This document shows, in pieces, positions 1 to 64,000 of a stretch of DNA of 64,000 nt (positions within the stretch are counted from its first letter, which is position 1; every line of letters begins with the position of its first letter). This DNA comes from Halobacteriovorax sp. GTDB taxonomy: Bacteria; Bdellovibrionota; Bacteriovoracia; Bacteriovoracales; Bacteriovoracaceae. The position numbers and the translations under genes are program-made. The notes below the pieces were generated by a model. That model searched no databases. It was not told the origin of the DNA and saw only the letters and a program-made list of their open reading frames with translations. The DNA lies in contig PBIO01000014.1 of NCBI GenBank assembly GCA_002720865.1, positions 1,115,793 to 1,179,792 of the forward strand, in the 5' to 3' direction.

Positions 1-504
1 GACCAGATTATCAAGGGAGAGGCCATGCTTACTCCTTTTGGAATTGAAGGGGGAGGGGTCTACGCTCTTTCAAATAAAATTCGAGATGAGTTGTTAAAAA
101 AGGGAAGGGCTAATCTCTTTTTAGATTTAAAGCCAGATCTAACGGCGGAACAAATTGAAGCAAAGCTCGCTGATAAAAAAGCTAAAACTTCCTTGAGTAA
201 TCATCTACGAAAAAGCATTGGGATAGAAAAAGAACAATTTATTCTTCTTAAGGAGATAAGTAGTACTGAGCCTGATAAAAATATCAAAAGTCTTAAGTTA
301 GAATTAACAGGTATTCGACCTATTGATGAAGCCATTTCAACTTCCGGCGGAGTTTGCTTTTCTGAGTTAACAAATTTTTTTGAGTTAAAGAAGATTCCAG
401 GTGTCTATATTGCGGGTGAAATGCTCGACTTTGAAGCCCCTACCGGGGGGTATTTATTGCAGGCATGTTTTTCAACGGCAAATCGCATAGTTGAGAGTAT
501 CTGA
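1..504 (+). CDS. FAD/NAD(P)-dependent flavoprotein, C-terminal part (HI0933/PP_4765-like)
   Basis: The reading frame is open from the first base, so this is the 3' end of a gene that begins outside the window. The visible part contains GIEGGGVYALS, then a helical insertion, then TGIRPIDEAISTSGGVCF and the closing segment PGVYIAGEMLDFEAPTGGYL. These match the C-terminal half of the HI0933-like flavoproteins, in particular the TIGR03862 (PP_4765) type, where GEMLD-x-EAPTGGYLLQ closes the FAD-binding fold. The biochemical reaction of this family is not established. The stop is followed by an inverted repeat TGACCG/CGGTCA (502-507 and 522-527) without a T tract. Confidence 0.85.
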   Translation, partial: DQIIKGEAMLTPFGIEGGGVYALSNKIRDELLKKGRANLFLDLKPDLTAEQIEAKLADKKAKTSLSNHLRKSIGIEKEQFILLKEISSTEPDKNIKSLKLELTGIRPIDEAISTSGGVCFSELTNFFELKKIPGVYIAGEMLDFEAPTGGYLLQACFSTANRIVESI

Positions 505-560
505 CCGGAAGCAATTTCCCTCGGTCAAAGCTATGTAAAGCCGATCATTAAGGCCTTTTG

Positions 561-578
561 AACCCATCCCGATGGGTT
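561..578 (+). promoter_or_regulatory. Perfect hairpin just upstream of the GH25 start
   Basis: AACCCATC-CC-GATGGGTT forms a perfect inverted repeat that ends four bases before the ATG at 583. No T tract follows, so it is not a typical terminator. The only purine-rich candidate ribosome-binding sequence (GATGGG) lies in its right arm. It could limit translation, or be the end of the upstream transcript. Confidence 0.4.
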
Positions 579-582
579 TAAT

Positions 583-1494
583 ATGAGAAGCCAAAAACTG
601 ACACTGACACTAATGATGGTGGCGTTCCTTTCTTTCTCCTGTGTGGAGGAAACCCCAGAAGAGGATTGCACCAAAACTAATGAACCCTCAACCCAGCTGG
701 TTGCCGGATCGGACTCACTTGAGAATGACTCCAAGTGCGAAACTGACGATGACGGCGGCGTGGATGATGACCAAGGAAATGATGATGGTAATGATGGCGG
801 TAACGACGATGTTACTGATATTGATGCCCTTAATGCACCTTGGAACAAAGAAGGTACTTCGATTGTTATCGATGCTTACGAGCAGAACCGAATTGATTGG
901 AACAAGATGGCAGCGGATACCAAAATGGTGGGAGTTATCCACCGATCTAGTATAGGAATGCGAGTAGACAAAAAGTATGTCGAAAGAAAGAATATCGCAA
1001 AAGAGCGAGGTTATTTATGGGGGGCCTATCATTTAGGTCGCCGTGGAAACACCATCGCCCAAGCTGACCTTTTTCTCTCCTTAATTGACGGAGAAGAAGA
1101 CACCCTTATGGTTCTTGATTTAGAGGACACATCATCAAGTAGCTTTATGAGCTTAGATGAAGCCGAAGTTTTTATGGACTATGTGTATGAAAAAACCGGT
1201 CGAATTCCAGTGGTCTATGCAAATCACAGTACGACTAAAAAACTAAACACTAAGTTTAAAAACAAGCCCATCTTCCAGCAGTCAAAGCTATGGTATGCCA
1301 GGTTTAAATCGAGAGTGACTGATTATCCTACTGGGATCTGGCCAAATTATTTTCTATGGCAGTTCTCAAGTGAGATCAACTGCTCAAGAACTGGATCCTG
1401 TCTTTACAATGTACCTGGTACATCGAGTGATATGGATATAAATGTTTTTAACGGCGATTTTACTGCCTTACAGGCCCAGTGGAATAACGACTAG
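583..1494 (+). CDS. Lipoprotein with glycoside hydrolase family 25 (lysozyme-like) domain
   Basis: The N-terminus has a hydrophobic segment ending in the lipobox LSFSC (Cys20), so an exported lipoprotein is expected. Residues about 55-80 are an Asp/Gly/Asn-rich linker (DDDGG, DDDQGNDDG). The rest, about 92-300, follows the GH25 pattern: the first-strand Asp97 in IVIDAYEQNRIDW, GYLWGAYHLGRRG, QADLFL, and the Asp-x-Glu pair Asp179/Glu181 in VLDLED, which in GH25 enzymes carries the catalytic acids. Family members cleave the MurNAc-GlcNAc bond of peptidoglycan. Target (own wall, or that of another cell) cannot be read from sequence. The acidic linker may bind calcium. Confidence 0.85.
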   Translation: MRSQKLTLTLMMVAFLSFSCVEETPEEDCTKTNEPSTQLVAGSDSLENDSKCETDDDGGVDDDQGNDDGNDGGNDDVTDIDALNAPWNKEGTSIVIDAYEQNRIDWNKMAADTKMVGVIHRSSIGMRVDKKYVERKNIAKERGYLWGAYHLGRRGNTIAQADLFLSLIDGEEDTLMVLDLEDTSSSSFMSLDEAEVFMDYVYEKTGRIPVVYANHSTTKKLNTKFKNKPIFQQSKLWYARFKSRVTDYPTGIWPNYFLWQFSSEINCSRTGSCLYNVPGTSSDMDINVFNGDFTALQAQWNND

Positions 1495-1524
1495 GCTAAG
1501 TGCCAATTTTTACTGGTAATTAAA

Positions 1525-1570
1525 GGGACTTACCCCATATAAAGAAACCCCTTCTTATATGGTAAGTCCC
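1525..1570 (+). terminator. Imperfect hairpin, possible terminator of the GH25 gene
   Basis: GGGACTTACC-cc-ATATAA pairs with TTATATGGTAAGTCCC, giving about 16 pairs with a two-base bulge and a short loop. TAATTTT follows. The T tract is short, so termination efficiency is uncertain. Confidence 0.5.
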
Positions 1571-1662
1571 TAATTTTACACCTCCATAAATTTTCTTTTC
1601 ATGGACATTCAGAACTGCCGCATAATGAGGATTCAAGAATCTAACCCCTGCGGAATAAAATT

Positions 1663-1917
1663 ATGAAATGGATTATCTTTGCTTGTTTTGTTGTTATTAG
1701 TTTTACGGCCTTAGCGGCAGAGGGAGATAAGCCCAAAGTAGTAAAAAAGAAGAAGCTCAACTTCAGAACTTTGGCTTCGGTATCGAATGATGTCCAAAAA
1801 GAAGTGGAAACTAGGTATAGGGATAATATGCTTAGGGAAGAAGAGCAAAGAATTCTTAAGGATGAGGAAGCGTGGCTTAAGACTTTAGAGTATATGGAGA
1901 AAAATAGTCACGAATAA
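1663..1917 (+). CDS. Small exported hypothetical protein, charged and helical
   Basis: The 84-residue product starts with a clear Sec signal (MKWIIFACFVVISFTALAA, cleavage probably after ALAA). The mature part is Lys/Glu-rich and probably helical: VVKKKKLNF, then VQKEVETRYRDNMLREEEQRILKDEEAWLKTLEYMEK. I do not recognise a family. It stands alone between the GH25 gene and a convergent protease and has its own terminator. An RBS-like GCGG occurs shortly before the ATG. Confidence 0.65.
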   Translation: MKWIIFACFVVISFTALAAEGDKPKVVKKKKLNFRTLASVSNDVQKEVETRYRDNMLREEEQRILKDEEAWLKTLEYMEKNSHE

Positions 1918-1948
1918 AAAAGCCCCGTTTCCGGGGCTTTCTTTTTTT
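1916..1948. terminator. Strong bidirectional Rho-independent terminator
   Basis: AGCCCCG-tttc-CGGGGCT has a GC-rich 7-bp stem flanked by A-rich sequence on the left and TTTCTTTTTTT on the right. It separates the small exported protein from the convergent S8 protease and can serve both strands. Confidence 0.9.
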
Positions 1949-3158
1949 ACTTTAGATATTTAACTAAATTGATATGTCCTGTTTCAACTTTGGCGTCCCA
2001 AAGGTCACTCTTATTCACAGTTGCTTTCATATTGGCCATGGCCTCAGATCCAGACATTCCAGCTGAAAGACCTCTAGCAAGAGCTCCAGCAACAAGAGGA
2101 GTGGCCATTGAAGTTCCACTCATATTTCTCCATCTATTGTTTGGAATAGTTGAGTAGATATTGCTACCAGGAGCAGCTACAGCAACAGATTTAACACCGT
2201 AGTTTGTAAATCCTGAAACACCTTCATTAGTCGTTGAAGAAGCAACAACAAAAAGATGCGATAGACCTGTGTATCCAGCAGGAACGATTTTCTCTGTTTC
2301 AACAGTATCGATTCTATCGTCATTATTCTTTCTTTCGTTTCCAGCAGCAGCAACAAAGATCACATCTTTTTCACCGGCCCAAGCAATAGCTTCTTTAAGC
2401 ATATTAGATGCATCTTGATCCCAGTAACGAGTCCAAGAGCTATAAAGTCTCCAAGAATTCGTTAGAATCTTTGCTCCGTTATTAACAGAGTATTTAATAG
2501 CTTCAACGGCGTCAGTCATAAAACTTTTTCCTTGAGAACCAATAAGTCTAACGGCCATAAGCTTTACATGAGGAGCAACACCGCGAGCATTACTTGTGGC
2601 GTGTTTCGTGGCAGCTACAATACCTGCACAATGAGTTCCATGTGATCCACCATCCATTGGGTCGGCGTCTTTGTCGGCAAAATCATAACCGTGAACGTCA
2701 TCTACATAACCGTTTCCGTCGTCATCGATTTGATTTCCTGGAATTTCATTTTTATTAGTCCACATTCTTGGCTTTAGGTTGTTGTGATTATAATCAACAC
2801 CTGTATCTAGAACAGCAACGATAACAGAGCTTCCACGAGTAGGAGTTGGGAGCTTATCGTACTGAAGAGAGTCAACATGCCAACCAGTAGCAGCGGTTAC
2901 TTCCTGAGTATCATTTTTTGGAAGATAAATTTCCATGTCGCGGAAAACTTTTTCTGCTTTTACAACAGACTTAAGCGACTTGGCGTCCATCCCTTCAACG
3001 ACAACATACTTATTGTTGTTAAATGTAAAACTCTTCTTAAGAGTTAGGGACTTCATTTCAGTTAGGGCTTTCATATCTTGTGGATTTTGAATAACCATTC
3101 TATCAGCGAATGCTGAGGTCGATAAAAGGACCGTCATGGCCACGATAATCTTCTTCAT
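1947..3158 (-). CDS. Exported subtilisin-like serine protease (family S8)
   Basis: A signal peptide (MKKIIVAMTVLLSTSAFA) is followed by a short inhibitor-I9-like propeptide (about 40-80) and the S8 catalytic domain (about 105-400). The triad is visible: Asp118 in VAVLDTGVD, His173 in GGSHGTHCAG, Ser350 in NMSGTSMATPLVAG. The oxyanion Asn274 lies in AAAGNERKNND. The insert DDDGNGYVDDVHGYDFADKD between Asp and His is common in S8 enzymes of Gram-negative bacteria and may bind calcium. An AAGGAAG ribosome-binding site precedes the ATG. An AAGTACTT palindrome lies about 110 bases upstream. Expected to be secreted and broadly proteolytic. Substrate unknown. Confidence 0.93.
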   Translation of the reverse strand: MKKIIVAMTVLLSTSAFADRMVIQNPQDMKALTEMKSLTLKKSFTFNNNKYVVVEGMDAKSLKSVVKAEKVFRDMEIYLPKNDTQEVTAATGWHVDSLQYDKLPTPTRGSSVIVAVLDTGVDYNHNNLKPRMWTNKNEIPGNQIDDDGNGYVDDVHGYDFADKDADPMDGGSHGTHCAGIVAATKHATSNARGVAPHVKLMAVRLIGSQGKSFMTDAVEAIKYSVNNGAKILTNSWRLYSSWTRYWDQDASNMLKEAIAWAGEKDVIFVAAAGNERKNNDDRIDTVETEKIVPAGYTGLSHLFVVASSTTNEGVSGFTNYGVKSVAVAAPGSNIYSTIPNNRWRNMSGTSMATPLVAGALARGLSAGMSGSEAMANMKATVNKSDLWDAKVETGHINLVKYLK

Positions 3159-3266
3159 AAAACTTCCTTGTTTCGGTTAAATAATTCTTAAGGAATTTTA
3201 TGAATCAGGTTTTGCCGTGACAATCAAAGGGTGTGAATGCAAGAAAATATGAGGTGTAAAACACTC

Positions 3267-3274
3267 AAGTACTT
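3267..3274. promoter_or_regulatory. AAGTACTT palindrome in intergenic DNA
   Basis: Eight-base palindrome AAGTACTT, upstream of the S8 protease (minus strand) and just past the dsbA-like gene. The same octamer recurs in other intergenic regions of this window (9803, 21784, 36071, and AAGTACTC at 50267). Function unknown. Confidence 0.3.
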
Positions 3275-3281
3275 CCTAATA

Positions 3282-3932
3282 TTACTTACTTAATTCACTT
3301 CTGATTAAAGCAAGTAGTGGCTCATACCCAAATTGCTGTAGTTTCTTGCCATTTACAAAGAATGTTGGAGTGGCACGTACACCAAGTGTTTGTGAATCCC
3401 TCATGTCTTGATCAATAACTTTTGGAATCTCTTCTGAGCTCATATCACGTTTTAGCCTGGCAACATCTAGACCTTGGACAGCATTTAAAAAGCCCCAAAG
3501 TTTTTGAGGTTGAGGATTATGATGACTTCCCCAGGCAGGCTGAGATTTAAAAACCATCTCTAATGTTTCCCAGAAGAGATTCTGTTTTCTTGATGCTTCT
3601 AAAATTCCAATAACGTATTTAGAGTTTCCGTGAAAGGGAACATAACGAACGACTAATCTAATTTGTCCTTTATGATCTTCCATAATCTTTTTAACGGCAG
3701 GATAAAAAGCACGGCAGGCTTCACATTCAGGGTCCAAAAATTCTACCAGATAAACTTTTGCGTCTTCCGGTCCCATTGTTGGAGAGTGAGGTCTAACAAA
3801 AGTTTCCGCATTTTCTTCAGCAAGGAAACCATACTTGGTTTGCTGTGCTCTTTGGTAAAAGAAAACGGCTAGGATAAAACCAATGATGATAAGGACTGAA
3901 GTGGCGATTACTGTGATTTTTTGTTTGTTCAT
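3282..3932 (-). CDS. Membrane-anchored DsbA-family thiol:disulfide oxidoreductase
   Basis: One N-terminal membrane anchor (about 7-26) is followed by a thioredoxin-fold domain with the redox motif Cys70-Glu-Ala-Cys73 in FLDPECEACRAFYP and the cis-proline loop VRATPTFFVNG (Pro189). The helical insertion between the two matches DsbA/Thioredoxin_4 proteins. The product should catalyse disulfide formation in periplasmic proteins. It is the last gene of a minus-strand operon, ten bases after a DsbB-like gene, so the two probably form an oxidase pair. Many exported proteins nearby contain several cysteines and are plausible clients. Confidence 0.9.
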   Translation of the reverse strand: MNKQKITVIATSVLIIIGFILAVFFYQRAQQTKYGFLAEENAETFVRPHSPTMGPEDAKVYLVEFLDPECEACRAFYPAVKKIMEDHKGQIRLVVRYVPFHGNSKYVIGILEASRKQNLFWETLEMVFKSQPAWGSHHNPQPQKLWGFLNAVQGLDVARLKRDMSSEEIPKVIDQDMRDSQTLGVRATPTFFVNGKKLQQFGYEPLLALIRSELSK

Positions 3933-3942
3933 AAATAGAATC

Positions 3943-4365
3943 CTAACGTTTTAATTCTCGATTGCAAAGAAAGAGTAATCCCGCAATAAGGCTAAAGGCA
4001 ATTAATGAAAGTAGAGGAATAGTTATAAAGCCCCAGTCTAAATAAACAGTCGAACAGGAGACCCCTTCCATGCAAGGAGTGGCATTCTCAGGAACGATTT
4101 CCCAGTGCAATAGATTATGCCAAAGAGCAAAGGCCCAGCCTATTCCCACAAGGGGAGAGGAGAGTTTAATTGCTACCGGTGTAAGCGGAAACAGGGCCAT
4201 CATAAATATGGCCACTAAAGGATACATGGCAATTCTTTGGTACCAGCACATGGCACAAGGGGGAAATTCCATGACTTCAGAAAAGAAGAGCGAGCCTGCC
4301 ATAGAGATAGCAGCGACAATCCAGGCCATAAAAAGTAATATCCACGCCTTTTGATTTTCTTCCAT
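3943..4365 (-). CDS. DsbB/BdbC-family quinone-linked disulfide bond protein
   Basis: Four membrane helices (about 8-28, 44-62, 70-86, 112-134). The first periplasmic loop carries Cys37-Ala-Met-Cys40 (PPCAMCWYQR) and the second carries Cys98 and Cys104 (ATPCMEGVSCS), the two pairs expected for electron transfer from DsbA to quinone. WYQRI after the first pair is a hallmark of the family. The length, 140 residues, fits BdbC-type proteins. Translation starts two bases after the stop of the O-antigen-ligase-like gene, and the partner dsbA-like gene follows. Confidence 0.9.
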   Translation of the reverse strand: MEENQKAWILLFMAWIVAAISMAGSLFFSEVMEFPPCAMCWYQRIAMYPLVAIFMMALFPLTPVAIKLSSPLVGIGWAFALWHNLLHWEIVPENATPCMEGVSCSTVYLDWGFITIPLLSLIAFSLIAGLLFLCNRELKR

Positions 4366-4367
4366 AA

Positions 4368-6107
4368 CTAAAGCCCTTTTAGCTTATTCTCAATATAGAT
4401 TAAATCTTGATCTAAGGTCATATAGTCAGGGTTTAATTTCTTAGCCTTTAAAAGCATTTCTTTTGCTTTTTGATATTGGCGGATTTCTTCGTAAATCTGC
4501 GCTTTAATTTTATAGGCTCTTGGTATGTTAGCAGAACCTTCCAAAATCTTGTCAAGATTCTGTAAAGCTTTATCATATTCTTTATTTCGAGTTAACCAGT
4601 CGGCATAGTTCTCAAGGGCACGGGGTCTTTGGGGTTGCGCCTCAATAATTTTTGGGTATTCAGAAACCATGAACCTTGGAAACTGAGTTTTATACCTTTC
4701 AAAGCGAGGTAGATTTTGATTTAAAGTGGCTTTCATTTGTTTATTAAGCTGCCTCATCATACCTGCTCGATCTAAGTAGGAGGTCTGATTCATATACTCA
4801 TCCCAAGGCTTTCTAAAATTTTCATTATTCACAATATCAATTCTAACTTTATTAATAAGTTTGATTTGAGAATACTGTTTAAACGAGACGAAAATTAGAA
4901 CCAACGCAAGAGCGAGCTTTAGGCCTTTATAAGGCAATAGATTTGGGTTGAATTTATAAATAGCTTTGTCACTAAAGAGAAATAGGACATATAAAGTTAA
5001 GATACTTGGGTCTGGGTAATAGGGCTGAACCATCGAGTAGCTAAGTGTAAATATAAAGAAGCCAAGCCAGGCCCCTCTTTGATTTTTTTCTTTTTGGAAA
5101 ATCTCTTTAAGGATAAAAAAGATGATGGCCCCAAAAATGATAAGACCAATTAAACCAAATTCACCCATGATATTAAAAAGCACAGAGTGAGCATTGTCAT
5201 TCCACTCTAAATCTTTTCCTAAAGTGGGCGTATAATTGTACCAATAACCTTGAATAAGACCATTGATCCCATAGCCTAAAATTGGTTTGGCCAAGAACGA
5301 ATCCCAGGCTCCTTGCCAGACCCCTAGTCTTACAAATTTAGTTGATCTTTCAATCATATTTGAAACGATTGAGTTTTGGCTGAGAAAGTACTGAGCGCTT
5401 AGGGCAATAATACCTGCTAGCATAGCCCCAAGTGAAATCTTAAAGGTCTTTTTATCTGCCATAAGAGCAAAGGCGATAAGGCCTAGGATTACACCGCCAA
5501 GTGAGGCTCTTGAACCTAGATAAATAAGGGTCACAAAGCAAAGAGCGTGAATAAAGTAATTAAGATATTTTTTCTTTCCATCAAAAATATGTCTAAAAAT
5601 TAAATTCACAAAGATAGTTGATCCCACCCAATAGGCCAGGGGGTTTGGATTTCCCATAAGAGCAGTTTCTCCAGCTTTTGGAGAGACAAAGAAAACTTTA
5701 AAGAGAACGATGAGGCTCATTAAGGAACCACTTGCAATAAATACGGCGGCTAAGAAATCTTTAGTTATCCTAGCTTCTTTTAAAGTTAGACTACCTATAA
5801 CGATGGCCAGATAAAAAATAATTCCCGTTCCTCTCCAAAAAGATCCAAAGAGCGCTAGGGGCATATCGCTAACCCAAAAAAGAGAGAGAATACTAAAAAT
5901 TAAAAGGGAGAAAAAACCGACTTGAATTCTTCCGAGCTCAACTTCATTATTTTCGTCACTAATAAATAAAGATCCAATAAGCCCAAGACCGATTAAAAAT
6001 TGAAATAAAATTACCTTTGGATAAATAAAAGGTAGGGGGATTCCTGAAATGGAAAAAAATGGAATAAAGAAAAGGCATAAGAGCCAGATTTTAAAGAAAT
6101 ATTGCAT
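4368..6107 (-). CDS. O-antigen ligase/polymerase-like membrane protein with TPR tail
   Basis: About ten or more hydrophobic helices fill residues 1-420. The central stretch with GSRASLGGVILGL and the large loop KPILGYGINGLIQGYW ending in NDNAHSVLFNIMGEFGLIGL matches the Wzy_C (O-antigen ligase-like) domain. After the last helix, residues about 470-575 look like two or three tetratricopeptide repeats (ALENYADWLTRNKEYDKALQ, IPRAYKIKAQIYEEIRQYQKAK). Such proteins join or extend surface glycans, and some are protein O-oligosaccharyltransferases, so the acceptor is open. It heads the operon with the DsbB and DsbA-like genes, an unusual partnership. Confidence 0.8.
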   Translation of the reverse strand: MQYFFKIWLLCLFFIPFFSISGIPLPFIYPKVILFQFLIGLGLIGSLFISDENNEVELGRIQVGFFSLLIFSILSLFWVSDMPLALFGSFWRGTGIIFYLAIVIGSLTLKEARITKDFLAAVFIASGSLMSLIVLFKVFFVSPKAGETALMGNPNPLAYWVGSTIFVNLIFRHIFDGKKKYLNYFIHALCFVTLIYLGSRASLGGVILGLIAFALMADKKTFKISLGAMLAGIIALSAQYFLSQNSIVSNMIERSTKFVRLGVWQGAWDSFLAKPILGYGINGLIQGYWYNYTPTLGKDLEWNDNAHSVLFNIMGEFGLIGLIIFGAIIFFILKEIFQKEKNQRGAWLGFFIFTLSYSMVQPYYPDPSILTLYVLFLFSDKAIYKFNPNLLPYKGLKLALALVLIFVSFKQYSQIKLINKVRIDIVNNENFRKPWDEYMNQTSYLDRAGMMRQLNKQMKATLNQNLPRFERYKTQFPRFMVSEYPKIIEAQPQRPRALENYADWLTRNKEYDKALQNLDKILEGSANIPRAYKIKAQIYEEIRQYQKAKEMLLKAKKLNPDYMTLDQDLIYIENKLKGL

Positions 6108-6194
6108 AGGTAAAGTTTAAATGATGATGCAGTTGATTAAAATGATAAAATTGTGAGTTTTGCCTCTAACTGTTCAAGCCTGTAAGATTCTTCT

Positions 6195-6959
6195 ATGCGA
6201 AAACTTGCCTATATTACACTGCCTTTACTCCTTACTAACTCCGTTTACGCCCACGGGATAAGCGCTTCGGCCAAACAGGCCATGTTAGACGGTGGAATGC
6301 TGAACTATCTTTGGCTTGGGGCGGAGCATATGATTACAGGCTACGATCATCTGCTCTTTTTATTTGGTGTAATCTTTTTTCTCACTAGCTTTAAGGATAT
6401 TTTAAAATTCATCTCAGTTTTCACCCTCGGACATTGTATCACCCTGATCGCAGCAACCTATTTAGGAATAAGCGCTAACTATTTTTTAGTGGATGCAGTG
6501 ATTGCCCTTTCGGTTTGTTATAAGGGATTTGATAATAACGGATATTTTAAGTCCTACCTTGGCCTTAAATCTTCGCCCTCGCTTCTTGGAATGGTTTTTC
6601 TTTTTGGCCTAATTCACGGATTTGGACTTTCTACGAGACTTCAGCAATTACCTCTAGGGGAAAAAGGCATGGATTTTCTTGGAAGAATTCTATCCTTCAA
6701 TGTAGGGGTTGAGGTCGGTCAGATCGCGGCTCTTTCACTTATGCTTATAATTTTATCGGGGGCCAGAAAAACAGAGCTCTTTAAAAAACTTTCCAGAGTA
6801 TCAAATGACCTTCTTATCTTAGCTGGTTTTTTGCTTTTCTTAATGCAAATGCATGGATACCTTCATACCCGCTATCCAGATGACTTTGGTTTTTCAAAAG
6901 ACGAACATATTCACCATCACGAAGATCTAAACTCCCATAGTGGACACGATAGCTTATAG
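6195..6959 (+). CDS. HupE/UreJ-family membrane protein with His-rich tail
   Basis: A signal-like first segment ends in VYAHG. It is followed by six or seven membrane helices with GAEHMITGYDHLLFLFG, FTLGHCITL, LIHGFGLS and NVGVEVGQ, the recurrent motifs of the HupE/UreJ_2 family, which is associated with nickel or cobalt uptake. The last 20 residues are His-rich (KDEHIHHHEDLNSHSGHDS), as expected for metal handling. The next gene encodes another exported His-rich protein, which supports a metal role. No urease or hydrogenase gene is present here, so the metal and its use are not known. Confidence 0.82.
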   Translation: MRKLAYITLPLLLTNSVYAHGISASAKQAMLDGGMLNYLWLGAEHMITGYDHLLFLFGVIFFLTSFKDILKFISVFTLGHCITLIAATYLGISANYFLVDAVIALSVCYKGFDNNGYFKSYLGLKSSPSLLGMVFLFGLIHGFGLSTRLQQLPLGEKGMDFLGRILSFNVGVEVGQIAALSLMLIILSGARKTELFKKLSRVSNDLLILAGFLLFLMQMHGYLHTRYPDDFGFSKDEHIHHHEDLNSHSGHDSL

Positions 6960-6966
6960 GATAATT

Positions 6967-7314
6967 ATGAAAACATTATTACTTATTTCTACATTACTTT
7001 TCTCCTTAAACACTTTTGCTCATGGTGATCACGGTCATCATCATGCTCCAGCTCCTATGGGAGAGCCGGTGACTGAAAAAAGACTTCCTAAAATCGCGAA
7101 GGTTTACGTTTTGAATTATATTCAACGTGGAGCTCTTGATAAAACATGGAATGATGCAAAACATATCAAAAGTGAAAAGAAGAAATTTAGAGGCGTGGAA
7201 GAGTGGATTGTTAGTTTTAAAAACTCCAAATCTAAAGACAAGAAAAAACAAATTCTCTATGTTTTTATGCGTCTTGATGGAAAGCTTATTGCGGCTAACT
7301 TTACCGGAAAATAG
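6967..7314 (+). CDS. Small exported His-rich protein, DUF6488-like
   Basis: I place the start at the ATG at 6967 because it gives a standard signal peptide (MKTLLLISTLLFSLNTFA). An in-frame ATG nine codons upstream lies inside the HupE gene. The mature N-terminus is HGDHGHHHAPAP, a likely metal-binding segment. A compact domain of about 80 residues follows (ILYVFMRLDGKLIAANFTGK at the end) and resembles the DUF6488 group; that family assignment is from memory and tentative. It sits between HupE and LysE with a one-base stop/start overlap (TAGTG) to LysE. Confidence 0.75.
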   Translation: MKTLLLISTLLFSLNTFAHGDHGHHHAPAPMGEPVTEKRLPKIAKVYVLNYIQRGALDKTWNDAKHIKSEKKKFRGVEEWIVSFKNSKSKDKKKQILYVFMRLDGKLIAANFTGK

Positions 7315-7946
7315 TGAAGTCAATTTTCTTAGAGGGCTTCACCTTGCAGGCCAGTTTAATCCTGGCCCTTGGGGCCCAGAATATCTTTGTCCTAGAGTCG
7401 GGACTTAAGAGAAATCATCACTTCCTCATTGCTGGCCTTTGTATCTTCTTTGACTTTCTTCTAACTTTCGTTGGGGTTTGGGGGGCCGCTTCTGTCTTAG
7501 CAAAATACCCCTCTCTTAAAATTATCGTCGGTATTTGCGGAGTAGGCTTTCTTTTATTTTATGCCTACCAAAAAATTAAAGAGGGTCTTGGGGGAGCAAA
7601 AATAAGTTTTGAAAAGAGTGGTCTACTGCTTTCAAGAAAAAAAGCTATTTTGATGGCCCTAAGTTTTACCCTTTTAAATCCCCATGTTTATCTTGATACG
7701 GTATTTCTAATTGGAGGCTATTCGGCAAAGTATGATTCTTTTGAAAAAAGAACCGCCTTTGGTCTTGGGGCAGGAAGTTTATCCACCCTCTGGTTTCTAG
7801 GCCTTGTCTTAATCTCATCCTTTTTTAACAAACTCCTTCATAGTAAAAAGGCCATGGGCCGTATTTCTTTAGTCTCAGGTATTATCCTTTTATCAATTGG
7901 AATTAAACTTGGGATAGAAGTGTATAACTGGATTAGGATAGGATAA
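7314..7946 (+). CDS. LysE/ArgO-family exporter
   Basis: Six membrane helices in 210 residues. The N-terminus (MKSIFLEGFTLQASLILALGAQNIFVLESGLKR) carries the family motif GAQN near the end of helix 1. FTLLNPHVYLDTVFLIG matches the NPH/NPYxxLDTV signature of LysE/ArgO proteins, which export lysine, arginine or related amino acids. It starts with GTG and overlaps the stop of the previous gene by one base (TAGTG), so translation is probably coupled. Its place after the HupE/His-rich pair makes a metal-ion substrate conceivable, but the sequence points to the amino-acid type. Confidence 0.88.
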   Translation: MKSIFLEGFTLQASLILALGAQNIFVLESGLKRNHHFLIAGLCIFFDFLLTFVGVWGAASVLAKYPSLKIIVGICGVGFLLFYAYQKIKEGLGGAKISFEKSGLLLSRKKAILMALSFTLLNPHVYLDTVFLIGGYSAKYDSFEKRTAFGLGAGSLSTLWFLGLVLISSFFNKLLHSKKAMGRISLVSGIILLSIGIKLGIEVYNWIRIG

Positions 7947-7950
7947 AGAT

Positions 7951-8493
7951 ATGAATATTACTTTTGAACTTTTTGACCCTCTTAAAAGCGATCATATTGA
8001 TACTTTATTTAGGTGGGAAACTGACGAAGAAATTTTTAAACTAATAACTCCAATCTTTAAACAAGAAGATCAAAATAAGCTAGCAGACCGAAAAGTCTTT
8101 GCATCGAAATATCTAAAAACGGGCGACTATATCCATGAAATTCAATTTATCTGTGTCGATAATAAACCGGTCGGAAATTTTTCCCTAATGATGGATCCCG
8201 GTCATCTTTATAAGAAAATAAAGGGAACGGCATGGCTTGGACTTACTATTGCCGAAAGAGAGTACTGGGGGAAAGGAATAGCTAAGATCGGAATGGAAAA
8301 GTTTGAAGAAAGAGCCCTCTTTCATGGAGCCAATCGTATAGAGCTAGGGGTTTTTGAGTTTAACTCTAGGGCCATCTCATTTTATAAAAAAATCGGTTAT
8401 CAAGAAATAGGTAGAATCGAAGAATTTACCTGGGCGGATGATAAAAAGTGGGACGATATTCGAATGGAAAAGATCTTATTAGATGAAAACTAA
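7951..8493 (+). CDS. GNAT-family N-acetyltransferase (RimJ/RimL-like)
   Basis: The acetyl-CoA-binding motif region reads WLGLTIAEREYWGKGIAK (about 94-112), followed by GANRIELGVFEFNSRAISFYKKIGYQEIGR, the usual end of the GNAT fold. Length and the sequence ANRIELGVFEFNSRA suggest the RimJ/RimL/SpeG-like branch. The acceptor is not predictable. It starts four bases after LysE and overlaps the next gene by 11 bases, so it is in the same operon. Confidence 0.85.
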   Translation: MNITFELFDPLKSDHIDTLFRWETDEEIFKLITPIFKQEDQNKLADRKVFASKYLKTGDYIHEIQFICVDNKPVGNFSLMMDPGHLYKKIKGTAWLGLTIAEREYWGKGIAKIGMEKFEERALFHGANRIELGVFEFNSRAISFYKKIGYQEIGRIEEFTWADDKKWDDIRMEKILLDEN

Positions 8494-9106
8494 ACTCGGT
8501 CCTAAATTAGAAAGACTTTTTGAGCTTATTCCTAATGGCTATGAAGTTATTTGGGATACCTGTTGTGATCATGGAAAACTTGGATTGGCCTGTCTGGAAA
8601 AAGAAAAGGCTAAGAAAGTTATTTTTGTGGATCAGGTTCCAGGGATAATGAAAGCTTTAGAAGCTAAGCTAACTAAAATTGGTGAACTAAGTCCTAACAG
8701 ATACGAACTACAAACCATTCCTGCTCAAAAGATTCAGCTAGAAAAGAAAAAGAATCTTATTTGCATTTGCGGTGTCGGCGGTGAAGAGATTATAGATATT
8801 ATTAAGAATCTAAAGGGAGAGTTCGATCTGCTTTTGAGTCCTCAGTATCATCTTTTTGAGGTTCGAAGATTCCTGAACGAATTAGGATTTAAGCTGATTA
8901 AAGAAGAGCTTTGCTTTGAAGGTAAATTTGGAAGAGAGCTTCTTTTTGTTTCAAAAAAAGGTGAAAGAGACATAGACCCAATAGGAAAGGAATTATTTGA
9001 TCTTACTAATGAAAGACATTTATCCTACGTAAATGGAATCACTCAGCACTTAAAAAAGATAAAGTCAGAAGAGGCCCTAAAGTTTTATCAGAAGCTTATT
9101 CCGTAA
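8483..9106 (+). CDS. TrmK-like SAM-dependent methyltransferase
   Basis: A class I methyltransferase fold: motif I is WDTCCDHGKLGLACLEK (about 24-40), acidic motif II is VIFVDQVPG, and the segment ICGVGGEEIIDIIKNL followed by LLLSPQYHLFEVRRFLNELGFKLIKEEL matches the TrmK family, which makes 1-methyladenosine at tRNA position 22. Motif I has DTCCDHG in place of the usual DIGCDHA, and the GMGG motif is GVGG. Specificity is therefore likely but not proven. It overlaps the upstream GNAT gene by 11 bases and the convergent PilZ gene by 11 bases. Confidence 0.75.
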   Translation: MKTKLGPKLERLFELIPNGYEVIWDTCCDHGKLGLACLEKEKAKKVIFVDQVPGIMKALEAKLTKIGELSPNRYELQTIPAQKIQLEKKKNLICICGVGGEEIIDIIKNLKGEFDLLLSPQYHLFEVRRFLNELGFKLIKEELCFEGKFGRELLFVSKKGERDIDPIGKELFDLTNERHLSYVNGITQHLKKIKSEEALKFYQKLIP

Positions 9107-9758
9107 ATTCCCCGCCAACTCTAATAAACTTAGCACCGGAAAGAACATTCTCAAGAGGACTAAGACTTCTTACGGAAAAATATTTTTTTGAAAGAATATC
9201 TATATGGGATTCTCCAATTTCGATAATCTGATGAAGATTTAAAAAAGGAGCAAACTCGATAGGAACAAGTAATCCGACGCCGCCCTCTGAGTAATCAAGA
9301 ATTTGGCAGCTAACTTTTATTTTATCGTAGTTCTCTGTATAGAGATAAATATTTAGGATGAGATTACTTTTTAGGCCGAGCCTAACTCGTCCGCCTTCTC
9401 TAGTTTCTTCAATTCGAAGAGTGGTGGGAAAGCTGATCTTAAGTTTAGTTGAATTAGCAGATTTAATTTTTGATTTGAAGATGGTCGTTCGAAAATCTGA
9501 GTGGAAGAAGACTTCTTTGTCTTTATCAAAACCTAGACCTTTTTTAAGCTCCATGCTTTTAAAGTCGATATATTCAGATTTTTTTTGATAATCAAAAAAG
9601 AAGCCGACTGTATTCTTACTTTCACCGGCAGTTATTTGAAAGGCAGAAACGCACTCCCTAGAGTTGTAGATTGTTCTTAGGATATTCTGAATAGACCTAG
9701 AGTTGGTGACCTCGACGAAGCCTTTTTCCTCTTCATCCTTTTCTTTTAAAGCTCCCAT
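9096..9758 (-). CDS. PilZ-domain protein, candidate c-di-GMP effector
   Basis: Residues about 1-100 form an N-terminal domain resembling a YcgR-type preceding domain. From about 108 the PilZ signature appears: the Arg-x3-Arg motif REGGR and, about 35 residues later, the D-x-S-x2-G motif LDYSEGGVGL. Both motifs are the ligand-contacting elements in c-di-GMP-binding PilZ domains. Such proteins regulate motility, adhesion or secretion. No flagellar gene is near. An AAGTACTT palindrome lies 45 bases upstream of the start. Confidence 0.8.
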   Translation of the reverse strand: MGALKEKDEEEKGFVEVTNSRSIQNILRTIYNSRECVSAFQITAGESKNTVGFFFDYQKKSEYIDFKSMELKKGLGFDKDKEVFFHSDFRTTIFKSKIKSANSTKLKISFPTTLRIEETREGGRVRLGLKSNLILNIYLYTENYDKIKVSCQILDYSEGGVGLLVPIEFAPFLNLHQIIEIGESHIDILSKKYFSVRSLSPLENVLSGAKFIRVGGEFTE

Positions 9759-9802
9759 GGTCCTATTTTCTCATTCTCTAGAATGAGGGCCAGTAAAATA
9801 GT

Positions 9803-9810
9803 AAGTACTT
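9803..9810. promoter_or_regulatory. AAGTACTT palindrome upstream of the PilZ gene
   Basis: Intergenic octamer AAGTACTT, 45 bases before the PilZ start codon (minus strand). Second of the recurrent sites listed at 3267. Confidence 0.3.
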
Positions 9811-9856
9811 GGAATCTCGAAGGTTAATTCCTAAAATGCTGCCAACTTTTCTGGGA

Positions 9857-10072
9857 TTAAGAGCACTTAGGGCACCAAGAGCCAGGCTTGCTCTTTTTAC
9901 CCATAATCTCAAGTGGAGTAGCTCTCCATTTATGACCACAACGACACTCAAATAATAGCCTGTAGGTAGAATTCTTGTATTCCTTAGCTAGGCATTTGCC
10001 GCCTTTAGATTCGGCGTGCTTTTGCATGTCAGTTAAGTCAAAGGTTCGACGTTTTTTAGGCTTATTTTCCAT
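9857..10072 (-). CDS. Small zinc-ribbon / treble-clef protein
   Basis: The 71-residue product contains two Cys pairs, FECRCGHKWRATP and SWCPKCS at the C-terminus, spaced like the treble-clef zinc finger seen in small proteins and in homing-endonuclease-associated domains (the CxCGHxW...WCPxC pattern). The N-terminal part (FDLTDMQKHAESKGGKCLAKEY) also matches that group. Probably binds one zinc ion and nucleic acid. It is divergent from the cold-shock gene. Function unknown. Confidence 0.7.
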   Translation of the reverse strand: MENKPKKRRTFDLTDMQKHAESKGGKCLAKEYKNSTYRLLFECRCGHKWRATPLEIMGKKSKPGSWCPKCS

Positions 10073-10104
10073 ATTCTTACACTATACACTGATTTCTAAC
10101 CATT

Positions 10105-10167
10105 ATGGGGTATTCCTTTACTTATTTTCCCCATGTGGTAAAACTCAGTAATAACATTTTGTGTTAT
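10105..10167 (+). promoter_or_regulatory. Two hairpins in the cold-shock gene leader
   Basis: ATGGGG (10105-10110) pairs perfectly with CCCCAT (10129-10134), and ATAACA-ttttg-TGTTAT (10151-10167) forms a second hairpin, followed by a nine-base T run. If transcribed, they would lie in the 5' UTR of the cold-shock gene. Structured leaders of cold-shock mRNAs are known to act as temperature switches. Here this is inference. Confidence 0.35.
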
Positions 10168-10194
10168 AGAACATTTTTTTTTAGGATTACGATT

Positions 10195-10392
10195 ATGAGT
10201 ACAGGTACAGTTAAGTTTTTTAATGAAGCAAAAGGTTTTGGATTTATTACTCCTGATGAGGGTGGAAATGACATCTTCGTTCACGCAACTGGAATTGAAG
10301 GTGGCGGATACCTTAACGAAAATGACAAGGTTGAGTATGAAGTAGGTGAAGGTCAAAAAGGGCCATGCGCTGTTCAAGTTAAAAAAATATAA
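10195..10392 (+). CDS. Cold-shock protein (CspA family)
   Basis: Starts at the ATG at 10195, preceded by TTTAGGA. The 65-residue protein is one cold-shock domain: MSTGTVKFFNEAKGFGFITP contains RNP1 (KGFGFI) and DIFVHAT contains RNP2 (IFVH). It binds single-stranded RNA or DNA and melts secondary structure. An in-frame upstream extension exists to 10105 but has no homology and covers leader hairpins, so I reject it. A strong terminator follows at once, so it is monocistronic. Confidence 0.95.
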   Translation: MSTGTVKFFNEAKGFGFITPDEGGNDIFVHATGIEGGGYLNENDKVEYEVGEGQKGPCAVQVKKI

Positions 10393-10418
10393 TTAAGAAT
10401 TTAAATATATATTTTTAC

Positions 10419-10446
10419 AAAGGGAGCTGAATGGCTCCCTTTTTTT
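10419..10446 (+). terminator. Rho-independent terminator of the cold-shock gene
   Basis: AAAGGGAGC-tgaatg-GCTCCCTTT followed by a run of T. Stem of about nine pairs, placed 27 bases after the stop codon. Confidence 0.92.
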
Positions 10447-10448
10447 AT

Positions 10449-10626
10449 GGTCAGGACGACCGGTATGTCTGCGAGAGGCAGGAGGCCGGAGCAGACGATA
10501 TCCAGGACAAAATAACGCGACACACCCCAAAAGGCCGCACGCGGACCGACATGAAACCTTTTTGACGGGGGGAGTTGCCTCATTATAGGATTCCCTTTTT
10601 AAAATTTTCAGATCAAGGGGCCTTTC
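10449..10626 (+). promoter_or_regulatory. GC-rich structured leader RNA before the sarcosine dehydrogenase-like gene
   Basis: The first 132 bases are about 59% G+C against under 40% around it, and do not encode a conserved protein. Helix A: GGTAT-GTCTGC (10462-10472) pairs with GCAGAC-g-ATATCC (10491-10503). Helix B: GCGAC (10517-10521), CCCC (10525-10528) and AAAAGG (10529-10534) pair in register with CCTTTT (10557-10562), GGGG (10567-10570) and GTTGC (10574-10578). A small CCG/CGG hairpin lies inside. Further on, CCCTT (10593-10597) can pair with AAGGG (10615-10619), the ribosome-binding site of the next gene. This looks like a cis-regulatory RNA. It does not match the glycine riboswitch core I know. 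Ligand unknown. Confidence 0.55.
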
Positions 10627-13089
10627 ATGGTAGATGTACCTAAGCACGCTCGTGTTGTAATTGTTGGTGGGGGAATCATCGGTGTTTCCACAGCTTATCA
10701 CTTAGCTCATGCTGGTTGGAAAGATGTTGTTCTTTTAGAGCAAAGCGAACTGACGGCCGGGACGACTTGGCATGCAGCCGGATTGATGGTGACTTTTGGA
10801 TCGACTTCAGAAACCTCTACTGAACTTAGAAAATATACGAAAGATTTATACTCAAAGCTTGAAGCGGAAACCGGGCACTCCCCAGGGTTTCAGCCCATCG
10901 GTTTTATCGAGGCAGCTTCAAATAAGGATCGCCTTGAAGAGTATCGCAGAGTTTCAGCTTTTAACCGCTACTGCGGGATTGATGTTCAAGAAATTTCTCC
11001 AGCTCAGATTAAAGAGCTTTTTCCACTGGCCCATGTTGATGACTTAGAGGCCGGTTTTTATGTTCCAACAGATGGAAAGGTAGACCCGGTTGGAGCAACC
11101 ATGGCCATGGCCAAGGGTGCTCGTATGCAAGGGGCTCAGCTTATTCAAGGAGTAACCGTTACAGGTGTTACAACAAAGAATGGGGCCGTTACAGGTGTTA
11201 CAACTGAGCAAGGAGATATTTCTTGTGAGTATGTTGTTAACTGCGCAGGAATGTGGGCCCGTCAGTTTGGTGAAAAAAATGGAGTGACCATCCCTAACCA
11301 AGCGGCCGAGCATTATTATTTAATTACTGATGAAATTAAGGACCTTCCTCAGGGAATGCCTGTTTTAGAAGATCCATCTAGCTATGGTTATTACCGTCAG
11401 GAAGTTGATGGGATTATGGTTGGAATGTTTGAGCCCGTTTGCGCCCCTTGGCTGGCGGACTCAGAAATTCCAGCGAATTTTTCTTTTCAAGACCTAAGCC
11501 CTGATTGGGATCGTATGACTCCTTTTCTAGAAAAGGCCATGGCAAGAGTTCCGATCACAATGGAAGTTGGTCTTAGAAAGTTTTTCTGTGGACCAGAAAG
11601 TTTTACTCCCGATATGGCGCCAATCATTGGTGAAGCCCCAGAGCTTAAGAATTATTTTGTGGCCGCTGGTTTAAACTCTATTGGAATCCTAACTGGTGGG
11701 GGGATTGGAAAATTAATGGCCGAATGGATTATGTCCGGTCTTCCTCAGTATGATGTGACGGGGATGAATATTGACCGTCTTCATACTTATCAAAACACGC
11801 CTAAGTACCGCGCCCATAGAACCGTAGAAACTTTAGGGAATGTATATAAATGTCATTATCCATTTAAGATTCCTCAAACTGCACGTAATTGTAAAAAATC
11901 TCCTTTCTACGATCGCATGAAAGAGGCGGGTGCTTATTTTACTGATGTAAGTGGCTGGGAAGCTCCGGCTTGGTTTGCAAAACCTGGAGAGAAGGCGGAA
12001 GTTGAAGAGCTTAGTTGGGGAAGAGAAAATTGGTTCCCTAATTGGGCCGAAGAGCATAAGGCCGCCCGAGAGAATGTTTGTATTATGGACATGTCTTTTA
12101 TGGGGAAATTTGAAGTTGTTGGCCGAGACGCTGGAAAACTTCTTAATAGAATTTCAGCCAATGAGGTCGATGGTGAAGTGGGAATGATCACTTATACCCA
12201 ATGGCTTAATGCGGATGGAAAACTTGAAGCTGATTTAACTGTTACAAAAATGAGTGAAGAGAAATTCCTCGTGGTCGTGACCGATACCATGCACCGACAT
12301 GTGGAAACTCATATGAAGAGAAATATTCTTCCTGAGGAAAATGTCTTTGTTCATGATGTGACTGGGGGAATTTCTCAGTTAAACGTTCAAGGACCAAACT
12401 CAAGAAAGCTTCTTCAAAAATTAACGGGAACAGATTTATCGAATGAAGCCTTTCCTTTTAGAGGGGCAAAAGAAATCTCTATTGGTTATTCAAAGCTATG
12501 GCTGATTAGAATCACTTACGTCGGTGAACTTGGCTTTGAACTTTATATTCCAACTGAGCAGGCCGTTCAGGTCTATGATGAAATTGTAGAGGCAGGAAAA
12601 GAATTTAACTTGGCCCACGCTGGACTTAGAGCTCTAGGGTCACTAAGAATGGAAAAAGGTTATAGAGACTACGGTCACGATATTGATAATACGGATAATC
12701 CTTTTGAGACTGGTCTTGGTTTCGCCGTTAATTTAAAAGGTGGAGACTTTATTGGTAAAGAAGCTGCCATAGCTGCTAAACCGGAAAAAGCCACGATGCT
12801 TACTCGTCGATTGGCCCAAGTTTTAGTTAAAGATCCTGAGCCACTTCTATGTCATGCGGAAGTTATAAGAAGAGATGGTAAAGATATGGGTTATGTAAGA
12901 GCCGCTTCTTACGGACATACGCTTGGTGGGGCTGTTGGGCTTTTTATGATTGAAGGAGGAGATACTCCTATTAATAAGGCCTTTTGTGAGTCAGGAGAGT
13001 GGACTATTGAGATTGCAGGAAAAATTTATCCGGCTCAAATTTCTTTAAGTCCTATGTACGATCCGAAGATGGAAAAAATTAAAGCATGA
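10627..13089 (+). CDS. Sarcosine/dimethylglycine dehydrogenase-like flavoprotein with GcvT-like domain
   Basis: The 820-residue protein has the layout of the SARDH/DMGDH family. An N-terminal FAD domain (about 9-370) begins with VVIVGGGIIGVSTAYHL. TTWHAAGLM contains His49 at the place where FAD is covalently attached in DMGDH. A linking FAO_M domain (about 375-430) is followed by the folate-binding aminomethyltransferase (GcvT) fold (about 435-700) and its C-terminal barrel (about 720-815, RRDGKDMGYVRAASYG). These enzymes oxidatively demethylate methylated glycines and pass the carbon to tetrahydrofolate. Which substrate is used is not certain. Coupled by ATGA overlap to purU. Confidence 0.92.
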   Translation: MVDVPKHARVVIVGGGIIGVSTAYHLAHAGWKDVVLLEQSELTAGTTWHAAGLMVTFGSTSETSTELRKYTKDLYSKLEAETGHSPGFQPIGFIEAASNKDRLEEYRRVSAFNRYCGIDVQEISPAQIKELFPLAHVDDLEAGFYVPTDGKVDPVGATMAMAKGARMQGAQLIQGVTVTGVTTKNGAVTGVTTEQGDISCEYVVNCAGMWARQFGEKNGVTIPNQAAEHYYLITDEIKDLPQGMPVLEDPSSYGYYRQEVDGIMVGMFEPVCAPWLADSEIPANFSFQDLSPDWDRMTPFLEKAMARVPITMEVGLRKFFCGPESFTPDMAPIIGEAPELKNYFVAAGLNSIGILTGGGIGKLMAEWIMSGLPQYDVTGMNIDRLHTYQNTPKYRAHRTVETLGNVYKCHYPFKIPQTARNCKKSPFYDRMKEAGAYFTDVSGWEAPAWFAKPGEKAEVEELSWGRENWFPNWAEEHKAARENVCIMDMSFMGKFEVVGRDAGKLLNRISANEVDGEVGMITYTQWLNADGKLEADLTVTKMSEEKFLVVVTDTMHRHVETHMKRNILPEENVFVHDVTGGISQLNVQGPNSRKLLQKLTGTDLSNEAFPFRGAKEISIGYSKLWLIRITYVGELGFELYIPTEQAVQVYDEIVEAGKEFNLAHAGLRALGSLRMEKGYRDYGHDIDNTDNPFETGLGFAVNLKGGDFIGKEAAIAAKPEKATMLTRRLAQVLVKDPEPLLCHAEVIRRDGKDMGYVRAASYGHTLGGAVGLFMIEGGDTPINKAFCESGEWTIEIAGKIYPAQISLSPMYDPKMEKIKA

Positions 13090-13928
13090 GTGCTGAAGTA
13101 AATATCCTTCTTATTGAGTGCCCCGATGAACTTGGAATTATTGCCAGAGTTACAACTGTTTTAACCAATCATAAGTTAAATATGGTTGAGTTTCATGAGT
13201 TTGCAGATGAAGAAACCGGACAGTTCTATATGCGTACCGGTGTTACGGGAAAACTAGATCGAGCTAAAGTTGAAAAAGATATAGCTTCAGTACTACCAAC
13301 CGGAGCAAGCTTCAGATTCGTTAATAATAAAAGAAAGAAAGTCGTTATCATGGTGACTAAAGAGACTCACTGTTTAGGGGATCTTCTTTTAAGGCATTAT
13401 ACCAATAATATTGATATGGATATTCTAGGGGTTATTGGAAACCATCCTGACTGCAAAGAGCTTACAGAGAAGTTCAAGATTCCTTGGTTTGAAATTTCTC
13501 ATAAAGGTATTGAGCGCTCTGAACATGAAAGACTAATTGTAGATAAGATTAAGGAACTTGGTCCCGACTATATTCTTCTGGCTAAATTTATGCGTATTTT
13601 AAGCCCTGAGTTTGTAGCTGAGTTTCCAAACCGAATCATTAATATTCATCATAGCTTTCTTCCTTCTTTTATAGGGGCCAATCCTTATCGTCAGGCCTAT
13701 AACCGCGGCGTTAAAATTATTGGAGCTACTGCACATATCGTAAATAATGATCTCGATGAAGGTCCGATTATTTATCAAGACGTCACAAGAGTGGACCACT
13801 CCCACTCCGCCGTAGAGATGAGCCGTGCTGGAAGAGACGTAGAGAAAAATGTTTTTACCCAAGGAATTAAACTCGTTCTAAAAGATAGAGTCTTTGTAAA
13901 AAACAATAGAACCATTGTCTTTGCGTAG
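13086..13928 (+). CDS. purU: Formyltetrahydrofolate deformylase
   Basis: An N-terminal ACT domain (about 5-80, LIECPDELGIIARVTTVL) is followed by a formyltransferase-fold domain. Catalytic residues are visible as Asn185 and His187 in INIHHSFLPSF and Asp223 in DLDEGPIIYQ. PurU hydrolyses 10-formyl-THF to formate and THF. It overlaps the dehydrogenase gene by four bases. The pairing makes sense: demethylation of sarcosine loads THF with one-carbon units, and PurU releases free THF. PurU is known next to sarcosine oxidase genes in other bacteria. Confidence 0.93.
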   Translation: MSAEVNILLIECPDELGIIARVTTVLTNHKLNMVEFHEFADEETGQFYMRTGVTGKLDRAKVEKDIASVLPTGASFRFVNNKRKKVVIMVTKETHCLGDLLLRHYTNNIDMDILGVIGNHPDCKELTEKFKIPWFEISHKGIERSEHERLIVDKIKELGPDYILLAKFMRILSPEFVAEFPNRIINIHHSFLPSFIGANPYRQAYNRGVKIIGATAHIVNNDLDEGPIIYQDVTRVDHSHSAVEMSRAGRDVEKNVFTQGIKLVLKDRVFVKNNRTIVFA

Positions 13929-14246
13929 GTGCATGTGAGTAAACTTAAAAAGCAACTTATTTTAGAACTTGAAAAGATTAAAGGTCTTGAAGATCGCCCT
14001 TCAAAAGTTGCTGGCGGTTCGGCCATCTTTTATAAAAATAAAGAGATTGCTCATTTTCATCATAATAATGAGATTGATGTAAGACTAACTAAAAAGATAA
14101 TTAGAGCAGAAGGTCTACATCATCCCACTGATTCAAAGTTTCACCAACGGAATCCTAGTAGTGAGTGGATAGAACTTCGCTTTAGAAGAGAGGCTCATTT
14201 AAAAGAGGTGGTTCGCCTTTTTAAACTCGCGATTAAGCAGTATTAG
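13929..14246 (+). CDS. Small luciferase-domain (DUF5519-like) protein
   Basis: The 105-residue product has the pattern of the DUF5519 / luciferase-domain family: GGSAIFYKNKEIAHFHHNNEIDVRLTKKI, a conserved HxH and Asp cluster, then HHPTDSKFHQR, and a final SEWIELRFRREAHLKEVVRLFKLA. The biochemical function of this family is unknown; no light emission is implied. It begins with GTG directly after the purU stop (a second GTG is two codons later), so it is in the same operon. Its stop overlaps the convergent SLT-like gene by four bases. Confidence 0.7.
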   Translation: MHVSKLKKQLILELEKIKGLEDRPSKVAGGSAIFYKNKEIAHFHHNNEIDVRLTKKIIRAEGLHHPTDSKFHQRNPSSEWIELRFRREAHLKEVVRLFKLAIKQY

Positions 14247-15472
14247 TTGAATTGTTTTTGATACTGAACAACCAGTGAGTGTTCAGGCATAGCATTACAA
14301 AGACCTGCCAGTTCCCAAACATAACAGCGGTTAATATATTCTTTTGTGAGCATTTGATAGCCCATGGAGATACTTGGTGACTTTGGGGTTCTCAGCTGTG
14401 CCCAGGCCGAACCATAGCTTGTTGGAAAACTTCCGTGTTGGTCAAAGTACTCAACAAAGGAGTTCATTACTTTTACACTTCTGTTATAGAGCCCAATTTT
14501 ATTTCTAATCGTCTCAACAGGATCTTTTCTAAGCTCGGAGGCCAGTTCCACTTGAGTGATTTTTCCGTCTTGCTTGACCCACGCTGGGAACTTCTCAGGT
14601 ATCATGGCCGCGATCTTTTTGGCCGCAGCACTTATGGCCGCTCTTGGGCAGTTAATGGGCTTAAGTTTGTCGTCTTTATACTTTGTACATTTTTTTATCA
14701 GCGCTTTAAGGCAATTGCTGTCTGTAATTCTCTTTCCTTTGCAGGCCTTTGGTCTTTTTATGGTTTTATTCCAATCAACTCCATACAGAGGAGCATCTGT
14801 TTGACCAAGCTGAGCTAGTCCAACTCCCCATCTATAGGGTGAGCAGTTCTTTTCATCTTTAATACATTTATTTTTCTCATGTAAGTTTTCTGAGAAGACA
14901 TCAAAAAGAGATTCATGTTGGATAATAGAGGCAACGAGGGCCGGGTTTTCATCAACTTTTTGAGACTCTTCTTTCACTATCTTTAATAGAGAAGAGGGAA
15001 GTTTAAAGGCCGTGGCCTTATGGCAGTATTCACCATTTTTTCTTTTTGGTCTTTTTGGACAGGATACGGCGTAGTCTTCTGCCACGTCTGGTACATCTTG
15101 ATTTGAAATCGGCACATAGCGATCGAGACTCATAAAAAGATGATCCTTCATTCGCTTTTCCATGGCCGGTGTTAAAGAATTTGGATCAAGCTCAGCGTGA
15201 ACAGCAAAAGGAAACTGAATATAAAGAGCGTCCTTAATACTGGTCGTTGGGCTGGCGAGCTTATCAATTGGATTTGCCGCAAAAATCTTTCCGGAAGGTT
15301 TCTCTAAACTATAATCAACCCAAAGAAGTTTTTCTTTTAGGGGACCATTTAAAACTTTAATATAAAGTTTATCTTCTTTAGCCTCTAAGATAAAGGCCTC
15401 AGTTTGAGGAACCAACTCGGCTCCCTGAACTGAACTTATTAGAAAAAGTGCGAATAGGATAATCTTAGTCAT
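14243..15472 (-). CDS. Exported lysozyme-like (SLT-type) protein, probable lytic transglycosylase
   Basis: A signal peptide (MTKIILFALFLISSVQG) leads into an N-terminal region without recognised domain (about 20-170) and a lysozyme-like domain in which VASIIQHESLFDVFSEN carries the putative catalytic Glu and WGVGLAQLG matches the GxxQ motif of soluble lytic transglycosylases. Several Cys pairs (SCPKRPKRKNGEYC, CIKDEKNC, CKGKRITDSNC) suggest disulfides. It would cleave peptidoglycan glycan strands. It overlaps the preceding exported protein gene by eight bases. The family match is partial and residues past 300 are not recognised. Confidence 0.65.
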   Translation of the reverse strand: MTKIILFALFLISSVQGAELVPQTEAFILEAKEDKLYIKVLNGPLKEKLLWVDYSLEKPSGKIFAANPIDKLASPTTSIKDALYIQFPFAVHAELDPNSLTPAMEKRMKDHLFMSLDRYVPISNQDVPDVAEDYAVSCPKRPKRKNGEYCHKATAFKLPSSLLKIVKEESQKVDENPALVASIIQHESLFDVFSENLHEKNKCIKDEKNCSPYRWGVGLAQLGQTDAPLYGVDWNKTIKRPKACKGKRITDSNCLKALIKKCTKYKDDKLKPINCPRAAISAAAKKIAAMIPEKFPAWVKQDGKITQVELASELRKDPVETIRNKIGLYNRSVKVMNSFVEYFDQHGSFPTSYGSAWAQLRTPKSPSISMGYQMLTKEYINRCYVWELAGLCNAMPEHSLVVQYQKQFN

Positions 15473-15893
15473 TTGCTAACTGAAATCCTGAACATGAAAG
15501 TGACTTATTTTTATACCACTCACCCTTAACTTTGATTTCACTGTCGACAGTAAAGCTATTAACAACTCCATTATTTCTAACTTCTAAATCAACAACGCCT
15601 CTTTGAACGGCTTTTTCGTCTTCGTCGCAAAAAACCATGGCTCCATAACCAGCTGACCCTTCAGTCATATAAATTTCACCTGATCTATTTGGACAGTAAG
15701 CAAAGTCTACTGACATAAAACCTTCGAAGAAGGTAACGACTTCTTTTTTATTATTTTTCTCTAATGTGTAGATAGAGGCATTCTCAGTTTCTTTAACTTC
15801 TAAAGTACAACCTTCTGAGTTGATATAATTAGTAACTGATGCATGTAGTGGTAACGAAAGCGCACATAGTGCCGCCACAGCTAATGTTTTCAT
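15465..15893 (-). CDS. Small exported hypothetical protein
   Basis: The start is set at 15893: AAAAGGAG lies eight bases before the ATG and the product then begins with a clean signal peptide (MKTLAVAALCALSLPLHA). An in-frame extension to 16028 lacks such support. The mature protein of about 124 residues has four Cys (EGCTLEV, FAYCPN, VFCDEDE, LSCSG) and alternating strands, perhaps a small beta protein stabilised by disulfides. No family recognised. It overlaps the SLT-like gene by eight bases and is probably co-transcribed with it. Confidence 0.7.
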   Translation of the reverse strand: MKTLAVAALCALSLPLHASVTNYINSEGCTLEVKETENASIYTLEKNNKKEVVTFFEGFMSVDFAYCPNRSGEIYMTEGSAGYGAMVFCDEDEKAVQRGVVDLEVRNNGVVNSFTVDSEIKVKGEWYKNKSLSCSGFQLAND

Positions 15894-16125
15894 ACTTACT
15901 CCTTTTCCTGATTCATCCGCATCATGCCAGAAAGCGGGACTTAGGTGGGGTTTCTTGTAGTTTTTATACGTGGCAGCATAAAAAATGTTTGAGTAGCCTA
16001 TATAAGGCATTGAAATTACTGGTGTCATAGAGCACCTCCCGCTGTAAATTGTTCAATAAAGATTGAGCATTCGTAGCCTCCTTAGTAGTTTTCCAGCAGA
16101 GAGAATGCCACCCAAGGAGAGAGAA

Positions 16126-16857
16126 ATGAAAAAACTAATGACTTTAATTTTTGCAGTATCAGCAATGACGACTGCCCAGGCCCAAGATCGTACGACAATG
16201 GAAGCTAAGCTTTTAAAAGCGACTTCTAATTTACAAAGAGCTGTTGATCGTAACTTAACTATTATGACTGACGGAGACTTAAGAGAAGCTCTTCGCGCTA
16301 CAAGAAATGCTATTAGAGCTGTTCGCGGACAAGGCGGCGGTGGAAACGGTGGAGGAGGACATTTTCCTGCTTACGTGGCCAATGTTAAATTTGAAAGCAA
16401 TGCTTTTTTACTTCAAGCCTCTGATGTACACGAATTCAAAGAGCAATGTTTAGTTAGAGCTCAACAAACTAACCTAGGTAATATCGATGATATCTACCTA
16501 TCTTTTAATGGTGCTCCACAAGTTAAAAAACACACAAGTGGTTGGTGGACAACCAATGATCAAAAATGTGGGATCTTAACTGGAATGATCCTTGATGAAG
16601 CTTTTAAGCAAGGAATTGTTTTAAGCAGAAAAAGATATGTCATGACAGGTGATGCTGACGGACAAGGTCTATTTGCTGAAGGGAATAATATCTTTGAGCT
16701 AGAGCAATCTTGTACTGAGAACCTAAACCTTTCTGGAAATGTTGATGACGTAAGAGTTCGCCTTAATGGTGGAGAGCTTAAAACTTCTCATACTGGTGGT
16801 TGGTGGACAACTGCAGGTGAAGTTTGTAGAAATGCCGTTTCAACTGTTTTTAGATAA
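16126..16857 (+). CDS. Exported protein with a duplicated HTxGWWTT domain
   Basis: Start at 16126, preceded by AAGGAGAGAGAA; the signal peptide is MKKLMTLIFAVSAMTTAQAQ. After a helical stretch and a Gly-rich linker (GQGGGGNGGGGH) come two related units. In the first, NIDDIYLSFNGAPQVKKHTS is followed by GWWTTNDQKC; in the second, NVDDVRVRLNGGELKTSHTG is followed by GWWTTAGEVC. Each unit has a Cys near its start and one after WWTT, so one disulfide per unit is likely. No named family recognised. An intragenic duplication is clear. It has its own terminator. Confidence 0.75.
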   Translation: MKKLMTLIFAVSAMTTAQAQDRTTMEAKLLKATSNLQRAVDRNLTIMTDGDLREALRATRNAIRAVRGQGGGGNGGGGHFPAYVANVKFESNAFLLQASDVHEFKEQCLVRAQQTNLGNIDDIYLSFNGAPQVKKHTSGWWTTNDQKCGILTGMILDEAFKQGIVLSRKRYVMTGDADGQGLFAEGNNIFELEQSCTENLNLSGNVDDVRVRLNGGELKTSHTGGWWTTAGEVCRNAVSTVFR

Positions 16858-16882
16858 GTAAATTTTAAATTGATAATTGAAG

Positions 16883-16908
16883 AAGCACACCTTTTGGTGT
16901 GCTTTTTT
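16883..16908. terminator. Rho-independent terminator between convergent genes
   Basis: AAGCACACC-tttt-GGTGTGCTT, nine perfect pairs with an A-rich left flank and a T run on the right. It can serve both the WWTT-repeat gene and the convergent gene that ends at 16907. Confidence 0.92.
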
Positions 16909-17359
16909 ATTCCTGGCAGTTTGAGTATGAATAAGTAACTTTGTATTCACCAACTGAATTTGGATAAGAGTCATTTCCGATAAAGGGAGCTGACTCATTC
17001 ATTGGAGTGAACCTAAAGTCGTCCTCGTCTTCATGGTCTTCGATAAAATTCATCATTTGAACATAGCGAGCATTAGATGTTGAATCTTCATAAGACTCGA
17101 AAACCTCTCCAAGCTTTTTTGCTTTTACTAAAATTAAGCCTGACTCTGGATGTATCTTCCATTTTTTTGATTCAAATCCACTATCCCAAAGAAGGGTTGC
17201 CTTTCTTTTTTTAACGCTAATTTGAGCAGTCATAGTTCTAATAAAATAAACTTTAGATAAGACCCTAAGATTGAGGGTAAGCTCAAAGTCACTGCATTTT
17301 CTTAAATCCGCGTTAGCAGCCGATGACCAAATAAGGGCCATAAGGATAAAAACTTTCAT
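16907..17359 (-). CDS. Exported hypothetical protein
   Basis: A signal peptide (MKVFILMALIWSSAANA) precedes a 133-residue mature protein with two Cys, one near each end (LRKCSDFEL and YSNCQE), which could close a disulfide. The middle has an acidic cluster (FIEDHEDEDDFRF). No family recognised. It is flanked upstream by the cytochrome-like gene in the same direction, separated by about 56 bases. Confidence 0.65.
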   Translation of the reverse strand: MKVFILMALIWSSAANADLRKCSDFELTLNLRVLSKVYFIRTMTAQISVKKRKATLLWDSGFESKKWKIHPESGLILVKAKKLGEVFESYEDSTSNARYVQMMNFIEDHEDEDDFRFTPMNESAPFIGNDSYPNSVGEYKVTYSYSNCQE

Positions 17360-17415
17360 AATTCTCTCTTAAATTGTGTGTGACTACTTGTATCAAACTT
17401 TATTTAAAAGATAAA

Positions 17416-18123
17416 TTACTTTGTTCTGGTTACAGGCTTTCGACCAAAGGCATTGATGAATTCCTTTACCCACTTCTCTTTTACATTTGGATTTGTAGGA
17501 GTGAACTCACAAGGACCAACGTCAATACGGCTCTCGTATTGATGAGGGGCCGAGTTTGTGTTGTTATGGCAGTTTTGGCAAACATGCAGAGGAATATGGC
17601 TTAATTTGATATTGAGAGGCTTTCCATCATGAGTTCTTAAATTAAACTCTTTAGGAAGGCGTCCCTGATAATCGGCTAACTTAAGTTTCCCTTCCATAGG
17701 ATGGTAAACACCAAAGGCCCATCTCTTATTGGAAACTCGCTCAATCATCCTAAGTTCAAAAAGAGACTTTTTATCGTCTTTAAAATTAAGCTGGTGGATA
17801 ACTTTAGTTCCTATGGGGTAGCGCCAAACAATTCTGCCCTCTGAGTCTGTAGACTCTTTGATTGTTTGCCCTTCTGGTAAAACAGCTGCCACTTCTTCAG
17901 AAAAAGCTGAAAAGATCTCTTCTAAGCTTCTAACTGGCTTGTCGTTGATTTTAATTCCTGCTGCAATTGGGGCCCTAGGTCTAGTTCGGAAATTATGAAA
18001 CTCTAGATAGTCGTTATCTTGAACATGAGTGATAGGTAGCTCTTTTTTCATGCCTTCACTGATTCCAGCATAAGAAATAGAAATTAGACCTATGGTCATA
18101 AAGCTAATGATAAGACGTCTCAT
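17416..18123 (-). CDS. Exported protein with a single CxxCH haem motif
   Basis: A signal peptide (MRRLIISFMTIGLISISYA) is followed by a 215-residue protein. Cys182-Gln-Asn-Cys185-His186 in HIPLHVCQNCHNNTNSAPH is a classic c-type haem attachment motif, reinforced by nearby His and Met residues as possible axial ligands. The rest of the sequence is not like a standard class I cytochrome: the motif is near the C-terminus after a long unrecognised region. It may be a haem-bearing sensor or redox protein in the periplasm. No cytochrome maturation genes are in the window. Confidence 0.65.
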   Translation of the reverse strand: MRRLIISFMTIGLISISYAGISEGMKKELPITHVQDNDYLEFHNFRTRPRAPIAAGIKINDKPVRSLEEIFSAFSEEVAAVLPEGQTIKESTDSEGRIVWRYPIGTKVIHQLNFKDDKKSLFELRMIERVSNKRWAFGVYHPMEGKLKLADYQGRLPKEFNLRTHDGKPLNIKLSHIPLHVCQNCHNNTNSAPHQYESRIDVGPCEFTPTNPNVKEKWVKEFINAFGRKPVTRTK

Positions 18124-18235
18124 AAATTTCTCCCAAAATGAGGGGAAATCCTACCAGTCCTTGTCCTACTTTCCTAGACGAAACGGAGACGAATCCAAGT
18201 GATTTTACTCATTTTTTACGTTATAGTTCTGCGTT

Positions 18236-18679
18236 ATGGATATTAGACTAGGATATTTTACTTCTTTGGATGAGGACTTTAATGAGCTTTTAGAGGAGTC
18301 CTTAAAAGAGGGGTATGAACATCTAAAGCGCTTTAAGGAACAATGGGAACTTGGGGAGAATCGATTCGATCGTCCAGGAGAGATGCATGTGGTTGCCGTT
18401 GAAGGCATGCGTCCGGTTGGGATTTGCGGCCTTAATATTGATCCATATTTAAATGATGAAAAAGTTGGAAGACTTAGGCATCTCTATGTTCACCCAGACT
18501 TCAGAGGCTTAACAATTGGTAGTATTCTCGTAAATGAAGTGATCGACTGTGCCAAAGATTCTTTTCAAGTATTAAGGTTACGCACTAAAGATGAGGGTGC
18601 TTCAAAATTTTATATAAAGCTTGGGTTTGAGCTTTCGAATGTAGAAAAAGAAACCCATCGATTAATCCTTTCTAAATAA
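18236..18679 (+). CDS. GNAT-family N-acetyltransferase
   Basis: Typical single-domain GNAT: VGRLRHLYVHPDFRGLTIGS (about 80-100) is the acetyl-CoA loop (R/Q-x-x-G-x-G/S type), followed by LRLRTKDEGASKFYIKLGFE. Substrate unknown. The last 18 bases overlap the convergent small membrane protein gene. Confidence 0.85.
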   Translation: MDIRLGYFTSLDEDFNELLEESLKEGYEHLKRFKEQWELGENRFDRPGEMHVVAVEGMRPVGICGLNIDPYLNDEKVGRLRHLYVHPDFRGLTIGSILVNEVIDCAKDSFQVLRLRTKDEGASKFYIKLGFELSNVEKETHRLILSK

Positions 18680-18961
18680 ACGTCTTCTTTTATAGAGTAA
18701 AGTGAATGCACTTACTCCAGCTATTACTCTCATGGACCATAGAAGATTATTATAAAATTGATCGTTCTCCGGGATACATTTTTGATAGTCACAAAAAATA
18801 TTAAAACTTAAACACCAGCCTTTCATATTAAGAAAGATTAACCCTGAAATAATAAGAAACTTTTTACTCTTATATCTTTGGGGTAGGGCGTAGAAAAACC
18901 AGACTCCGAAAGACAGGTAAAGAAACTCCCATAAATCACACTTTAGTAAACACTCACCCAT
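18662..18961 (-). CDS. Small hypothetical membrane protein
   Basis: Ninety-nine residues with three hydrophobic segments (about 11-27, 34-50, 70-90), several Cys (CLLKC, CLSFNIFCDYQKC) and a basic end (YKRRRLFRKD). No family recognised. It overlaps a well-supported GNAT gene by 18 bases in the convergent direction, so its reality is less certain than that of its neighbours, though no other gene occupies this interval. Confidence 0.45.
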   Translation of the reverse strand: MGECLLKCDLWEFLYLSFGVWFFYALPQRYKSKKFLIISGLIFLNMKGWCLSFNIFCDYQKCIPENDQFYNNLLWSMRVIAGVSAFTLLYKRRRLFRKD

Positions 18962-19001
18962 AGGTTTATTATAATCCAGTTTTAAGGTATTATTTTATTA
19001 T

Positions 19002-19628
19002 ATGATAATAATTGGTGATGTTCACGGCTGTTACAAAACGTTAATGGCCCTTATAGATAAACTTCCTAAGGATAGAAATATTACTTTTGTTGGAGATCTT
19101 ATAGATCGCGGCCCTGCAAGTAAGGAAGTGGTTAAATTTGTAAGGGATAATAATTACCGCTGCGTTCGAGGTAATCACGAAGATATGGCCAAGAATAATC
19201 CTACCGAGTGGTTAAAACACGGAGGGATGCAGTCCTTTAATTCTTACGGTGATGATGAAAAGCAATGGGAAGAAGACCTTGAATGGCTAAACTCAAGACC
19301 TCTTTTTTTAGAGTTTCCTGAGTTAAAAGATGAGGAAGGAAGAGTTCTTCTCATCACTCACTCTAGCGCTGGTTGCTGTTGGGAATTAGATAAAGAGGGA
19401 ATCGAGTTTCCGCATATGATTATGTGGAATAGGAAAGAGCCAAGTTCACCAGAGGGTTATTATAATGTTTTTGGACATACACCCCAAAGGGAAGGAAACG
19501 CACTTCTGGGTGAAGACTTCGCAAATATCGATACGGGTGTCTACTTTGATGATGGTCTTTTGACCGCCATGCTATTTCCTGAGAAAAAATTGATAACTCA
19601 AGAAGTTATTGATGATGTCAATTACTAG
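19002..19628 (+). CDS. Calcineurin-like metallophosphoesterase (ApaH/PrpE-like)
   Basis: All signature motifs of the PP-type metallophosphatases are present: GDVHGC near the start (about 5-10), GDLIDRG (about 31-37), RGNHE (about 56-60), and later a His in ITHSS and GHTP. The length of 208 residues fits the serine/threonine-phosphatase-like or bis(5'-nucleosyl)-tetraphosphatase subgroup. Substrate is not fixed by the sequence. Its stop overlaps the convergent UbiB-like gene by four bases (CTAG). Confidence 0.88.
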   Translation: MIIIGDVHGCYKTLMALIDKLPKDRNITFVGDLIDRGPASKEVVKFVRDNNYRCVRGNHEDMAKNNPTEWLKHGGMQSFNSYGDDEKQWEEDLEWLNSRPLFLEFPELKDEEGRVLLITHSSAGCCWELDKEGIEFPHMIMWNRKEPSSPEGYYNVFGHTPQREGNALLGEDFANIDTGVYFDDGLLTAMLFPEKKLITQEVIDDVNY

Positions 19629-20902
19629 ATAAATTCCTTTAGAACCTTCATCGCATCAAATTTTGCTCCGATTTCTTTTAAAACAAAAAAGACGCCGCCA
19701 ACTTTTCTATCGATAAAGACACCATCTTTAGGTGGCTTTCCGATGGCAATCTCTTTTAATAGTCTTGGGGCAAACTTAAAAACTTCATCTGGAGTAGAGG
19801 ATCTTCCCCAATCATAAACACCATTATTAAAAGGTTCACCAATCAGATTGGCATATTCCCATAAAAGATCAGTATTACTTTGTTTCTCTTTTGAGAGATA
19901 ACCCATTTTTTCAACAGTTTTAAAATAGCTTTCTTTATCTAAGAGAGCGCAGGTTTTAATAAGCTCTTGGTAGTTCTTTCTAAACTCTTCTGGGATTGTC
20001 TTGGTAGCACCAAAATCAATTAGACCCCATTTCGGATCGGAATCTATATCTACAATTAGATAATTTCCAAAGTGTGGATCTGTTTGCATAACTCCCCAAG
20101 TATAGAGTTCTAGGAAGAATAGTCTTAAAAAGCTTTCTCCAAGTTTATTTCTAACTTCTTGAGGAAGGGCCTTCACTTTTGAATCTCGAGGAGAGTAGCC
20201 ATCTAAAAATGTGGAACTTAAGATTGAATCGTTTGAGTATTCTTCGATAATTTTAGGAGCAGTGTACTCTGGATAATCCTTTATGAGCTCGAGAAACTTA
20301 TTTGTAGAAGCAGCTTCAGCTTTATAGTCCGTTTCTAGATAAAGCATTTCTTTTATTTCTTCGAATATCTCTTTAAATTCAATTTCTTTTGGAAGGAGGT
20401 CCATCATATTAAGGAGCATCTTTAGGGCCTTCACATCATTATCGATGGCCTTCTTGACTCCTTCATACTGAATCTTCATGACAAAACTTTCTTTAGCTCC
20501 TTTTTTCCTGGCCATATGAACTTGACCAAGGGAGGCCGCGGCAAGAGGAATCTCTTCGATCTCAAGCTCCTCTAGCCACTTCTTTGGTACTCGCTTTTCT
20601 AAAACGGACCAATCAAGGAAACTTGATTGATTCTCAAGGGACTTTAATATTTTCTGGGCCTCGGGGGGGAGGAACGCTCCGGCGTACAGGGAAAGCATTT
20701 GTCCCGCTTTCATTAAAGAGCCTTTCATAACTCCAAGCTCTTCAACAACTAGGTCTAAATGCTTTTCTAATCCTGAGCGGAGCTTTGTTTTTAAATCTTC
20801 GTCTCCAGACATAAGATAACTTGAGCCGGTCTTTAAGGCTATTTTCGCCATGGATAGCTGTCTTGAGAAAAAGCCTGTTTTTAATTTCTTTATTGATTTC
20901 AT
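19625..20902 (-). CDS. ABC1/UbiB-family atypical kinase-like protein
   Basis: I choose the ATG at 20902, which overlaps the stop of the upstream gene in TAATG; an in-frame extension to 21001 lies inside that gene. The 425-residue protein has the family hallmarks: KxGQ (SLMKAGQMLS), the Ala-rich loop AAASLGQVHMA, the ATP-site Lys in FVMKIQYEGV, QTDPHFGNYLI (metal ligands) and LIDFGATK. UbiB/ADCK proteins support ubiquinone or lipid metabolism through ATP use. The coupling to an exported HExxH protein is unusual. Confidence 0.88.
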   Translation of the reverse strand: MKSIKKLKTGFFSRQLSMAKIALKTGSSYLMSGDEDLKTKLRSGLEKHLDLVVEELGVMKGSLMKAGQMLSLYAGAFLPPEAQKILKSLENQSSFLDWSVLEKRVPKKWLEELEIEEIPLAAASLGQVHMARKKGAKESFVMKIQYEGVKKAIDNDVKALKMLLNMMDLLPKEIEFKEIFEEIKEMLYLETDYKAEAASTNKFLELIKDYPEYTAPKIIEEYSNDSILSSTFLDGYSPRDSKVKALPQEVRNKLGESFLRLFFLELYTWGVMQTDPHFGNYLIVDIDSDPKWGLIDFGATKTIPEEFRKNYQELIKTCALLDKESYFKTVEKMGYLSKEKQSNTDLLWEYANLIGEPFNNGVYDWGRSSTPDEVFKFAPRLLKEIAIGKPPKDGVFIDRKVGGVFFVLKEIGAKFDAMKVLKEFI

Positions 20903-21702
20903 TAGTAGGGACAATCTTTGACGAGTTTTAATACTTTCTTTGGATTTTTTTCGTAGAGAAAAGCAATATACTCTCGACCTGCGACTTTTATATCTCGCCA
21001 ATTATAAGATGGATACTTCGCTGCAAATTTATGTTGAGCGGGACCACCTATTTTTGACCATTCCTGCATGCCGTATTCGTCGAGTTTTGAGCAGGCCACT
21101 TGAAGAGCGTGGATTCGTTCATGATTTAAAGTTAGAGCTAGGCCATCCACCACTCGTTCATAATCTCCGGCCTGTTGTCTGATAGAAGCAAACGGGTTAA
21201 GTCCAACAATAGCCTTGTATCCCTTAATGGAGCTTGCCAAATCTGTTAGAGGAACTCCTGATTCGGTCTCAATTCTTTTTTGGCAGGCCTTACCTTTTTT
21301 ATCTTTATTAAGCCAAAGGTTGTATCCCTCGAGATCCTCATTAAGAATTGAAAAACCTGTACTCTCAAGACCTAGTCTATCCGGTGTAACCTGACCAGGG
21401 TTGAGCCAACCACGAAAAACAAAATAGCAATACGAAACGGCGGGAAAATAATTTGGATCATTAAAGACCATAAAAAGAATTTTCTTATCAATACTAAATT
21501 TTGGAGCCCCTAGAGTTTCCGGTTTGATTAGCTGCGAAGGAGATTTACTATCACCATTAAAAAGTAATTGATTTAGTTTCTCACAGGTAACTTTATGCTT
21601 ACTTATAGGTAGCGAACTTTTACATAAGTTTAAAAAATCCGTCGTATCTGCATATGTGGCAGGAGAGAAAAAAAGTATTAAAAAGAAGAGTCTTAGCATC
21701 AA
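20902..21702 (-). CDS. Exported hypothetical protein with HExxH motif
   Basis: A signal peptide (MMLRLFFLILFFSPATYA) precedes about 248 residues. His194-Glu-Arg-Ile-His198 in LALTLNHERIHALQV is the zinc-binding HExxH motif of gluzincin or aspzincin-type metallopeptidases. Candidate third ligands are downstream (Glu/Asp in CSKLDEYGMQEW). Six Cys suggest disulfides. No family recognised, and a single motif is weak evidence for peptidase activity. Its stop codon overlaps the start of the UbiB-like gene (TAATG). Confidence 0.65.
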   Translation of the reverse strand: MMLRLFFLILFFSPATYADTTDFLNLCKSSLPISKHKVTCEKLNQLLFNGDSKSPSQLIKPETLGAPKFSIDKKILFMVFNDPNYFPAVSYCYFVFRGWLNPGQVTPDRLGLESTGFSILNEDLEGYNLWLNKDKKGKACQKRIETESGVPLTDLASSIKGYKAIVGLNPFASIRQQAGDYERVVDGLALTLNHERIHALQVACSKLDEYGMQEWSKIGGPAQHKFAAKYPSYNWRDIKVAGREYIAFLYEKNPKKVLKLVKDCPY

Positions 21703-21736
21703 AGAATTTTATCATAATTTACCGAATTAAATGAAA

Positions 21737-21780
21737 GGCGGTAAAAGATTAATCGAGTAATTTCGGGGGGTTTTACCGCC
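21737..21780. repeat. Perfect 10-bp inverted repeat in a divergent promoter region
   Basis: GGCGGTAAAA (21737-21746) and TTTTACCGCC (21771-21780) are perfect reverse complements, 24 bases apart. The site lies between the divergent HExxH gene and yihY-like gene. It could be an operator shared by both, or a leader hairpin. An AAGTACTT palindrome follows at 21784. Confidence 0.5.
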
Positions 21781-21783
21781 AAA

Positions 21784-21791
21784 AAGTACTT
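21784..21791. promoter_or_regulatory. AAGTACTT palindrome upstream of yihY-like gene
   Basis: Intergenic octamer AAGTACTT, 34 bases before the start at 21825. Third of the recurrent sites listed at 3267. Confidence 0.3.
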
Positions 21792-21824
21792 GAGTAATTT
21801 TGTTGATCGACCGATACGTTTTCT

Positions 21825-22772
21825 ATGCCAGAAGAAAAGAAACCAACCATACATAAATTGGGCGATGGCTTTGAGCAAACAACCCATAAGTTCATTAGAA
21901 GAATTGTTAACCGTCTCCTAGATGGGATGTTTCACTTTAAGAAAAGAAAAGGGGAGATGGTCGCTGGTTCTGCAACCTTCTACTGCTTACTATCTTTTTG
22001 CCCTGTTCTTCTTCTCCTTATCAGCTTGACTGGTTACTTTGTAGGAAGTCCCGTCGAATCTAAGGCTTATGTTTTATCTATGGTAGAAAATAATTTTCCA
22101 GGGCTTGCCCCTTGGATTATTGAAAGTGTCTCAAAAATTATTGATGGGCAGCTAACTAACCCAGGGTTTAATTTTGTTAATACAGGTTTATTGCTATACG
22201 CCTGTCTTGGGATCATCAGCTCCATGATGTTTGGGTTAAACACTATTGCCCGAAAAGAAAGCCGCGGTGGCTTTCTCGTTGAGGACCTCCGCTCTATGGG
22301 AATCGGAGTAATTGTTTCTAGTTTTATTTTTTCTATTATGGCCCTTTCAAACAAAACTTTTATGATGGGGCTTCTTAAGAGTGATAGTGAAACGATGAAT
22401 GCTGTTACTGAATTTATTGTGGGAGGAAATTTTCTCCCCGCACTTCTTTCACTAGGCTTCTTTACCGCTTTTTATAAATTGGCTGCGCCAGTTCCGGTCA
22501 GGTGGAGAGATTCTTTAACCGGAGCTTCTGCTTTTGTGGGCTGTTTTATGGCCGGTAAGTCTTTTTATTGGATTTATCTTCTTTATTCAAAAGAAGCTAT
22601 GACTCAAAGTTATGGTAACTTCTATACTTTGATCATTGCTGTAATTTGGGTCTATTTTTTGAATTGTTCTTTCTTCTATGGTGCAGCTGTTAGCTATCTA
22701 AAGTATCAGAAAAAACCAGTGGAAGCTCAGGCACCGAAACCGATGCCTGTGGATTTAAAAGAATCTGCTTAA
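21825..22772 (+). CDS. YihY/BrkB-family inner-membrane protein
   Basis: The 315-residue protein has about six membrane helices and the family landmarks: GSATFYCLLSFCPVLLLL (the A-x-x-Y-x-L-S-x-x-P motif of helix 1), PVPVRWRDSLTGASAFVGCFMAGKSFYWIY, and YGNFYTLIIAVIWVYFLNCSFFYGAAVSY at the end. Once annotated as ribonuclease BN by mistake; the true function of the family is not established (envelope or transport is suspected). The stop overlaps the next convergent gene by four bases (TTAA). Confidence 0.9.
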   Translation: MPEEKKPTIHKLGDGFEQTTHKFIRRIVNRLLDGMFHFKKRKGEMVAGSATFYCLLSFCPVLLLLISLTGYFVGSPVESKAYVLSMVENNFPGLAPWIIESVSKIIDGQLTNPGFNFVNTGLLLYACLGIISSMMFGLNTIARKESRGGFLVEDLRSMGIGVIVSSFIFSIMALSNKTFMMGLLKSDSETMNAVTEFIVGGNFLPALLSLGFFTAFYKLAAPVPVRWRDSLTGASAFVGCFMAGKSFYWIYLLYSKEAMTQSYGNFYTLIIAVIWVYFLNCSFFYGAAVSYLKYQKKPVEAQAPKPMPVDLKESA

Positions 22773-23143
22773 AGAGAAAGCTCAGCTGTTAAGTCTTTTA
22801 CAAGTTCGATCTGTTTTCTAAGCTCACTTGAAGTTTCGTCGTTGATTACTTCTTCGTTTGAAAGGTCACTGTGCATAACCTTTGCCATTTTAATTTCTGT
22901 TTCGATCATATCGATCATGGCAGCTTGAATTTTTCCTTCAACATCATTGATAGGCTCGTCTAGGTTTGCAACTGTGTGCTCAAAGCCAGCTTCAGCTTTG
23001 TTGATATCTTCTCTTAACATATTTAAGTAAGCCGCTTCGATCTTTCCTTCTTGAATAGAGTCTTGAAAGCTATGATCATTGGCCGTGGCAAAATTAGTGA
23101 AAACAGTAATAATAACTGCAAAGATTAAAAATAGGTTTTTCAT
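22769..23143 (-). CDS. Small exported acidic helical protein
   Basis: Signal peptide (MKNLFLIFAVIITVFTNFATA), then about 103 residues rich in Glu/Asp with heptad-like spacing of hydrophobics (EGKIEAAYLNMLREDINKAE, then GKIQAAMIDMIETEIKMAK). The two stretches resemble each other (GKI-A-AY/MxxMLx-ExxxAx), so an internal repeat is likely. No family recognised. Confidence 0.65.
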   Translation of the reverse strand: MKNLFLIFAVIITVFTNFATANDHSFQDSIQEGKIEAAYLNMLREDINKAEAGFEHTVANLDEPINDVEGKIQAAMIDMIETEIKMAKVMHSDLSNEEVINDETSSELRKQIELVKDLTAELSL

Positions 23144-23236
23144 AATTAACTCGCTTAAAGGGTTTGGCGAATAGATAGCCTAAAACCTCGCCTCGAAGTT
23201 AAGTTTTGAAATATTTTTACAGTGTTTCTAGAAGCT

Positions 23237-23482
23237 CTATACGGCTTTCTGGTAACTTAGAAGGATTTGAATATCTCTTCGAGATAGGGATCCTACGGCC
23301 TCAAGCTTTTTAGTTGAAACACTTCCAGGTGTGTTGATCTGTTTAAAGATCAAATCTGCAATATCTGAAGTGTTCATATAATAGAAAGTAGGGTCATTAG
23401 CATTGATTGTCCCTAGCATTTCGTCGATGATCTTCTTTTGCTCTTCAATCCTTAAGTCATTTTGATCTATTATTTTTTCCAT
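23237..23482 (-). CDS. Small hypothetical cytoplasmic protein
   Basis: Eighty-one residues without signal or membrane segment: IDQNDLRIEEQKKIIDEMLG (helical), a central MNTSDIADLIFKQI and a closing SLSRRDIQILLSYQKAV. No family recognised. It stands alone between two intergenic gaps of about 95 and 110 bases in which I see no other gene. Confidence 0.6.
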   Translation of the reverse strand: MEKIIDQNDLRIEEQKKIIDEMLGTINANDPTFYYMNTSDIADLIFKQINTPGSVSTKKLEAVGSLSRRDIQILLSYQKAV

Positions 23483-23591
23483 TCGAAAATTGTATGGGAA
23501 ATATGGGGCTTCGCCTAACTAAATAAAGCTTGTCTAACATATTCTTACCACTGTAATTTCATAAGCTTATATGAGTCTTGTCGTTTGGGCC

Positions 23592-24449
23592 TTACATTTC
23601 TAAGGATGCAAACTGCCTCCAAAGCTTTTTAGTGATGGGTCCCATGGGTTTTGTCTTATTTCTTATCATATAGACTTTAACCTCATGGATTTCAATTTCT
23701 GTTAGCGAAACCTTTTTGAAAGCTCCTTTTGAGAGCTCGTCATCTACCATAAAGTTGGGAAGTCTTCCCCAACCAAGGCCACTTTGAATAATCTCTTTTT
23801 TTGCATCCATGGAGCTAACATTCCACCTTCGAACATCTTCAAGAACGCCGAAAGACTCGTCTAAAGGTTTTTTACTTGAATCGGTTACAACCACTTGAGG
23901 AATCTTTTTTAAATTAGTGATAGAGCTAATTTTTTGATCCTTTATCACCGGAATCATCATTGTTTTATAAATCTCTATTGTTTCTAATTCAGGACTTGAA
24001 AAATGTAGGGGAGTAAAACCTATTTCAATTTCTTTATTAAGTACTTTCTCTAGGACTCCGGAGATTTGTCCCATAGATAGAGTGAGATCTGTCGATTGAA
24101 AATCACTAAAAAAATGGCGGAGTTCACAAAGTATCTTGGCCAAAGGGGCAAGGCCATCTATCCCTACTTTAATTTCCGACTCTGTCCCCATACCTAATTC
24201 TTCGCCAAAAAGCTCAAGGGACTTCATATGAACTAGGGCCAGCTTTGCCTTCTGATAAAAGAGCTTACCTTCTTCTGTTAATTTTGGGCGATACTCACTT
24301 CGGTCAAAGAGCTTGATTTGGAACTCTTCCTCAAGCTTCTTGATGGCCACTGAGAGACTAGGCTGAGACTTGTGAAGAAACTCGGAAGCGCTCTTGAAGC
24401 TACCGTATTTAACGATTGAGTCTAATGTAACTAGTTGATCATATGTCAT
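23592..24449 (-). CDS. LysR-family transcriptional regulator
   Basis: Residues 1-60 form the winged helix-turn-helix typical of LysR proteins (LVTLDSIVKYGSFKSASEFL followed by HKSQPSLSVAIKKLEEEFQI). Residues about 90-280 are a periplasmic-binding-protein-like effector domain. It is divergent from a DoxX/pirin pair, an arrangement in which the LysR protein usually controls the neighbouring genes. A palindrome in the shared promoter fits a LysR box. The effector is unknown; redox or electrophile stress is a common trigger for such DoxX/pirin clusters. Confidence 0.92.
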   Translation of the reverse strand: MTYDQLVTLDSIVKYGSFKSASEFLHKSQPSLSVAIKKLEEEFQIKLFDRSEYRPKLTEEGKLFYQKAKLALVHMKSLELFGEELGMGTESEIKVGIDGLAPLAKILCELRHFFSDFQSTDLTLSMGQISGVLEKVLNKEIEIGFTPLHFSSPELETIEIYKTMMIPVIKDQKISSITNLKKIPQVVVTDSSKKPLDESFGVLEDVRRWNVSSMDAKKEIIQSGLGWGRLPNFMVDDELSKGAFKKVSLTEIEIHEVKVYMIRNKTKPMGPITKKLWRQFASLEM

Positions 24450-24450
24450 A

Positions 24451-24469
24451 ATATAATTTTTTATTATAT
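24451..24469. promoter_or_regulatory. Candidate LysR operator
   Basis: ATATAAT-ttttt-ATTATAT is a perfect 19-bp palindrome that contains the T-N11-A core expected for LysR boxes. It ends two bases from the lysR start codon and lies in the divergent promoter region facing doxX. AT-rich palindromes arise easily by chance. Confidence 0.45.
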
Positions 24470-24550
24470 AGTTAATAAAATAATAATACTTTTAGTTTAT
24501 AGATTATTCCCCGATAATCAAGTTAATAAAACATGCTTAGGAGGCAATAT

Positions 24551-24934
24551 ATGAAAGATAAAGCACTATTAGGTTCAAGACTTTTATTTGGGTTAGCTTT
24601 TGTGATTTTTGGATTAAATGGATTTTTTAACTTTATGGCGAACCCACCAATGGCACCAGAGGCCGGAGCTCTTATGGGAGCTTTTGCAAAGACCGGTTAC
24701 TTTTTTCCAATGGTTAAGATCGTTGAGATAGTTGCAGGAGCACTTTTACTATCAGGGTTTTTCGTGCCTTTTGCACTCGCTCTAATCTTTCCAATTCTCA
24801 TTGGTATTACCAGTATTCATTTGTTTTTAAATCCAGGAGGACTACCTATTATGATCGTTTTTCATCTGCTTCATGGTTTTCTCGTTTACGGTTATTGGAA
24901 AAACTTCAAATCAGTAATGGTAGTTAAAGCTTAA
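24551..24934 (+). CDS. DoxX-family membrane protein
   Basis: The start at 24551 is preceded by AGGAGG at optimal distance; an ATG 18 bases upstream lies before this site and is unlikely. The 127-residue product has four membrane helices. SRLLFGLAFVIFGLNGFF at the N-terminus and KIVEIVAGALLLSGFFVPFAL in the middle match DoxX. The family is linked to thiol and quinone redox chemistry. It is followed by a pirin gene in the same operon, under a divergent LysR regulator. Confidence 0.88.
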   Translation: MKDKALLGSRLLFGLAFVIFGLNGFFNFMANPPMAPEAGALMGAFAKTGYFFPMVKIVEIVAGALLLSGFFVPFALALIFPILIGITSIHLFLNPGGLPIMIVFHLLHGFLVYGYWKNFKSVMVVKA

Positions 24935-24956
24935 TTAACTTTTATGGGAGGACCCT

Positions 24957-25646
24957 ATGATCAATGTTCGTAAATCAAATGAAAGAGGAAGTGCAAACTA
25001 CGGTTGGTTAAAGGCTAAGTACAGTTTTTCATTTGGGCACTATTTTGACCCTGAACATACTGGCTTTAGGGACCTTCTCGTAATCAATCAGGATACGATA
25101 GAGCCCGGAGGAGGATTTGATCCTCATCCACATAAAGATATGGAAATTGTCACTTACTTGATTGAAGGAGAGCTTGAACATAAAGATTCCATTGGGAATT
25201 CTGGAATAATTAAAAAAGGGGAGATTCAACGGATGAGTGCTGGTAAAGGCATTCGTCATAGCGAATACAATCCTTCAAAAGAAAAGCAAACAAAGCTTTT
25301 ACAAATCTGGGTCCAAACGAGTGAAAAAGGAATCGATGCTGATTACGAAAACGTTGCCTTTGATCAGATCGACGGAGCAAAGCTTTTAATCACACCTAAG
25401 GGCGGTGAACAGATTGCTAAAATAAATCAAGACTTCAAACTTTATGGAGTGAGGCTAAAAAAAGAAGGTCAGGAAGAGATTCGTCTAGATAAAAATCACC
25501 ATGCTTGGGTACAGGTTATCTCAGGGGAGATAGAGATCGCTGACAAAAAACTTTATGAAGGTGATGGAGCAGCCATAAGCGAAATAGAGCAGTTAAAGTT
25601 CTTAGCTAAAGAGGATTCAGAGTTTTTAGTAATGGATTTAAAATAA
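24957..25646 (+). CDS. Pirin-family bicupin (YhaK-like)
   Basis: N-terminal cupin: GFDPHPHKDMEIVTYLIEGE with the metal-binding His pair, then MSAGKGIRHSEYNPS with the further His and Glu ligands. The C-terminal part ends in a degenerate second cupin (WVQVISGEIEIADKKLYEGD). At 229 residues it fits YhaK/YhhW pirins, some of which open the quercetin ring. GGGAGG lies just before the ATG. Natural substrate unknown. Confidence 0.9.
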   Translation: MINVRKSNERGSANYGWLKAKYSFSFGHYFDPEHTGFRDLLVINQDTIEPGGGFDPHPHKDMEIVTYLIEGELEHKDSIGNSGIIKKGEIQRMSAGKGIRHSEYNPSKEKQTKLLQIWVQTSEKGIDADYENVAFDQIDGAKLLITPKGGEQIAKINQDFKLYGVRLKKEGQEEIRLDKNHHAWVQVISGEIEIADKKLYEGDGAAISEIEQLKFLAKEDSEFLVMDLK

Positions 25647-25670
25647 AAAAGCAGATATCTTGTTTTTACT

Positions 25671-26210
25671 ATGGATAAATGGAAAACACTTGAAAAGAAA
25701 GAAATTAGCCGCGGAAAGATTTTTCGCTACTACGACGTAAAGAGGCAGTCTCCCGATTCTGGGGATATTGGAAACTTTGATGTCCTAAGTTTTGCTCATT
25801 GGGTAAACGTCGTGGCCATAACAAAAGAAGGAAAGTTTGTTTTTGTTGAACAGTATCGCTGCGGTACGGACCGGGTGACTCTGGAGATTCCAGGGGGCGC
25901 TATTGATAGGGGGGAAGACCCCTTGGTGGCGGCAAAAAGAGAGCTTAGAGAAGAGACAGGTTATACTTGCGAAAAACTTGTTCACATAGGAACAGTGGAG
26001 CCAAACCCTGCTTTTCAAACAAATCTCTGCCATACATATTTAGTACTTGATGCAAAACAAACTCAAGATCAAGATCTGGATCCTTTTGAAGAAATTACTA
26101 TTCATGAATTTAGTGAAAAAGAAGTTAGAGAAAAGCTAAAGCAAGGTGAAATTAATCATGCATTAGTTGTCGCAGCCTTCTTTTACTACGACAACTACTT
26201 AAAAGGTTAA
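25671..26210 (+). CDS. Nudix hydrolase (ADP-ribose pyrophosphatase-like)
   Basis: The Nudix box spans about residues 76-98: GAIDRGEDPLVAAKRELREE followed by TGY fits G-x5-E-x7-R-E-U-x-E-E-x-G-U exactly. Preceding EQYRCGTDRVTLEIPGG matches the E-QxR-x-E-x-PGG region of ADP-ribose pyrophosphatases. It would hydrolyse a nucleoside diphosphate linked to another group, with ADP-ribose the favoured guess. It is 24 bases after the pirin gene and its stop overlaps the convergent USP gene by four bases (TTAA). Confidence 0.9.
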   Translation: MDKWKTLEKKEISRGKIFRYYDVKRQSPDSGDIGNFDVLSFAHWVNVVAITKEGKFVFVEQYRCGTDRVTLEIPGGAIDRGEDPLVAAKRELREETGYTCEKLVHIGTVEPNPAFQTNLCHTYLVLDAKQTQDQDLDPFEEITIHEFSEKEVREKLKQGEINHALVVAAFFYYDNYLKG

Positions 26211-26659
26211 CTCTCTTTACACCTAAGAATATGTAACTCGCAAGGAGCATGTCTTACCATGTACTCGGCAAAGGAGCTGGTAAAGAGACCGGCGATTCCA
26301 TGCTTTCCTCTGGTTCCAATAATCATCTCATCGACTTTATTTTCACTAGCGTATTCACATAGATCATTAGTTGGCGCACTTGAAATTAAACAAGTATGAA
26401 CAAGTTTCGGAGAATTATCAGATTTAAAGATGTCTTTAGAAAGATTAGTTAAAAGCTCCTTAACGGATTTCTCTACTTCTTCATACTGATCTTCCATGGG
26501 GTAAGCTGAGAAATAAAAATTATCAGCGTAGATCTGAAGTTGAAAGCCGTGAACAAAATGCACTTCTTCAACATCACTCCAAACCCTATTGGTAAGTTTT
26601 TCTTTTAACAAGTTTATAGAGTGATCACTAAGATCAACAGCTATCATTACCTTTCTCAT
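26207..26659 (-). CDS. Universal stress protein (UspA family)
   Basis: A single Usp domain of 150 residues: MRKVMIAVDLSDHSINLLKE at the start, and MIIGTRGKHGIAGLFTSSFA near the end, which carries the G-x2-G-x9-G(S/N) ATP-binding motif with a small deviation. It is the last gene of a minus-strand operon CBS - HPF - USP. In other bacteria such proteins rise in growth arrest. Confidence 0.9.
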   Translation of the reverse strand: MRKVMIAVDLSDHSINLLKEKLTNRVWSDVEEVHFVHGFQLQIYADNFYFSAYPMEDQYEEVEKSVKELLTNLSKDIFKSDNSPKLVHTCLISSAPTNDLCEYASENKVDEMIIGTRGKHGIAGLFTSSFAEYMVRHAPCELHILRCKES

Positions 26660-26672
26660 AATTTGTCCTCAG

Positions 26673-26972
26673 TTAGCTTCTGTGAATCTTGTCTTTTACT
26701 TGTTCATTCTTTTTGCGAAGTTGTCTTTCCATCTTGTGAAGAACTTCGTCTAAAGTTTTATAAAGATTGTCATCTTCAGCTTCTGCGTGAAAATTAAAAT
26801 GTCCTGCATGAACATTGACTTCACTTTTATGTCGTTTTCCATCTACTGAGCAAACCCAATTTACGTCCACATTCCCATCGAAGTACTTTTTTAAGTGATC
26901 AGCTTTTTCACGAACTTTTTCGTCAATGGATGGAGTTGATTCAAGGTGGTGATAAGAAATATTAAGCTTCAT
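26673..26972 (-). CDS. hpf: Ribosome hibernation promoting factor / RaiA-family protein
   Basis: Ninety-nine residues, the size of short HPF/YfiA proteins: KLNISYHHLESTPSIDEKVREKADHL at the N-terminus, then NVHAGHFNFHAEAEDDNLYKTLDEVLHKMERQLRKKNEQ, which is the second half of the beta-alpha-beta-beta-beta-alpha fold. It should bind the 30S decoding region of idle ribosomes. A good AGAGGAGA site precedes the ATG. The start overlaps the stop of the CBS gene in TAATG. Confidence 0.92.
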   Translation of the reverse strand: MKLNISYHHLESTPSIDEKVREKADHLKKYFDGNVDVNWVCSVDGKRHKSEVNVHAGHFNFHAEAEDDNLYKTLDEVLHKMERQLRKKNEQVKDKIHRS

Positions 26973-27376
26973 TATAAATCTCCTCTGACTATTTCAATAA
27001 GGGCATTTAGCCCGTCGATACTTGTAAAAATTCCATCTAGCTCTCCGTCTTCGTTAAGAATAAGAGCAGAGCCGATCTTGCGGCTAGACATTTCAAAGGC
27101 CACTTCAGCAATTGACGTTCCACTATAAGCACAATAAGGATTCTTTACCATGACTTCTTCTACGGTTAGGTCGTTTAGATCATCAAGACTATCAAGTAGG
27201 CTAATATCTCGATCGCTAATTATCCCGATAGGCTTTTTATCTTCTAAGATGGGAAGATGGCGAAAACCTCCCTCTCTCATTAGGCTTGTTACCTCGCTTA
27301 ATTTCATGTTTTTTGTGCCAGTGACTGATACCGGACTAACGTACTCATCAATTATTAGGTCTATTGGTTTACTCAT
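26972..27376 (-). CDS. CBS-domain pair protein
   Basis: Start at 27376 because AAGGAGG lies six bases before the ATG; an upstream in-frame ATG has no such site. The 134-residue product is a pair of CBS domains: KNMKLSEVTSLMREGGFRHL with PIGIISDRDI, and GTSIAEVAFEMSSRKIGSAL with DGIFTSIDGL. The Bateman module would sense an adenine nucleotide. It heads the operon with HPF and USP, which suggests sensing of energy state in a dormancy response. Confidence 0.88.
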   Translation of the reverse strand: MSKPIDLIIDEYVSPVSVTGTKNMKLSEVTSLMREGGFRHLPILEDKKPIGIISDRDISLLDSLDDLNDLTVEEVMVKNPYCAYSGTSIAEVAFEMSSRKIGSALILNEDGELDGIFTSIDGLNALIEIVRGDL

Positions 27377-27543
27377 TAAATGCCTCCTTGAAGTCATCAT
27401 ATATGAATGAGAAGAGTTTACTCATGATATGAACGGAGTCAACGGATGATATAAGTCAGATTCGACGCGCGAGCCTTTATCTAGGGGGGTATATAAGCTA
27501 TTCTAGCGCCGATTTATTAGATTTTTTAACGCAGGAAGTAAGT

Positions 27544-29763
27544 ATGTCTAACTCAAAGATTATCTATACCATTACTGATGAAGCTCCGGCCCTGGCCACC
27601 CAATCACTTTTACCAATTGTTAAAGCTTTCACAAAGCAATGCGGGGTACAAGTTGAGACAAAGGATATTTCTCTTGCGGGAAGAATTCTTGCTCAGTTTC
27701 CTGAGAACTTAACTGAAACACAAAGAGTAGGTGACGCCCTTACGGAACTTGGGGAGTTAGCAAAAACTCCAGAAGCAAATATTGTAAAGCTTCCAAATAT
27801 TTCAGCTTCTATTCCTCAATTAAAAGAGGCGATCAGTGAGCTAAAGGGACAAGGGTATAATATTCCTGATTTCCCTGAAGAGCCTTCAAGCGATGCAGAA
27901 AAAGAAACAAGAAAAAGATATGCCAAAGTACTAGGCTCTGCCGTTAATCCGGTTTTAAGAGAAGGAAACTCTGATAGAAGAGTGGCCGCTCCAGTTAAGC
28001 AGTACGCCAAAGATAACCCACATTCTATGGGAGCCTGGGAGAGTACTTCAAAATCACATGTGGCCCATATGAGTAGTGATGACTTTTATGGGAGCGAGCA
28101 ATCTCATGTTTGCTCTAAGGCCATGGATGTAAAAATCCAACATGTGGGAGCAAGTGGGACAAAAGTCTTAAAAGAGGCTGTGTCATTACTTGAAGGGGAA
28201 GTCATCGATTCATCTCGAATGAGCGCTACTGCCCTAAGAAGCTTTCTTGAAAAAGAAATTGAAGATGCTAAAAAACAAGATGTTCTTCTTTCCCTTCATA
28301 TGAAAGCAACTATGATGAAAGTGTCTGACCCGATTATTTTTGGGGAAGGTGTAAAAGCTTTTTTTAAAGATGCCTTTGAAAAGTACGGATCAACTTTTGA
28401 TGAACTAGGTGTTGATCCACGTAATGGTCTTGGTGATGTTTATGCCAAAATAGCAAAACTTCCAGCAGAACAAAAAAATGAAATTGAAGCGGCCCTAAAA
28501 AGCTGTATGGATAATGGACCTCGAATGGCCATGGTTGACTCCGATAAAGGAATCACAAATCTTCACGTTCCAAGTGACGTTATTATCGACGCCTCTATGC
28601 CGGCGATGATTCGTTCAAGCGGAAAGATGTGGGGACCAGATGGTAAACTTCACGACACGAAGGCCATTATTCCCGATAGAAACTATGCAGGGGTTTATCA
28701 GGAGACGATTAATTTCTGTAAAGAAAATGGTGCCTTTGATGTTACCACGATGGGAAATGTTGCTAACGTTGGTCTTATGGCCAAAAAAGCAGAAGAGTAC
28801 GGATCTCATGACAAGACTTTCTGGATTGAAGAAGCCGGAAAGGTTCAAGTTGTTAGCCCTGACGGTGAAGTTCTTATGGAGCATGAAGTTGCCCCTGGAG
28901 ATGTTTGGAGAATGTGCCAAACCAAAGACGTTGCCATTAAAGACTGGGTAAAACTAGGAGTTAGTAGAGCAAGAGCGACTGGAAATCCAGCAATCTTCTG
29001 GCTTGATAAAAACCGTGCTCACGATGCAAACCTTATTAACAAAGTTAATGCTTACTTACCTGAGCACGATACTAACGGTCTTGAAATTGAAATCATGTCT
29101 CCAGTTGAGGCGACTAAGTATTCCCTTCAAAGAGTTAAGGAAGGAAAAGATACAATTTCAGTTACTGGAAATGTTCTAAGAGATTATTTAACTGACCTTT
29201 TTCCAATACTAGAACTTGGAACTTCAGCTAAAATGCTTTCTATTGTTCCTCTTCTTGCTGGTGGTGGACTCTATGAAACTGGTGCTGGAGGTTCAGCTCC
29301 AAAACATGTTCAGCAATTTGCTAAAGAGAATCACTTACGTTGGGATTCTCTTGGAGAGTTCTTGGCACTTTCAGTTTCAATTGAAGAGCTTGGAGAGAAG
29401 ACTGGAAATAAAAAGGCGCAAATTCTTGGGAAGGCCCTAGATAAAGCAAACTCCAGATTTTTAAAAGAAAATAAATCTCCGTCTAGAAAAGTTAATGAGC
29501 TTGATAACCGTGGCTCACACTATTATCTAGCTCGCTTTTGGGCAGAAGAGCTTGCTAACCAAGACGAAGACGCCGATCTTAAAGCCGCCTTTAGTGCAAC
29601 GGCTAAGGGGCTTGTTGATCACGAAGAAAAAATTGTAAGCGAATTAAATAATGCTCAAGGTGTTGAAGTTGATATGGGTGGTTACTATCATCCAGATCAA
29701 GAGAAACTTGCTAAGGCCATGCGCCCAAGTGAAACTCTGAACTCAATTCTTTCAGGACTCTAG
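27544..29763 (+). CDS. icd: Monomeric NADP-dependent isocitrate dehydrogenase
   Basis: The 739-residue product matches the monomeric (IDH-II) family along its whole length, including [17 protein letters not shown] at the start, DGNSDRR-type [38 protein letters not shown] and the [15 protein letters not shown] region. It converts isocitrate and NADP to 2-oxoglutarate, CO2 and NADPH in the TCA cycle. GCAGGAAG precedes the ATG. The last codon overlaps the start of the PhnA-like gene (TAGTG). The promoter region from 27377 to 27543 contains no other feature I can support. Confidence 0.97.
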
Positions 29764-30272
29764 TGGACTGCGCACTTTGTTCATCCTCAAATGGGGTTTG
29801 TAAATTTGAGTTAGAATTTGCTCCCAATAATGAATCAGTTGAGATTTGTGATACCTGCAAATCTCAAATTGACTCTAAAGAATTTGATACCACTCATTGG
29901 CACTGTCTAAGCGACTCCATGTGGAGTGAGGACCTTGCCACCCAGGCCTTAGCCTATAGAGTTCTAAGGGATATGGGAGATCAGGACCGTCTCGAACAAA
30001 TGTACTTTGAAGATTCAGACCTAAAGTGGATCAATGCTGACAAGGCAATAGACGAAGTGATCTGCAAAGACTCAAACGGAGCCAGACTTTTCGCAGGAGA
30101 TTCCGTAACTCTTATCAAAGACCTGGTCGTAAAAGGCGGTGGCTTCACAGCAAAACGAGGAACCCTCGTAAAGGGCATCGCCCTCACTGATAATCCAGAA
30201 CATATCGAAGGCCGAGTTAACGGCCAACGAATTGTTCTTGTTTCTAATTTCTTGAAAAAAGTAGCGGATTAG
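29763..30272 (+). CDS. PhnA-domain protein (YjdM-like)
   Basis: A GTG start overlaps the icd stop (TAGTG). Residues about 1-35 form a zinc-ribbon (DCALCSSSNGVC and ICDTCKSQ). The C-terminal part, VICKDSNGARLFAGDSVTLI then KDLVVKGGGFTAKRGT, is the characteristic PhnA/YjdM domain. Despite the name, no phosphonate gene is nearby and the family's function is unsettled. Its stop overlaps the next convergent gene by four bases (TTAG). Confidence 0.9.
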   Translation: MDCALCSSSNGVCKFELEFAPNNESVEICDTCKSQIDSKEFDTTHWHCLSDSMWSEDLATQALAYRVLRDMGDQDRLEQMYFEDSDLKWINADKAIDEVICKDSNGARLFAGDSVTLIKDLVVKGGGFTAKRGTLVKGIALTDNPEHIEGRVNGQRIVLVSNFLKKVAD

Positions 30273-30700
30273 TTACGCTGACAGTGAGTAATCGTTGTAG
30301 AGGTTTGTCCTAGAACTTCAGTAACAGTTGTTTGAGTTACATGGTTTCTTGTTCTTAGGTTATGATTCATATTGGCGGTGAAAGGAAAACTTTGTCCGGT
30401 TTCATCGTCGTAGATTTCACCTGTCATATTCATAACAACAGATTGTCCTTGGCAAGAAGCTACGTAAGCAGCGTTTCTCATATTGGTATCGTCTGGAAGT
30501 CTACGTCTTTGGCCGTCAGCGATGAACTCATCAGTTCCCTCATCGTCAGTCATTCTAAAATTGTATCCATCTTGTTCAACGAGAACATTATAGGTGTAAT
30601 TGTCATCTTCAATTGTACAAGTAAATGAACCAGCAAAATTGGCGCAAGCAAAAGCAGAAGTTGTTCCTAAAACGGCCACTAGGGCGATAAGTGTTTTCAT
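30269..30700 (-). CDS. Exported hypothetical protein
   Basis: Signal peptide (MKTLIALVAVLGTTSAFA), then about 125 residues: CANFAGSFTCTIEDDNYTYN, a beta-rich middle with QGQSVVMNMTGE, and a C-terminal Cys in THCQRN. Four Cys suggest two disulfides. The mature protein looks like a small beta-barrel or sandwich. No family recognised. GAGGAGAGAAAT precedes the ATG. Confidence 0.7.
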   Translation of the reverse strand: MKTLIALVAVLGTTSAFACANFAGSFTCTIEDDNYTYNVLVEQDGYNFRMTDDEGTDEFIADGQRRRLPDDTNMRNAAYVASCQGQSVVMNMTGEIYDDETGQSFPFTANMNHNLRTRNHVTQTTVTEVLGQTSTTITHCQRN

Positions 30701-30796
30701 ATTTCTCTCCTCAATTAAATTTGAAGAATGGTATCGAGGGAAAAATTGTATGTCTTGGTCTTTGTTTTGCTGTCTGCGTTAAGGTACACTAACCGT

Positions 30797-31474
30797 ATGA
30801 AATTAGTTATGACCGGTGGAGGCGACTCCAAGCATTTTAGGGAAATTGATAAATTCTTTGTGAATAAACTTGGGAAAAACCCAAGTCTATTTTTTATTCC
30901 CTTGGCCGGTAAAAAGCGAAGCTGGAAGAATGCTTTAACAAGGATTCAGGAAACATTCTCGACTATTGAGTTTGATAATATAGAGGCCTGTGAAGATCTT
31001 CATAGCCTTACATGGGAAAAGTTAAAAAGCTTTGACGCCATTTATATTGATGGGGGAAATACCTTTCAATTGATGGACATGATTCGTGATACCCATTTTT
31101 ATGAACTTCTTCATAGGTTTTTAAATTGTGGGGGAGTTGTGAATGGGGATAGCGCAGGGGCCATCGTCCTTGGCAGTCATATTGAAACGGCTCACTTTGG
31201 TCTTCACGGGGATGAGAATAAAGCGGGAGTGATTTCTTATCAAGGATTAAACTTAATTGGGAACTGGGCCGTTCATTGTCATTATAAAAAAAGAGAAGAT
31301 AAGGAAATTTTAAAATTTGTTTTAGAGTATGGCTTTCCTGTTATAGCTCTGCATGAAACTTCCTCAGTATTTGTGAACAATCGAACCTTGAAGGTGCTTG
31401 GGAAAAGACCTATAGCTATTTTTACTAAGAAGGGGAAAAAGATTGTTGAAGTCGGAGAGAGTTTTCGCTTATGA
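30797..31474 (+). CDS. Peptidase S51 / class I glutamine-amidotransferase-like protein
   Basis: Start set at 30797, since the sequence before it is a basic/hydrophobic run with no family match. MKLVMTGGGDSKHFREIDKF opens the fold. IYIDGGNTFQLMDMI and the nucleophile elbow NGDSAGAIVLGS (Ser119) are diagnostic for the peptidase E / cyanophycinase (S51) group. A His (IALHET) may complete the site. Predicted serine hydrolase acting on Asp-containing dipeptides or related molecules; the substrate is unsure. ATGA overlap with the next gene. Confidence 0.8.
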   Translation: MKLVMTGGGDSKHFREIDKFFVNKLGKNPSLFFIPLAGKKRSWKNALTRIQETFSTIEFDNIEACEDLHSLTWEKLKSFDAIYIDGGNTFQLMDMIRDTHFYELLHRFLNCGGVVNGDSAGAIVLGSHIETAHFGLHGDENKAGVISYQGLNLIGNWAVHCHYKKREDKEILKFVLEYGFPVIALHETSSVFVNNRTLKVLGKRPIAIFTKKGKKIVEVGESFRL

Positions 31475-31755
31475 GAACAGTTCGAAAATTTAAAAAAATG
31501 GGTCTTTGGGACTTTATTGATTTGATGAAAGAGAACTGTTTTGGCTGCGCTGATAAGGAAACTTACTTTACTTATTTAGATGAACTTCGAATGAGAAGAA
31601 TCGAATCTATTTCTGAAGGGGGAAATTATAAATTAGCTTCCCTAGCAAAAGAATTAAAACTTGAACTTGAAAAAGAAAGAGAAAAGAATTCGAATTTTTT
31701 GAAGGAAGAAGAACTAAAAGAGTTCGATTTTATTGTTGAGGAGATTTGCCATTGA
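31471..31755 (+). CDS. Small hypothetical protein
   Basis: Ninety-four residues, charged and helical: RKFKKMGLWDFIDLMKENCF, then CADKETYFTYLDELRMRRIE and a Lys/Glu-rich end. The N-terminus overlaps the S51-like gene by four bases (ATGA) and is probably translated with it. Its 3' end overlaps the convergent RNase D-like gene by 26 bases. No family recognised. Confidence 0.6.
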   Translation: MRTVRKFKKMGLWDFIDLMKENCFGCADKETYFTYLDELRMRRIESISEGGNYKLASLAKELKLELEKEREKNSNFLKEEELKEFDFIVEEICH

Positions 31756-32317
31756 TCCGATGGTAAATCTGAAGTCCAACCCAAGCATCAAGGGCGGCGT
31801 ACTCTAATTGAGCGGGAGTTAACCTGGCCTGTTCCCAGTTTGTAATTTTAGCCTTCTTAGATAATCTTTTACCTAGGAAAATCGCTGTTAAGGCCCTTAG
31901 ACCAAAATTCTTATAGCCTTGTGCTTTAGCCTCATCAGCTATTTCAAAAAAACCAGCTTCTTCAAACGGATGAAGCTTTTGAAGCCCAATCACATCATCT
32001 CTAATGGCCACGCCAGATTTTATAATTTTTTCGTCGGCCATAAGATCGGCGAGCTCTCTTGGAAAATCAAATTTATGTAATCTAAAGAGGTAAGAGGTAC
32101 TCTCATTTGAAAGTTGAAGAAGGGAGACATCATAAGTTTCCCCTTTTTTAAATGAAGGTCTTGTTTCTGTATCAAAGCCGATGACTGATTCTTTTTTTAA
32201 GTCATTGACTGCTCTAATGGCAGACTTTTGATTTGTGATAAGAATAATTTCTCCCTCAAACTTAAGCATGGGAAGTTCATTAATCTCTTCTTTAGTGATT
32301 TTCTTTGGATAGTCCAT
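31730..32317 (-). CDS. 3'-5' exonuclease domain protein (RNase D-like, DEDDy)
   Basis: VIGFDTETRPSF holds the first Asp and Glu, a middle Asp lies in GVAIRDDVIGLQKL, and LEYAALDAWVGLQIYHRI carries the Tyr-x3-Asp of the DEDDy group. The 195-residue protein has only the exonuclease domain, without HRDC domains of full RNase D. It should act on RNA or DNA 3' ends. It overlaps the convergent gene by 26 bases. Confidence 0.88.
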   Translation of the reverse strand: MDYPKKITKEEINELPMLKFEGEIILITNQKSAIRAVNDLKKESVIGFDTETRPSFKKGETYDVSLLQLSNESTSYLFRLHKFDFPRELADLMADEKIIKSGVAIRDDVIGLQKLHPFEEAGFFEIADEAKAQGYKNFGLRALTAIFLGKRLSKKAKITNWEQARLTPAQLEYAALDAWVGLQIYHRINGKSPQQ

Positions 32318-32342
32318 GGAGGGACACTATACACGAGTGAGT

Positions 32343-33131
32343 CTATTCAGGTAAATTAAAAATAAGATTAAAACCTATGATATTAGACTTATGATTCACT
32401 GTGTAGGGCTCATTAGGTTTTCTTTTCTTTGCAGCTTCAGAGGAACTCCAAGTTAAGGATTTCTTTGCTAAATAAATTCCAGGTTTAAACCATTTGTTAA
32501 AATGATAGAGCCCCCCTAAATAAAGCCATTTTTCATAAATTGTTTCTTCACCGTAATCCATTGGAAAGTACATTTCGTACTGAAGAAACAGGTTCATAAA
32601 GGCCTTGCCCTTTCTAAACCAAAAATAGGTTAACCTAGGTCGAAGCTTGATGGTGTTCTGATCATTAAAAAAATTATAAGTATAGCGAACTCTAAGTTCT
32701 CCAACCCATCTTTCCCCGGGGAGAAAACTAAATAGGGCACGAGGAATTAAATCAGCTATGAGAAAATTCTCTCCTCGTTTATCCGTTTTTTGCCAAAACC
32801 AAGTACCAGGTGCCCAGAGCCAATCATCATCATGACGATTTCCGTATTGCTTACTATAGGCCAAGCCAAACTTTAAATTTTTATGGATTCTATATTTTCC
32901 GCCGAAGGTATAGGCCTTAAAATCATCTTCATTTTCTCTATCCGCCATTTGAAAGTCGGCCATCCAATTCACTTGAGCCCATTTTTTAAATACTCTTAGA
33001 TTATATTCTTTATCCAGCCCAGTACTTGGAGTTGCCGGGATATGACCTGTGGCCAGGACACTAATGGGAAATAGAAGGATTAGTAGAAACTTCACTAGTC
33101 TTATTATTAACAACTTAGCCATGATAAGCAA
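32343..33131 (-). CDS. Hypothetical outer-membrane beta-barrel-like protein
   Basis: A long hydrophobic signal (about 5-27, KLLIIRLVKFLLILLFPISVLA) is followed by alternating amphipathic strands rich in aromatic residues: YRIHKNLKFGLAYSKQYGNR, WVGELRVRYTYNFF, RPRLTYFWFRKG, MNLFLQYEMYFPMD. This pattern and the ending SNIIGFNLIFNLPE fit a small barrel. It resembles DUF2490-like proteins but I cannot assign it with confidence. The start may be the ATG at 33122. Confidence 0.65.
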   Translation of the reverse strand: MLIMAKLLIIRLVKFLLILLFPISVLATGHIPATPSTGLDKEYNLRVFKKWAQVNWMADFQMADRENEDDFKAYTFGGKYRIHKNLKFGLAYSKQYGNRHDDDWLWAPGTWFWQKTDKRGENFLIADLIPRALFSFLPGERWVGELRVRYTYNFFNDQNTIKLRPRLTYFWFRKGKAFMNLFLQYEMYFPMDYGEETIYEKWLYLGGLYHFNKWFKPGIYLAKKSLTWSSSEAAKKRKPNEPYTVNHKSNIIGFNLIFNLPE

Positions 33132-33194
33132 TGAAGTTTTTGACGCGGTCTTAAAAGTGTATAAGTACCGAATTCGTTAGAACTAAGCTATTGT

Positions 33195-34127
33195 ATGGGG
33201 ATGAAAAAGAAAAAACCTTTAGTCGCTATTAGTGGTTGTCTCGTTGGTGAAGCAATTCGTTACGATGGACAACATAAAAGACATCCCCATGTGACCCATG
33301 AGCTTAGTAAGCTTTTTGAGTTTCATAGCTTTTGTCCAGAAGTGGCCATGGGACTTGGTATCCCAAGACCAACAATTAAACTTATGGACAAAGACGGGAA
33401 AACTCATCTTGTTGACTCAAAAGACTCTTCTATTGATCATACAAAACTTGCCCATAAAACTTTTAAGACTCATACAAAGGGAATCGAAAAAGCCCATGGA
33501 ATTATCCTAACTAAGAATTCTCCAAGCTGCGGCCTTGATCCCGTAAAGGTTTATGGGGAGAAGTCGGGTATTCCCTTTCGTAAAACAAAAGGACTTTGGG
33601 CCGAGCATCTTTGCCAAGAGTTTCCTTTGATTCCAAAGATAGATAGTGGTCGTCTTTATGATGATCATCTTAGGGATACTTTTCGAACTCAGGTTTTGGT
33701 TTTTCAAGAATTTCAAGACTTAAAAAAAGAAGCAAAAGAACTGATTAAATTTCACGAAGTTTATAAATATTATATTTTTCAATATGGAGCAGCCCCACTA
33801 AAGGCTCTTGGCAGAATATGTGCTGGTGTCAGTAAATCTAACTTGAAAGAAAAATTCTCTGAGTATGAAGAGTATCTTTTTGGTACTATTTTTCAAAAAA
33901 GCATCACTCCTAAAAATAGAACCAATGTCGCTGAACATATTGCTGGTTACTTCAAAGAAGAACTTGAAGGTGGAGATAAAAAATATCTTCACGATAATAT
34001 AAAAGCCTTTCACACAGGAAAACTTTCCTTTGAAAGTCTTATAGTTCTTATGGGCTTTTTGACCAAAACTTATAAGCAAAAATATTTAAAAGACCAAAAA
34101 CTCTTTTCTCTATATAGTAAACACTAA
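33195..34127 (+). CDS. TudS (DUF523) fused to YbgA (DUF1722) protein
   Basis: Residues about 8-150 form the DUF523/TudS domain: AISGCLVGEAIRYDG, FHSFCPEVAMGLGIPRP and LTKNSPSCGLDPVKVY, which supply the three Cys of the [4Fe-4S] site of thiouracil desulfidases. Residues about 180-300 are the DUF1722/YbgA domain (HEVYKYYIFQYGAAPLKALGR). This fusion is widespread. TudS removes sulfur from thiolated uracil; the role of YbgA is unknown. The stop overlaps the next start in TAATG. Confidence 0.9.
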   Translation: MGMKKKKPLVAISGCLVGEAIRYDGQHKRHPHVTHELSKLFEFHSFCPEVAMGLGIPRPTIKLMDKDGKTHLVDSKDSSIDHTKLAHKTFKTHTKGIEKAHGIILTKNSPSCGLDPVKVYGEKSGIPFRKTKGLWAEHLCQEFPLIPKIDSGRLYDDHLRDTFRTQVLVFQEFQDLKKEAKELIKFHEVYKYYIFQYGAAPLKALGRICAGVSKSNLKEKFSEYEEYLFGTIFQKSITPKNRTNVAEHIAGYFKEELEGGDKKYLHDNIKAFHTGKLSFESLIVLMGFLTKTYKQKYLKDQKLFSLYSKH

Positions 34128-34447
34128 TGGATATTAAACTTTTTCTCTTTTTAAGTTCTGTAACAGTAATTCCCCTTGGTTTAATTTTAAAGTTTTCTCC
34201 TTGGGAGCTTCCGCAAATTCAGTTCTTTTTTCTTGGACTTCTTTTTGTAATAAGGATCGTTTTTTACCGTGAGGAAGAATATAAGAAGAATCTCAAGCCG
34301 GTGGCCAAAGCAGCTCTACAAAAAAAGATTGGTAGAGTTCCCTCAGATCCAGAGACCATTGATTATATTGATAAAAAGCTGGCCGGAAGAAATGTGGCCT
34401 TTTTCGTAGTGATTGGCCTAACCTTTCTCGTTTCAATATTCGCCTAA
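34127..34447 (+). CDS. Small hypothetical membrane protein
   Basis: 106 residues with two N-terminal hydrophobic segments (about 4-20, 27-45) and one near the end (about 88-104), separated by a charged loop (EEEYKKNLKPVAKAALQKKI). No family recognised. It starts inside TAATG with the TudS-YbgA stop, so translation is coupled to that gene. Confidence 0.6.
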   Translation: MDIKLFLFLSSVTVIPLGLILKFSPWELPQIQFFFLGLLFVIRIVFYREEEYKKNLKPVAKAALQKKIGRVPSDPETIDYIDKKLAGRNVAFFVVIGLTFLVSIFA

Positions 34448-34478
34448 AGTTATTTTGTGATTAACCGATAAAACTAGT

Positions 34479-34772
34479 ATGAAATGGACACTAATATCCA
34501 CATTCCTAGTACTTAGCCTGGTTTCCTGTGGTCAGGAGCTAAGAAATAGAAGAGTTGCCTCAGAGGGGCAAGAGCATAATGTCCTGCAGGTTCAAGAGTG
34601 TAACGCTAATAGCGGGTCTGTCTGTGCACAGCCCCCTATGCCGGAATGTCCAGAGGGGATGGGTTGTATTCAAGTCTTTCCTGCGCCCCAGACTTATCAA
34701 AGTGAATGTGAAATGGATCAGGCAAAGGCGGAGTTTATTCAAAATGGCCCTTGCCCTAGTACGACTCTTTAA
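34479..34772 (+). CDS. Small Cys-rich lipoprotein
   Basis: The signal ends in lipobox LVSC (Cys17), so a membrane-anchored lipoprotein is expected. The mature part is short and Cys/Pro-rich (QECNANSGSVC, MPECPEGMGCIQ, SECEMDQ, NGPCPS), likely disulfide-bonded. No family recognised. It converges on the L,D-transpeptidase-like gene with a five-base gap. Confidence 0.6.
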   Translation: MKWTLISTFLVLSLVSCGQELRNRRVASEGQEHNVLQVQECNANSGSVCAQPPMPECPEGMGCIQVFPAPQTYQSECEMDQAKAEFIQNGPCPSTTL

Positions 34773-34777
34773 ACTTT

Positions 34778-35566
34778 TTAAATTTCTCCGCAATAATCCT
34801 CAGGCCAAGCAGCTTCTCTAGGTCCGTAGATAAAAACAAGACCCCCAGCTTGATCTAAACCATCACGAGTATTTCCCTTACCAACAAGAGCATCAATAAC
34901 CGTATCAATATTTCCTTTAGAAACCATAGGGCAGCCACTACTCATGGTATAAACTTTATTATCGCTAACCATTTTATGTGCATGCACTACAACCGCTCGC
35001 TCACAGGCATTATTATTACTAGTCTCAAGTCCATTTAGAACAAGACTTCTATCCCATTTACCCCTGTATTCCATTCCCGCTAGATAAAAACCAGATGAAG
35101 GAGCATTGGAGCCTCTTGAGTTAGAAAAGTATTTGGCCCATCGAATTGAGTTGTGATTTTTCTTTGTGAATCTTCTCATATAACCGGACTTATATCTTCC
35201 GTGGGCCACGGCCATGGACTTTACATCACCGGTAAGGCGGTTCACGAGGAACATTCTCTTTTCTTTACTAGGTGCCGTATAATCGATCATGGCGAAGGTG
35301 GCATTTGAGCCCATTTGATATTGAGACTTTTTATAGCAGCGATTATTGTAAGAGCTACTTCTTGGTTTTTTAAACTCAAAGCTTCTCTCTTGTCCCTTTT
35401 TTAAAAAGCAGTAAACATGCTTAAGCATCTTTGGGTTAGCGCCGGCCTTTTTCAGTTTATGATTGAGGGCCTTCCAGAACTTGCCACTGGTAGGAGCTGG
35501 AGCTGCTTGGGCAACGGATAGAGAAATAAAAAGAGATAAAAGAGTAGAATAGAGTAATGTTTTCAT
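34778..35566 (-). CDS. Exported murein L,D-transpeptidase-like protein (YkuD_2 type)
   Basis: Signal peptide (MKTLLYSTLLSLFISLSVAQA). The C-terminal half matches the catalytic domain family of PF13645: FAMIDYTAPSKEKRMFLVNR, VVVHAHKMV with His195 and His197, and TMSSGCPMVS with the predicted nucleophile Cys212. Such enzymes form or remodel 3-3 cross-links, or attach ligands to peptidoglycan. Length, 262 residues, is normal for the group. Confidence 0.85.
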   Translation of the reverse strand: MKTLLYSTLLSLFISLSVAQAAPAPTSGKFWKALNHKLKKAGANPKMLKHVYCFLKKGQERSFEFKKPRSSSYNNRCYKKSQYQMGSNATFAMIDYTAPSKEKRMFLVNRLTGDVKSMAVAHGRYKSGYMRRFTKKNHNSIRWAKYFSNSRGSNAPSSGFYLAGMEYRGKWDRSLVLNGLETSNNNACERAVVVHAHKMVSDNKVYTMSSGCPMVSKGNIDTVIDALVGKGNTRDGLDQAGGLVFIYGPREAAWPEDYCGEI

Positions 35567-35633
35567 TACTCTATTCTAATTCCTATTGATGATTTTTTTT
35601 ATGAGGCAAATATCATTCAACGAACTTAGTTGG

Positions 35634-36014
35634 TTATTCGTCGCTATTTCTAGAATCTCTAAATCTTTTTCTGCGTTCTTGTCTTCTTTGACGATAGTCC
35701 TGTCGATCAGATTTACGATCTTCCCGAAAGGCCTTGCGGTCCTCTTTTCTATCTTGTCTATAGTCTTGTCTAGCTTGCTTTCTTTCATCACTACTTAAGC
35801 CGCGTCTATTTTCACGAAAATCTTGTCGATCGCTTCGCCGCTCTTTTCTTGCGGATTGACGGTCGCTTCGTCTTTCTTTTCTATAGTCCTGGCGATCTTG
35901 ACGCCTTTCCTGACGATTCTCCTGCCTGGCCTCTCTTCTTTCAGACCTCTTGCTGCTAGCCTCGGCCGTACTGATTAAAAGAGATAAACAAATAAAGCTA
36001 CTAAGTAATTTCAT
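35634..36014 (-). CDS. Exported protein built of 11-residue Arg-rich repeats
   Basis: Signal peptide (MKLLSSFICLSLLISTAEA) and then, from Arg23 to the end (residue 126), an almost pure series of 11-residue units with consensus R-x-x-R-R/K-x-x-R-x-x-F/Y: RQERRQDRQDY, RKERRSDRQSA, RKERRSDRQDF, RQDRKEDRKAF, REDRKSDRQDY, RQRRQERRKRF. Only one unit (RKQARQDY, 78-85) is short by three. An 11-residue period favours a long straight or right-handed helix with a stripe of Arg and aromatics. No family recognised. It could bind DNA, RNA, LPS or another anionic polymer. An AAGTACTT palindrome lies 57 bases upstream. Confidence 0.7.
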   Translation of the reverse strand: MKLLSSFICLSLLISTAEASSKRSERREARQENRQERRQDRQDYRKERRSDRQSARKERRSDRQDFRENRRGLSSDERKQARQDYRQDRKEDRKAFREDRKSDRQDYRQRRQERRKRFRDSRNSDE

Positions 36015-36070
36015 AATTCCTCCGCTGTTAGATAGTATTACGAATCGAAAATGGGTAAAGTTGCGAATTT

Positions 36071-36078
36071 AAGTACTT
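36071..36078. promoter_or_regulatory. AAGTACTT palindrome in a divergent promoter
   Basis: Intergenic octamer AAGTACTT between the repeat-protein gene (57 bases) and the arfB-like gene (50 bases). Fourth of the recurrent sites listed at 3267. Confidence 0.3.
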
Positions 36079-36127
36079 AGAATTACTAGGATATGGCCTT
36101 TACTTCGATGTTCTGTATGATGGAAAT

Positions 36128-36535
36128 ATGCCAATAGTTAAGCGTATCCCAGCGGGGGAGTTAGATTTTAGTTTTTCAAGGAGCTCTGGGGCCGGAGGTC
36201 AAAACGTTAATAAGGTGAACACAAAGGTAAGCCTTAGGTGGAATATAAATAAATCTTCCTCACTCCCAAAGACCGCTAAAGATAGGTTTTATAAAAAGTT
36301 TAAAAGAAGAATTTCAGATGGGGGTGTGGTGATACTTCATTCTCAGCGCTATAGATCACAAGCTAGAAATATCGCTGACTGTATTGAAAAACTTCATGAG
36401 ATGATTGAGGCCATAGCAAAACCGCCAAAAAAAAGAGTGGGAACTAAGCCCACTCGATCATCTATAGAAAAAAGAATTAAAACTAAAAAATCAAAATCTG
36501 AGACTAAGAAGACTCGTCAAAAAGTTCGTTACTAA
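36128..36535 (+). CDS. arfB: Peptidyl-tRNA hydrolase ArfB-like release factor
   Basis: A stand-alone class I release-factor catalytic domain: the Gly-Gly-Gln motif at residues 23-25 in SSGAGGQNVNKVNTKVSLRW, then HSQRYRSQARNIADCIEKLH and a long Lys/Arg-rich tail (KRIKTKKSKSETKKTRQK) that in ArfB enters the empty mRNA channel. It frees peptides from ribosomes stalled without a stop codon. The stop overlaps the convergent 3D-domain gene by four bases (CTAA). Confidence 0.9.
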   Translation: MPIVKRIPAGELDFSFSRSSGAGGQNVNKVNTKVSLRWNINKSSSLPKTAKDRFYKKFKRRISDGGVVILHSQRYRSQARNIADCIEKLHEMIEAIAKPPKKRVGTKPTRSSIEKRIKTKKSKSETKKTRQKVRY

Positions 36536-37290
36536 TATCTTTGCATATGAATCTTAGTCATTCCTGCAATGATGTCTTCATCCCTAACCAAATAAGCTTT
36601 AAATGTTTTTGAGCTATGACTTCTGATCCAAGGAAATTTATGCTTTTTCAAGTTACCTGTAAAAACATCAATATGATTTCCTTTAATTGCACCGCCGTGA
36701 TCGCCGGCAAAGAAATAACCATCATGCTTAAACTTCTTACCACCTGGAACTGTAATAACCGTTCCTCTCGCTTGTGGAATATAGACCACTGATCCAAAAG
36801 GTATATGACTTGAGTCTACAGCAATTGTTCTATAGGGAACTAGAGCATAGCCTCTATCTTGCTCTCCCTCACCCCATTTAGAGTAAGCAACTTTAAATTT
36901 TACTTCTCCACTAGAGCCGAAACGACCGCCAAAATAAATACTGCAGTCTAGCTGTCTTCTTCCTCGCCCGTCATAATTAAAGGTGACAGTTTTTCCATTT
37001 TTAAATTTAAGTGCCACACTTCCTTCCATGGCGGCGTAACAAAAGTATTTATCAGAAAGGGCCACTTGCTCACTGCCAACCTTTAAAGGAACTTCATTTC
37101 TATCCTTAAACTTTTGAGTGGCTGAAGGGCTATTGCTTCTAAGCTCAGTATAATAGTTGGTTGCCCATAGTTTTTCTTCCGGGCCTAAAAGGCTCGTTTT
37201 CTTAAACTCTTTAAAGGGAGGTATTTCGTTAGTATTGGCAAATAAGGTGGCGCTGCCAAAAAGGCTCGCGAGAATAATAAGTTTTTTCAT
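36532..37290 (-). CDS. Exported 3D-domain protein (MltA-like)
   Basis: Signal peptide (MKKLIILASLFGSATLFA). The C-terminal half has the 3D domain named for three conserved Asp: RTIAVDSSHIPFGSVVYIP and FFAGDHGGAIKGNHIDVFTG. These residues are in the catalytic groove of MltA-type lytic transglycosylases. The N-terminal part (YTELRSNSPSATQKFKDR) may be a small binding module. Likely peptidoglycan-active, without the full MltA barrel. Confidence 0.85.
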   Translation of the reverse strand: MKKLIILASLFGSATLFANTNEIPPFKEFKKTSLLGPEEKLWATNYYTELRSNSPSATQKFKDRNEVPLKVGSEQVALSDKYFCYAAMEGSVALKFKNGKTVTFNYDGRGRRQLDCSIYFGGRFGSSGEVKFKVAYSKWGEGEQDRGYALVPYRTIAVDSSHIPFGSVVYIPQARGTVITVPGGKKFKHDGYFFAGDHGGAIKGNHIDVFTGNLKKHKFPWIRSHSSKTFKAYLVRDEDIIAGMTKIHMQRY

Positions 37291-37376
37291 AACTTAATTT
37301 TCGCATAGGTGGGGCTTTGATAGAATACGGTTAATCTTACCTTTTCTTTCTCTTTTTCCTGAGTAAAATACTCATT

Positions 37377-37706
37377 ATGAGTAATGATAACAAATTAGTT
37401 TGGTCCGACGAAGAAGGGGACCTGCGTAAAAAGAAGTCTGAGGCAAAGGAGCAATCGGTAGATGATTCAACTGTTGAGCTTTTGATTAAGAGACTAACCA
37501 CAGGAAAGGGCCGAACGGTTATTGAAATTACTGGTCTTCCGAACAATAAATCCTGGTGCAAAAAATTAGCAAAAGATCTTAAAAAATCGTTGGGTGTAGG
37601 CGGAGCCTATAAAAATGATTTTATTGAAGTTCATGGTGAAAAACTTGAAGACGTAAAAAGTTTTTTGTCTAAAAAAAGTTTAAGCTTTAAACAAATCGGA
37701 GGCTAG
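37377..37706 (+). CDS. SUI1/eIF1-like translation factor (YciH family)
   Basis: The C-terminal 70 residues are a SUI1 domain: TTGKGRTVIEITGLPNNKSW, KLAKDLKKSLGVGGAYKN and FIEVHGEKLEDVKSFL correspond to the KGRG-x-VT...LK...GxGG...IEIQG pattern of YciH. The first 40 residues are charged. YciH proteins may affect start-codon fidelity. It abuts the convergent Opu gene with zero gap. Confidence 0.88.
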   Translation: MSNDNKLVWSDEEGDLRKKKSEAKEQSVDDSTVELLIKRLTTGKGRTVIEITGLPNNKSWCKKLAKDLKKSLGVGGAYKNDFIEVHGEKLEDVKSFLSKKSLSFKQIGG

Positions 37707-39269
37707 CTAAGCTCTTCTTTTTTTAGCAAGCCTAATTCCTTTAGATACTAATTGAGTCTCACTCCAACCAATAAATTTATCAGCGATAATTGCAAGTAGG
37801 GCAGAAGGGATGGCTCCTAGTAAAATAAGATTAGAATTAACAGTGGAGACACCTCGGAAGATGGGATCACCAAGCCCGCCGGCTCCTATCAGGGCAGCGA
37901 GAGTTGCTGTACCAATCACGATGACGGTTGCCGTTCTTAGGCCCGCTAAGATAATGGGAAGGGCCAAAGGAATTTCAACCTTAAAAAGGATTTGAGTATT
38001 GGTTAAACCTATTCCCCTAGAAGCTTCCACAAAATTTCTATCGACTGCTCTTATTCCTTCATAAGTATTTCTAACCAAAGGCAAAAGGGAATATAAAAAC
38101 AATGCTAGGGCCGCAGGAGCAAATCCTATTCCTAAAATAGGAATAAGAAAGCCAAGTAGAGCTAAACTAGGAATTGTTTGAATTGTATTTATAACGGGAA
38201 AAATAAGTTTGGCGGCTTTTTCTTTTCTCGTTAAGAGCACTCCAAGAGGTAGTGATATTAAGAGAGCGAAGAAGATGGCACTAAAGCTTAACCATAGGTG
38301 TTCTATGACTAGCTTTAAGAGCTCTCCTTTTCTTGAATAAGCAAAACTTATAAAGCTTGTTTGAACTTCTTGATTAATAATTTCCCCTTTAAGAAGTTTT
38401 TTATTAATTAAGAAATTTCGAGCAACATCCTTTGGGTCTTGTTTTAATCGGTCAACCTGATCGTTCATTTCAATCATTTCATCTTCAGATATAAGACCTT
38501 CTAGTTTTTGAATTGTTTCTTTTAGAACTGGATTCTGTTTTAAAAAATCTGCTTTTGCTAAGAAAGCTGGGTTATAAGGGGGAAAGTAATTCTTATCGTC
38601 CTTTAAAATTCTAAGGTTAAAGGCCTTAATTCTTCCATCGGTAGAGTAGGAAACGATAAAATCAACTTGTTTATCTTTTATCGCAGAATACATAAGTCCA
38701 GCGTTCATTGAAACTATATTTTCCTGACTAAAGTTAAGACCGTACTCACTGGCCATTCCTTTATATCCATCTTTTCTTTCCATGAACTCGTAAGGGGCAC
38801 CTAGTTTATAAGCACCAAGCTTACCGGCTAATTCGCTTATTGTTTTAATGGAGCTTAGCTCTTTATCATTCTTTCTAATGGTTAAGGCGTAGGTATTATT
38901 AAAACCGAGAGGTTTGGACCAAGCGATTCCATACTTATCTAAAAACTGTCTACTTACTATTTCATGAACTTTTTTGGGCTCTCGTTCTCCATTCATCTTT
39001 AGAATCATGACATAACCAGTTCCGGTATAGTCTGGGTAAACATGAATTCCACCGTGGTTTAGAGCATCAAAGGCAACCTTTGTACCACCTAAGCTAAACT
39101 TTCTTATGACCTTTTCACCAGAGTCTTCTAAGAGTAAGGCTAACATTTCTGAGTTAATAACACTCTCAGAGAAACTTTTTGAACCAATGATTATTGGTAC
39201 GTTGGCATATAAATTTGAGATAAAAAATAAACAGATTAAAAACTTATTCACCAGAATGCCCTTGAACAA
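37707..39269 (-). CDS. Osmoprotectant ABC transporter, substrate-binding domain fused to permease
   Basis: The N-terminus has a signal-like anchor, then an OpuAC-type binding domain (about 24-290): IIIGSKSFSESVINSEMLAL, HVYPDYTGTGYVM. From about 320 a permease follows with six helices and the EAA loop EASRGIGLTNTQILFKVEIP. The order binding domain then permease is the reverse of the better-known OpuABC-type fusions. Substrate is probably glycine betaine, choline or a similar quaternary amine. It overlaps the ATPase gene by 26 bases. Confidence 0.9.
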   Translation of the reverse strand: MFKGILVNKFLICLFFISNLYANVPIIIGSKSFSESVINSEMLALLLEDSGEKVIRKFSLGGTKVAFDALNHGGIHVYPDYTGTGYVMILKMNGEREPKKVHEIVSRQFLDKYGIAWSKPLGFNNTYALTIRKNDKELSSIKTISELAGKLGAYKLGAPYEFMERKDGYKGMASEYGLNFSQENIVSMNAGLMYSAIKDKQVDFIVSYSTDGRIKAFNLRILKDDKNYFPPYNPAFLAKADFLKQNPVLKETIQKLEGLISEDEMIEMNDQVDRLKQDPKDVARNFLINKKLLKGEIINQEVQTSFISFAYSRKGELLKLVIEHLWLSFSAIFFALLISLPLGVLLTRKEKAAKLIFPVINTIQTIPSLALLGFLIPILGIGFAPAALALFLYSLLPLVRNTYEGIRAVDRNFVEASRGIGLTNTQILFKVEIPLALPIILAGLRTATVIVIGTATLAALIGAGGLGDPIFRGVSTVNSNLILLGAIPSALLAIIADKFIGWSETQLVSKGIRLAKKRRA

Positions 39270-39975
39270 AATCTTCTACAAAGGCATTAGCCGGTCTTTC
39301 AAGGAAATCCTCTTTCGTCCCTACTTGAGTAATCTCACCCTTATGCATAAGAATTATTTTATGTCCTAACTTAAAGGCCTCATCCATATCGTGAGTCACG
39401 ATGATAATTGTTTTATGAAGTTTTTCGTTAAGGTTCCAAAATTCCTCATGAAGAGAATTTCTTGTAATAGGATCAAGAGCTCCGAAGGGTTCATCCATTA
39501 GCATAACGGGAGGGTCTTCCATAAGTGCTCTGGCTATTCCCACTCTTTGCTGTTGACCACCACTTAGTTCAATGGGGTAGCGATTCGCAAATTGGTCATA
39601 GGGCATATTGATGATTCCCATGAGTTCATCCACTCTTCGCGTGATAAAATCTCGGTCACGTTTCATGATTTTTGATAATAAGGAGATATTATCCTTAACG
39701 GTTAAATGAGGCAGGAGCCCTGCCTTTTGGATCACGTAGCCAATTTTTCTACGCCATGTGACAGGATCGACACTTCGCGCGTCATCACTGCCAACGAGAA
39801 TTTTTCCATCAGTTGGCTCAATGAGTCTATTGATCATTTTTAGAGTTGTCGTCTTTCCACAGCCACTAGTGCCTATAATACAGCCGATCTCGCCTTTCTC
39901 TAAGGAGAATGACACACCTTTAACCGCGTGAATATTTCCGTTAAAAGTTTTTCTTAAGTTTTCTACTTTAATCAT
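39244..39975 (-). CDS. Osmoprotectant ABC transporter ATPase (OpuCA/ProV-like)
   Basis: Walker A is GTSGCGKTT (about 33-41), the signature is LSGGQQQRVGIARAL, Walker B with the following D-loop is VMLMDEPFGALDP, and the switch His lies in IIVTHDMDEA. The product of 243 residues lacks the C-terminal CBS domains that many ProV/OpuCA proteins use for osmotic gating. It is the first gene of a two-gene operon. Confidence 0.92.
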   Translation of the reverse strand: MIKVENLRKTFNGNIHAVKGVSFSLEKGEIGCIIGTSGCGKTTTLKMINRLIEPTDGKILVGSDDARSVDPVTWRRKIGYVIQKAGLLPHLTVKDNISLLSKIMKRDRDFITRRVDELMGIINMPYDQFANRYPIELSGGQQQRVGIARALMEDPPVMLMDEPFGALDPITRNSLHEEFWNLNEKLHKTIIIVTHDMDEAFKLGHKIILMHKGEITQVGTKEDFLERPANAFVEDFVQGHSGE

Positions 39976-40114
39976 ATGGTTATTAAGGCTAACACATCTA
40001 AAAACTTTATGTAGGTTTACCTAAAATAAATGCCGTCTTGCCCTACACATACTAGTTTTTATGTGATTTTATAAATATTCATACTTATTAAAATGAAGCG
40101 GAGGTTAACGCGTT

Positions 40115-40576
40115 ATGACTTTAAACGAAGGCGATTATGTTACTGGTAAGGGAATCCCTGTAGGTGAGTACTTAGGCGTTAATGAGCTAACTGAAGGAGC
40201 TATGTTCCACAAGATCTACGACGTTTCAAAAAAAGCAACTCATTATGTTCCAATTGAAAGTGAAGGTAGTCTTCGTAAGCTTCCATCAAAGTCGACGATT
40301 ATGAAAAATCTAAAGATCTTCGAAAAAGATCAAACGATCGATATTGGTGAAGTAGACGGAAGTCGTTATAGATATTTTAATGAAAAATTGGATAAGATGA
40401 CTTTTAAGGCCGAGATCGAAGTTCTTCATGACTTGGTCGTACTTAAAAAAGATAAATCAACTTCAGTAAGTGAAAATAAACTTCTTATTAGTTTAAGAGA
40501 AAAGGTTGTGAATGAAATGTCACATATTCTCGCTTCAAATTCTAAAGAAGTAGAAGGATTACTTACTCTTCAATAA
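40115..40576 (+). CDS. CarD/CdnL-like RNA polymerase-binding regulator
   Basis: Residues 5-65 resemble the RNA polymerase-interacting CarD_CdnL_TRCF domain: EGDYVTGKGIPVGEYLG corresponds to GD-x-V-x2-G-x-GVGE, and HYVPIESEGSLRKLPSKSTI corresponds to x-VP-x-GLR-x-S. The helical C-terminus (FNEKLDKMTFKAEIEVLHDL then VVLKKDKSTSVSENKLL) matches the CdnL C-terminal domain (Y-x-E-K...E-x2-RDL...LSxxE). Such proteins stabilise promoter complexes. The N-terminal match is somewhat divergent. GGAGG lies before the ATG. Confidence 0.75.
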   Translation: MTLNEGDYVTGKGIPVGEYLGVNELTEGAMFHKIYDVSKKATHYVPIESEGSLRKLPSKSTIMKNLKIFEKDQTIDIGEVDGSRYRYFNEKLDKMTFKAEIEVLHDLVVLKKDKSTSVSENKLLISLREKVVNEMSHILASNSKEVEGLLTLQ

Positions 40577-40578
40577 GA

Positions 40579-40944
40579 TTACATCGTAGCGCGAATGATC
40601 TCTAGGGTTTGTTCGCGCGCTTCAAAATGCGATAGACCTTCAAGCATATATTTATCGTAAAGTTCCATATAATGCTGCCTTCTTCTATCACCGGCTTCTG
40701 ACTGATCCCTTCGATCTTTAATTCGAACCATCATTGTAAAACCACAGCGAAAACAGTCCCTAAACTCTTTCACGACAAATTTCTCATTCACCTTATAATC
40801 AAAGAGGGGTTTTCTTTTATTTGGAGCCGTTCCATCAAGATACTCTGGACGACTATAGAAACGAGTTCCACAGCTGCACTTTTTTGGAAATGGGTTTCCA
40901 ACAATCTCTCCGCGAAGTGCTTTACAAAATATGCCAGTACTCAT
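40579..40944 (-). CDS. Hypothetical zinc-ribbon-like protein
   Basis: The 121-residue product has two Cys pairs, KKCSCGTRFYSRPEYLDG and RDCFRCGFTMMV, which can form one zinc ribbon. A long charged helix follows (KDRRDQSEAGDRRRQHYMEL). No family recognised. It converges on the CarD-like gene with a two-base gap. An RNA- or DNA-binding role is conceivable only by analogy. Confidence 0.6.
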   Translation of the reverse strand: MSTGIFCKALRGEIVGNPFPKKCSCGTRFYSRPEYLDGTAPNKRKPLFDYKVNEKFVVKEFRDCFRCGFTMMVRIKDRRDQSEAGDRRRQHYMELYDKYMLEGLSHFEAREQTLEIIRATM

Positions 40945-41030
40945 TACTACCCTTTAGTTAAATTGAACTTACTTCATTCTAACCTGCTGTCTTATTACCT
41001 ATCGGTGATTTCAAGGACTTACTTTAAAGA

Positions 41031-41043
41031 ACCCATCTTGGGT
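41031..41043. repeat. Small palindrome in the gap before the large exported protein
   Basis: ACCCA-tct-TGGGT, a perfect short inverted repeat about 100 bases upstream of the start at 41147. The gap of about 200 bases (40945-41146) contains no other feature I can support. Confidence 0.3.
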
Positions 41044-41146
41044 GAACTAAGTTATTGATATTATGAGACTAAATCTTGAAGGTTTATTGGCAATTCCCTA
41101 GGGCAATAGCTTATCAAAATGCTTGAAGTGACCGAAAAGACTAAAA

Positions 41147-43408
41147 GTGAAGAGAGTCATAAAAATCTATATTTTAATCCTTAGTCTTTGGACTTCCTCA
41201 ATTGCTTACTCAATGGAAGGCCTTGAAACTCAGACTAGGTACCAGTCTCTTTACAAGGCCTATAGGCTAAATTCAAAGCTAGATCAGCAAATTTCAAACC
41301 CAACCAATAAGGAAGAAATCTTATCTACTTTGAAAGAAGTAAAATCTGATTGGAATAAGATTAAGGACACGAACCTAGGAAAAAAAATCTTAGGTAAGGC
41401 CACTAAGCTTAGGAAGATGAAGATAATTTTAGATGGGTTTAATAAGTGTTTAGGGGATGGGGACAATGAGAAAATTCTTGCTAGCTCAATCCTAAAGGCC
41501 ATTGAGGCAATTCCTGCTGACAAGTTTATAGAAAAATCTAATTGCCTTGAGGGTGTGCTCGCTGAACTGGTTGTCATGGACGATGAGAAGATACTCAATA
41601 GCTTTGCCCCTCTTGATCATGTTTATAAAAGACAGCAAGAAAAAGACTATCAGGAATTGGTTGAAACCAGGTGGGAAAAAATAATTAAAGGTGAAAGCCC
41701 AGAAGAAGTCGATGCTCTAACGGAAAAGATTGAGACAATTGATGATCAGATTCTAGAAGACGGAGAAAAAAAGAAATCAGCCAAATTGGCACTAAGAGAT
41801 AAGCTTTATAAAAAAATCCGAAAGCAAATGGTACATATGCATGGGATGTTTAATTACCTACTTGAGGGTAAAAAACCAAGAAGTGAAAAAGCTAAAATAG
41901 AAGAAACCTTAAAGAAGGCCTGTCCTGGTTGTGAAGAGTTGGAAATTAAAGAGCACCGTGAATCGTTAAGGGAGAGTATCAATGCCCTTAAGTCCCATAA
42001 AGTAAAACCTATAAATACAGAGAGATTTAGAAATAGAGTTCAGAACAATATGATTGATCTGGCAAAAACTGCTTATAAAATTGAAGAGAGAAGAATCTAC
42101 GATGAAAATGGTAAGAGGATCGAAAGAAAAACCCCCAATGAAGATTTAAGTGAAAATCGAATTAATTATAAGTTTAATCCTGGTTCAAATATTGTCACGG
42201 AAAGAGAACAGGCCACGGAGGCAAGAAGAAGGTTTATAGCCAAAAAACGTGAATTACAAACAACGGAGTATGGTCAACTGGCAAAGCTAGGTATAGTCCC
42301 GAACTTGGATCATGTAGCTCTTGGTTCTGTAGAAGAAAAAGATGCCAGTGGCAAAACTATCTTTCGCATGACCTTTCGTTCTTGCCCAGGGGGGCAAGAG
42401 TGTACAAATTTATTTGAAAAAGAACCTGAGAATCCTTTTCAGCTTGGACGAAAGCTTGGTGAAACCTTTGGAATGAAGGATTTTGACCTAACTAAATTCA
42501 AAAAAGAGAGACTAGGCAGCATCGAAGATGCCATGGCTAACTTTAAAAAACTTTACGATAAGGGAAGCCTAGATGAGCTATTAGACAAACTCATTATGAA
42601 TAATCCAGTAACAGCAGGTGAACTATTAGCAGAAAGTCCAAAGGAATATTTGCAATTATACTGCGAGAGAATAAAGCTTATTGGAAAAGATAAAGACTTT
42701 GATGATACCTTGAAATCAGCTTATCTGAATATTACAGCTGCTTTAATTATTGGTGGCTTTGTTTTTATGGGACCTATTGGAGCTGCACCTCTTGCTGGAA
42801 AAGTGCTAATGGGTTCCTGGTATGCACTTACAGGAGTCAGTGCTTACTTTGGAGTCAAGGCTTATCAAAATGAAGATTTTGCCAAAGCTTCTTGTTATTC
42901 GGGAACTGGTGATAAAACTAATTGCGCGCAAATCGATGAATATTATACGGATAAAAAATACGCCATCCTTTTTGGCGTAATGGTTCCAGGCTCAGATTTA
43001 TTAAGAATTGCTGATGCGGCCACAAGAGCAGCTGGAGTAGGCTTTAGTGTTAAAAGAACTTTTGATACGGCCATTACAGTTAGGGGGCGGGTTCTAACCT
43101 TTAAAAGTCAGGGTGAGAATATTGTTGATGAGGCGGTTCAGTATCAAGCTGAAAATGGAATAAAAGAAGTCTTAAACTTAAGCGATGAAGAATTGAATCA
43201 GTTACCTGAGTCTGAACGTAAAGAGATAGTGGGTATTATTCAGGAAGTATATGAAAAAGGTGGAGAGCGGGGAGTGATGGATCTGGTTCTTGCCATACGT
43301 ACCATTAAAGATCTTGAAGAAGAGGGTCAGAAGGTTGAAAAGGAGCTAAGTGGTAAGGCACTCCTTGATATGGCCCGTCGACTACAGCATCAATACGACT
43401 CTAAATAA
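41147..43408 (+). CDS. Large exported hypothetical protein
   Basis: The GTG-started product of 753 residues begins with a signal (MKRVIKIYILILSLWTSSIAYS). The first 350 residues are mostly helical and charged (KEVKSDWNKIKDTNLGKKIL; RWEKIIKGESPEEVDALTEK). Cys clusters occur at CPGCEELE and SCPGGQEC. A hydrophobic region at about 525-575 (LNITAALIIGGFVFMGPIGA and onward) could cross a membrane. The last 150 residues are again helical. No family recognised. It may act in the periplasm, or be delivered to another membrane; both are speculation. Confidence 0.7.
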   Translation: MKRVIKIYILILSLWTSSIAYSMEGLETQTRYQSLYKAYRLNSKLDQQISNPTNKEEILSTLKEVKSDWNKIKDTNLGKKILGKATKLRKMKIILDGFNKCLGDGDNEKILASSILKAIEAIPADKFIEKSNCLEGVLAELVVMDDEKILNSFAPLDHVYKRQQEKDYQELVETRWEKIIKGESPEEVDALTEKIETIDDQILEDGEKKKSAKLALRDKLYKKIRKQMVHMHGMFNYLLEGKKPRSEKAKIEETLKKACPGCEELEIKEHRESLRESINALKSHKVKPINTERFRNRVQNNMIDLAKTAYKIEERRIYDENGKRIERKTPNEDLSENRINYKFNPGSNIVTEREQATEARRRFIAKKRELQTTEYGQLAKLGIVPNLDHVALGSVEEKDASGKTIFRMTFRSCPGGQECTNLFEKEPENPFQLGRKLGETFGMKDFDLTKFKKERLGSIEDAMANFKKLYDKGSLDELLDKLIMNNPVTAGELLAESPKEYLQLYCERIKLIGKDKDFDDTLKSAYLNITAALIIGGFVFMGPIGAAPLAGKVLMGSWYALTGVSAYFGVKAYQNEDFAKASCYSGTGDKTNCAQIDEYYTDKKYAILFGVMVPGSDLLRIADAATRAAGVGFSVKRTFDTAITVRGRVLTFKSQGENIVDEAVQYQAENGIKEVLNLSDEELNQLPESERKEIVGIIQEVYEKGGERGVMDLVLAIRTIKDLEEEGQKVEKELSGKALLDMARRLQHQYDSK

Positions 43409-43420
43409 GTGAATTTATAA

Positions 43421-43442
43421 TATTTGCACAGAAATGCAAATA
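43421..43442. promoter_or_regulatory. ArsR-type operator 1
   Basis: TATTTGCA-N6-TGCAAATA, a perfect palindrome with 8-bp arms, 42 bases before the arsR start. It shares the core TTGCA-N6-TGCAA with operator 2. Confidence 0.65.
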
Positions 43443-43457
43443 TAGTTCTTGAAACGA

Positions 43458-43473
43458 TTGCATATTCGTGCAA
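43458..43473. promoter_or_regulatory. ArsR-type operator 2
   Basis: TTGCA-tattcg-TGCAA, same core and same 6-base spacer length as operator 1, ending 11 bases before the arsR start codon. Centre-to-centre distance is 34 bases, about three helical turns, so two dimers could bind on one face. Confidence 0.65.
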
Positions 43474-43483
43474 GTATAATCTT

Positions 43484-43792
43484 ATGAAAGAAAGAGATTT
43501 TAAAAAATTAACAAACCTTTTTAAAGCCCTCGCGGATGAAAATCGCTTAACGATGCTTTCGTATATTTGCCAATGCCAAACAAAAGGCAGTCGTGCAAAT
43601 GTGGGAAGCTTGGCCAGTTGTTGCGATATTGATTTTTCGGTAGTGAGTCGACACCTATCGAAATTGAAGTCTGCCGGAGTGCTAAGAGCTCAAAAAGAAG
43701 GAAAGGAAGTTTTTTACAATCTTGAAGGCAAAGAAATTGCCAAGCAATTGCGCGCTCTTGCTGATTTTATCGAAAAAGCTAACTGTTGTTAG
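43484..43792 (+). CDS. ArsR-family metal-responsive repressor
   Basis: Start at the ATG at 43484; the in-frame extension to 43424 would run through both operators. The 102-residue protein is a winged-helix ArsR/SmtB member: FKKLTNLFKALADENRLTML, then CDIDFSVVSRHLSKLKSAGVL (recognition helix) and VFYNL (wing). Six Cys come in three pairs: Cys29/Cys31 (CQC), Cys46/Cys47 just before the recognition helix, and Cys101/Cys102 at the C-terminus. These are likely thiol ligands for a soft metal or arsenite. It precedes a Cys-rich micropeptide. Confidence 0.9.
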   Translation: MKERDFKKLTNLFKALADENRLTMLSYICQCQTKGSRANVGSLASCCDIDFSVVSRHLSKLKSAGVLRAQKEGKEVFYNLEGKEIAKQLRALADFIEKANCC

Positions 43793-43805
43793 TATTGGAG
43801 GAAAA

Positions 43806-43925
43806 ATGAGTAAGCAAGAAAATAAGGAAAGCTGTAGCTGCACATGTTGTGGATGCACATGTAGCAAAGAAAATATTTCAGCTTTCTTGAAACACTTAGC
43901 AGACTTCTTTGATAAGAAGGATTAA
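43806..43925 (+). CDS. Cys-rich 39-residue micropeptide (metallothionein-like, ArsR-tail mimic)
   Basis: A strong GGAGG precedes the ATG by four bases, so translation is well supported. Six Cys at 10, 12, 14, 15, 17 and 19 (CSCTCCGCTC) form a compact symmetric metal-binding knot. Residues 24-37 (ISAFLKHLADFFDK) align without gaps to residues 85-98 of the upstream ArsR (IAKQLRALADFIEK): seven of 14 are identical and several more conservative. That segment is the C-terminal helix which in ArsR proteins helps form the dimer. The peptide may therefore bind the repressor. The next 6 bases lead into a strong hairpin. No known family recognised. Confidence 0.8.
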   Translation: MSKQENKESCSCTCCGCTCSKENISAFLKHLADFFDKKD

Positions 43926-43931
43926 AATTAT

Positions 43932-43957
43932 GCTGTCTGGGAACAATCCCAGACAGC
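43932..43957 (+). terminator. Perfect 11-bp hairpin closing the arsR/micropeptide unit
   Basis: GCTGTCTGGGA-acaa-TCCCAGACAGC, 11 perfect pairs with a four-base loop, six bases after the micropeptide stop. Only a weak T-containing tail (TCTATT) follows, so it may act as terminator or as an mRNA 3' end stabiliser. Confidence 0.7.
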
Positions 43958-43972
43958 TCTATTGGAATTTGA

Positions 43973-44515
43973 ATGGATCAAAAGGTTGAAGTAAAAGAAT
44001 ATAATCCACAATGGAAGAACTGGTACAAGAGACTTGAAGGCAATATTTGGCCTAGCCTCTCTGGCTTAGCGAAGACAATTTGTCATGTGGGAAGCACCTC
44101 AATTGAGGGGATGGCAGCAAAGCCGGTTATCGATATTGATATTGTCGTAGAAAATTTTGATGATTTTGAAAAAATTAAAGTGATTTTAGAAGATTTAGGT
44201 TATGAACACAGAGGAAACCTAGGCATAACAGATAGAGAGAACTTTAAATTTAAAAATGAATTAGAAATTAAACATAATCTTTATGTCATACTTGAAGACT
44301 CGATTGCCTTTAAAAATCATATTCTTCTAAAAAAACATCTAGAGGAGCACCCCCGTGATCACAAGCGCTACCGTGAGCTAAAGCAAAAGCTAGCAAAGAA
44401 ATCAAAAAGTTCAGATGAGTATTGTAAAAAGAAGACAGAGTTAATCCTCGAGTTTTTACAAACTCAAGGATTATCTGAAAATGAAATGGAATTGATTAAA
44501 TCTGAAAATCTATAG
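43973..44515 (+). CDS. GrpB/UPF0157 family nucleotidyltransferase-like protein
   Basis: VEVKEYNPQWKNWYKRLEGN is the family start. ICHVGSTSIEGMAAKPVIDI is the GSTS-x-GL-x-AKP-x-DI motif, with Asp residues of the nucleotidyltransferase fold in DIDIVV. HNLYVILEDS and LKKHLEEHPRDHKRYRELK complete the domain. The function of the family is unproven. It converges on the S1/P1 nuclease with a six-base overlap. Confidence 0.9.
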   Translation: MDQKVEVKEYNPQWKNWYKRLEGNIWPSLSGLAKTICHVGSTSIEGMAAKPVIDIDIVVENFDDFEKIKVILEDLGYEHRGNLGITDRENFKFKNELEIKHNLYVILEDSIAFKNHILLKKHLEEHPRDHKRYRELKQKLAKKSKSSDEYCKKKTELILEFLQTQGLSENEMELIKSENL

Positions 44516-45343
44516 GGCCGTATTGATCATATGGGCCAGTCTGATCCCAGCTTCAAGCATTCTTCTTTCCATCAAAGGGATTAGCTTATAACCATAGCCA
44601 TAACCGATTCTCGGTAATTGTTCTGTGGGAAGATTCAGCTCCTTATTACAATAATTTTTTAAAATAAGATCGCTTTTCGCTCCTATTGCAGGAACCTCTT
44701 CAGGATATAGCTTTGGCCTTAGATCTGCTGATTCTTTGGCCCATTCAAGAGCTCCTCCTCCCAGCATCTTTTTATATTCTTTTTTCTTTTTGATATCGAT
44801 AAATTTTGCATACTCGGTAAAGCTTAGTCTGGTGAACTCTATAAGTTTTTCATCCCAAACTTTATGAAGGTTGGACTCTTCGCCTTGATAGACCACTCGG
44901 CATCGATTTCCACCGCGATCTAAACCATTCCCTACGTGAAGAGGTTGATGAATATCTCCAACTAAATGGACTAAGAACTTTAAGGCAAAAGCTCTTTCAG
45001 CTTTAGTGGCTTTCTTATTTTTTAAAACCTGATAGTTTTCTTCAATGGCCTTGACGAGGTCGCCATTGTTCGAGGTTCTATTATACCCGATACTTGTGTC
45101 AGGCCAATCAGTATAATGCCATCTATATGTATAACCATAGGTATCTGGATCCGATTTTATTTTATCGGGCCAGTTAGAAACTCTGGCTAAAGATTCCCCA
45201 TCCAATAATTTTTTAACCTTCTTTTTAACAAAGAGGTTGAGATGATTTTCTGCAATTTGTCCGACGACTCGATGACCTGTTGGTCCCCAAGCAAAACTAG
45301 TAGAGCTTAGGAACAGAGTTCCTAACAAGATAATTGTTTTCAT
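44510..45343 (-). CDS. Exported S1/P1-type nuclease
   Basis: Start at 45343 after AAGGGGAAAA; signal peptide MKTIILLGTLFLSSTSFA. The mature chain begins WGPTGHRVVGQIAENHL, where the terminal Trp and the following His are zinc ligands in S1/P1 nucleases. Other ligands are seen in LVHLVGDIHQPLHVGNGLDR and the WHYTDWP region. The enzyme cuts single-stranded DNA or RNA with three zinc ions. Expected in the periplasm or outside. The trailing region (GYGYKLIPLMERRMLEAGIR) also matches. Confidence 0.92.
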   Translation of the reverse strand: MKTIILLGTLFLSSTSFAWGPTGHRVVGQIAENHLNLFVKKKVKKLLDGESLARVSNWPDKIKSDPDTYGYTYRWHYTDWPDTSIGYNRTSNNGDLVKAIEENYQVLKNKKATKAERAFALKFLVHLVGDIHQPLHVGNGLDRGGNRCRVVYQGEESNLHKVWDEKLIEFTRLSFTEYAKFIDIKKKKEYKKMLGGGALEWAKESADLRPKLYPEEVPAIGAKSDLILKNYCNKELNLPTEQLPRIGYGYGYKLIPLMERRMLEAGIRLAHMINTAL

Positions 45344-45563
45344 ATTTTTTCCCCTTGTGCCTCCCCAGGCACGATCTGCGCGAACTAAATTTCTATCGAG
45401 ATATTCCACCATCTGCCAAATAGAAATGGATAATCAAATCGTCTTACATTTCAGGGGCTAAAATTTTCATCTACTTAGGGGCCTTCTAACATGTGAATTT
45501 TTAGGGGTGGTAACAAGATGCATCCTTGAGTATATTGAGCCTCTAGTAAAACATGGAGAAAAA

Positions 45564-45944
45564 ATGAGCTTGATTGATATCAATGGACTAAATGTACTAA
45601 CGGTTTACCTACATAACCTCGATGAAGGCGTAAGTTTTTACAGAGATATATTAGGCTTTTCAGAAACTCGTAATATGGAGCCCGGTGTTCTTATGGAGCA
45701 TAAGAGTGCTGAGATAATGCTGTATCTAGAAGGAGACCGTCAAAGAAGAGAGTCCGCTGCTGAGATCTTCAACCATACGACTTTTTGTCTTAATGCAGCA
45801 AACGGTGTCAAAGATGCAAGGGATAAGCTTGTTGATAAAGGTATTGAACTAATCATGGAATATGGGGAGTTTGATGGAGAGTTTGCTGGGATTCAGTTTT
45901 GTGACCCAAGTGGCAATATCATTGAAATTGCCGGTAAACCCTAG
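45564..45944 (+). CDS. VOC/glyoxalase-family protein
   Basis: The start at 45564 follows GGAGAAAAA; an in-frame extension to 45507 is not conserved-looking. The 126-residue product has the paired beta-alpha-beta-beta-beta units of the VOC superfamily: NVLTVYLHNLDEGVSFYRDI with LGFSETRN, then FNHTTFCLNAANGVKDARDK and FCDPSGNIIEIAG. Substrate not predictable; it could be a lyase, dioxygenase or binding protein. Confidence 0.85.
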   Translation: MSLIDINGLNVLTVYLHNLDEGVSFYRDILGFSETRNMEPGVLMEHKSAEIMLYLEGDRQRRESAAEIFNHTTFCLNAANGVKDARDKLVDKGIELIMEYGEFDGEFAGIQFCDPSGNIIEIAGKP

Positions 45945-46000
45945 GCGAAGCTAAAAAAGCTCGATAAAATTTATAAAATTTTAAATCTAAGGAAGGAAAT

Positions 46001-46534
46001 ATGATGAAGATAATCTCAATTATGATTGCGGCACTATTTAGTTTTTCAGTGGCTGGTGCTGGATTTGAACACGGTAATTCTTATTCCCATATAACATTTG
46101 AAGGCTCTGTCACGGCGTCTTGTGACTCTTCTACTCGCTCTTATTATTGTTCGGCCTATGGACTAACTCCGAGCATGTACACAAAGCTTGTAACAGCTCA
46201 AAGTTTAGATGCTAATAAATTTGTTGTAACGGCCACTCATGAATCTGGAAAAACGAGAACAAAGAAAGGGAAGTTTAAAGGAACAAAGTCAAAGGCCATT
46301 AATCTTTGGCTAAGAACTCTCTTACAAAGACCTTTACTCGATATGGGCGTAAACCAAATCACATATCAAATTCTAAAAGGTAAAACAGTAGTGAAGTCAG
46401 GATCATTTGAAGTTACTGTAGACCGCGGTGAAAGAAGAGCTTGCCGAAGAGGGTATATTAGAATGATGGGAGATGATTGTTCTTCCGCAAGAGTTTGTGA
46501 TGAATATTTTAGGAGAGGTTACTGCCGCAATTAA
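46001..46534 (+). CDS. Exported hypothetical protein, basic, Cys-rich end
   Basis: Signal peptide (MMKIISIMIAALFSFSVAGA), then a beta-rich section with two Cys (TASCDSSTRSYYCSAYG), a basic turn (KTRTKKGKFKGTKSK) and a Cys-rich end (ERRACRRGYIRMMGDDCSSA, then VCDEYFRRGYCRN). At least six Cys in the mature protein suggest disulfides. GGAAGGAAAT precedes the ATG. No family recognised. Its 3' end overlaps the convergent kinase gene by 26 bases. Confidence 0.7.
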   Translation: MMKIISIMIAALFSFSVAGAGFEHGNSYSHITFEGSVTASCDSSTRSYYCSAYGLTPSMYTKLVTAQSLDANKFVVTATHESGKTRTKKGKFKGTKSKAINLWLRTLLQRPLLDMGVNQITYQILKGKTVVKSGSFEVTVDRGERRACRRGYIRMMGDDCSSARVCDEYFRRGYCRN

Positions 46535-47615
46535 GCAGAATCTCAAAAGTAGTATTCTCTTGTTCAGGAAGATAGCTTAGTTGACCAGCATTTCTTTGAA
46601 CAAGAGCTTTTGATAAATTTAGTCCAAGACCTGTACCAGCGGTGGAGCCAACTGATTTAGTTGTGAAAAATGGCTCCATCAGCTTCTTTTGAATATTTTC
46701 ATCTATCCCAAGACCAGAATCAATTACCTGAAAACAAATATGGTCTTCTCTAGAAAAGACTTTTAATTTAACCCAAGGTTTTTCCATTAGAGAAATGGCG
46801 TCACAGGCATTACTGATCAAGTTGATTAATACTTGCTCAATCTCTAGAGAGTTGCAGTTCACCTTTAGACCATCTTCTACTTCTAGCAAAAACTCAGCTT
46901 TTGCTTTTTCAATAATATTTTTTGAATAGGTTACTGTTTGATCAACAATCTCTTGAACTGGTGTGATCATTACACCGTCTTCACTATTTCTTCTTGTTTG
47001 CCTTCTTACACTTTCAACTATTTTGCTAACCCTATCCGTTGTTCTAAAAATACTTTTAATTTCTTCTAACATACTCTCTTTTGATTCAGACTCTTCAATC
47101 ATTTCTTCTAATCTAAAAAGCCTCAATTGAATCAGCTGCATAGGATTATTAATTTCGTGAGTTATATTGGCTGCCATATGCCCGAGACTGGCGAGCTTTG
47201 TGTTGGCAATGGCTTCAGCTCGCTCTTTTTCTTGCCTCGTCCAGTCTTCAGTAAGGGCAATAATATAATCAATATCATTGTTCTTATCTAGCATTGGGAT
47301 ATAAGTTAAATTTAAGATGACTTCATTTCCAGAAAAATTAAACTCAACTCTTTCAATGACGATTTCTTTAGTTTCAATTGATTTTTTTAAAAGAGGTACA
47401 AAGCTATCGCAAATATCTTTTGGAAGAACTTCGTTAGGTGTTTTTCCAAAGACATCCTCAGCTGTGAGCCTTTCACTGGGGTCCCCCGCGAGGTCTTCAG
47501 CGGCTTTATTTATATAAAGATAACGAAGATCCTTATCAAAGACACCTGTGGAATAGGGAAGGCTATCCACAATTGATTTATAAAGATGAATTTGTTTTTG
47601 AAAGTCTAAATTCAT
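46509..47615 (-). CDS. PAS-domain sensor histidine kinase
   Basis: Start placed at the ATG at 47615; a TTG nine codons upstream is possible. A PAS domain (about 5-125: SLPYSTGVFDKDLRYLYINK) is followed by HisKA with His153 in HMAANITHEINNPMQLI, and HATPase_c with LISNACDAI (N box), DSGLGIDENI (G1), FFTTKS, and GTGLGLNLSKALV (G2). No membrane helix, so the kinase is cytoplasmic. No response regulator is adjacent. Confidence 0.9.
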   Translation of the reverse strand: MNLDFQKQIHLYKSIVDSLPYSTGVFDKDLRYLYINKAAEDLAGDPSERLTAEDVFGKTPNEVLPKDICDSFVPLLKKSIETKEIVIERVEFNFSGNEVILNLTYIPMLDKNNDIDYIIALTEDWTRQEKERAEAIANTKLASLGHMAANITHEINNPMQLIQLRLFRLEEMIEESESKESMLEEIKSIFRTTDRVSKIVESVRRQTRRNSEDGVMITPVQEIVDQTVTYSKNIIEKAKAEFLLEVEDGLKVNCNSLEIEQVLINLISNACDAISLMEKPWVKLKVFSREDHICFQVIDSGLGIDENIQKKLMEPFFTTKSVGSTAGTGLGLNLSKALVQRNAGQLSYLPEQENTTFEILLNCGSNLS

Positions 47616-47669
47616 TAGGAAGTATAATAAGTCCTCAAGCAAAAATGGTAAATAGATTTAATTTGTTTT

Positions 47670-48161
47670 TTAGTAATTGCCAGATTTCAGCGCCTTAAAG
47701 ACGTTTAGACCAATATGACAATAACCGTCTGGATTCTTATCGAGGTATTTTTGGTGATAGGTTTCCGCATCAAAAAATTGATCGAACTCCTCTATAGTTG
47801 TAACCACTGTAGGTCCCATGGACTCAATTCTTTTTTGGCTAAGCTCTCTTTGCTCTTCTGTTGTTGGAAAGATCGCTGAGCGGTATTGAGTTCCTACATC
47901 GGGTCCTTGTCTATTTAGCTCAGTTGGATTGTGCATAAAGAAGAATGCGTCTAGGAGTCTTTCAAAGGAAATAATTTTAGAATCAAATTCCACTAGGACC
48001 ACTTCGGCGTGACCAGTTTCTTTTTTACAAATATCTTCGTAGGTTGGGTCGGTGGTTTGCCCACCCTGGTAGCCACAAGTTGTATTTAGGACACCTGGGA
48101 TTTGCTTAAACGCATGTTCAACGCCCCAAAAACAACCAGCTGCAAAACTTACTTTTTCCAT
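47670..48161 (-). CDS. msrA: Peptide-methionine (S)-S-oxide reductase
   Basis: Standard MsrA: the catalytic Cys10 is in FAAGCFWGVEHAF, followed by GVLNTTCGYQGGQTTDPTYE, VCKKETGHAEVV-like CKKETGHAEVVLVEFD and FFFMHNPTELNRQGPDVGTQYRS. It repairs oxidised methionine with thioredoxin. The start overlaps the stop of the helicase gene by one base, so it is translated with it. Confidence 0.95.
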   Translation of the reverse strand: MEKVSFAAGCFWGVEHAFKQIPGVLNTTCGYQGGQTTDPTYEDICKKETGHAEVVLVEFDSKIISFERLLDAFFFMHNPTELNRQGPDVGTQYRSAIFPTTEEQRELSQKRIESMGPTVVTTIEEFDQFFDAETYHQKYLDKNPDGYCHIGLNVFKALKSGNY

Positions 48162-50221
48162 TATCTTAAACTAATTTGAATTTTCTTATATCGACCATCA
48201 CCCATAGAAGTCGTTTTTACTTTTGCATCATCATGAAGATGTTGGTGAACAATTCTTCTTTCCGCAGAGTTCATTGCATTTAACACAACAGACTTATTAG
48301 ACTCTAGAACTTTCTCAACCATTTTATCAACCATGGCCGTTATTTTCTTTTCGTCAATCTTCTCTCTTTTAGAACCTCGTTCTCTTCCTTTAGAGCGATC
48401 ATCTTTACGCTCACTCCTGACTGGAGCGCCTTTTCCATAGCTCATATTGATTCGAACATTTCCAGGTAAATGAACTCTCGTGGTTATATAAACCTTAACC
48501 AGCTGCTCGTAAGCAAATAAAAGCTCTTTTTCATTTCTTGAGAATAACCTCTCATCATTTCCTGAGAAATTAATATTTATATCGTTTTTCTCTTTATTAA
48601 AGCTAACCTTTACGTAGACGTTTAATCTTGAAATCTTCACCATTTCCATTAGGAATGGAAGAAGAAGTTTTTTATAGATTGGCTTTAAAGTGAATTTATA
48701 GGTGGTCTTTCTTGGGCCAAAGAAAAAGAATTTCTTAGGGCCTTGTTTTAGAACATCCCACTGCAGAAGACTTTTATCATTTATTCTGTAATAGCCCATG
48801 GCATTTTGCCAGGCGTCCTTTAAGTCGGTGGTAGTTGTGACAAAGATTCTCTTATCATCAGAACTTTCACTTTTTACATACTCTGGAACTTCCATAAGTT
48901 TGTATTCTTTAAACACTGGAGGTTTACCTTCAAATTTTTCTTTTGGTTTATGATCTTTAGTGTTCCCTCGTTTATTATCTCTCTTGCGATCATCTCTTTC
49001 ACGAGGAGCATTACGATCAACAACCTTTAAAGTTTTATAATCAATATAAGGTTTTTTAGGAATATCTGTTGCGAAGCTATCATCTGTTAACTCCATCCTG
49101 GGAATCTTTGCATCGATTAGTTCAGAGATTGGATCTAAAAATTCACAGTCTTCATGGGCGCAAAAGCTTACGGCCTTACCATTTGCTCCTGCACGTCCTG
49201 TTCTTCCAATTCTATGCACATAGTTGGCTGCTTCTTGGGGAAGGTCATAGTTAACTACAAAGTTAACATCTTTTATGTCTAAGCCTCTTGCGGCAACATC
49301 GGTACAAACAAGGATGGTAACTTTCTTAGCTCTAAACTCTTCCATTAGGCGAGTTCTCTTATTTTGAGCTAATCTTCCCGAGATGGGTTTTGCTTTGAAG
49401 CCCATAAGGTTTAGCCATTCAGCCACGACATGAGTCATGAATTGAGTGTTGCAAAAAACTAGAGCGTAGGCATCTTCTTGATCTCTTAACATCTTAACTA
49501 AAAGAGGCATTTTTTCTTCACTTGTTACCATTGCAAGTGAATGATCAATATTATCTACCAGTAGGCTATCAACATTTAGTCTAAGCTCAACGGGATGAGA
49601 GCGAAATTTATAGGCCGTATTTAAAACATCCATATTACTAGTGGCCGATACCATAATGAGTTGGCGGTGATCCGACATTTTTCCTAGTGTGAACTCTATA
49701 TCTTTTTTAAAGCCCATATCAAAAAGACGATCTGCTTCGTCAAAAACAACGGCCTTTGTGTTTGTTAGGTCTACACATTTTTGCTTAATCAGATCGACAA
49801 GTCTTCCAGGAGTACAAATCAATACATAAGGATGTTTTTTTAACAGGTCCTTTTGGTTATCAATACTTTCGCCACCAATCAAACAAGTTGAAGTGATATT
49901 TAAAGGTGTCCCAATTTGTGTAAAAACTTTATGTGTTTGTTGAGCTAGTTCTCGAGTAGGGCTAAGAACAACATAGGCGACTTTTCTTTCTTCATTATTC
50001 ATTAATTCTTCATCGCGAAGAATCTGTTCAATAATCGGAATAGCAAAAGAGCCAGTCTTTCCGCTTCCAGTCTCTGCTTGAGCAAAGATATCCTTTCCTT
50101 CTAAAACAGGAGTAATAGTTAATTCCTGAACTGGGGAGGCGTTCTCGAATCCGATTCCTTTTAGGGAATCAAGTAGGGCAGGTTTGAGTTCAAACTCAGT
50201 AAAAGGTGTCGTAGTTTCCAT
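48161..50221 (-). CDS. DEAD-box RNA helicase fused to a Jag/KhpB-like RNA-binding module
   Basis: Residues 1-375 are a complete DEAD-box core: Q motif (FTEFELKPALLDSLKGIGFE), AETGSGKT, PTRELA, GG, TPGR, DEAD (161-164), SAT, and HRIGRTGRAG. After a charged linker (405-435) the rest looks like a whole Jag protein. A Jag_N-like segment spans about 460-512 (TDLKDAWQNAMGYYRINDKS, then GPKKFFFFGPRKTTYKF). A KH-like region follows at about 518-595. An R3H domain spans about 625-686, with Arg655-x3-His659 in NAMNSAERRIVHQHLHDD. I do not know this fusion from textbooks. It may remodel and chaperone RNA in one polypeptide. Confidence 0.88.
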   Translation of the reverse strand: METTTPFTEFELKPALLDSLKGIGFENASPVQELTITPVLEGKDIFAQAETGSGKTGSFAIPIIEQILRDEELMNNEERKVAYVVLSPTRELAQQTHKVFTQIGTPLNITSTCLIGGESIDNQKDLLKKHPYVLICTPGRLVDLIKQKCVDLTNTKAVVFDEADRLFDMGFKKDIEFTLGKMSDHRQLIMVSATSNMDVLNTAYKFRSHPVELRLNVDSLLVDNIDHSLAMVTSEEKMPLLVKMLRDQEDAYALVFCNTQFMTHVVAEWLNLMGFKAKPISGRLAQNKRTRLMEEFRAKKVTILVCTDVAARGLDIKDVNFVVNYDLPQEAANYVHRIGRTGRAGANGKAVSFCAHEDCEFLDPISELIDAKIPRMELTDDSFATDIPKKPYIDYKTLKVVDRNAPRERDDRKRDNKRGNTKDHKPKEKFEGKPPVFKEYKLMEVPEYVKSESSDDKRIFVTTTTDLKDAWQNAMGYYRINDKSLLQWDVLKQGPKKFFFFGPRKTTYKFTLKPIYKKLLLPFLMEMVKISRLNVYVKVSFNKEKNDININFSGNDERLFSRNEKELLFAYEQLVKVYITTRVHLPGNVRINMSYGKGAPVRSERKDDRSKGRERGSKREKIDEKKITAMVDKMVEKVLESNKSVVLNAMNSAERRIVHQHLHDDAKVKTTSMGDGRYKKIQISLR

Positions 50222-50266
50222 AGGGCAAACTTATACCGCTTTTGATGCAACTTTACTAAAATAATC

Positions 50267-50274
50267 GAGTACTT
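50267..50274. promoter_or_regulatory. AAGTACTC near-palindrome upstream of the helicase
   Basis: On the minus strand AAGTACTC lies 46 bases before the helicase start. It differs by one base from the AAGTACTT sites listed at 3267. Confidence 0.25.
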
Positions 50275-50288
50275 TTCTTTGCTTTGCG

Positions 50289-51047
50289 TCAGAAGATGTC
50301 TTTCTTTTTAGCCTGGTCTAAGATCTCGTTAATAGAGGCAATTATCCCATCTTGATTAGGGGAGTCACCATAGATAGTGAATTGCTTAGGCTCTAAAATT
50401 TGCTCTAACTTCTTTTCTACTTTCTCTTCAACCACTCGGCCTTCATCGTAACCCAGTTTGTTAAGTTTAAAGAGCCAGTTTATCTGTAGATTTCCATCTG
50501 AAATACGAAGCTGTTGGTTCAATTTATCGATCTGGCCCATATCCTTTCCACCGGGGCAGGTATAAGCGATATCAATAAATCCTTTTTTATTTTTTAGAGT
50601 TTTTCTTTTAAATCTAAAGAAGTTCTCAAAGATCTCAATATATTTCGACAAAATTTCAATAGGCTCCACTTGTAATTCTAAATGCCCTCCTTCAAAGAGG
50701 TCATCTTGATTACCGCAATAAATATAGGGGGAAGAACTTTTCTCAGTTATAGGGCAATCTGTACTTAGCTTGAATTCCCATTCTAGACTTTGCTCTCCTG
50801 AGGGAGAAAGCTTTGTTCCACTAGGGAAGGGGAATTTTTCACTATTCGAAAATGCCTTCTCATTTTTAGCTTTTAGTTTTTTCGCATCTGTATGAGCAAA
50901 GGTAACACCAAAGTTCGAAAGGTCCACTTCATCAGCACCGTGATTTCTAATAATCAAATTTCCTTTGACGACCTGTCCTTGCATCCAAGATTCCCCTTGG
51001 ATATCCAACGAGAATTCAAGTGGTTGTTGAAAAAAAGTGCCTTTCAT
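50289..51047 (-). CDS. Hypothetical Spo0M/arrestin-like protein
   Basis: The 252-residue product has no signal. QGESWMQGQVVKGNLIIRNH near the start and WEFKLSTDCPITEKSSSPYI at about 85-105 recall the arrestin-like beta sandwich of Spo0M proteins (G-x-V-x-G-x-V-x-V ... LPxDTPIT), and VEPIEILSKYIEIFENFFRF is like the V-x-P...AL...GF stretch. The C-terminal half is not recognised. The assignment is a fold-level guess. Confidence 0.6.
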   Translation of the reverse strand: MKGTFFQQPLEFSLDIQGESWMQGQVVKGNLIIRNHGADEVDLSNFGVTFAHTDAKKLKAKNEKAFSNSEKFPFPSGTKLSPSGEQSLEWEFKLSTDCPITEKSSSPYIYCGNQDDLFEGGHLELQVEPIEILSKYIEIFENFFRFKRKTLKNKKGFIDIAYTCPGGKDMGQIDKLNQQLRISDGNLQINWLFKLNKLGYDEGRVVEEKVEKKLEQILEPKQFTIYGDSPNQDGIIASINEILDQAKKKDIF

Positions 51048-51096
51048 TATTCTTCCTTGTTATGATTGGAGGCATCTTATTAAAGGATTTTTAAAA

Positions 51097-51630
51097 ATGG
51101 AAGATGTTTTAAAGTTTTGGTTCGAAGAGCTCGAGGAAAAGCAGTGGTGGGTAAAGGATATTGGTCTAGACAAATTGATAGAAGATCGATTTGGTGAGCT
51201 TCACAAGAAAGCCAATGCTGGAGAATTAAAACCTTGGCGAGAAACTGCAGAAGGAAGATTGGCTGAAGTTATCGTTTTGGATCAATTCTCAAGAAATATA
51301 TTTAGAGATCAGCCCGGTGCTTTTGCTAGTGACGAGCTTGCCCTTTCCCTATCTAAAGACGCTGTTGAAACTGGGGCAGACCAATTGTTAGAGCCAAAGA
51401 AAAGGCTTTTTTTGTATATGCCTTATATGCATAGTGAATCTCTTGAAGTTCATAATGAGGCTTTGAAGCTATTTGAGGACTTAGGTTTCGAAAGTAATAT
51501 CAAGTACGAAAAAGCACATAGAGATATTATAGAAAGATTTGGACGTTATCCTCATCGAAATAAAATTTTAGGGCGACAATCTAGCAATGAGGAGATTGAA
51601 TTTCTAAAAGAACCGGGATCTTCATTTTGA
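51097..51630 (+). CDS. DUF924 family protein
   Basis: Start at 51097; an in-frame extension to 51037 would overlap the divergent gene's start region. MEDVLKFWFEELEEKQWWVK is the family opening, followed by AEVIVLDQFSRNIFRDQPGA, LFLYMPYMHSESLEVHNEAL and FGRYPHRNKILGRQSSNEEI, all DUF924 landmarks. The family is helical (TPR-like) and of unknown function. TTG start of the next gene overlaps its stop. Confidence 0.9.
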   Translation: MEDVLKFWFEELEEKQWWVKDIGLDKLIEDRFGELHKKANAGELKPWRETAEGRLAEVIVLDQFSRNIFRDQPGAFASDELALSLSKDAVETGADQLLEPKKRLFLYMPYMHSESLEVHNEALKLFEDLGFESNIKYEKAHRDIIERFGRYPHRNKILGRQSSNEEIEFLKEPGSSF

Positions 51631-51992
51631 AAAAGCAAAAAGTTGCCATTCTGGGGGCATCGGATAATCCAGAACGATATAGTTATAAAGCCTTTAAAAT
51701 GTTATTGGAACACGGCCATGAAGTTCTTCTGGTTTCTCCTAAATTAGCTGAGCTCGAGGGACATAAAGTCTTTGCAAATTTATCTGAAGTAGGATCAGTA
51801 GATACTCTTACTATGTATGTTAGTGAGAAGATCTCTTCATCAATGATAGATGAAATACTTTCGTTCAAACCAGGAAGAGTTATTTTTAACCCTGGGTCTG
51901 AAAATCAAGAACTGATGGAAAAGCTTAAGAGTAAGGGTGTTGAAGTAGAACCAGCTTGTACACTGGTCCTACTTTCAACAGGGCAATTTTAA
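51627..51992 (+). CDS. CoA-binding domain protein (YccU-like)
   Basis: A single Rossmann-like domain of 121 residues: VAILGASDNPERYSYKAFKM is the nucleotide-binding start (G-A-S-x-N-P-x-R), then HEVLLVSPKLAELEGHKVF and VIFNPGSENQELMEKLKSKG. This is the small CoA_binding_2 family; function unknown. The start is TTG, overlapping the previous stop in TTGA. The stop overlaps the convergent lipocalin gene by four bases. Confidence 0.85.
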   Translation: MKKQKVAILGASDNPERYSYKAFKMLLEHGHEVLLVSPKLAELEGHKVFANLSEVGSVDTLTMYVSEKISSSMIDEILSFKPGRVIFNPGSENQELMEKLKSKGVEVEPACTLVLLSTGQF

Positions 51993-52543
51993 CGAAATGA
52001 TGGAGTCACAATAAGTTTTGAGGTGTCAAAACCTTGAGCTCTCGCTTCGGCTTTTAGCATATCTTTTGTATCTTCAGGTAAACTTGGAGTTCTAGAAAGG
52101 ATCCAAAGGTACTTTCTATCTTGCGAACCAACTAAAACGTATTCATAGTTTGGTCCTAATTTAATAATATTATAATCGCCCGCAAACCAGCCGAGCCACT
52201 TGAAAAAAGGAACAAAACTTACTTTTAAACGGGCATTGGTTTTTTTATCTACGACAAAGGCAACACCTTTAGCATCTTTTGTTTTTAGTTTCCCGTTTTT
52301 CTTTTTCTTAACACAGGTGTTAACGACTTTAACTTTTCCTTTTTTCGTCAGCTTATAATCAGCAGTGACATTGCCACAGCCTTTTTCAAACTTAATATCA
52401 AATCTTTCAAGCTCATACCAAAAGCCTTGATACTTTTGAATATCTACGTTTTGCTCTACTCGTAATGGCTCGTGACCATTCGTGCCGGCACATGCTATTG
52501 TTGTGACGCTAAAGAATAAGACCATAGTTAGAATGTTTTTCAT
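51989..52543 (-). CDS. Bacterial lipocalin (Blc-like)
   Basis: The signal segment ends TTIACAG, a weak lipobox with Cys18, so it may be an outer-membrane lipoprotein as Blc is. The lipocalin motif is YQGFWYELERFDIKFEKGCG (G-x-W near the N-terminus). NVTADYKLTKKGKVKVVNTC and YVLVGSQDRKYLWILSRTPS are the further conserved strands of the Blc group. It would bind a fatty acid or lysophospholipid and help envelope maintenance. Confidence 0.9.
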   Translation of the reverse strand: MKNILTMVLFFSVTTIACAGTNGHEPLRVEQNVDIQKYQGFWYELERFDIKFEKGCGNVTADYKLTKKGKVKVVNTCVKKKKNGKLKTKDAKGVAFVVDKKTNARLKVSFVPFFKWLGWFAGDYNIIKLGPNYEYVLVGSQDRKYLWILSRTPSLPEDTKDMLKAEARAQGFDTSKLIVTPSFR

Positions 52544-52632
52544 TTTTAACTCCTTGTTAATGATCTTAAATTAACGGCCTAGGTCTTAGACTGTAAGTAG
52601 ACAGCGGTTAGACATGAGAAAAGGAGCACTGC

Positions 52633-53406
52633 ATGAAGTATTTGATTATATTTGTTTCGCTATTAGGATTAGTTTCCTGTGCTGGAATTAGAGAGGAAGT
52701 GAAATATGAAGTGAATGGCCAAGAACATAAAGGATATTATGCTGCTCCTAATGGTGGTGGGTTAAAGCCAGGGGTAATAGTGGTGCATGAGTGGTGGGGG
52801 CATAACGAATATGTCCGAAAAAGAGCCAGACAGTTATCAAAAATGGGTTATCACGCATTGGCCTTGGATATGTATGGAGAGGGAAAAAAAACCTCTCATC
52901 CAAAGGAAGCTAAAAAGTTTGCCATGATGTCCATGAAGGATCCTGAGTTAGCTAAAAAAAGATTCTTAAAAGCTCTTGAAGTATTAAAATCAAAAGAAGG
53001 TGTTGATCCGAAGAAAATAGCGGCAATTGGATATTGTTTTGGCGGCGCTGTAGTTTTAAATATGGCCCGGGCCGGAGTTGACTTAGACGCAGTTGTGTCT
53101 TTTCACGGCTCTTTAAAAACGAAAAAACCAGCAAAGAAAGGTGATATCAAAGGAAAGGTTTTAGTATTAAACGGAGCTGAGGATCCTATGATTACTCAAG
53201 CTGATATCAAAGCCTTTAAAAGTGAAATGAGAAAGGCTCAGGTTAGCTATGAATTTATCAACTATCCAGGAGCCGTTCATGCATTTACAAATCCAGGTGC
53301 AACAGCAGTTGGGAATAAATATGATCTTCCGGTTGCTTACCATGAAGAGTCAGATAAAAGTTCTTGGAAAACAATGGAAAATTTTTTAAGAGTAGAGTTG
53401 AGGTAA
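52633..53406 (+). CDS. Dienelactone hydrolase-family lipoprotein
   Basis: The signal ends in lipobox LVSC (Cys16). The alpha/beta-hydrolase domain has the DLH marks: VVHEWWGHNEYVRKRARQL, the nucleophile Cys135 in AAIGYCFGGAVVLNM, Asp in NGAEDPMI and His in AVHAFTNPGA. Natural substrate unknown; such enzymes hydrolyse small esters or lactones. Being anchored in the envelope is less usual than the cytoplasmic DLH. It is followed after five bases by a parvulin gene. Confidence 0.88.
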   Translation: MKYLIIFVSLLGLVSCAGIREEVKYEVNGQEHKGYYAAPNGGGLKPGVIVVHEWWGHNEYVRKRARQLSKMGYHALALDMYGEGKKTSHPKEAKKFAMMSMKDPELAKKRFLKALEVLKSKEGVDPKKIAAIGYCFGGAVVLNMARAGVDLDAVVSFHGSLKTKKPAKKGDIKGKVLVLNGAEDPMITQADIKAFKSEMRKAQVSYEFINYPGAVHAFTNPGATAVGNKYDLPVAYHEESDKSSWKTMENFLRVELR

Positions 53407-53411
53407 TAATT

Positions 53412-53687
53412 ATGAGTGATAAAGTAACGGCCAGTCATATCTTAGTAGATCAAGAGTTTGAGGCCCAAGATTTGATTAAAAAATTAGATGAAGGAAAGTC
53501 CTTTGAAGAGCTCGCTAGAGATTTCTCAAATTGTCCCTCTGGAAAATCCGGTGGAAGTTTAGGGGAGTTTGGAAAAGGCATGATGGTTAAGGAATTTGAA
53601 ATGGCCGCCTTCGCTTTAAAAGCAGGTGAGGTCTCAGGCCCGGTTAAAACCCAGTTTGGCTACCATCTTATAAAGCGAGAAGCTTAG
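53412..53687 (+). CDS. Parvulin-type peptidyl-prolyl isomerase
   Basis: Start at 53412, shortly after the stop of the lipoprotein gene. The 91-residue protein is a bare rotamase domain: KVTASHILVDQEFEAQDLIK, FEELARDFSNCPSGKSGGSL, EFEMAAFALKAGEVSGPVKT and FGYHLIKREA, matching PpiC. No signal, so it is cytoplasmic like E. coli PpiC. It speeds cis-trans proline isomerisation. Confidence 0.93.
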   Translation: MSDKVTASHILVDQEFEAQDLIKKLDEGKSFEELARDFSNCPSGKSGGSLGEFGKGMMVKEFEMAAFALKAGEVSGPVKTQFGYHLIKREA

Positions 53688-53704
53688 GTAAGTACCTAAT
53701 ATCT

Positions 53705-53729
53705 TTACTGTCGAATTGTCTGACAGTAA
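53705..53729. repeat. Perfect 8-bp inverted repeat after the parvulin gene
   Basis: TTACTGTC-N9-GACAGTAA. It lies 18 bases after the parvulin stop and about 90 bases before the next gene, with no T run. It could be an operator for the exported block downstream or a weak terminator. Confidence 0.4.
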
Positions 53730-53815
53730 CATTATTACAAGCTTTCTATTATGCACTGCATATAAACTGATTTTTTTGGTAAAAGAGGTAGACCTAAAAC
53801 CTTGAAAACAAAAAA

Positions 53816-55381
53816 GTGAGCTTATTTATGCGTACTCTCTTGGCCTTATCTTTTGCCTCCTTAACTATTGGAGCAGCCTTTGCCGCCGATGAAAGACCTG
53901 TTTGTCAGTTCGTTAAAGAGCATATGGCCAAAGACTTAGGTTTACATGCCGAGTGTAAGGCTAGCTATTCAATTTATTGTAAGGACACGGCCACGAATAG
54001 AAAAAAGGGCTGCGCAGCTTATAAGAGAGCCTCTAAAAACTCCAATGTTAAAATTGCTGGGTTTAATGTTTATAACCTCGGTATGGGTCAAGACTTTAGT
54101 GGAAACCTTTTAACAGGATTAAAACAAAATCATATTTTGGCCGAGACTATAGCTCAATTTGATCTAACAGGTGCTGTAGAGTTAAAGCATCTAGCAAAAG
54201 AAGACCGTTCCTTTAACGAAAAACTACTAAAAACGATCAACGACTTAAAGAGTGGAAAACGAAAGTTAATGAAGTTTGTTTCTCGAACAAATGAAAAAAG
54301 AGAAATCACTCTAGAAGAAATTGAAGGAAAATTTAGAGTTCCTCAATACCTTAATGTTTTAAAAGAACTTATAAAGATAGATTCAAACTTTGCACTTGTT
54401 TTATCAAATGATCTTTATCCGAGACTTTCAGACGATTTACTAAACAATGAAATTGCTGGTTTCTTTTATAAAAAGAATAAATTCAACTTAAGAAACACAA
54501 ACTACTGTGGAGCTGGAGTTAAGGCCTGTACGGCCAAGACAAAGGAATTTCCTGCTGAAATAGCAAGAAAGCCCTTCCTCGCAACTTTTAAAGCTGGAAA
54601 GATGGAATTTACCATAGCGGCAGTTCACTTTCGTTTTAGAAGACCCACAAAGAAAGTTAATAAAAAGCCTGTTCTTGACGAGGCCTTATACAATCCAATG
54701 ATGAAGGTATTCGATTTCTCTAAAGAAACTGGTTATCAATTTAAAAATAATAAAACTCAACAAAATATAAAGCATGAAACTTCATCAAGATTTGCTGAGG
54801 CGAAAATGGTGATTGATTTTTTGGGCGCACAAAGAAAAGCTGGTAAAATCAAAGACCCGCTTCTCTATGGAGACTTTAACTTAGCAGCCCCTAGGGCCCA
54901 TACACCAACTCCTGAACGTAAAAAAGATGAAGATCTACAAGAAGCTTTTAAGCTTGCTTGGGACAAAATTCTTCCTGGAATGAAGGGAGCAGATGTATAT
55001 GTAAATAGTCCTTCTACTGTTGGTAAAAAAACTTTAGGCAGCAATTTTGATCATCTTGTTTTAGCTAAGGCTGGAAAGCTATCAAAATGTGATGTTGATA
55101 ATGCGGATGTTTTTGATTTTACTGATGAAGAAGTTTTCCCAAGTGGTCATGCACTCGTTCGAAAAATCGATAAAGAGGCAATGCTCGCTCATTTTGCAAA
55201 AGCCCTTAACTTTAAAAGCACTACGACAATGAAGCATCGTTATACTAGCGGAAAAATGAATTTCTGGGAGATTGGAATCGATAATAAATTGATTGGTTCT
55301 TATAACGAAGGAACTAAAGTCGTTTTTAGTGAAGCGATCTCTGATCATCTTCCTGTTTATTTAAACTGTAATACGAAATAA
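53816..55381 (+). CDS. Exported DNase I-like (endonuclease/exonuclease/phosphatase) protein
   Basis: Starts with GTG (or the ATG four codons on) and has a signal peptide (MRTLLALSFASLTIGAAFA). Core motifs of the EEP fold appear in order: IAGFNVYNLG (first strand and Asn), TGAVELKHL (Glu), AAVHFRF (His), LYGDFNLA (Asp-x-Asn), NFDHLVLAK and the closing EAISDHLPVYLNC (Ser-Asp-His). It is longer (521 residues) than a plain DNase I, with Lys-rich insertions. Probable secreted nuclease, but some members are phosphatases or sphingomyelinases. It starts a block of three exported proteins. Confidence 0.75.
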   Translation: MSLFMRTLLALSFASLTIGAAFAADERPVCQFVKEHMAKDLGLHAECKASYSIYCKDTATNRKKGCAAYKRASKNSNVKIAGFNVYNLGMGQDFSGNLLTGLKQNHILAETIAQFDLTGAVELKHLAKEDRSFNEKLLKTINDLKSGKRKLMKFVSRTNEKREITLEEIEGKFRVPQYLNVLKELIKIDSNFALVLSNDLYPRLSDDLLNNEIAGFFYKKNKFNLRNTNYCGAGVKACTAKTKEFPAEIARKPFLATFKAGKMEFTIAAVHFRFRRPTKKVNKKPVLDEALYNPMMKVFDFSKETGYQFKNNKTQQNIKHETSSRFAEAKMVIDFLGAQRKAGKIKDPLLYGDFNLAAPRAHTPTPERKKDEDLQEAFKLAWDKILPGMKGADVYVNSPSTVGKKTLGSNFDHLVLAKAGKLSKCDVDNADVFDFTDEEVFPSGHALVRKIDKEAMLAHFAKALNFKSTTTMKHRYTSGKMNFWEIGIDNKLIGSYNEGTKVVFSEAISDHLPVYLNCNTK

Positions 55382-55416
55382 AAAATAAAATATTCTTAAC
55401 CCCCTAGGAGACCCTA

Positions 55417-57372
55417 ATGAATATAAATCTTTTAAAAATGGGAGTTGTTGCAGCCACCTTGCTTCAAATCTCTTCTTCAAATGCCGCCCCTGCAACATGG
55501 GCCAGCTACTGTAGTGATGGAACTGTTTCTCAGAAAAGCTCTGATATTCCAAAAGTAAATTATTCAAATTCAGTTGTCATGAAGGCCGCTAAGAAAATGA
55601 GCGAAATTGAATTTACCGAAATTAATGCCAGAATGGAAGATGGAAAAACTGAAGGGACTAATGCCAAGGGTGATGAATACACTAAGTCTGTAGCTTTTAA
55701 TCCTTATACGGATTTTGAAAAGGTTTACGGTCTATGTGCTAATAAGCAAAAGAATAAAGGAGAGTGTCCAGCTTCTAAAAAGGCACCTGAGGGAATCGGG
55801 CAGAATACTCACAATATGTTAACCATCCTTTGTGGAGAGTATCGAGATAACTTCTCTATGCTTAAAAAGAAATTACAATGGTTTGGAAAAGCTGATATTA
55901 CAAAAAATGTTAAGCAGGGTTATACAAAATCTAAAAAGGTTTTTGATCAGATCACTGGGCCTGGTTATAAGGCCATGGTTGAAATCTCTTATGCTTTAAG
56001 ATCTTTAAGATTAGAAGTTTTAGGATCTTCTGGAAGCCGTCATCTTACGGTAGATCAAAAGTCAGTTCAGCCAATGAGTATTTGTGAGTACAGATATATT
56101 TTAGATAAATATATCTCTAAAGGAAAAACAATTGCTAAGCACGACCATCCTGCTTTCAAGGCTTACGAGCAAGGTCGTCTTGCATATGAAAAGTCATGTA
56201 CAAAATCAGATCGCGATCATGTTTATGAATTTAGAGGTGATGGAAACTTAAAGGCTCAATCTATTGAATCTAATGGGATGCTTTGGTTTTCAAGAGCATT
56301 TTCTAGCTCCTGTACGGCCTCAAGAAAAGCTCAGAAGTACAAAGGTGCAATGACGGATAAAGATTGTAAGGACTATTTTGCTTCTCCGTACAAATCTCGT
56401 GAAAAAATCAATGAACAAGCTTTTCTAAGAATGCTTTTTTATCCAGATACCGCTCAAGGACTAGATATAAAAGATATTATGAAGCGTTACTCAAAATCAG
56501 ACTCTAAAGGTTATGCCATCATTACTGAAGATATAACAGGTGACGGAGTTGGTGAGATGATTGTTCTTGACCCTAAAGTTGTTAGCCAGTGTTCAAGCTG
56601 GTCAACTAATGATGAGAGCCCTGGTGCTTGTCAGCTCTTAAAGTATAGAGAAATGGCAGGGGATTATGGATCTTATACCTTCGCGGAAATAAATGATGCG
56701 GTTAAAAAGATTACGATTATTACGGCATTAGCTGGTGAAGAAGCTATCTCTAGTAACCCAAAGTACAAGAAAGTTATTTCTAATGCTAAATACTGGGCCA
56801 AGAAGCTTTATGGTTCTTCTAAGGAGTACTTAAAAGGTGTAAAACTTATTACAGAAGTTCATCCAAAATTTAAGTCAACTTACTTAAAGTCAAAAGATAG
56901 GGGCTTTACGAGAATTTTTAAATCAAAAGCTGAAGCTTGGGAAAGAATCACTACTGCTCTAGATCGTCATACAGATTGGTATTCTATTGATACTCTTCAT
57001 GTAAAGTCTGGATACTTTAAAAATACGTTTTCTCCTTTCGTAGCGTCTTCATACTATATCTATAATTCACATACCTTTGTGATGCCTGGGTATGCTATGG
57101 GGAAAGATTACGATCCGGGTAGAATGCATTGGATGTTTGTTCAGAAAGTGAAAAAGAGCAAATGGTTTCCTGCAGAAAAGCTAAATAAGAAATGGCCTTT
57201 ACCGGTTGCTCAGTTTGATATTATGAACCAGTGGTTTGATGAAGTGACTTTCTCTAATTCAAATCTAGGGGCTTCTGAGAACGGTTGGGATCGATTTGGA
57301 AATGTTAAACCTGCCGAAATTGAGTCAATCTTTTGGTTGTACAATGCAGATAAATTTGAGTTTCACCACTAG
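55417..57372 (+). CDS. Large exported hypothetical protein, Cys-containing
   Basis: Signal peptide (MNINLLKMGVVAATLLQISSSNA), mature part of about 628 residues with at least ten Cys (SYCSDG, GLCANKQKNKGEC, ILCGEY, SICEYR, KSCTKS, SSCTAS, KDCKDY, QCSSW, ACQLL). No domain recognised. ITEDITGDGVGEMIVLD resembles an EF-hand-like or FG-GAP-like D-x-T-G-D-G calcium loop. The end is aromatic-rich. It follows the DNase I-like gene after 35 bases, with AGGAG before the ATG, and precedes another exported unknown after eight bases, so the three are probably one operon. Confidence 0.75.
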   Translation: MNINLLKMGVVAATLLQISSSNAAPATWASYCSDGTVSQKSSDIPKVNYSNSVVMKAAKKMSEIEFTEINARMEDGKTEGTNAKGDEYTKSVAFNPYTDFEKVYGLCANKQKNKGECPASKKAPEGIGQNTHNMLTILCGEYRDNFSMLKKKLQWFGKADITKNVKQGYTKSKKVFDQITGPGYKAMVEISYALRSLRLEVLGSSGSRHLTVDQKSVQPMSICEYRYILDKYISKGKTIAKHDHPAFKAYEQGRLAYEKSCTKSDRDHVYEFRGDGNLKAQSIESNGMLWFSRAFSSSCTASRKAQKYKGAMTDKDCKDYFASPYKSREKINEQAFLRMLFYPDTAQGLDIKDIMKRYSKSDSKGYAIITEDITGDGVGEMIVLDPKVVSQCSSWSTNDESPGACQLLKYREMAGDYGSYTFAEINDAVKKITIITALAGEEAISSNPKYKKVISNAKYWAKKLYGSSKEYLKGVKLITEVHPKFKSTYLKSKDRGFTRIFKSKAEAWERITTALDRHTDWYSIDTLHVKSGYFKNTFSPFVASSYYIYNSHTFVMPGYAMGKDYDPGRMHWMFVQKVKKSKWFPAEKLNKKWPLPVAQFDIMNQWFDEVTFSNSNLGASENGWDRFGNVKPAEIESIFWLYNADKFEFHH

Positions 57373-57380
57373 GATAATTG

Positions 57381-58277
57381 ATGAAGATTAGTCTTTTTGC
57401 GCTTACATTATTAGTTTTTTCATCTGCTCAGGCATCTGAGATTGACAGTTTTACCAAACGCTATGCAATCAAAGAGGATGCCTCTGGGGTGCTGAATAAA
57501 CTTACAAATGAAAGGATTCAAAAAGCTCTTAAAAGAGCGAATAAGAAGCATCCTTGTAGTAAAAAGAGATTGAAGAAGTCGCTCCTAAAACAACTTAAAG
57601 GGAATGTTGTTGGAGGACCGATCGAATTTTTTATAAATGGTTCTGAAGAGCATGAATTAGATAGAATTGCATTGAAAAGGCGGGAATCCGTCTACAATGG
57701 AGTGAAATTCTTTTCAGCCCCAGTTCTTAAATTACCACTAGGATCTTTTGGAAGGATTGTTAAAGTTGGGGATCATATCGTTGGTGCAGACAAATTTGGA
57801 CATTTCTTTACAGAAGGTCTTGCATACTTTGAAAAGGCTCAAAAGAAGGGCCTAAAGTCTGCCCTTCGTTGGGGGCATAAAACAGAGTTAAAGAAATTTG
57901 GCAACTGGACTACGGGTGTTTACTCAAGGGCCGACCAGGTTGCTAATTATGGTGGCTATCTCTTTTGGAAATCAATTCATAAAAAGAATGGCGAGCATGG
58001 TCCTTATTTTTCTTGTGAAAATAAAAAATGGGTTCAAGTAAAAACTTTTGATTGGCGTGATTTTGTTGACGCTGGTTGGGACGAAGGAATCAATTGCAAT
58101 TCTTATAGGAATAAAAAGACGAGAAGAACAGTTGAAGCTAATATTGCTGCTCTAGAAGGGGACTCGGAGTCAGCCTCGAGTTGCCCAATTATTGAGGAAG
58201 TTGAAAAATGTAACGAAGTTGTTACAAAGTATTCCTCCGTTTATAAAAATTTGGTGGCTAAGGAATGCCTTAATTAA
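57381..58277 (+). CDS. Exported hypothetical protein
   Basis: I take the ATG at 57381. Signal peptide MKISLFALTLLVFSSAQA. Conserved-looking segments are GDHIVGADKFGHFFTEGLAY (which resembles the D-K-x-G-H motif of some envelope proteins) and YSRADQVANYGGYLFWKSIH. Several Cys occur late (CENKKW, GINCNS, SSCPII, KCNEVV, KECLN). No family recognised. It is the third gene of the exported block. Confidence 0.7.
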   Translation: MKISLFALTLLVFSSAQASEIDSFTKRYAIKEDASGVLNKLTNERIQKALKRANKKHPCSKKRLKKSLLKQLKGNVVGGPIEFFINGSEEHELDRIALKRRESVYNGVKFFSAPVLKLPLGSFGRIVKVGDHIVGADKFGHFFTEGLAYFEKAQKKGLKSALRWGHKTELKKFGNWTTGVYSRADQVANYGGYLFWKSIHKKNGEHGPYFSCENKKWVQVKTFDWRDFVDAGWDEGINCNSYRNKKTRRTVEANIAALEGDSESASSCPIIEEVEKCNEVVTKYSSVYKNLVAKECLN

Positions 58278-58280
58278 GGT

Positions 58281-59585
58281 CTATTTTATAACAATTGTTT
58301 CTTCGGAATAATCGTTTCTTAAGCAGAGCATCTCATCGATTCCAGTTGTTGAGGTCATATCCCAAAAACCTAATAGCTCTTGGTTTTGTTCCATATAATG
58401 ACAACGCCCTGATTTATCGGTCAAGTAAAGATAAGTATTTTTTGTGGCATTGGGAAGATATGCTGAAAAACTAGGTAATTCACTTTTGTATTTAAATGGA
58501 ATATAAGCGGCTTTAACCGTTTTGGGAATTGAGTTAAGCTTTGCCCAAAGCTCTTTATTTTCTTCAACATGTCTTTTACCAGATAAAAAAATTATTCCTA
58601 AAAAACTAATAAATATTAGGACAAGAACCTTACTCCTTTTATCAAAACTATTAAGATTGGCCATAAAGCAAATTGTAAAAAAATAGTCGTACCTCTCAGG
58701 TGAATCCGGTTCAACATAAAGTCCAAAGAAAAGGAAAGCTGAGGAGCAAATAAAGAAACTAAGGTTTTTTGATTTAAAAAGATACAGTCCTAAGGCTATT
58801 AAAAAACAATAAAGGCTGGTTCCAATATAGGGGCTAAGTTTTATAAGCGAATTATTCAATGATTCTAAGTAGGTCATTTGGGTTACCCCCGCCGTTATTC
58901 CTCTTTCTAATCGAAAAACGCGAGGGAACACTTCCATAAACGGATGAAACTCAAAACTCTCTAATAGCGGGAAAGCTAGAAGCAGAGAAGAGGCGATAAA
59001 AGAGCAACATGCGATCGACCAAAACCTTGTATCTACTTTTGACTTTTTTAATAGTCCCTCGGTAAAGATTAGACCAATCAAGAAAAATAGGAAAATAGAA
59101 TTGATGGCATTTATTAAGGTCGAAAACCCCAAGAGAAAACCAAGTGCAACTGCAATGAGTGGAGATCTCTTTTCTTTTTGATTAAAAAGTAAATCAAACC
59201 AAATAATTACGATAGGCAGGTATAAAAGATTATCTTCGAAAATCAAAAGAAGGTAGAAAATAGGGGGGAATAATAGAAAAAGTATTGCCCAAAAAGCTCT
59301 CTTATAAAGAAGTAGTGCTGAAAGATAAAACGAACCCAAGACCAAAGCTTTTAGTAGATTTATGAGCTCTTTTCCAGAAAATCCTAATGAATAGAAAAAG
59401 TCCAAGTAAGCATGGAGAATTAAGTGGCTACTTGAAAACTTACTATACCTAAGAGCTCCTCCCGATTGCGTGAGGTTAACAAAAAAGAGCATATGGTTAT
59501 TAAGCTCACTAAAGAAAAAAACAGTTAGAATGCTTAATAAAAATACTAAATTGAAGGTCAGGAATTGTATTTTTGGTTTATCCAA
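58281..59585 (-). CDS. Multi-spanning membrane protein, possibly GT-C-like
   Basis: About ten or eleven hydrophobic helices between residues 8 and 345, then a soluble C-terminal domain of about 85 residues (YIPFKYKSELPSFSAYLPNA; SGRCHYMEQNQELLGFWDMT). The overall layout resembles GT-C glycosyltransferases of the PMT/ArnT kind, but I see no clear Asp-rich first-loop motif, so this is only a possibility. It abuts the Smr gene upstream with no gap and converges on the exported block. Confidence 0.6.
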   Translation of the reverse strand: MDKPKIQFLTFNLVFLLSILTVFFFSELNNHMLFFVNLTQSGGALRYSKFSSSHLILHAYLDFFYSLGFSGKELINLLKALVLGSFYLSALLLYKRAFWAILFLLFPPIFYLLLIFEDNLLYLPIVIIWFDLLFNQKEKRSPLIAVALGFLLGFSTLINAINSIFLFFLIGLIFTEGLLKKSKVDTRFWSIACCSFIASSLLLAFPLLESFEFHPFMEVFPRVFRLERGITAGVTQMTYLESLNNSLIKLSPYIGTSLYCFLIALGLYLFKSKNLSFFICSSAFLFFGLYVEPDSPERYDYFFTICFMANLNSFDKRSKVLVLIFISFLGIIFLSGKRHVEENKELWAKLNSIPKTVKAAYIPFKYKSELPSFSAYLPNATKNTYLYLTDKSGRCHYMEQNQELLGFWDMTSTTGIDEMLCLRNDYSEETIVIK

Positions 59586-59807
59586 TTAATCCACCGTTAT
59601 TATCATGGCGCCTTTATTTCCAGGCTCAAACATATGCTCGATTCCGTGATCAAGTAGGTAGAACATAAGTTGTTTTTGAATTTTACCATGACCGGTGATG
59701 ACTTTAATACAATCTTCACGTCCACTTAGTCTGATTTTACCAATCTCGTTTTCAATGAGCTCAATAGCATCTTCCACTAAGTATCCGTGAAGATCGATCG
59801 TTTGCAT
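59586..59807 (-). CDS. Small Smr-domain protein
   Basis: A bare Smr domain of 73 residues: TIDLHGYLVEDAIELIENEI carries LDLHG, KVITGHGKIQKQLMFYL carries the TGxG motif, and GNKGAMIITVD is the final strand. Smr domains can cut or bind nucleic acids. Here the protein consists of the domain only, unlike MutS2 fusions. Translation of the downstream membrane protein gene follows directly. Confidence 0.85.
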   Translation of the reverse strand: MQTIDLHGYLVEDAIELIENEIGKIRLSGREDCIKVITGHGKIQKQLMFYLLDHGIEHMFEPGNKGAMIITVD

Positions 59808-59822
59808 TATCTAAATAGTGTT

Positions 59823-60095
59823 TTAATCTTTTTTATGTAACTGACACTGTCCGCTTGTGCAGTCTGCGGCCTTATGATCAGCTTTTGCCTTTTTTAGATC
59901 ACACTGACCTTTGTCTTTACATTTTTTTTCTTTGCAGCACTTACCTTTGTCGGCGCATTTCTTTTTCTTGCTACAGTGCTTTTTCTTTTTAAGCTCACAT
60001 TGCTTTTTGTCAGAGCATTTTGTTTTGCAGCCTTTTCCAAAGTGTGAACAAGATGAGAGTGCCAAGACCGTTAACAGAATCATTAACCATTTCAT
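59823..60095 (-). CDS. Lys/Cys-rich lipoprotein, candidate metal-binding
   Basis: The signal ends with lipobox ALSSC (Cys16). The mature 74 residues contain 11 further Cys at about 23, 27, 33, 41, 47, 53, 54, 59, 65, 79 and 84, and over 25 Lys. A repeating phrase C-x(3-5)-C-x-K-K-K-x-x-C is visible (CADKGKCCKEKKCK, CELKKKKHCSKKKKC). His occurs near the end (DHKAADCTSGQCQLHK). It could be a cation-trapping envelope peptide. No family recognised. The composition is low-complexity, so function remains open. Confidence 0.7.
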   Translation of the reverse strand: MKWLMILLTVLALSSCSHFGKGCKTKCSDKKQCELKKKKHCSKKKKCADKGKCCKEKKCKDKGQCDLKKAKADHKAADCTSGQCQLHKKD

Positions 60096-60196
60096 ATAAA
60101 ATCCTTTTTTATAGGTGATAAGTCTTCATTATAAGGTCTCATCGGAAGGCAAGCAATATGGGTAAAGTCATGTTTTTGTGAAATTAAGAGGGATAT

Positions 60197-60238
60197 TGAG
60201 GGCCGTCAGGTTGGAGTGAGAGAGAAGACGACCCTCAA
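60197..60238. repeat. 12-bp near-perfect inverted repeat
   Basis: TTGAGGGCCGTC (60197-60208) and GACGACCCTCAA (60227-60238), 11 of 12 pairs, with an 18-base purine-rich loop. It lies just downstream of the minus-strand gene at 60245-60676 and may mark its transcript end, although no clear T run follows on either strand. The gap 60096-60244 contains nothing else I can support. Confidence 0.45.
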
Positions 60239-60244
60239 ATAAAA

Positions 60245-60676
60245 TTAACTTAGGTATTTAAGAAATTCTACAACCTTCCATCTAAGTCGGTTAGTTAGAA
60301 GTTCTTCGTTGGAGTGGTAACTAGTCCAGTCTTTTTCTCGGGTGTTCCTCCTTGTTCGAATATAGTTTATAACTTCAAATTCTTCTTCAAAGTTATCGCG
60401 AGATCTTTTTTCATGTTCAGTCTTGATGAGGCCCATGCCCAATACCTTGTGAAATACATCAAGATATACTTTCACTTGGGAGTAGGGAGCTCTTGGGTCA
60501 CGGAGCCTTTCAAGTAACTGACGCGTTAGAAACCTGGAGGCAAGAACACGATTCTCTGCACCGAGGGAGGGATGCATGGCCGTATTGGCCAACTCTAAGA
60601 GAACCGTCCTTTGTTCGAAAAGACTTGTTGGGGAGATTTCTGTGTTCATTTCTTCAAGGTTGATGGCTGAGTTCAT
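60245..60676 (-). CDS. Hypothetical helical protein
   Basis: Start at 60676 with GGAGG seven bases upstream. The 143-residue product has no signal or membrane helix. It is charged and helical: RVLASRFLTRQLLERLRDPR, then VKVYLDVFHKVLGMGLIKTE and WTSYHSNEELLTNRLRWKVV. No family recognised. Two TTTGTTAACT direct repeats lie about 50-75 bases upstream. Confidence 0.65.
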   Translation of the reverse strand: MNSAINLEEMNTEISPTSLFEQRTVLLELANTAMHPSLGAENRVLASRFLTRQLLERLRDPRAPYSQVKVYLDVFHKVLGMGLIKTEHEKRSRDNFEEEFEVINYIRTRRNTREKDWTSYHSNEELLTNRLRWKVVEFLKYLS

Positions 60677-60723
60677 TTCTTGCCTCCAGTTTCGTTTGCG
60701 TTGAAACCAAAGTAACAAAGAGC

Positions 60724-60753
60724 TTTGTTAACTCCGTCAGGAGTTTGTTAACT
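60724..60753. promoter_or_regulatory. Direct repeats TTTGTTAACT flanking a hairpin
   Basis: TTTGTTAACT occurs at 60724 and 60744, exactly 20 bases apart, with AACTCC-gtca-GGAGTT (60730-60745) as a perfect inverted repeat between. The arrangement, upstream of the hypothetical gene starting at 60676, resembles tandem binding sites. Regulator unknown. Confidence 0.45.
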
Positions 60754-60794
60754 GCCCGTGAGAAGATGTAAGTTGTCGAAATTATTAAGGGTAG

Positions 60795-61493
60795 CTAGCT
60801 GGCGACCTTGTAATTATTATCAGCTTTTTGGTTATCATCCAGAATATAGTCGATTAACTGATTGGATAAAACCCTTTGAATAGCGTTCATCATCTTAGGT
60901 TTTTTAGAAATAAGATCTTTAAGCTGTTCTTTTTCCCAAAAGAAATAGCTAACTTCACCAATTGCTGAGACTTCTGCTTTTGTCGGTTCGTCAGTTAAGA
61001 AGCTCATTTCACCTAGGAAGTGACCTTTTCCTAAACGACATACCTCTCGACCCTTAGAAGTTACTTGAACTTCCCCATCTATGACCACCATTAGAGCTTC
61101 AACTGCACAATGTTGCTCAATAAGGACTTCATTCTTTAGACTTGTTCTAAGGTATCCGTTCTTAACCAGCTTTTTAAACTCGGCACTTGTTAAATCCGCA
61201 AAGAATCGATCGTGTAAATAAGCCTCGTAACCTTCAAGTTTAAAGTTTCTCTTTTCAAGCAAGGTAATTGTAATTTGAATTAAGTTTGTAATGATGAAGA
61301 CGCAGTTCCACTGAATGGGAACCCATAGTGGCTCAACGGGAACATAGTAGTTATAAGCGATAGAGGTAAAACTTGCGAAGATGGCCAATGCTCTTAACCA
61401 AAGAAGATTTCTAACTAAAAAAGAGAAAAAGATCAACGTATAGGCCACATGACCAGCGATCTTTAAATTTTCCGTTCCAATAAACTCTTCCAT
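60795..61493 (-). CDS. Popeye-like membrane protein with cyclic-nucleotide-binding fold
   Basis: The first 85 residues have three membrane helices with LVRNLLWLRALAIFASF and EPLWVPIQWNCVFIITNLIQ, the pattern of Popeye-domain proteins. Residues about 92-215 are a cNMP-binding-like domain: ALMVVIDGEVQVTSKGREVC and GHFLGEMSFLTDEPTKAEV. The two POPDC ligand motifs (FLDSPE, FQVT) have echoes here as FLTDEPT and VQVT, and the family ending CRxLxWxRxxL is echoed by SYFFWEKEQL. The classical CAP Arg in the P-R-x-A motif is replaced (PTKAEV), so the ligand may differ. It is divergent from AmpG. Confidence 0.75.
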   Translation of the reverse strand: MEEFIGTENLKIAGHVAYTLIFFSFLVRNLLWLRALAIFASFTSIAYNYYVPVEPLWVPIQWNCVFIITNLIQITITLLEKRNFKLEGYEAYLHDRFFADLTSAEFKKLVKNGYLRTSLKNEVLIEQHCAVEALMVVIDGEVQVTSKGREVCRLGKGHFLGEMSFLTDEPTKAEVSAIGEVSYFFWEKEQLKDLISKKPKMMNAIQRVLSNQLIDYILDDNQKADNNYKVAS

Positions 61494-61509
61494 ACCCGTG
61501 AACCTCTAG

Positions 61510-61519
61510 GATACGTATC
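61510..61519. promoter_or_regulatory. 10-bp palindrome in the Popeye/ampG divergent region
   Basis: GATACGTATC, a perfect palindrome 17 bases before the Popeye-like start (minus strand). A candidate operator together with the site at 61553. Confidence 0.35.
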
Positions 61520-61552
61520 GGTTGCTATCGCCAAAGTTAAAGTAACCGAGGG

Positions 61553-61571
61553 ATTTTGTCGGTGACAAAAT
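61553..61571. promoter_or_regulatory. Perfect palindrome ATTTTGTC-ggt-GACAAAAT
   Basis: Eight-base arms with a three-base centre. The ATG at 61570 overlaps its right end. If the real ampG start is the GTG at 61642, this site is 71 bases upstream and could be an operator or a leader hairpin. Confidence 0.5.
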
Positions 61572-61641
61572 GAACTCTGTTTCTCGAGTATTATCTTTGA
61601 TACGATTTCCTATAGAAACAAACATTTACAAGGAAGAGAAA

Positions 61642-63219
61642 GTGACTGAAACCGCCAAACGATCCTGGATGGATAGCGTAAAAGTATTTCTAGATAAAAG
61701 ATCAATTACAATGTTGTTCTTAGGTTTTTCCGCAGGCCTTCCCATTCTCTTAATATTTTCTTCATTATCGTTATGGCTAAGAGAAGCTGGAGTTGGACGA
61801 TCTGCCGTAACTTATTTTTCTTGGGCGGCACTTGGGTATTCCTTTAAGTTTATTTGGTCACCTCTTGTTGATAAACTTCCTATTCCAGTTCTTACGAAAA
61901 TGTTAGGGCGAAGGCGAAGTTGGTTACTCTGTTCTCAGTTTTCGATAATTATTGCTATCTGTTGGATGGCCATTACTGACCCCGCTACGACAGGCTTAAC
62001 TTCTATGGCCATGGCGGCAGTCTTACTTGGATTCTCTTCGGCCACTCAAGATATTGCTATCGATGCATTTAGAATTGAGTCTGCTGAGAGTGACTTACAG
62101 GCCACACTTGCAGCGACTTATATTGCCGGTTATAGAATAGGAATGATCGTGGCAGGGGCTGGCTCTTTATATCTTGCCCAGTTCTTTGGTTCTACAAAAG
62201 CGGATTATTCTCATACTGCTTGGATGTACACATATTTTGTTATGGCCGCTTGTATGCTTTTTGGGGTTGCTACAACTTTAATGAGACCTGAGCCCGAGGT
62301 TAAAATTTCAGATATTGAACACTCGACAAAAGATTATTTTAATTTCTTTTTACTCTTCCTCGTGATTGCCGGTTGTTTCGTGGCCACCTTTGCTTTAAGT
62401 GCTGACCTAGTTGCCATGGCAAAGAAAAGTCTTTCAGAACTATTTGGTAATAAGGCCTTAGCAGGACTATTGGTTGGAACAGTTAGACTTGCCGTTGCAA
62501 TCGGTGTGGCCGCACTCTGCGCTTTAGGAATTGGAAAGTCAGGAGTTGTTAATACGGATATGGTTGAAGAGGGCTATGTTGCTCCAGTTAAAAACTTTTT
62601 TGAACGCTATGGTAGTTCATTAGCTTGGTCACTACTTGCTCTTGTTGGACTTTATCGAATTTCGGATATTGTTTTAGGGGTGATTTCAAATGTGTTTTAT
62701 CAAGACTTAGGTTTTACGAAGATTCAAATCGCCAATGCTGTAAAAACCTTTGGAGTCTTTATGTCGATCCTTGGCGGTTTTCTTGGTGGAGTCCTAACGA
62801 CTAGGTTTGGTGTTATAAAGATGCTTTGGTGGGGAGCTATTTTGGCAGCCGGGACGAACTTACTCTTTATGCTACTCGCTAGTATGGGGCAAAACACTTT
62901 TATGCTCTATGGAGTTATTGCAGCTGACAACTTAGCAGCGGGGTTAGCTTCAGCAGCTTTTGTCGCTTTCCTATCTAGCCTAACTGATATTTCTTTTACA
63001 GCCGTTCAGTATGCGATTTTTACTTCATTAATGACTCTTCTTCCAAAAGTTCTTGGCGGTTATTCTGGAAGTATGGTGGATGCCATTGGTTATCAGTGGT
63101 TCTTCGTCTTTACGACTTTAATTGGTGTTCCCGTTCTTTGGATTGTTCATATTTGTGGAAAAAAATTCGAATTAAATGAGTCAGCAGGAGAGAATGCGGT
63201 CTATGCCGAAAATGATTAG
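61642..63219 (+). CDS. ampG: AmpG-family muropeptide transporter (MFS)
   Basis: I prefer the GTG at 61642, eight to nine bases after AAGGAAGAG, to the ATG at 61570, which sits in a palindrome and would add a stretch that is not transporter-like. The protein of about 525 residues has 12-14 helices. FLGFSAGLPILLIFSSLSLW, FSWAALGYSFKFIWSPLVDK and SSATQDIAIDAFRIESAESD are AmpG hallmarks (G-x-x-x-G...W-x-P-x-x-D, and QDIAxDAxR). It imports anhydro-muropeptides into the cytoplasm for recycling. Many predicted peptidoglycan-cutting enzymes in this window could feed it. Confidence 0.93.
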   Translation: MTETAKRSWMDSVKVFLDKRSITMLFLGFSAGLPILLIFSSLSLWLREAGVGRSAVTYFSWAALGYSFKFIWSPLVDKLPIPVLTKMLGRRRSWLLCSQFSIIIAICWMAITDPATTGLTSMAMAAVLLGFSSATQDIAIDAFRIESAESDLQATLAATYIAGYRIGMIVAGAGSLYLAQFFGSTKADYSHTAWMYTYFVMAACMLFGVATTLMRPEPEVKISDIEHSTKDYFNFFLLFLVIAGCFVATFALSADLVAMAKKSLSELFGNKALAGLLVGTVRLAVAIGVAALCALGIGKSGVVNTDMVEEGYVAPVKNFFERYGSSLAWSLLALVGLYRISDIVLGVISNVFYQDLGFTKIQIANAVKTFGVFMSILGGFLGGVLTTRFGVIKMLWWGAILAAGTNLLFMLLASMGQNTFMLYGVIAADNLAAGLASAAFVAFLSSLTDISFTAVQYAIFTSLMTLLPKVLGGYSGSMVDAIGYQWFFVFTTLIGVPVLWIVHICGKKFELNESAGENAVYAEND

Positions 63220-63221
63220 GA

Positions 63222-64000
63222 ATGAATTTAAAAATATTTAGCAGTTTTCTTATTCTTTTACTGTTCCCCCTTAATCTATTAGCGAAGGGGGAGCAGAAAA
63301 TCTGGTCCATTAACAAAGATCATTCTGAGCTAACTTTTAAGGTGGGATACCTTTCTATCTCCTCTATCACGGGTAGGTTCGAAAAATTTTGGGGACAGAT
63401 CCGCTTTGATGAGGATGGGGTATTACCTAATAAGGTAAATTTTCATTTAGAAGTAAAGTCGGTCAGCAGTGGAAGTGAGATGAGAGACGGGCATTTAAAG
63501 TCTAGTGACTTTTTTAATGCCAAAAAATATCCCTATATTAAATTCAAGTCCGAAAAAATTGAGGCCCTCGAACCTGGCTGGTTTAAGGTTGTGGGGGAGC
63601 TAGAAATAAAGGATATTACAAGAGAAGAAGAATTTAAAATTTTTATTTCAGAGATTATTGATGATACCTGGGGTTATAAATCAAAATTTATAAAATTCGC
63701 AGGAAGTATAGATAGAAAGGATTATCAACTAGATTGGAATAAAGGGATAAAAGGCAATGAGCTTCTCGTTGGAATGGAAGTCGATCTATTAGGACAGTTT
63801 CAAATTCAGCCAGTTAATAGAAAAACTCCACCCTCTAAACATATGATTCCTAATACGAAATTTTCTAAACTTCGAGATAAATTTAAAACCGGTAAAATTT
63901 CAAAAGAAGAATTTGATAATTCAGTTCTTAAGATTGAAACAGAAATAGAAAAGAAAGTAGCTGAAACTAAATCAGCTACGGAAGAAGTCGTTTCAGGAGC
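63222..64000 (+). CDS. YceI-like exported protein, partial
   Basis: The gene begins two bases after the ampG stop and runs past the end of the window (259 codons visible). Signal peptide MNLKIFSSFLILLLFPLNLLA, then the YceI lipid-binding fold: WSINKDHSELTFKVGYLSIS, then ITGRFEKFWGQIRFDEDG, then MRDGHLKSSDFFNAKKYPYI and VVGELEIKDITREEEFKI. A helical Lys/Glu-rich extension starts near residue 210 and is not part of normal YceI proteins. YceI binds isoprenoid or amide lipids in the periplasm. Translation is probably linked to ampG. Confidence 0.88.
   Translation, partial: MNLKIFSSFLILLLFPLNLLAKGEQKIWSINKDHSELTFKVGYLSISSITGRFEKFWGQIRFDEDGVLPNKVNFHLEVKSVSSGSEMRDGHLKSSDFFNAKKYPYIKFKSEKIEALEPGWFKVVGELEIKDITREEEFKIFISEIIDDTWGYKSKFIKFAGSIDRKDYQLDWNKGIKGNELLVGMEVDLLGQFQIQPVNRKTPPSKHMIPNTKFSKLRDKFKTGKISKEEFDNSVLKIETEIEKKVAETKSATEEVVSG

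What the first reader, a model, noticed from the sequence alone, without database searches (positions are those of the whole stretch)
43806..43925. Cys-rich micropeptide whose tail mimics the C-terminal helix of its co-encoded ArsR repressor
Directly seen: a 39-residue ORF with a strong GGAGG site, six Cys in ten residues (CSCTCCGCTC), and a tail ISAFLKHLADFFDK that aligns gap-free to the ArsR tail IAKQLRALADFIEK (7 of 14 identical, plus S/A, K/R, D/E, F/I). Established: in ArsR/SmtB proteins the terminal helices build the dimer interface, and thiol pairs sense metal. Inference: the peptide could heterodimerise with the repressor, either delivering or stealing metal, or acting as a dominant-negative off-switch. 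It would be more than a plain metallothionein. I know of no named system of this kind.
Basis: partly seen in the sequence, partly recalled or inferred. Interest (0 to 1): 0.8.

Follow-up and report, generated by a model that had tools for sequence, protein, structure and literature searches.

The report
Metal-repressor operon with Cys-rich helix peptide
A bacterial metal-sensing repressor is encoded together with a tiny cysteine-rich protein whose tail resembles the repressor's own last helix; the pair is conserved across many related bacteria, was not found described in the papers searched, and may be a self-contained metal or arsenic buffer that talks back to its own switch.

Summary
In all 20 genomes of the phylum (369 searched) that carry this CC-type ArsR, a 25-53 aa Cys-rich ORF follows at once; in 17 it ends in a helix like [IVLF]AxFLRHLAEFFEK. 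A profile of those tails picks the ArsR C-terminal helix (alpha5) as best register in all 20 ArsRs, and in the window's genome ranks it above all 611 background ORFs; alpha5 of other ArsRs in these bacteria does not match. Tail codons are under purifying selection. The operon is bicistronic: TTGCA-N6-TGCAA operators, probably leaderless arsR, peptide, hairpin. No other operator-like site examined in the 4.9 Mb genome sits at a plausible metal gene, so the peptide looks like the repressor's only output; the genome has no acr3 pump. Most likely this is an ArsR-controlled thiol peptide that buffers arsenite or a soft metal, with an alpha5-like helix that engages a dimerisation surface. Contact with ArsR is not shown: own pairs are no more alike than swapped pairs, and three loci keep only the Cys part. 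Closest known: ArsR/SmtB-metallothionein pairs and, mechanistically, SinI-SinR. New variant of a known kind.

The parts
43424..43439 (.). operator copy 1, TTGCACAGAAATGCAA (TTGCA-N6-TGCAA inverted repeat)
   Evidence: exact match; same repeat upstream of arsR in nearly all 20 orthologous loci
43458..43473 (.). operator copy 2, TTGCATATTCGTGCAA, between the -35-like TTGAAA (43449-43454) and the -10-like TATAAT (43475-43480)
   Evidence: the promoter is my reading by eye: the sigma-70 scan with 16-18 nt spacing did not list it
43484..43792 (+). arsR, 102-aa ArsR/SmtB-family repressor with CxC at the end of alpha2, CC at the end of alpha3 and a terminal CC; no Shine-Dalgarno, probably leaderless
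   Evidence: NCBIfam NF033788 65.9 bits, cut-off 55; AlphaFold model mean pLDDT 89.8; upstream sequences
43727..43783 (+). ArsR alpha5 helix (residues 82-100), which the peptide tail resembles
   Evidence: AlphaFold secondary structure; start of the helix aligned with CzrA and SmtB
43797..43801 (+). Shine-Dalgarno GGAGG of the peptide
   Evidence: sequence; purine-rich GGA-type site before the peptide in the 20 loci
43806..43925 (+). 39-aa Cys-rich helix peptide
43833..43862 (+). Cys cluster CSCTCCGCTC (residues 10-19), predicted disordered
   Evidence: AlphaFold pLDDT about 50
43875..43916 (+). alpha5-like tail ISAFLKHLADFFDK (residues 24-37), predicted helix 21-36
43932..43957 (.). hairpin GCTGTCTGGGAACAATCCCAGACAGC, probable end of the operon
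   Evidence: -20.1 kcal/mol; a hairpin follows the peptide in 18 of 20 loci, mostly with a T run; here the T run is weak on the + strand

Best explanation
A self-contained, autoregulated two-gene module. ArsR sits on two TTGCA-N6-TGCAA operators over its own promoter. When its thiols bind a thiophilic ligand (arsenite-like metalloid or soft metal) it leaves the DNA, and the operon makes some more ArsR (no ribosome site) and much peptide (good ribosome site). The peptide's CC and CxC thiols buffer the ligand. Its C-terminal helix, derived from or convergent with ArsR alpha5, packs onto the alpha1/alpha5 dimerisation surface of ArsR, which would let the peptide take metal from the repressor or titrate it and so set the threshold or speed of the switch. 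Shown: conserved gene pair, conserved operators and hairpin, purifying selection, tail-alpha5 likeness specific to this ArsR lineage. Inferred: the ligand, the buffering, the contact with ArsR.
For: 20 of 20 CC-type ArsR loci have a Cys-rich ORF directly downstream; none of about 16 other ArsR loci inspected the same way did. Tail profile: best register is alpha5 in 20/20 ArsRs and the window ArsR outranks all 611 background ORFs; hhalign 89.7%, E 1.8e-6. Specificity: alpha5 of other ArsRs of these bacteria scores at background, while the closest CC-lineage relatives without a peptide (G338, L092) do match, so the ArsR helix motif is the older one and the peptide the copy or mimic. The divergent G095 peptide even ends like an ArsR (ALRKLAKSIENCC). 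Only own-operon operators among plausible sites in 4.9 Mb. Arsenic hints: in G055 the module lies about 0.45 kb from a merR-arsC-acr3-arsH cluster; the CC-type ArsR of L092 is followed by an arsC-like frame; close structure matches of the ArsR model include two As(III)-responsive ArsRs (6j05 Z 14.0, 6j0e Z 13.0, with 2oqg at Z 14.8). Correlated divergence of tail and alpha5.
Against: Own pairs are not more alike than swapped pairs (p 0.72). G017, G009 and G262 have Cys-rich ORFs without the helix, so the Cys part can do without it. The peptide helix has conserved Phe at positions 4 and 11, where ArsR alpha5 is variable, so it may bind something else. No complex could be modelled. The ligand is unknown; acr3 is present in only 4 of 20 genomes.
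Confidence: 0.4

Rival explanations
1. Plain ArsR-controlled metallothionein-like peptide whose helix only pairs with itself: a dimerisation helix shared with ArsR that makes a two-chain thiol cluster, with no contact to ArsR.
For: Repressor-metallothionein pairs are known (SmtB-SmtA, BxmR-BmtA, AzuR-NmtA; PMC8790569). Own-pair similarity is no higher than swapped. The peptide helix is more hydrophobic than ArsR alpha5 (mean 0.22 vs 0.00 on the Eisenberg scale), as a free self-pairing helix would need. Cys-only versions exist.
Against: Self-pairing alone does not explain why the helix keeps the L, R, A and D/E residues of alpha5 of this ArsR lineage rather than being any coiled coil, nor the correlated divergence.
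Confidence: 0.35
2. Redox module: the adjacent Cys pair on ArsR alpha3 forms a disulfide under oxidative stress, as in RexT, and the peptide is a thiol buffer or relay.
For: RexT is an ArsR-SmtB dimer with a vicinal Cys40-Cys41 on alpha3 that senses H2O2 (PMC8960804); the window ArsR has an invariant CC at the end of alpha3; 7txm, which I remember as RexT, is among the sequence matches.
Against: RexT controls a thioredoxin, not a Cys-rich peptide; the pair seems to sit at another place of alpha3 (not verified); arsenic neighbours at two loci.
Confidence: 0.12
3. The helix targets the membrane or an unrelated partner such as an efflux pump, and its likeness to alpha5 is convergence of amphipathic helices.
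For: Strong amphipathicity (mean moment 0.69).
Against: Net charge of the tail near neutral (+0.7); 611 ORFs with their amphipathic helices and alpha5 of other ArsRs do not match; no transporter next to most loci.
Confidence: 0.1
4. Toxin-antitoxin-like pair in which ArsR controls a small toxic peptide.
For: Two genes, autoregulated, patchy, with varying neighbours.
Against: The ArsR is a metalloregulator by its curated model; the peptide is Cys-rich and not a membrane peptide; Cys-only variants are kept.
Confidence: 0.03

Closest known systems
SmtB-SmtA, BxmR-BmtA and AzuR-NmtA (ArsR/SmtB repressor plus bacterial metallothionein)
   Same: An ArsR/SmtB repressor controls a small Cys-rich protein; BxmR-BmtA is an operon (PMC8790569).
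   Different: No Pfam or NCBIfam metallothionein match; no alpha5 His/Asp zinc site in this ArsR; the peptide carries an alpha5-like helix, which I know of in no metallothionein.
SinI-SinR of Bacillus subtilis (works like, if the helix binds ArsR)
   Same: SinI binds the repressor SinR as a heterodimer and disrupts its multimerisation (PMC6123443). That SinI is a small neighbour-encoded protein resembling the SinR multimerisation helices is from memory.
   Different: Other repressor family; no Cys cluster and no metal link in SinI (from memory); binding is proven there, not here.
RexT
   Same: ArsR-SmtB fold, adjacent Cys pair on alpha3, alpha1/alpha5 dimer interface (PMC8960804).
   Different: Regulates thioredoxin, no Cys-rich peptide; position of the pair probably differs.
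ArsD arsenic metallochaperone (from memory)
   Same: Small protein with vicinal Cys pairs that handles As(III) and can act on transcription.
   Different: About 120 aa with its own fold, works with ArsA; no family match found for the peptide.

Membership tests
ArsR/SmtB metalloregulator | curated family score | tested here: met
   NF033788 65.9 bits over cut-off 55
ArsR/SmtB metalloregulator | alpha1-4, beta wing, alpha5 fold | tested here: met
   AlphaFold mean pLDDT 89.8; 2oqg Z 14.8 rmsd 1.2 over 95, 6j05 Z 14.0 rmsd 2.7 over 96
ArsR/SmtB metalloregulator | inverted-repeat operator at its own promoter | tested here: met
   TTGCA-N6-TGCAA repeats in orthologous loci; DNA binding itself not tested
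SmtB/CzrA zinc sensors | DxHx10HxxE/H site on alpha5 | tested here: not met
   no His in alpha5; motif as given in PMC8960804
E. coli-type ArsR | CxCxxC on alpha3 | tested here: not met
   NVGSLASCCDID holds CC only; motif as given in PMC8960804
Rv2640c-family ArsR (NF041413) | equivalog cut-off 155 bits | tested here: not met
   46.4 bits
RexT redox sensors | adjacent Cys pair on alpha3 with thioredoxin partner | tested here: inconclusive
   CC present at the end of alpha3, residue alignment to RexT not made; no thioredoxin gene recognised beside the module
Bacterial metallothionein | match to a metallothionein family model | tested here: not met
   no metallothionein match in Pfam or NCBIfam; only a weak Zn_SUZ12 hit
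Bacterial metallothionein | binds metal through Cys clusters | not testable with these tools
   4-11 Cys per peptide
SinI-type antirepressor | binds the repressor's own dimerisation element | not testable with these tools
   complex modelling not available

The most novel reading that the evidence does not exclude
A bacterial microprotein that joins a thiol metal-binding head to a copy of its repressor's dimerisation helix, so that it docks on ArsR and directly exchanges metal with it or breaks its dimers: a post-translational feedback loop inside a metalloregulator operon.
Probability: 0.35. Interest if true: 0.82.

Novelty: new variant of a known kind. Interest (0 to 1): 0.6.

Why it matters
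ArsR-family repressors are generally thought to answer to their ligand alone. A co-encoded thiol peptide with the repressor's own dimerisation helix would add a built-in partner that could reset or sharpen the switch, and would be a ready module for metal biosensors. It also shows a conserved gene of under 55 codons that none of the family libraries used here covers.

Tried and rejected
Single-pair BLASTP of the two window proteins: no signal. Tail-specific matching of own pairs: rejected (p 0.72). Recent duplication of the arsR 3' end at DNA level: 17-26 of 39 bases identical, no sign of recent copying. Search beyond the phylum: 398 genomes of the phylum of L046 (a Betaproteobacterium) gave nothing at E 1e-18, without a positive control; plasmids gave only distant ArsRs; viral contigs gave L092 for ArsR and nothing for the peptide. 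Wider regulon: the near-match operator sites I examined lie inside coding sequences or at no plausible metal gene. The tree does not settle gains and losses of the tail. No paper on such a pair was found; the library lacks most subscription journals.

Full report
What is there. The ORF at 43806-43925 encodes MSKQENKESCSCTCCGCTCSKENISAFLKHLADFFDKKD, 13 nt behind the stop of a 102-aa ArsR (43484-43792) and with a GGAGG ribosome site. The ArsR is over the curated cut-off of the ArsR/SmtB metalloregulator model (65.9 vs 55 bits). A genome of the same genus (G002) has the contig of a Halobacteriovorax MAG, so the window is most likely from a Halobacteriovorax-like bacterium of the Bdellovibrionota.

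Conservation. A profile of this ArsR finds 20 of 369 genomes of the phylum at E below 1e-36, with a wide gap to the next at 1e-22. These ArsRs share CCxxDxSxVSRHL, mostly a CxC at the end of alpha2, and mostly Cys at the very end. All 20 have a Cys-rich ORF of 25-53 aa directly behind arsR, overlapping it by up to 8 nt or separated by up to 21 nt. Seventeen end in the helix motif; G017, G009 and G262 have only the Cys part. About 16 other ArsR loci of these bacteria, inspected the same way, have no such ORF in that place. Among 97 relatives no convincing peptide was found away from an ArsR. Tail codons show pS 0.31-1.04 against pN 0.00-0.22 in eight pairs of genomes, so this is a translated, selected gene.

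Is the tail likeness real? From the window pair alone one could not say. With the family one can. Sliding each tail along its own ArsR, the C-terminal register is first of 85-113 in 17 of 17 cases; a profile of the tails chooses that register in all 20 ArsRs and scores the window ArsR above each of 611 ORFs from 800 kb of the same genome. The tails were cut out with a motif, so this test is slightly favourable to the claim; the unguided profile-profile alignment gives the same register with 89.7% probability and E 1.8e-6. It is not a trait of ArsR alpha5 in general: alpha5 of other ArsRs from these bacteria scores at background, but the two closest CC-lineage relatives without a peptide (G338, L092) match. 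So the helix motif seems older in ArsR, and the peptide carries the copy or mimic. The peptide of the divergent G095 ends ALRKLAKSIENCC plus a short tail, as ArsR tails do, which favours common descent. The ArsR tree does not decide how often the tail was gained or lost.

What the ArsR tail is. The AlphaFold model (mean pLDDT 89.8) puts residues 82-100 in alpha5, and alignments to solved CzrA and SmtB agree for its first half. The best structure matches include two As(III)-responsive ArsRs, 6j05 (Z 14.0) and 6j0e (Z 13.0), beside 2oqg (Z 14.8). In the ArsR-SmtB dimer RexT the interface is built by alpha1 and alpha5 (PMC8960804). The peptide model is disordered over the Cys part and a helix at 21-36 with pLDDT about 78.

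Operon and regulon. Nearly all loci have one or two TTGCA-N6-TGCAA repeats just upstream of arsR; in the window they are 43424-43439 and 43458-43473. The arsR start lies a few nt behind a -10-like box with no ribosome site, so the message is probably leaderless, whereas the peptide has a good site. A hairpin follows the peptide in 18 of 20 loci. In the whole 4.9 Mb genome the exact operator occurs five times: twice here, twice inside genes, once in a phage-like region. The closest near-matches I examined lie inside genes or at no plausible metal gene. So arsR and the peptide seem to be the whole regulon.

Ligand. Arsenic is hinted, not shown: in G055 the module is next to merR-arsC-acr3-arsH (acr3 by curated model, the others read from sequence), and L092 has a CC-type ArsR followed by an arsC-like frame. 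Yet only 4 of 20 genomes have acr3, and the window genome has none. The alpha5 zinc site and the CxCxxC arsenic site are absent. The vicinal CC on alpha3 also recalls the H2O2 sensor RexT.

Mechanism. I think it most likely that the peptide buffers the ligand that ArsR senses and that its helix engages a dimerisation surface. Whether that surface is on ArsR or on a second peptide is open. For ArsR: specificity to this ArsR lineage, and correlated divergence of tail and alpha5 (partial Mantel r 0.51, p 0.0004; simple r 0.49 when three divergent rows are left out), with the caution that phylogeny was only roughly removed. Against: own pairs are no closer than swapped ones (p 0.72), the helix has extra conserved Phe residues, and three loci do without it.

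Known or new. ArsR-type repressors that control metallothioneins are known (PMC8790569), and a small antirepressor that breaks a repressor's multimer is known from SinI-SinR (PMC6123443). I found no description of the two ideas joined, nor any family model for the peptide. I file it as a new variant of a known kind; it would deserve more if contact with ArsR were shown.

Noticed in passing
L152 (G055:C291) 1441-4016; L153 (G046:C79) 3114-5743: Arsenic operon merR-arsC-acr3-arsH led by a MerR-type rather than an ArsR-type regulator with a Cys-bearing C-terminus; conserved in two genera.
   Followed up: partly
window 43449-43484 and the 19 orthologous loci: arsR appears leaderless, with the operator over the -10 region in one layout and in the spacer in another; two operator copies lie about 32-41 nt apart.
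   Followed up: partly
L026 and L080 (G009, G262): Divergent branch: ArsR with CLCxCC and a peptide of 30-33 aa with 11 Cys and no helix.
   Followed up: partly
L025/L156 (G095); L084/L157 (G338): In G095 the module is followed by a SAM-dependent methyltransferase gene (weak similarity to ArsM among others); G338 also has a methyltransferase-like gene behind its ArsR but no peptide.
   Followed up: partly
L092 (IMG/VR contig IMGVR_UViG_3300049744_000047): CC-type ArsR followed by an arsC-like frame at the end of a contig classed as viral; may be host DNA or an arsenic gene pair on a phage.
   Followed up: no
window 41147-43408: 753-aa protein with a signal-peptide-like start and no convincing family match, just upstream of the module.
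   Followed up: no

Follow-up and report, generated by a model that had tools for sequence, protein, structure and literature searches.

A fusion of a DEAD-box helicase with a Jag/KhpB module in Halobacteriovorax and its relatives

Results

The fusion gene and its helicase core

The window, a stretch of 64,000 nucleotides from a Halobacteriovorax sp. genome (contig PBIO01000014.1), contains a gene at 48161..50221; this gene and all the window features given below are on the minus strand. The coordinates agree with the initial annotation. The gene starts with ATG and encodes 686 amino acids. Domain and profile searches, together with homologues in at least 35 genomes of the family, identified the product as a fusion of a helicase with a Jag/KhpB module. 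The helicase core, consisting of RecA1 and RecA2 (residues 1-378, 49088..50221), was delimited by Pfam and motif alignment, with matches to DEAD (E 7e-44) and Helicase_C (E 3e-31). The Q motif, AETGSGKT, PTRELAQQ, DEAD, SAT, ARGLD and HRIGRTGR were all intact, and their residues were invariant among the 18 homologues aligned; the DEAD motif itself occupies residues 161-164 (49730..49741). With the Q motif and motifs I, Ia, II (DEAD), III (SAT), V and VI present, the protein belongs to the DEAD-box family, as had been claimed. The best NCBIfam match of the helicase was CshA, with 358 bits, below the cut-off of 646 for that model. The fusion would be expected to have RNA chaperone or helicase activity.

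The core is followed by a basic disordered linker (residues 405-451, 48869..49009), which had pLDDT values below 50 and a positive net charge in 38 of 38 aligned rows. The full-length model had a pTM of 0.41, at which contact between core and module is not firm.

The neighboring msrA gene (47670..48161) overlaps the helicase stop by one base (TAATG). Co-translation of the two genes had been proposed. The overlap in the window is consistent with this, but both the adjacency and the overlap were found in the window's genus only. Because the linkage is confined to the genus, it carries little functional information, and we rejected co-translation with msrA as a clue to function.

Domains and fold of the Jag/KhpB module

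The C-terminal part of the protein comprises a Jag_N domain, a type-II KH fold and an R3H domain, in the order seen in Jag/KhpB. Profile and fold evidence agreed on this arrangement, which is conserved in at least 35 genomes, confirming the assignment in the initial annotation. The Jag_N domain (residues 459-512, 48686..48847) was recognized by Jag_EloR and by the homologue profile, and adopts a beta-alpha-beta-beta arrangement in the model. The KH region (residues 516-595, 48437..48676) was recognized by the homologue profile against the PDB, the predicted structure, Foldseek and VIA. The R3H domain (residues 624-686, 48164..48352) matched Pfam over residues 627-684 (E 3e-13). Its R655-x3-H659 motif is exact in the window protein, and the Arg and His are invariant in 45 of 45 fusions.

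When the window protein was searched alone, Jag_N and KH had no Pfam match, and the homologue profile was required to detect them. The NCBIfam model Jag_EloR matched the window protein in two stretches with 64 bits, under the equivalog cut-off of 145. In the genome search with the same model, two stretches of one frame matched Jag_EloR positions 7-122 (Jag_N and KH, E 0.003) and 142-202 (E 1e-12). Pfam searches of individual homologues found R3H in 22 of 22 and Jag_N in 10 of 22. A module profile built from the C-terminal thirds of 22 homologues matched the Jag structure 3gku in the PDB at positions 6-215 of 215 (E 1.4e-28), and covered KH-R3H of Thermus thermophilus KhpB (E 5.5e-15). The profile searches therefore did not fail on Jag_N, KH or R3H, since the whole of 3gku was matched.

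The predicted structure of residues 454-686 had a mean pLDDT of 85. The top Foldseek matches in the PDB were 3gku (E 1.6e-16) and T. thermophilus KhpB/EloR (9lrg/9lri, E 1.5e-8). VIA aligned 3gku_A with model residues 4-233 (Z 11.6, rmsd 8.1 across 202 residues). Structure prediction, suggested as a check on the C-terminal part, thus agreed with the Jag assignment. We read the high overall rmsd as a sign that the domains are probably placed differently relative to each other in the model. The R3H structures 1msz and 2lrr of eukaryotic IGHMBP2/Smubp-2 were also among the profile or Foldseek matches of the module.

Distribution of the fusion

A survey of taxa for the same domain order, also suggested initially, showed that the fusion recurs. 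The stop-free fusion frame was present in at least 35 genomes, all within the family, with 44-97% identity to the window protein. It was carried by 35 of 59 family genomes (about 60%) and missing from 24; among the well-assembled ones these numbers were 24 and 17 of 41. Among the 17 named records of carriers are Halobacteriovorax marinus isolate 36_234_T64 and Bacteriovorax sp. BSW11_IV, together with many Bacteriovoracaceae/Halobacteriovoraceae MAGs. In the 291 genomes of the phylum surveyed, R3H in frames of 648-778 aa occurred in 41 genomes, solely of the window's family, and the R3H frames of other families measured 148-331 aa with one exception. That exception (L129:3-1427, genome G224) is an R3H domain ending a 474 aa P-loop ATPase, unlike Jag, in a genome with 7% contamination listed. 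A scan of 84,980 species was run with peptides of the window protein, a search that distant, independent fusions would escape.

Family genomes without the fusion had no orthologous core, and R3H was also absent where tested, except in G057 and G046. These two encode the module without the helicase, as a 245 aa protein in G057 and as two frames behind an arginine-rich leader in G046. The leader of the G046 Jag (L127:2110-3116) is rich in arginine and glycine, and the split frames stem either from decay of the gene or from a sequencing error. Fusion-carrying genomes showed no second R3H protein.

The yidC-mnmE locus

The window genome (4.9 Mb, completeness estimated at 100%) has no second R3H protein above the cut-off, and its sole R3H lies in the fusion gene. 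A check for jag beside yidC had been proposed; yidC and mnmE are 1 base apart in this genome with nothing between them, and a stand-alone jag is absent. Across 25 loci of the family, the two genes are direct neighbors in 24 (the window genome's own and 23 of 24 others, the latter spaced by -10 to 43 bases); in the remaining locus, L155, no mnmE was found downstream of yidC. In the other families of the phylum, jag lay between yidC and mnmE in 20 of 20 loci, in a gap of 463-1344 bases. The fusion is thus not a stand-alone gene at this site; Jag/KhpB has moved from the side of yidC to the tail of a helicase in one mostly predatory family. The MnmE of the window genome (L067:3908-5332) has a Gly/Pro-rich insert, GPIGPGFKIGPIGPKQGGPIEPLKP.

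The KH surface and KhpA

The position of GXXG, the loop through which a KH domain contacts RNA (residues 562-565, 48527..48538), reads RNEK in the window protein and GKRG in 3gku. In the alignment, GXXG was found in none of 45 fusions and none of 20 stand-alone Jags from the phylum, and the final G was kept in 17 of the 20 stand-alone Jags versus 7 of the 45 fusions. The pneumococcal EloR KH binds KhpA through a contact between L239 of EloR and I61 of KhpA (PMC6403258). By alignment, Leu574 (48500..48502) is the equivalent of these residues in the KH-KH dimer contact, and each of the 45 fusions has a hydrophobic residue (L, I or V) at this position.

The window genome also has KhpA, which is usually the partner of KhpB; its gene follows ffh and rpsP, and its GKQG loop is intact. 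This 79 aa protein (L005:1489-1728) shows mostly 76-99% identity in the family, far above that of the Jag module. Nearly all family genomes encode KhpA, and it is equally frequent where the fusion is missing, so its co-occurrence with the fusion gives no support for a partnership and was dropped as an argument. From the aligned residues we infer that the KH may now dock KhpA rather than grip RNA. The "self-contained" chaperone of the initial annotation is doubtful in view of the missing GXXG and the separate KhpA with its GKQG loop, which make a two-protein complex at least as likely. The loss of GXXG with retention of the KhpA contact amounts to a testable statement on the purpose of the KH domain of KhpB.

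Origin of the fusion

In the phylogenetic tree the helicase cores of the fusions group as a single clade (support 100/99), which joins unfused helicases of other families in a larger group (100/96). The nearest relatives of the fusion cores are unfused helicases, most with RG-rich disordered tails. In those examined from other families (L180-L186, L188), most RG-rich tails lead into a conserved motif at the terminus that resembles KVSGFFKKLF and may be an amphipathic anchor. One branch (97/83) separates the family's Jag modules from the other Jags of the phylum. The simplest reading would be a single fusion in which the tail of an existing helicase was replaced.

Mapped on the yidC-mnmE tree, presence of the fusion requires 8 changes, and well-supported branches force at least 4 of these; for example, G070 has the fusion and its sister G011 has none. 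Repeated loss is the simplest reading of this scattered pattern, and transfer may also account for it. Since the two deepest family branches both lack the fusion, it may postdate them. The stand-alone family Jags L127 (G046) and L128 nest among the fusions, and a fusion clade excluding both was not rejected by the AU test (p 0.22). The modules of G046 and G057 may be pre-fusion intermediates or fusions that later lost the helicase. With about 60% of the family carrying it, and repeated loss, the fusion is an accessory trait; because 24 of 59 family genomes lack it, the core functions of the family do not depend on this gene.

Discussion

KhpB/Jag is widespread, its mode of action is unsettled, and natural fusions often expose working partners. 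The gene described here joins two known kinds of protein in a genuine and conserved fusion that is accessory in its family, and we found no published description of a helicase-Jag/KhpB fusion in the literature searched. The module shares with Jag/KhpB/EloR (3gku, T. thermophilus 9lrg/9lri and Streptococcus pneumoniae EloR) the domain order, the R3H Arg and His, and the hydrophobic residue at the KhpA contact. It differs in sitting behind a helicase, away from yidC, and in the absence of GXXG, which is already eroded in the stand-alone Jags of the phylum. IGHMBP2/Smubp-2 likewise has a helicase and R3H in one chain, but its helicase is of superfamily 1 and it is without Jag_N or KH. The complete core motifs are common to the CshA, RhlE, RhlB and DbpA helicases, whereas the tail here is a Jag module rather than an RG-rich one. 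In DbpA or CsdA the C-terminal tail is RRM-like.

KhpB binds many RNAs (PMC12542702), and RhlE1 and KhpB have been reported as components of the mycobacterial RNA degradosome (PMC10641625). In that assembly, with RNase E, RNase J and PNPase, helicase and KhpB are separate polypeptides; here one gene encodes both. The fusion ties KhpB to a DEAD-box helicase, in line with the presence of both in mycobacterial degradosomes, and suggests that two normally separate proteins share a job on RNA.

Judged from the domains and their conserved residues, the likeliest function, which we consider reasonably probable, is that of an RNA-remodelling helicase tethered by the KhpB module and acting with KhpA. 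The R3H and Jag_N domains would bind the normal RNA and protein partners of KhpB. The KH without GXXG would serve mainly as a dimer surface for KhpA, which would bring an intact KH. Through the flexible basic linker, the ATP-driven core could unwind or clamp structured RNA near the tether. The outcome might be aid to decay, or remodelling of sRNA and mRNA where Hfq is not found, and an association of the RhlE1-KhpB type would have turned covalent. An RNase E/G protein is encoded in the window genome. Hfq had no match in that genome, and none was found above the cut-off in 33 genomes of the phylum, fusion-carrying or not.

A less likely but still plausible explanation is that the Jag module is a generic RNA-binding tail that replaced an RG-rich one, with KhpA pairing and envelope control lost and a role in ribosome assembly or general unwinding of structured RNA, as for RhlE or CshA. 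The RG-rich tails at the same place in related helicases fit this explanation, as do the loss of GXXG, the accessory nature of the gene and the retention of KhpA irrespective of the fusion. However, all three Jag domains were kept in order and the KhpA-contact position stayed hydrophobic in every fusion, and a plain RNA tail needs neither Jag_N nor that surface. The module might instead substitute for KhpB in envelope or elongation control, the role of pneumococcal EloR, with the helicase half as a carrier. This appears improbable: it agrees with the lack of a second R3H protein in fusion genomes and with the two family genomes that retain the module without the helicase, but the helicase motifs are invariant and many family genomes live after losing both halves. 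That mis-assembly or a mis-read frame merged two genes has nothing in its favor and next to no likelihood, and is refuted by the conservation of the same stop-free frame across genomes and named records.

Returning to the tethered helicase, we tentatively suggest a wider role, which we consider less probable than not. The fusion may be a family-specific remodelling machine, in which the built-in KhpB gives target specificity and the KH has turned to docking KhpA, and which might serve as the principal matchmaker of sRNA and mRNA, or as the principal initiator of decay, in a phylum whose searched genomes yielded no Hfq. If true, this would provide natural fusion evidence that KhpB cooperates with DEAD-box helicases across bacteria in general. 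The fusion opens a direct test of KhpB guiding helicases, both in cultured Halobacteriovorax and in model species for KhpB.
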